A DNA stretch of 12,349 bases from Candidatus Njordarchaeota archaeon (lineage in GTDB: Archaea > Thermoproteota > JANJXX01 > Panguiarchaeales > Panguiarchaeaceae): NCBI GenBank assembly GCA_029855985.1, contig JAGSHR010000112.1:1-12349 (forward strand), in the 5' to 3' direction. This document shows positions 1-12,349 of this stretch, piece after piece. The stretch's first letter is position 1, and each line of letters opens with the position of its first letter. The position numbers and the translations under genes were made by a program. The notes beneath the pieces were generated by a model. It searched no databases and was not told the DNA's origin. It saw only the letters and a program-made list of their open reading frames with translations.

Positions 1-3000
1 ACTATTAGTTCTGCTTCTTGGTCTTTGCTTTCCTCGAGTCTGAATGTTATTTTTAGGTCTGTGTTTGTTAGTATTTTGTTTGGTAGGTCTCCGGGGTTTT
101 GTCCTATGAAGAATAGGATTATCCTGTATTCGAGTGCTTCTCTTACCATTGTTTCGAATATGCTTTCTTGTATTTTTACGTTGGCTAGTGTTTCTAGTTT
201 TTCCTCGTTTGGTATTATGTTGTGTGCTTCCTCGAATACTATTATGAGCGGTCTTTCTCTTGGTCTTGCTAGTCCCTGTTGGTGTAGGTATGCTCCGGCC
301 GCCAGCCATGAGAGTATGAATTGTCTGTGGGCGCTGAATAAACCTGCTGCTTCGAGAATTATTACTCTGCCACTCGTGTATAGGTTTTCTATTGGTATGC
401 CCACTTGTTCGCTTCCAAAGTATTCGTGAAGTGGATAGTTTTGGTTTCCGTATTGCCAAAGTCTGCTTAATATTGCGTTTATTGATTCTATTTCTCCTCT
501 ACCATATAATGATACTTCGCTTCTCCTCCTTTGTCTCTCTTGGATTGCCCCCAATAGATCAACCATTGTGGGGTAGTTTGTGAAGTTCGGATCTCCATGG
601 TTGTCGAATACTCCAAATTGCCTATATAACTGTGTTAGCTCCTCTAGTACTATGCTTCTGCTTCTTGGGAACGGTGCATAAGCATATGCAAACAAGTCTG
701 CTATTAATTCTGCCCATATTTCCGGTGGCACTGTTGCTGGTGGTCTGAGTGGATTAGCTGTTAGAGGCGCGACATCTTTTGCTAGTGTGAATACTAGAAC
801 TCTGTCTTGATCTTCTATTAATGATACTAGTTTTCTCCAAGTGTGTTTCCAATCCAATACTATTACATCATACCCGTTATTTGCTAGCTCGGCTACCAAT
901 TTTATCGATAAGTTTGTTTTTCCGTATTGTGTTTTACCAACTATTAGTGTGTGTGATAACCTTGATACAGGTATTTTTAGCTCGATACCCGTTGCTTCGT
1001 CTTTGTGTATGTTTACTATCCATCCGAGAGAGATTTTGTAATCTTCTGATTTAATGTAATCTTCTGGGGGGTTCATGTTGAATACAATTGGTACATCCTC
1101 TGCAGCTTGCTTTATTCCGGGTAACTCTGTCCTTGGGAGGTGGGTTATCGTTGTTGCTTCGTACGTGTTGATTAGTGTGGCGTACTTGTACTTGTCTACT
1201 CCGAAGCCATCCCATTTGTCCTCCCTTTTTATCTTGGGTAGTATGCCCAGAACACTATATTTTGATAGGAGTTCTTTTATTTTTGGATCTTCTATAACGT
1301 GGAGTTTTATTCCCTCGGGTTCACTTAGAGGCCCCATGAGAGCCGATTCTAGTGTACTTGCTAAGGCGTACATCCAAGCTTGTCTTTTCGATGTTATGAT
1401 GGCTGTATAATGCCATGCTCCCTCTAGTTTTGCTTTCTCAAGTCTCCTTCTGTATGCATCTAGGTAAATTAGTAGTCTATTTAACTCCTCTTTTTTCCAT
1501 TGCCTAGTGTGTGTTACCCCAAATGTGGGTACTAGTCCACCGCTCATCATTTGACTAAAGCTCCTTCCGAGTACCCTGCTGAATATAGTTGATTTTCCTA
1601 GCGCTTGTCCCATCGTGTATGTGTTTCCTGTTGATTCTCCCACAGTTGTCCCTAAAGCGACAGCGTCAATATAACCTATTGATTGCGATTTAATACTACT
1701 ATGGCCCCTCTGCAAGCCATGTGTTTGGGTCCTTCCAATAGTCTGCCCCTCTTGTAATCCCCTTTGAATAGCTTCACCAGTAGTTTCAGCTATCGCTTCT
1801 CCTCTTGTTTCCGCGATTCCTCTTGTCTTTGAGTATGCCCTAGAATATGTCTCTGATTCAGCTATACCCCTAACGTGTGATATCTGTTTCATTTCTGTTT
1901 CCAAGTATGATCTTGTTATACCCTTTGTGTATGTTTGTCCTATTGTCTCTGATTCCGAGATCCCCCTACTATGAGTCTCACCAATCGCAATGGATCTCTG
2001 GTGCTGTTCATTGATAGCTAAACCTTGCATATGAGATTTTGATAATCCCCTAGTTAAACCGTATAATTCAGATCTCATAATTGAATCTTGCATTGATAAA
2101 CCGTGTTGTCTTGATAAACCCTTCGTTATAGCATTTGAAAAACCATACCCAGTTGAAAATTGGTAACTATCTGTAAAACCGATGTTTCTGCTCCTACCCA
2201 TTGCTATACCCGTTTGAAATGACCGCGAAAACATATCTTGGTAACCCATTGACTGAGTAAAATTAAATGATCTACTATAATTATAAACCCTTGAGAAAGA
2301 CTCTAGCCTCGCTAATGCCATTGATTCGCTCTCAACCCTTGGCCTTCCGCCAAAAGGATCATAATATAGACTTCTCGTGTTTATATCCGTATACCCTTGA
2401 GAAATTGTTTTCTGGAAGTACCCCTTACTTGGATCAATCATATCATAATATGTCTGGGATCCAGCCCTCTGATAGTGTGCATTGAAAAGTTTATGCATCA
2501 ATTCTCCATATTGCTTACCAACAAAAGGTATGCTCCCAGCTCCTATCTCAATTATATTTTTAGCGATATCGGCCCCCGTAATAAGTGCTTTTACCCATTC
2601 TGGTAAATCAGAGAATCTGTCGAGGTATCTATATACTGCCCATGCTTCTCCTATGGCTCCGCCGAATCTAAATGTTTCCGCGTCTGATATTGCTTTCATA
2701 TTATAGTCTTTTAGTATTTGTTCGCTATAATGCACGTTTCTTCCGGTAGTGGTTGTTGCTAGGTGGTCGTAGTATGATACACCTTGTTGAATTGTTTTAT
2801 TGAGTCCTACTGTGTGTTGTAGTGATTGTCCTACTGTATATCCTCTCGCAAAACCCATTGTTCTCGTGTATCCCCTTGATATTTGAGTGCCTATTACTTC
2901 GCTTCTAGTGAATTGTTCACCGTAGCCAATTTGCTGTGCGTGTCCCCTTGAGAGCATATATTGATTTGAGTATTGTTTGCTTTGAGAAAACATTTCGCCA

Positions 3001-4319
3001 AATAACTCTTGTCTACCAATAGTATGGCCTCGCGATAAGCCTTGTTGCATTGAGTACGCCTGTGATTCTGTTAAACCATATTGCTCTGAGATTGTCCTCC
3101 CATGGATCTCTCCCATTGTGTTAGTTAATGAATTTGCTAATACCTCTGTTCTCCCCCTAGTATAGTTGTGAATTTCCGCTAATGATTCGGTTAAAGCTTG
3201 GCCTCTAGTATAACTTCTCCCCACGGTCTCACCAATACTCTCTGACCTCACTATTCCCTTCGAGTATTGATCCATTATGGTTTCAGATAACTGCTTAGTT
3301 AAACTGTATTGCTCCGTATGTGTTTTACTACGGGAAATTGTTTGACTGATTTTTTGCATTTTTGATATTGCTTCGCTGTCCGCAATGCTGAATATGTTTG
3401 ACTCTGATTCCGATCTTCCATGCGTAACACTGTGGCTGATACTGTGAGTGTTCACTTTGCTCTCTTGGTGAGAAAATATTTTCTGTAATGCTTTAGCCTC
3501 TTGAATGCTATGGATACTTGATCTAGATAGTGATTCAGCTGAGTGCTCTGACGTGTTTACTGCGATTGTTATTGGTAAGCTTATAAAGAAGCTGAAGCCA
3601 TCTGTCCCCATCATATTGCTCTGTATTGGCGTCATATACTCCTTTGTTATAACATCAAGCGCCTCAAGTATTTCCTCTCTCGACACGGGATACAGGATTA
3701 TGTTTATGTCTCCTTCCATACCAATGGCGCTTCTAATAACCTCCAATTGCTCCCTTGGCATATCGCTTGTCCCAGACCTACTGGGTATCCCTGTTAAAAC
3801 GCTAACATACCGGCAATTTTCCAGATTAAATAAATCTGTGGCTTCATCAACGGTAAGAAAAGTGTATTTGATTTGTCTAAATCTCCCTTCAAACACCCTG
3901 ACCATGTAAATTAATCTTTGCTCTAGCCTCTTAAGTAATTCAGCTTTGCTTTTGCTTCTAGCTATTGCGTAGTAAACCCAGTAAATGACTTCTCCCTCAG
4001 CAGTATTCCTCAAAGCAATCTTTAATGATATAGGGATTCTACGTTCCCATAGTGCAGCGTTAACTTGATCCATTTCTTGTAAAAAGAATTGTCTATCTTT
4101 CTCCATTCTCTGTGATGGGTCCATTGCTAATTGTGCTGTCGGTGTTTGAAGCCTAGGTACCCTCGTTATTCTTATTGGTGCTATACCGTGCCAAAAATAT
4201 TTCTTTCCATTCCTCAGTCTCCAAATGATAAACTTAACTTTCCCGTTTTCAAATGTAATATATTCTGTTTCCTCGATCCTAACATCAAACTGCGATAAAC
4301 CATCTTTATTAAATATCAT
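1..4319 (-). CDS. Giant HerA/VirB4-like P-loop ATPase with two alternating-residue arms (3' end outside window)
   Basis: I translated this frame codon by codon; it stays open for 1439 codons and leaves the window without a stop. Residues 1-260 form a mixed alpha/beta N-terminal domain. Two low-complexity arms (261-515 and 662-908) flank a 146-residue insert. A linker (909-1127) with an HLPR motif at 1060-1063 leads to the motor. The motor has Walker A GKTQYGKT (1128-1135), a strand ending VIVLDWKH, Walker B RPLIIVFEEAHN with FEEAHN at 1362-1367, and a sensor-like strand FFIGQNPGDLPNKIL, the order expected of HerA/VirB4/FtsK-superfamily hexameric motors. The first Walker B acid is E instead of the usual D. 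The ATG lies one base after the upstream stop, with AGGTG before it, so it is the last visible gene of the operon. Such motors pump DNA or protein through membranes; the substrate here is unknown. The family call is firm, the role is inferred. Confidence 0.9.
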   Translation of the reverse strand, partial: MIFNKDGLSQFDVRIEETEYITFENGKVKFIIWRLRNGKKYFWHGIAPIRITRVPRLQTPTAQLAMDPSQRMEKDRQFFLQEMDQVNAALWERRIPISLKIALRNTAEGEVIYWVYYAIARSKSKAELLKRLEQRLIYMVRVFEGRFRQIKYTFLTVDEATDLFNLENCRYVSVLTGIPSRSGTSDMPREQLEVIRSAIGMEGDINIILYPVSREEILEALDVITKEYMTPIQSNMMGTDGFSFFISLPITIAVNTSEHSAESLSRSSIHSIQEAKALQKIFSHQESKVNTHSISHSVTHGRSESESNIFSIADSEAISKMQKISQTISRSKTHTEQYSLTKQLSETIMDQYSKGIVRSESIGETVGRSYTRGQALTESLAEIHNYTRGRTEVLANSLTNTMGEIHGRTISEQYGLTESQAYSMQQGLSRGHTIGRQELFGEMFSQSKQYSNQYMLSRGHAQQIGYGEQFTRSEVIGTQISRGYTRTMGFARGYTVGQSLQHTVGLNKTIQQGVSYYDHLATTTTGRNVHYSEQILKDYNMKAISDAETFRFGGAIGEAWAVYRYLDRFSDLPEWVKALITGADIAKNIIEIGAGSIPFVGKQYGELMHKLFNAHYQRAGSQTYYDMIDPSKGYFQKTISQGYTDINTRSLYYDPFGGRPRVESESMALARLESFSRVYNYSRSFNFTQSMGYQDMFSRSFQTGIAMGRSRNIGFTDSYQFSTGYGFSNAITKGLSRQHGLSMQDSIMRSELYGLTRGLSKSHMQGLAINEQHQRSIAIGETHSRGISESETIGQTYTKGITRSYLETEMKQISHVRGIAESETYSRAYSKTRGIAETRGEAIAETTGEAIQRGLQEGQTIGRTQTHGLQRGHSSIKSQSIGYIDAVALGTTVGESTGNTYTMGQALGKSTIFSRVLGRSFSQMMSGGLVPTFGVTHTRQWKKEELNRLLIYLDAYRRRLEKAKLEGAWHYTAIITSKRQAWMYALASTLESALMGPLSEPEGIKLHVIEDPKIKELLSKYSVLGILPKIKREDKWDGFGVDKYKYATLINTYEATTITHLPRTELPGIKQAAEDVPIVFNMNPPEDYIKSEDYKISLGWIVNIHKDEATGIELKIPVSRLSHTLIVGKTQYGKTNLSIKLVAELANNGYDVIVLDWKHTWRKLVSLIEDQDRVLVFTLAKDVAPLTANPLRPPATVPPEIWAELIADLFAYAYAPFPRSRSIVLEELTQLYRQFGVFDNHGDPNFTNYPTMVDLLGAIQERQRRRSEVSLYGRGEIESINAILSRLWQYGNQNYPLHEYFGSEQVGIPIENLYTSGRVIILEAAGLFSAHRQFILSWLAAGAYLHQQGLARPRERPLIIVFEEAHNIIPNEEKLETLANVKIQESIFETMVREALEYRIILFFIGQNPGDLPNKILTNTDLKITFRLEESKDQEAELI
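1596..2336 (-). repeat. Protein-level alternating small/large residue tract, arm 2 of the giant ATPase
   Basis: Residues 662-908 repeat the two-residue alternation of arm 1. All 30 glycines I located, from 692 to 908, have even residue numbers. Typical words are SRGISESETIG, TRGIAETRGEA, QRGLQEG and TIGRTQTHG. Its length (247 residues) nearly equals that of arm 1 (255), and the two are separated by a non-repetitive 146-residue insert (516-661). That layout would suit two arms packing side by side with the insert at the tip, which is inference. Confidence 0.85.
2775..3539 (-). repeat. Protein-level alternating small/large residue tract, arm 1 of the giant ATPase
   Basis: Residues 261-515 alternate a small residue (G, S, T or A) with a larger or polar one. 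All 23 glycines I located (for example 301, 355, 363, 367, 373, 389, 403, 513) have odd residue numbers. Recurrent words are SRG, TRG, GETVGRS, TIGR and ESES. The codons of similar words differ, so this is not a recent DNA tandem duplication but a tract kept by selection on the protein. A period of two fits beta-strand geometry and not an alpha helix. The fold itself is inferred. Confidence 0.85.
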
Positions 4320-4320
4320 T

Positions 4321-4752
4321 TCAAACACCTAAAAGATATGTAATAATCGCTAATATTAAATAAATACTAATCCAAACAGAAACAAGAATAGTCAAATGCA
4401 AATCATGATAATACTTTGTGAAATTATTAGCCTCAGCTATAATATCGTACCCGCAGTTTCTAATCATATTAGCAATTTCATCCATTTCGTAACCGACTCT
4501 AAACAATTTTTTAACAATATCAATGAGTATCCAAATCAGCATTATTAGAGACCCTATAGCAACGGTTAAAAAATATGATCCAAGTTCATTTAAGAATGTA
4601 ATAAAAACTGCTAAGGATGTTAATATAACAGGTAGTAGAAGTGAAACAAAGAATTTAAAGGAGCTCTTGATGTCCTGAAAAGAGCTTTGTAGCATAGAGT
4701 ATGTGGAGATTAATAATGATAAATTATCGCAATTCTCTTCTTTTTTATTCAA
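4321..4752 (-). CDS. Small three-helix membrane protein, unknown function
   Basis: The 143-residue product has a polar N-terminus and three hydrophobic helices, about residues 34-54, 60-83 and 119-142, with a charged loop (84-118) between the second and third. I do not recognise a family. The start is TTG. It is supported by a strong AGGAGGGAG SD five bases upstream that overlaps the last codons of the preceding gene. The stop lies one base before the ATG of the giant ATPase, so the two are probably translated together. A membrane partner or anchor for that ATPase is a reasonable guess: VirB4/HerA motors usually work with small polytopic membrane subunits. Nothing in the sequence proves the link beyond gene order. 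Confidence 0.85.
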   Translation of the reverse strand: MNKKEENCDNLSLLISTYSMLQSSFQDIKSSFKFFVSLLLPVILTSLAVFITFLNELGSYFLTVAIGSLIMLIWILIDIVKKLFRVGYEMDEIANMIRNCGYDIIAEANNFTKYYHDLHLTILVSVWISIYLILAIITYLLGV

Positions 4753-4754
4753 TT

Positions 4755-7007
4755 TTACTCCCTCCTAGTTAGTTGTTTCGATAATTTTTCTATGTTTATT
4801 TTTAATCCCTGCGTTGCCAGGAAACTGTATTCTACTGCTGTCATAATTGGGAAGAATAGGTATATTATGTACCATAGCGCCGACAAGTACCCCTCTAGTG
4901 TATAACCTGCTCCAGTTGGGGGGCCGAAAAGGGAGCCTCCCAATGTATATGGATTTCTCACTATTGCTAATCCTATCGAGTAAGCTAATACAACTGTTAT
5001 CCAATATATTAGTCTCCTCTTCAGGTTAACTAAAACTCTATCCTTTTCCCCTGGGGACACGAAATATACTATTACCCCAGCTATTATCATCAATGATCCT
5101 AATATGTATACTGATTCCCCGTTTACTCTAGCGAAGAATATAAAGAAGGCTAAAACGGTTATCCAGCTTAATGCCTCAAAGAGTGATTTCAACCCTCTAA
5201 CATTGAGTAGCAATATTATCAATGATGCCAGAAGGAATCTAATATCATATTGAATGGTTAACTCAAACATATTTAGCATGTAATCCAGTAAATAGAATGG
5301 CACTAAAACGGCTATTAAAATGCTTATTAAGATTATTTTTCTGCTCGGAGCGAACGGTAAAGCTGTAATTGTAGATAAAGCTATTAAAAGTATTCCTAGT
5401 AATATTTGATAATAATCAATGCTCTTTGCCTCTAACTCTATATTTGGGTACATTACCACAGATATTGTTTGCTCTATAGAGTCGTATCCTTGCTTCTCGA
5501 CATCTATAACTATGTTGTATCTCCCAGGGAATATTGTTGATAGATTGGCTATATATATTCCGTAACTTATCTCTTTCGCTTTCGTCTTGTACTCCCCAAG
5601 CATCATGTTGACTGTTGCACCGGTTATCGCCTTCCCCACCCTATCTACTATCTCAACTACAACCGATATATTCTCCCCTATCCTTGCTTCTCTCTTGCTT
5701 ACGCTTAAACTTTTTATGAAGATGAGCCTTATTACGCTTAACTTGAAACTGTATTTTAGTGGCTCGTAACCTGTTTTATCTATTTCAATTTGAGCTGTGT
5801 ATGTCCCATTGTTGAAGCCAACTGTGTCTATGAAACCATAGTATTTCCCAGTGTTATTCTCGAAACCATAGAATATTTTGTTATTTACTTTTATTATCAT
5901 GTCAGCTGATTTTATTGGATCCATAAATGGGTTTCTTGCATCTACATCTACTCTAACTATGTCGCCTTCTTGTACAAGTGTAGCGTTAACATTTATTGCC
6001 AATGGTACTATAACATTAATGAGGTTGTGCATTGTGAAAACACTATAAGCAATTTCCCCCAAGTCGTTGCTTGTTAGAATTACTGATAGAGAATACACAG
6101 CTGTTTTCCATGCATTAATAACGTCTATGAACTGCTCTCCGAGGATAGCTATTATGTCTGTTGCGAAAAATGTACTGTAGATATCGCTGTACATTTCCTC
6201 ATAAGCTATTGATTTAAATCCCCCGTCATGGTTCTGACTTATATTCACCATTTCTAGAATCTTGTTCCTCGATAACAAATCTAAGTTATTGAGTAGCTCA
6301 AGTATTTTTACCCCTGCCCAAGTTGAAAATAATGTTGGGTAATCATCGTTGGGCGTGTTTAAGAATCCATACCCGCCATAGTTAACTCCTATCGGTGGCT
6401 CCTCAAGGAGCATATTGATTATAGTTCCTTTATCTATTGATCCAAGTCCGGAGATAATGTTTAGGATTATTAATGCTAACGCTGTATTTATTGTTGTTCC
6501 CCATGTCCCATCGGGATTCTGTAGTGATAAAACATAATTTTTAACTGCATTTACATCTATGTCAGCGAGCCTCCCATACTTCCAAAGTGTGTAGACGGCT
6601 AAGTATGTGTAATATAGTGTACTTGGATCATAATCCTGTTGATACCTTATGTTTCCGAATCCCCCGTCACTATTTTGGGAATCTGCTATAAAGGTTATGG
6701 CTGAATCTAAATCAATTATATCCTCATAACCCAAGTACTTTAAACTCAATAAAGCTAAGCATGTATAGTTTAATCTAGGTGGATAACCATAATCTTTCCT
6801 AAATCCGCCGTCAACTGTTTGCAAGTCCTTGATATAATTCGCTATTTCGGATCTATTTATCGGTGTATCGGCTCCTAGTAAATGTATTTGATTAATTGCT
6901 GTATTAGCTTCTACAGTAAATGTATATTCTATATTATTACTATTATAGTTTATGCCTCCTAAGGATAATAAAATCATGTTTATTAATAGTAAAGCCATTA
7001 TTTTCAT
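4755..7007 (-). CDS. Seven-helix membrane protein with extracytoplasmic prenyltransferase-like repeat domain and two Ig-like domains
   Basis: The 750-residue product begins with a hydrophobic signal segment (1-20). Residues about 50-335 hold five alpha/alpha repeats of the prenyltransferase/squalene-cyclase type, marked by DGGF at 66-69, DGGF at 114-117, DGTWG at 166-170, GGYG at 211-214 and DGGF at 261-264. I see neither the DxDD motif of squalene cyclases nor the zinc-ligand set of prenyltransferase beta subunits, so this domain is probably a binding module and not an enzyme. Two beta-rich Ig-like domains follow (about 337-424 and 428-519). The C-terminus has seven hydrophobic helices, near 533-553, 557-579, 587-603, 610-628, 632-650, 664-684 and 706-730. 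The ATG overlaps the upstream stop (ATGA) and has GGGAG before it. The layout suggests a membrane channel or scaffold with a large outward-facing head; that role is inferred. Confidence 0.88.
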   Translation of the reverse strand: MKIMALLLINMILLSLGGINYNSNNIEYTFTVEANTAINQIHLLGADTPINRSEIANYIKDLQTVDGGFRKDYGYPPRLNYTCLALLSLKYLGYEDIIDLDSAITFIADSQNSDGGFGNIRYQQDYDPSTLYYTYLAVYTLWKYGRLADIDVNAVKNYVLSLQNPDGTWGTTINTALALIILNIISGLGSIDKGTIINMLLEEPPIGVNYGGYGFLNTPNDDYPTLFSTWAGVKILELLNNLDLLSRNKILEMVNISQNHDGGFKSIAYEEMYSDIYSTFFATDIIAILGEQFIDVINAWKTAVYSLSVILTSNDLGEIAYSVFTMHNLINVIVPLAINVNATLVQEGDIVRVDVDARNPFMDPIKSADMIIKVNNKIFYGFENNTGKYYGFIDTVGFNNGTYTAQIEIDKTGYEPLKYSFKLSVIRLIFIKSLSVSKREARIGENISVVVEIVDRVGKAITGATVNMMLGEYKTKAKEISYGIYIANLSTIFPGRYNIVIDVEKQGYDSIEQTISVVMYPNIELEAKSIDYYQILLGILLIALSTITALPFAPSRKIILISILIAVLVPFYLLDYMLNMFELTIQYDIRFLLASLIILLLNVRGLKSLFEALSWITVLAFFIFFARVNGESVYILGSLMIIAGVIVYFVSPGEKDRVLVNLKRRLIYWITVVLAYSIGLAIVRNPYTLGGSLFGPPTGAGYTLEGYLSALWYIIYLFFPIMTAVEYSFLATQGLKINIEKLSKQLTRRE
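4758..4766 (-). promoter_or_regulatory. Strong SD fixing a TTG start
   Basis: On the minus strand this reads AGGAGGGAG, five bases before TTG at 4752. It lies inside the final Arg-Arg-Glu codons and touches the stop of the upstream gene. No in-frame ATG is better placed, so TTG is the preferred start of the three-helix membrane protein. Confidence 0.75.
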
Positions 7008-7813
7008 AATTCTCCCTCGAAAACTTCTTCTTTACGCTTTCTCTTAAATATAACTTGTCTAATCGCCACTAGCAATATTGCAGATACAGATGCTGCGAAT
7101 AGTATCATGCTGTACCGGTATATCACCTTATTTATTTCTCCTATCCCGCTTTCGTCAAAAGCTTTCAAGAGAATGCCGTACAGGGTTGAAACAGCTTTTT
7201 TACCCAGTGTGTTTATAACATAATCTAAAGTTGCTGTGTCGTTGCTATATATAGCGTCATCGCATTGACTCTTATAGTTCTTAGATAGAGAGATAAGACT
7301 CTGCAGGGCCTTATCTATGTCGTCAATTTTCTTCAATTCAAGGGTTGTTTTTGATGAATAAATATAAGAGAAAACATCTCCGCTTACTAACTCGAGGTAA
7401 GTCTCATATGTTTGATAAACGGTTTTATTGCCCGGTTCTACACTATATGGATCCGCTGCATCACCTATATAGTGGGCCATGATGCTATAGTATTTTATAG
7501 CCATATCCCAATCATTCTCTTTGAGATATTTTACGAATTCCTCATAGTTCCAGATAAATACATCGGTTATATTTTCATGATCTATTGGGTTATTCCAGTT
7601 CTTGGGTGCTGAGGCATACTTTTCCATTATATATACTCTATCTGTAAAGTATCCTCTCAGCACATCATCTTTTATTAGAGATGCCGTAGTAACCGCTATT
7701 CCTACTCTCCAAGATGTGCTTTCATTTTCAATATACGATGATGGATTACTTTTAGCCACTATCGGATTTATTAATGTTAGTAATATGATCACCACTAACG
7801 CTTTTTTATTCAT
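7004..7813 (-). CDS. Secreted, C-terminally anchored protein resembling zinc phospholipase C / P1 nuclease, with incomplete metal site
   Basis: The 269-residue product has a signal peptide (about 1-20), a helical domain outside the cell, one membrane helix near 234-256 and a basic cytoplasmic tail (KRKRK). The segment AHYIGDAADPY (113-123) matches the HxxxD zinc-site helix of the phospholipase C/S1-P1 nuclease family, with H114 and D118. W35 and D78-H79 may correspond to other family positions. The later family histidines seem lost: S124 stands where a histidine is expected, and YxxxE (133-137) replaces HxxxE. It may bind lipid or nucleic acid without cleaving, or it may be a distant relative. 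I chose ATG at 7813 because GGTGA lies five bases upstream; an in-frame TTG at 7825 would add four residues. It overlaps the genes on both sides by a few bases. Confidence 0.8.
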   Translation of the reverse strand: MNKKALVVIILLTLINPIVAKSNPSSYIENESTSWRVGIAVTTASLIKDDVLRGYFTDRVYIMEKYASAPKNWNNPIDHENITDVFIWNYEEFVKYLKENDWDMAIKYYSIMAHYIGDAADPYSVEPGNKTVYQTYETYLELVSGDVFSYIYSSKTTLELKKIDDIDKALQSLISLSKNYKSQCDDAIYSNDTATLDYVINTLGKKAVSTLYGILLKAFDESGIGEINKVIYRYSMILFAASVSAILLVAIRQVIFKRKRKEEVFEGEL

Positions 7814-8717
7814 TTTTTTCACCAATAAACTTTTCTATTACCTCTTTATACAAATGCTCGTTGCTATCCTTAAGTACCTTTAATAGTATAGATATAGCTA
7901 TGATATTTTTATCGTTATCGTTCAAGAAGCTTAATTTATTGTCAATGTAATCCAAGCCGTCTTTTACAATATTTATCATTTGTTTAAATGTGTCGTTTGA
8001 TACTTCTGATAAACCGGAAAACCTTATTTTTATCGTGTCTTTGAAGATTTTTGCCCCCTTTTTAATTATTTTCGGTATGTTAATAACCATAAATTCATTG
8101 TGTTTTAGTACAGTTAGGCTGGTAGTATTTCCCCTAATTATATCTGTTAAGGCGTGAACAACAAAATCGTTTTTAATCCCTAACTTCGATTTGATTTTAA
8201 ATAAATCTATCCTCTCAACTTTAAGCAATCTCCGCGTAAGCTTTACTAGTTTATCAGCTAACTTTAACGCGTCTTCATAACTATCTATAGCTCCGAACTC
8301 TGAGCGTAATCCTTCATTGATAAAGGATAAATGATCATTTAGAACCCACCCCTCACTAGGATAGAAAGATGGGGCTTCTGGGATATCAAATATGTAACTA
8401 GTTTTTACTAGCCATCCTCTCTCAGGCAGATCCATGAAAATAGACTCCGATCCTTCATAAGGATTAATAAATATATAGTACTCGAGCACAGTATTGCTAG
8501 TTCCTAAAACTATGTTCCGTTTTAAAGTTTGGAGAACTTCATTAGATGGCGAATCAATTTCAATTATTCTGATTTTGCTAAAACCTTTTTTCAATATATT
8601 GTTTAACTCAGATATTGGGAATTGGCAATCATTATTAACGACAAAAGCCCGTCTGCTCAGAAGGAGATAAACTAAAAATGGAATATTATGAGAACCGAAA
8701 AACTCTATAATATCCAT
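7806..8717 (-). CDS. Unknown 303-residue protein, probably cytoplasmic
   Basis: I do not recognise this protein. It has no signal peptide and no convincing membrane helix. The N-terminal half is mixed alpha/beta: a short hydrophobic stretch near FLVYLLLSRRAFVV, then alternating strands and helices such as KIRIIEID and YYIFINPYEG. The C-terminal half is helical and lysine-rich. No nucleotide-binding or nuclease motif is visible. ATG at 8717 is preferred because GAGG lies six bases upstream. ATG at 8729, which overlaps the previous stop as ATGA, would add four residues but has no clear SD. Tight packing between membrane genes suggests a cytoplasmic accessory of the same machine, an inference from context only. 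Confidence 0.85.
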   Translation of the reverse strand: MDIIEFFGSHNIPFLVYLLLSRRAFVVNNDCQFPISELNNILKKGFSKIRIIEIDSPSNEVLQTLKRNIVLGTSNTVLEYYIFINPYEGSESIFMDLPERGWLVKTSYIFDIPEAPSFYPSEGWVLNDHLSFINEGLRSEFGAIDSYEDALKLADKLVKLTRRLLKVERIDLFKIKSKLGIKNDFVVHALTDIIRGNTTSLTVLKHNEFMVINIPKIIKKGAKIFKDTIKIRFSGLSEVSNDTFKQMINIVKDGLDYIDNKLSFLNDNDKNIIAISILLKVLKDSNEHLYKEVIEKFIGEKNE

Positions 8718-8723
8718 TTTTAT

Positions 8724-8727
8724 CCTC
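8724..8727 (-). promoter_or_regulatory. SD favouring the second ATG of the 303-residue protein
   Basis: The minus strand reads GAGG, six bases before ATG at 8717, while the first in-frame ATG at 8729 is preceded only by A/T-rich sequence. The site overlaps the stop codon of the upstream 227-residue gene, so translation is probably coupled. Confidence 0.55.
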
Positions 8728-9409
8728 ATCTATAATATTTGGAGAACTCATCCATATCTATCTTCTGTAGTTCATTATAAATTTCTCGTAGAGAATTAAT
8801 AAATAAGGTACTCGAACAGCCTTGAGATCTTATTGTCCCCATTGCTCTTATGATTCTCTTGGATAATTCTGGATTAATTTCGCTGATAACGCTTAGGTAT
8901 CTTGAACGAAATAAACCCCAACTCTCTAATAATTTGTCCTTTGCTTCTAATGCGTCATTCTCTAAGTCATTAACAAAATTGATTAAGCCCTTTAATAACT
9001 TACTTTCCGCAGAATCTAAAATATATCTTAAAGTAAGGTTAGACACAGTATAGTAAATCGATTGTTGATCGTGTGACTTATCATTAACTTCTTTATTAGG
9101 TGCTCCTTCCTCTTCTTTAGTAGTTCGATTCATATTGAACACTAATTTAAAATAGTTTGTTAGGTATCTTCTATAGAATTGATTTATTCTATTCATAACA
9201 AGTTTTCCCTCTGGTGAAAACATTGTTTCGCATATTTCTATAAAGCCCCCCAAGTTATATATGAATTCCCTAAATTCCCCAAATGCTTCATCGATCCTTC
9301 TTTTTATAGTTGCCTTTCTACTTAGATAATAAGTGATTATGGAGGAAACCACAGCACTCAGTAGGTTCGATCCCAATACGATCATTACAATGTCCACAAC
9401 AGATATCAT
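8726..9409 (-). CDS. Unknown protein with one N-terminal membrane helix and helical cytoplasmic domain
   Basis: The 227-residue product has a hydrophobic helix at about 4-28 followed at once by a positive patch (SRKATIKRR), which predicts an outside N-terminus and a cytoplasmic body. The rest is mainly helical and highly charged, with an acidic, probably disordered loop around 95-115 (KEEEGAPNKE and following) and long helices after it that could form coiled coils. I recognise no family. ATG at 9409 has GAGG about seven bases upstream, and the gap to the preceding stop is nine bases. A bitopic protein of this kind could tie the cytoplasmic GTPase or ATPase to the membrane; only gene order supports that. 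Confidence 0.85.
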   Translation of the reverse strand: MISVVDIVMIVLGSNLLSAVVSSIITYYLSRKATIKRRIDEAFGEFREFIYNLGGFIEICETMFSPEGKLVMNRINQFYRRYLTNYFKLVFNMNRTTKEEEGAPNKEVNDKSHDQQSIYYTVSNLTLRYILDSAESKLLKGLINFVNDLENDALEAKDKLLESWGLFRSRYLSVISEINPELSKRIIRAMGTIRSQGCSSTLFINSLREIYNELQKIDMDEFSKYYR

Positions 9410-9418
9410 CTTTTGCCC

Positions 9419-9865
9419 TCATAGATTTGATAAGAAGTTTTCTATGGCGTTGAAGTTTATTGTCTCTGGGTTTATGTTTATTGTTCTGTTTAATATGTGG
9501 AATGCTCCTGCTTCCTTGTTTTTGCTCGGCGCGATTAATGTTATTGATAGTGCATATGTTTTGTTTTCCACTATTTTTTCTAGGAATGTTTTTAGGAATT
9601 TTTTATCTTCTTCTGTAGGGGATTCTAGGAACATTGCTAGGTTTGGGTTTGCATTGAATAAGAATACTAGAGATCCAGGTCTGAGCAATAAGGTTTGCCA
9701 TCCTTTCATTATTAAGTTGTCCATTATATTGTTTAATCTCCCTATTTCCTCTTCTGCTATCTCTTCTGGGTACTCTAATATGGCCTGTATGAAGCTTTCT
9801 TTGTTAGCGTAAAAGGTGAAAAATCTCATTGTTAGTTTACTTACTTCTTGTTCGATATTCTCCAT
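9419..9865 (-). CDS. Unknown 148-residue soluble protein next to the GTPase
   Basis: The product has a helical N-terminal third (many E, I and L), then strands such as TLLLRPGSLVFLFNAN (57-72) and TYALSITLIAP, ending in a helical tail. The alpha-beta-alpha arrangement recalls small partner proteins of Ras-like GTPases (roadblock or longin folds), but I see no diagnostic motif and do not claim the family. ATG at 9865 has GAGAGGG just upstream, and the gap to the GTPase stop is 12 bases, so the two are almost certainly co-transcribed. The plus strand across this gene is unusually rich in G and T compared with the neighbour to its left (42 of 60 bases in 9541-9600 by hand count). Confidence 0.85.
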   Translation of the reverse strand: MENIEQEVSKLTMRFFTFYANKESFIQAILEYPEEIAEEEIGRLNNIMDNLIMKGWQTLLLRPGSLVFLFNANPNLAMFLESPTEEDKKFLKTFLEKIVENKTYALSITLIAPSKNKEAGAFHILNRTININPETINFNAIENFLSNL

Positions 9866-9877
9866 TTTAATCCCTCT

Positions 9878-10828
9878 CTATATTTCGCTTGTTTTTTCGA
9901 TTTTAATATAACCTAGTCTTTCTAAAATTGCTAAATATAATTTAATCTTATTTTTGTCTAATTTAAGCCTTTTTATTAACCTAAAAACTGGTTCTCCATC
10001 GATTAATTTTCTTGAAAATTCTGATAAAGTTCCAGAATTTACCCTCTTAACTATCCTGATCCTCGTGTTGAGTGTTATTGTCTTGGCTCTCTTCATGTCT
10101 TCTTTGGTTACTGTGTATGCATATACAGTTTTATTTTCGCTAAGTTTTTTCACTAAATTTTCCTTCTTTCGAATTAATCGTGGAGTTTCGAGATCATTGT
10201 TTATTTTCATGATCACTGCGTCTTTGAGTTTCATTTTTTCTAGGATCTCTTCTCTGTTGGATGTTCTTGGACTGTATGTTATGAATTTTGGTTTTATTTC
10301 TAGTCTTTCTGAGAATGAGTGGAATCCTTCGATTACTAGTATTAGGTCTTCCTCGCTTACCTTGTCTATCTTCGTTAGTATGTATATGTAGTTTGTTTTC
10401 ATTTCCTTTATAACGTATTTGGATATTTCTTCTAGGAATTCTAAATCCAAGGTGTTGTCTAGTACCGCTGTAGTATCTATGAAGATTAGAGTAGCATCAG
10501 GATTAATTTCTTTGTACTCCTCTCTGAAAATATCGCTTCTACATACTTCTCCTGGTATGTCAAAGACTGTTAGTTTGGGGTAGAATACAACCTCTATGTT
10601 TTTCGTTGTCTCGAGTTTTTCCAGATCTCCGTTGAATTTGTGTGCTTCGAATACATGTTTTCTAAACGCTGTTTTTCCAGCGCCTTTATCCCCACATAGA
10701 ATAAGTTTTGAGGGGGGGCTGTCAAAATAGTAGATCGGAGCCCTCGCAGGCTCCAAAACCCCAACACGGCCGGGAGAGAGTCCTCTGGACTCGCCTACTT
10801 TAATATCCGACAGCCCCCTCTCCTCCAA
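9878..10828 (-). CDS. Ras-like small GTPase with C-terminal winged-helix-like domain
   Basis: The 316-residue reading contains the full GTPase motif set: G1 GDKGAGKT (46-53), G3 DIPG (90-93), G4 TKID (152-155) and a G5-like YSPRTS (185-190). A strand, KLILCG, directly precedes G1, as in Arf/Rag/MglA-type GTPases. Residues about 280-312 look like a winged helix (FRLIKRLKL through ERLGYIKIEK). It would act as a nucleotide-dependent switch, perhaps controlling assembly of the membrane complex encoded downstream. The start is uncertain. TTG at 10828 gives the longest frame, but its first 40 codons are unusually G+C-rich, overlap a set of inverted repeats and lie very close to the predicted transcription start. 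TTG at 10756 (residue 25) is an alternative that still keeps the whole GTPase domain. Confidence 0.88.
   Translation of the reverse strand: MEERGLSDIKVGESRGLSPGRVGVLEPARAPIYYFDSPPSKLILCGDKGAGKTAFRKHVFEAHKFNGDLEKLETTKNIEVVFYPKLTVFDIPGEVCRSDIFREEYKEINPDATLIFIDTTAVLDNTLDLEFLEEISKYVIKEMKTNYIYILTKIDKVSEEDLILVIEGFHSFSERLEIKPKFITYSPRTSNREEILEKMKLKDAVIMKINNDLETPRLIRKKENLVKKLSENKTVYAYTVTKEDMKRAKTITLNTRIRIVKRVNSGTLSEFSRKLIDGEPVFRLIKRLKLDKNKIKLYLAILERLGYIKIEKTSEI
10714..10818 (-). other. Nested inverted repeats at the 5' end of the GTPase transcript (possible structured leader)
   Basis: A perfect 10-bp inverted repeat (10714-10723 with 10809-10818, GGGGGCTGTC/GACAGCCCCC) encloses a 5-bp stem (10729-10733 with 10795-10799) and two perfect 6-bp hairpins: GGAGCC/GGCTCC (10737-10742 with 10749-10754) and GAGTCC/GGACTC (10778-10783 with 10787-10792). 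The segment is much richer in G+C than its surroundings. In RNA it could fold into a branched structure at the very start of the operon mRNA. It also reads through as codons of the long GTPase frame, so it may be coding, a leader, or both. Confidence 0.5.
10755..10769. repeat. 15-bp direct repeat, copy 1
   Basis: AAAACCCCAACACGG lies between the two small hairpins at the 5' end of the GTPase transcript. It matches 12287-12301 exactly and in the same orientation. Confidence 0.4.
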
Positions 10829-10847
10829 TAAATTATACAGCTAATTG

Positions 10848-10860
10848 TTTTAAAAGGTTT
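10848..10860 (-). promoter_or_regulatory. Archaeal promoter (BRE/TATA) of the eight-gene operon
   Basis: On the minus strand AAACC followed by TTTTAAAA (10848-10855) resembles a BRE plus TATA box. Normal archaeal spacing would place the transcription start near 10824, within a few bases of the TTG at 10828. It is the only promoter-like gap before the packed genes running to the left edge. An AT-rich TATAATTT at 10830-10837 is a weaker alternative. Confidence 0.6.
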
Positions 10861-10925
10861 ATTTCGTGGAAAGTCTTCTGTTTAAGCTTACATGGTTCGT
10901 GCTTTATTTTGATTAATGTCTTTAG

Positions 10926-10939
10926 CAAAAAAATAAAGA
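10926..10939 (-). terminator. T-rich termination tract after the winged-helix/nuclease-like gene
   Basis: Just after the TAA at 10950-10952 the minus strand reads TCTTTATTTTTTT. Oligo-T runs without a hairpin are the usual intrinsic terminators of archaea. It lies between that gene and the promoter at 10848, so the two units are probably transcribed separately, perhaps with read-through. Confidence 0.5.
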
Positions 10940-10949
10940 TAAATTTGTT

Positions 10950-12194
10950 TTATATAATGTTTCCATCTATCATCTTGGTGTGTTTGCATGATATTGATGC
11001 GCATTTTTTACACAGTTTAAATGTTTTCTCTGGGGTTTTTATTTTTAGGATCTCTATTTTTTTGTTCGTGAATTTGTTGAATATTGTGTACTTTAAGTGG
11101 TTTGGGAATAGTTTTTCAGCAATTTTGGTTATAGCATAGATTATTCCTAGTCTTGTATCGTTGGATTCTAGTATGTAAAAGATCAGGTGTGCTATGTTTG
11201 GGTAAAAGTATATTGGTTTTGGATCTGTGAAATCTAGGAATTCTTTTTCTCCCTTCGATTCGAATTTAATGTAACCTGTAATATAGTCTGCTGATGTTGG
11301 TATTGTCGGCATGTTCTTTCTGAAGAAGTTTAAGACTACTGTGTAAGTTAATATTATTGTTTTTCCATTGTCCTTGTCTATAACCTTCAAGTACACTTTT
11401 GCTTTCTGCTTCATCCCCTTCTCCTTCTTGACTAACATATCCACAGGTGTAATGTGTCTAGTCGCCTTAAATACATGGATAACGAATTTCTGGTAGTCGC
11501 TCCACCGCCTAATTTTGCCCCTTATGTAGTCGTCAACATGCATTAAAGCCACGTATCCAGATACATCCTTGAATAATCCCTCGCTCTCCTCTATAGCCCT
11601 CAATAATCTACCATGTAACTCGTCTGGCTTGTCGGATAATATCAAAACATGCGCTCCTGACTTCAGGGATTGATAAATATGGTCAAGCAACGTAGAGATC
11701 TTATTCGTCCTCTCATACTCAACATGTATGGTCTTTTCCCCAATTTTATGCACTAGATCCGGTCTCCTCTTACCATAACCATTGCTAACAACTCTATCAC
11801 CATAAGTCGTCTTCGCGAGTATAGTGAAAAAACCATGATTCCTAAAAACCTTTCTACGATAAACCTCATAGGAAACACTAGCAAAACCATGAATCTGAGC
11901 TAAACTATACCCATCCTCCGTGAGGAAATAATAACGCCTCTTAGCGGACCCAATATTAATGGTGAAACTGTCAATATAACCCTTTGAAATAAGTTTCCTA
12001 ACAACATCGAAACCAGATAACTTAGCACTCCTCTGAAGCTGCCTAGCGTACATAGGTTTCCTCGCTAGAACCCTAATAACATTCAACCCCCCAACATCAA
12101 CATCTTGAACAGATATAACAATCACCTCCAAAAGCAATAAAAACCAGAAAAACAAAGAACACAGAATCATGTAAGAGTTTAAGCACAAGAACAC
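10950..12194 (-). CDS. Winged-helix protein with PD-(D/E)XK-like core and C-terminal CCCH cluster (replication-relaxation-like)
   Basis: The 414-residue reading has a winged helix at about 32-97 (wing GSAKRRYYFLTEDG), then RPD at 144-146, HVEYE at 157-161 and K165, a spacing typical of PD-(D/E)XK-like folds and of the bacterial replication-relaxation family. A beta-rich C-terminal half ends with C395, C398, C403 and H405 (CX2CX4CXH), a likely zinc site. It probably binds DNA and may regulate the operon or process the DNA moved by the ATPase. The N-terminus is uncertain: GTG at 12194 adds a hydrophobic stretch (about 9-27) resembling a membrane helix. A perfect SD (12123-12129) lies further in, before the winged helix, but has no ATG, GTG or TTG in frame at proper spacing. 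Confidence 0.82.
   Translation of the reverse strand: MFLCLNSYMILCSLFFWFLLLLEVIVISVQDVDVGGLNVIRVLARKPMYARQLQRSAKLSGFDVVRKLISKGYIDSFTINIGSAKRRYYFLTEDGYSLAQIHGFASVSYEVYRRKVFRNHGFFTILAKTTYGDRVVSNGYGKRRPDLVHKIGEKTIHVEYERTNKISTLLDHIYQSLKSGAHVLILSDKPDELHGRLLRAIEESEGLFKDVSGYVALMHVDDYIRGKIRRWSDYQKFVIHVFKATRHITPVDMLVKKEKGMKQKAKVYLKVIDKDNGKTIILTYTVVLNFFRKNMPTIPTSADYITGYIKFESKGEKEFLDFTDPKPIYFYPNIAHLIFYILESNDTRLGIIYAITKIAEKLFPNHLKYTIFNKFTNKKIEILKIKTPEKTFKLCKKCASISCKHTKMIDGNII
12123..12129 (-). promoter_or_regulatory. Perfect SD inside the annotated N-terminus, without a standard start codon
   Basis: The minus strand reads GGAGGTG. Six bases later, in frame, is ATA at 12116; ATT (12122) and GTT (12119) lie between. 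An in-frame GTG at 12125 is part of the SD itself. Starting at ATA would remove the hydrophobic N-terminal stretch and leave a soluble winged-helix protein. Whether it is used cannot be told from sequence alone. Confidence 0.4.
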
Positions 12195-12222
12195 AAACGA
12201 GAAACCCGGCCGTGAAGAAAAC

Positions 12223-12237
12223 TATAAAATATAAAAA
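12223..12237 (-). promoter_or_regulatory. TATA-like box of the winged-helix/nuclease-like gene
   Basis: The minus strand reads TTTTTATATTTTATA. Archaeal spacing would put the transcription start around 12198-12206, a few bases before GTG at 12194 (nearly leaderless) or about 80 bases before the internal SD at 12123. Confidence 0.5.
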
Positions 12238-12263
12238 TCAAAAACATTATAAAAATATTTTGA

Positions 12264-12280
12264 GGCACCAACAAGGTGCC
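12264..12280. other. Perfect 6-bp hairpin in the intergenic region
   Basis: GGCACC (12264-12269) and GGTGCC (12275-12280) form an exact inverted repeat around AACAA. On the minus strand it is followed by a T-rich stretch, so it could end a transcript entering from the right. It could also be an operator or part of the leader of a plus-strand gene. The rest of 12195-12349 is AT-rich non-coding sequence with the two promoter-like stretches. Confidence 0.45.
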
Positions 12281-12286
12281 AATGAA

Positions 12287-12301
12287 AAAACCCCAACACG
12301 G
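12287..12301. repeat. 15-bp direct repeat, copy 2
   Basis: AAAACCCCAACACGG here is identical to 10755-10769, about 1.5 kb away. Both copies lie in 5' control regions, and both are followed after a short gap by GGGAGAGA (10772 and 12309). It may be a regulatory site shared by the two transcription units. Confidence 0.4.
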
Positions 12302-12319
12302 TTTTTATGGGAGAGAAAT

Positions 12320-12349
12320 ATGAAGCCAAGTACAGTGAAAATCCCATAC
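12320..12349 (+). CDS. Possible start of a divergent plus-strand gene (first 10 codons only)
   Basis: ATG at 12320 follows GGGAGAG (12309-12315) at ordinary SD spacing and opens the frame MKPSTVKIPY, which leaves the window. An AT-rich ATTATAAAAATATTTT at 12246-12260 could be its TATA box. A different frame starting at ATG 12307 is also open to the edge. Too little is present to name a product. Confidence 0.3.
   Translation, partial: MKPSTVKIPY

What the first reader, a model, noticed from the sequence alone, without database searches (positions are those of the whole stretch)
1596..3539. Two equal arms of strict two-residue alternation inside a HerA/VirB4-like motor
All 53 glycines I located in the arms obey one parity per arm: 23 at odd residue numbers from 301 to 513 and 30 at even numbers from 692 to 908. 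The other residues at these positions are mostly S, T or A, with larger residues between. The arms are 255 and 247 residues long and flank a 146-residue non-repetitive insert. Period two implies beta geometry with one face of small residues, so the arms may pair or stack into a long rod carrying the insert at its tip. I recall bacterial DUF87/conjugation-type ATPases with Ser-Gly-rich repeats of similar rhythm, but know of no function assigned to them.
Basis: partly seen in the sequence, partly recalled or inferred. Interest (0 to 1): 0.82.

Follow-up and report, generated by a model that had tools for sequence, protein, structure and literature searches.

The report
Giant beta-hairpin in a VirB4-type motor
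A probably archaeal relative of the motor that powers DNA-transfer machines carries two matched arms of about 260 residues each that seem to pair with one another over their whole length, so the motor probably bears a very long rod or tube whose purpose is not yet known.

Summary

The arms pair antiparallel as one giant hairpin. Of 252 homologues, 218 have exactly two arms (39 to 348 residues) of matching length (r = 0.994). In 81 short-armed bacterial relatives covariation peaks on one antidiagonal (z 11-15). In the window protein, the tip-symmetric register gives 16 opposite- against 1 like-charge pair.

The nearest named family (NF033849 "serine-rich protein") has no function. I propose that six hairpins of a hexamer form a rod or, more boldly, a 12-stranded tube, roughly 70-90 nm long, on the membrane-facing side of the motor. 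The hairpin is strongly supported; hexamer, tube and transport are inferred. Structure prediction of the arms had low confidence, and the outer face lacks a hydrophobic belt.

The parts
3..4328 (-). VirB4-type ATPase gene, cut at the window end (76 residues of the 1515-aa form missing); likely start ATG at 4319 with AGGTG just upstream
3555..4319 (-). first half of the VirB4-like N-terminal domain (residues 1-255)
2772..3554 (-). arm 1, residues 256-516: small residues every second position
2334..2771 (-). tip insert, residues 517-662; helices predicted at 554-565 and 574-593 with pLDDT of about 40-54
1542..2333 (-). arm 2, residues 663-926; pairs antiparallel with arm 1 at i+j of about 1177-1179
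1074..1541 (-). second half of the VirB4-like N-terminal domain (residues 927-1082)
3..1073 (-). RecA-like ATPase domain (residues 1083-1439), Walker A GKTQYGKT at 1128, Walker B-like LIIVFEEA at 1358
   Evidence: DUF87 and, below cut-off, HerA_C in Pfam; motifs
4321..4752 (-). 143-aa protein with three TM-like segments, overlapping the ATPase start; holds the place that virB3 has before virB4 (gene order recalled; place and topology only)
4755..7007 (-). 750-aa alpha/alpha-toroid protein with TM-like segments; homologue in Njordarchaeota genome G001
   Evidence: Prenyltrans 6e-24; 10 TM-like windows
7004..7825 (-). 273-aa protein with a TM-like segment at each end; homologue next to the toroid gene in G001

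Best explanation
The protein is a VirB4-type ATPase whose N-terminal domain is split by one giant insertion that folds back on itself: arm 1 runs out, the insert turns at the tip, and arm 2 runs back as one antiparallel beta-hairpin of about 260 residues per strand. One face carries almost only small residues, the other large and charged ones. In the hexamer that VirB4-type motors form, six such hairpins, rooted in the membrane-facing N-terminal domains, most likely come together with the small faces inward as a common rod or tube (12 strands), roughly 70 nm long if wound like known beta-barrels and up to about 88 nm if straight. The motor would then drive a substrate, most likely single-stranded DNA or an unfolded protein, along or through it. 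Shown or strongly supported: alternation, matching arms, antiparallel register, VirB4-type domain. Inferred: hexamer, joining of six hairpins, membrane-facing direction, transport.
Against: AF2 gives the arms pLDDT of about 22 in the window protein, with only scattered short strands, and about 30 in P0124, although its strands mirror exactly about 731. No oligomer was modelled. The outward face is nowhere hydrophobic enough for a classical membrane-crossing barrel. In the indel test 9 of 31 long-armed and 28 of 59 short-armed pairs were one-sided; the 4 paired short-armed cases lie at the tip and differ in size. A control pair table learned at register 745 did as well on the 4 archaeal-group proteins and found 29 of 63 bacterial ones, so part of that signal is a general pair preference; the table from 711 gave 0 of 4 and 9 of 63. 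The favoured diagonal differs in sign between archaeal-group and short-armed proteins. No VirB6, VirB3 or pilin family match among the window neighbours. Relatives without arms exist: P0008, Rhodococcus. Substrate untested.
Confidence: 0.6

Rival explanations
1. The hairpins pair as above but do not close into a hollow tube: they stack small face to small face, silk-like, as a solid rod or ruler that holds the motor, or the insert at its tip, at a set distance from a partner such as a pilus base or membrane complex.
For: A small face next to a small face is what tight sheet packing needs (inference); the outer face lacks a hydrophobic belt; arm length differs widely between relatives; the tips are large and partly conserved in 3 of 4 archaeal-group proteins.
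Against: A VirB4-type hexamer would bring six hairpins round one axis, which favours a closed ring (inference); nothing found here shows a partner for the tip, and the median tip is 10 residues in the long-armed and 14.5 in the short-armed bacterial group.
Confidence: 0.3
2. The arms are disordered low-complexity linkers of no fixed structure.
For: Low pLDDT in both models; serine- and glycine-rich composition.
Against: Parity kept over 260 residues without a proline, antidiagonal covariation in relatives, charge register, matching arm length.
Confidence: 0.03
3. Each arm folds by itself, as a beta-solenoid or meander, and the matching length is a relic of duplication.
For: Period-two alternation alone would allow it.
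Against: Among antidiagonals and diagonals beyond short lags, none comes near the inter-arm antidiagonal 731. A duplication would give parallel, not antiparallel, correspondence; the parallel registers find 0 of 4 and 3 of 63.
Confidence: 0.02
4. The protein is a HerA-type repair or defence helicase with a decorative insertion, not a transport motor.
For: ATPase domain hits HerA models weakly; short-armed bacterial relatives sit beside dynamin-family GTPases, HNH/EndoVII nucleases and SMI1/KNR4 genes, some near WYL regulators.
Against: The N-terminal domain is VirB4-type; HerA equivalog models miss their cut-offs by far (18.6 against 970 bits); two long-armed bacterial genes lie beside Tad-pilus genes; several genes of the window operon have TM-like segments.
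Confidence: 0.1

Closest known systems
NCBIfam NF033849 ser_rich_anae_1 'serine-rich protein' (annotated so in Ruminococcus albus and Alkaliphilus plasmids; Lachnoclostridium, Anaerostipes)
   Same: Strong similarity (487 bits for P0002) and the same order: N-terminal domain, arm, tip, arm, ATPase
   Different: Below the curated cut-off of 650 bits; archaeal-group arms hold more charged residues on the bulky face and, in 3 of 4, a tip of 141-152 residues. The model carries a name, no function.
VirB4/TrwK of R388 and the archaeal VirB4-like TedB, CedB and CedD
   Same: N-terminal domain fold and RecA ATPase; archaeal relatives serve DNA exchange (PMC11868833 and PMC9905601, passages seen)
   Different: The TrwK range 15..418 that aligns has no room for the arms, which are an insertion within that domain; CedD model 51.7 bits against a cut-off of 600
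Short-armed DUF87 ATPases of Clostridia and of Treponema, Lactococcus, E. coli and Exiguobacterium plasmids
   Same: Same layout at small scale, arms 39-66 residues in the four plasmid members and 50-116 in the Clostridia-type group; in-register hairpin shown by covariation in the Clostridia-type group
   Different: Partners are dynamin-family GTPases, HNH/EndoVII nuclease, SMI1/KNR4, in differing completeness
Stems of oligomeric beta-barrel pores (recalled, no call)
   Same: One hairpin per subunit, alternating residue size
   Different: Those stems are several times shorter and end in a hydrophobic belt (recalled); no belt found here

Membership tests
VirB4-type ATPase | RecA-like motor with Walker A and B of the FtsK/HerA/VirB4 superfamily | tested here: met
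   DUF87 24.7 bits over cut-off 23.2; motifs
VirB4-type ATPase | VirB4-type N-terminal domain | tested here: met
VirB4-type ATPase | hexamer, or hexamer of dimers | not testable with these tools
   no oligomer prediction
VirB4-type ATPase | VirB3, VirB6 and pilin partners encoded nearby | tested here: inconclusive
   no such family match among eight neighbours; a 143-aa three-TM gene directly upstream and a toroid protein with 10 TM-like windows fit by place and topology only
NF033849 serine-rich protein | score over curated cut-off 650 bits | tested here: not met
   487.3 bits for P0002; P0006 of the bacterial group 1475.2
HerA helicase | score over NCBIfam equivalog cut-offs | tested here: not met
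   18.6 against 970 and 17.7 against 800 bits
CedD | score over NCBIfam equivalog cut-off 600 | tested here: not met
   51.7 bits
oligomeric beta-barrel pore | hydrophobic belt on the outward face near the tip | tested here: not met
   mean hydropathy of the bulky face negative in every 20-residue bin of the archaeal-group and long-armed bacterial arms
oligomeric beta-barrel pore | closed barrel from one hairpin per subunit | not testable with these tools
   hairpin supported; closure not

The most novel reading that the evidence does not exclude
Six hairpins of a VirB4-type hexamer close into a 12-stranded beta-tube, about 69 nm long here and up to about 92 nm in bacteria, with a lumen lined almost only by Gly, Ser, Thr and Ala. 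It grows out of the motor towards and beyond the membrane and serves as a built-in conduit for single-stranded DNA or unfolded protein, so that the motor makes its own channel in place of a pilus or core complex.
Probability: 0.35. Interest if true: 0.93.

Novelty: new variant of a known kind. Interest (0 to 1): 0.77.

Why it matters
Beta-strands of 150 to 350 residues, paired in register, would be among the longest regular beta-structures in any protein (judged from memory). They sit on a motor of the DNA-transfer type in a probably archaeal host and in bacteria such as Ruminococcus and Anaerostipes, under a family name without a function. The length rule, two matching arms of 39 to 348 residues, makes a sharp prediction that one cryo-EM sample can test, and a tube would be a new answer to how monoderm cells move DNA or protein across a thick envelope.

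Tried and rejected
Viral contigs: scans with P0001, A1 and P0006 found no relative; P0124 found three. Genome contigs: P0001 found none, A1 found one, L001. Phages: no match for P0002. AF2 of the window protein: arms uninformative. PDB sequence search: the match of A2 to 9ynu_B over the arms is a low-complexity alignment to an Ala/Gln stretch, discarded. I considered reading barrel geometry (shear number) from the second ridge beside the main register, but its sign differs between archaeal-group and bacterial proteins, so I drop it. A first version of the pair-table test had undefined entries and found the register in 1 of 4 archaeal-group and 41 of 63 bacterial proteins; the corrected version is. 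A crude tip finder by hydrophobicity failed (77 of 120 without anchors, r = -0.85 for the other 43) and was replaced by the HMM. Row labels 'bulky' and 'small' in the MI part are swapped. The family model NF033849 also matches 6 of 14 control genomes below its cut-off, so a match alone does not mean arms. Literature: searches listed no paper that I recognised as being about these arms; searches (CedD; VirB4) were not aimed at them; all cover open-licence PMC papers only. Hits were seen as listings; passages only were read in PMC11868833, PMC9259494, PMC3482391, PMC4158269 and PMC9905601.

Full report
What the sequence shows. The window holds nine genes, all on the - strand and partly overlapping. 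Its source is not told; I call it probably archaeal because its nearest relative from a named genome, P0005, is the protein of a Candidatus Njordarchaeota contig (43% identity over the ATPase region). P0003 (96%) and P0004 (51%) are from unnamed sources; 'archaeal group' below means P0002-P0005. The last gene, 4328..3, is cut by the window end; the full protein is 1515 aa from the ATG at 4319. An HMM of the alternation puts the arms at 256-516 and 663-926; in them G/S/T/A lie 96:4 and 103:7 on one parity, and there is no proline. Charged residues lie 59:2 and 56:0 on the other parity (ranges three residues off).

The arms match in length. Homologues were collected with queries restricted to the ATPase region, so the arms did not choose them, although the search admits only proteins of 0.55 to 1.75 times the query's length and lists the best 120. 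Of 252 proteins (247 from those searches, the window's own P0002 among them, and 5 from plasmids) the HMM finds exactly two arms in 218. Arm 1 spans 47-333 residues, arm 2 39-348, r = 0.994; the median imbalance is 2.6 per cent. Of the other 34, 27 have one run of 180 or more residues, in which a short tip was probably not resolved; four have one shorter run (P0074, P0096, P0201, Pontibacillus), P0005 is split in three, and P0008 and P0080 have none. The relation holds inside the long-armed (r 0.951, n 109) and short-armed (r 0.786, n 102) groups. Related sequences share ancestry, so these are not independent counts. Plasmid members outside the 252: E. coli 63/51, Lactococcus 44/43, Acinetobacter 62/62, Photobacterium 47/40, Planktothrix 23/30, a second R. 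albus gene with one 20-residue run, Rhodococcus none. The same HMM run over 234 ORF segments of 250+ codons from the loci flagged 17, all from loci fetched for this ATPase family.

Covariation. In alignment A2 (81 sequences: 79 of the 120 listed, and two) mutual information peaks on the antidiagonal i+j = 731, z 14.8; mean-field DCA gives 11.0, and at most 3.5 on antidiagonals more than 12 away; arm against arm gives 13.4, while 60 permutations of rows gave at most 2.6 there and 4.5 anywhere. The AF2 model of P0124, though of low confidence in the arms, has strands that mirror about the same sum: 286-302 with 429-445, 308-324 with 407-423, 332-358 with 373-399. The model used the same alignment, so it is not independent evidence.

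The window protein itself. With four archaeal-group sequences covariation is not possible. Charges give a test within one sequence: with antiparallel pairs summing to 1177 (the tip midpoint predicts 1179) there are 16 opposite and 1 like pairs; P0003 18:2 and P0004 10:0 at the same offset, P0005 12:3 at an offset of +6. None of 4000 shuffles that keep parity and composition reaches the summed score. A table of pair preferences learned at 731 in the short-armed group finds the same registers in all four archaeal-group proteins and the tip-symmetric one (within 6 residues; about 13% by chance) in 47 of 63 long-armed representatives; parallel pairing gives 0 of 4 and 3 of 63. Control tables from wrong registers give 0 of 4 and 9 of 63 (711) but 4 of 4 and 29 of 63 (745), so general pair preferences carry part of it.

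Indels. Of 31 usable pairs of long-armed relatives 18 have one same-sign indel of 10 or more residues in each arm, 16 of them of equal size (for instance 36/36, 32/32, 24/24, 16/16, 12/12), and 9 are one-sided. Their mean difference in distance from the tip is 18 residues, against 102 for parallel arms. In the short-armed group 28 of 59 pairs are one-sided and the 4 paired ones lie at the tip with unequal sizes, so that group gives no support. Pairs overlap in their members.

Surroundings. The ATPase overlaps the end of a three-TM gene; upstream lie a toroid protein with TM-like segments, a protein with a TM-like segment at each end, three soluble or singly anchored proteins, a Rag/Gtr-like GTPase and a 414-aa protein. 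Among 227 genomes of the phylum of G001 (the Njordarchaeota genome) only G001 has a match to NF033849 that reaches from the N-terminal domain through the ATPase; 221 match somewhere, the listed matches mostly in the ATPase part. Of 33 loci returned (L009-L041), 32 had an ORF of 500 or more codons, and only L009 and L010, both G001's gene, show long alternation; the other genomes' lesser matches were not fetched. The toroid protein has a strong match only in G001 too (1.5e-134; next 1.6e-14; 12 of 227 at 1e-10), there beside a homologue of the 273-aa gene but on another contig than the ATPase. In Ruminococcus albus and Alkaliphilus the long-armed gene stands before a protein with RcpC/CpaB similarity below cut-off, a ParA-type ATPase and Tad-pilus genes. 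Short-armed members in Treponema, Lactococcus and E. coli plasmids follow two dynamin-family genes, with one or two small genes between, and precede an HNH/EndoVII nuclease, with an SMI1/KNR4 gene next in Treponema and E. coli.

How it may work. In R388, VirB4 forms a central hexamer of a hexamer of dimers, and its N-terminal domain is wrapped by the membrane protein VirB3 (PMC9259494, passages). Six hairpins rooted there would lie round the axis. A small face over the whole length points to a tight interior, either a lumen or a packed core (inference). A 12-stranded barrel of the usual winding would have a backbone radius of 10.6 Angstrom and be 69 nm long for 261 residues (arithmetic), wide enough for an extended chain or single-stranded DNA but not for a duplex (inference). 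The outer face is polar throughout in the long-armed proteins, so such a tube would have to run through a protein channel, or stay inside the cell. Hence 0.35 for the tube and 0.3 for a solid rod.

Novelty. A neighbouring family is on record under a descriptive name; searches gave me no paper on the arms, but they cover open-licence papers only. VirB4-type motors are well known; a paired insertion of this size is the new variant.

Noticed in passing
window 9878-10828: GTPase with Rag/Gtr1-like match (2.6e-5, over cut-off) in the same run of genes as the ATPase; some bacterial short-armed genes have dynamin-family GTPases beside them.
   Followed up: partly
window 10950-12194: 414-aa protein whose last 130 residues (Cys-rich end) resemble the gene directly after the ATPase in the Njordarchaeota contig L001 (pairwise E 4e-4, 24%); no Pfam match. 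I suspect a replication-relaxation-type protein, from memory only; a weak Replic_Relax match (below cut-off) lies three genes before the Alkaliphilus gene.
   Followed up: partly
L049 1276-11861: Beside the homologues of the window's toroid and 273-aa genes, G001 encodes a 698-aa and a 1671-aa protein that look like Ig-type surface proteins with a C-terminal anchor (my reading, no family search).
   Followed up: no
L006, L051, L052, L043: Recurrent cassette: dynamin-family gene(s), armed ATPase, HNH/EndoVII nuclease, in three of the four with two dynamin genes and in two with an annotated SMI1/KNR4 gene. SUKH proteins are common immunity partners of nuclease toxins (PMC3482391, passages; that SMI1/KNR4 is SUKH is recalled), so the armed motor might deliver or guard a nuclease.
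   Followed up: partly
ser-rich group: The equal-sized indels printed for long-armed pairs are all multiples of four (12, 16, 24, 32, 36), although the alternation itself needs only multiples of two; unexplained.
   Followed up: no
archaeal-group arms: On the bulky face aromatics make up 23-29% in the 80 residues nearest the tip against 3-21% farther off; charged residues are 28-31% there, 42-47% at 140-220 residues from the tip, and fewer again at the base.
   Followed up: no
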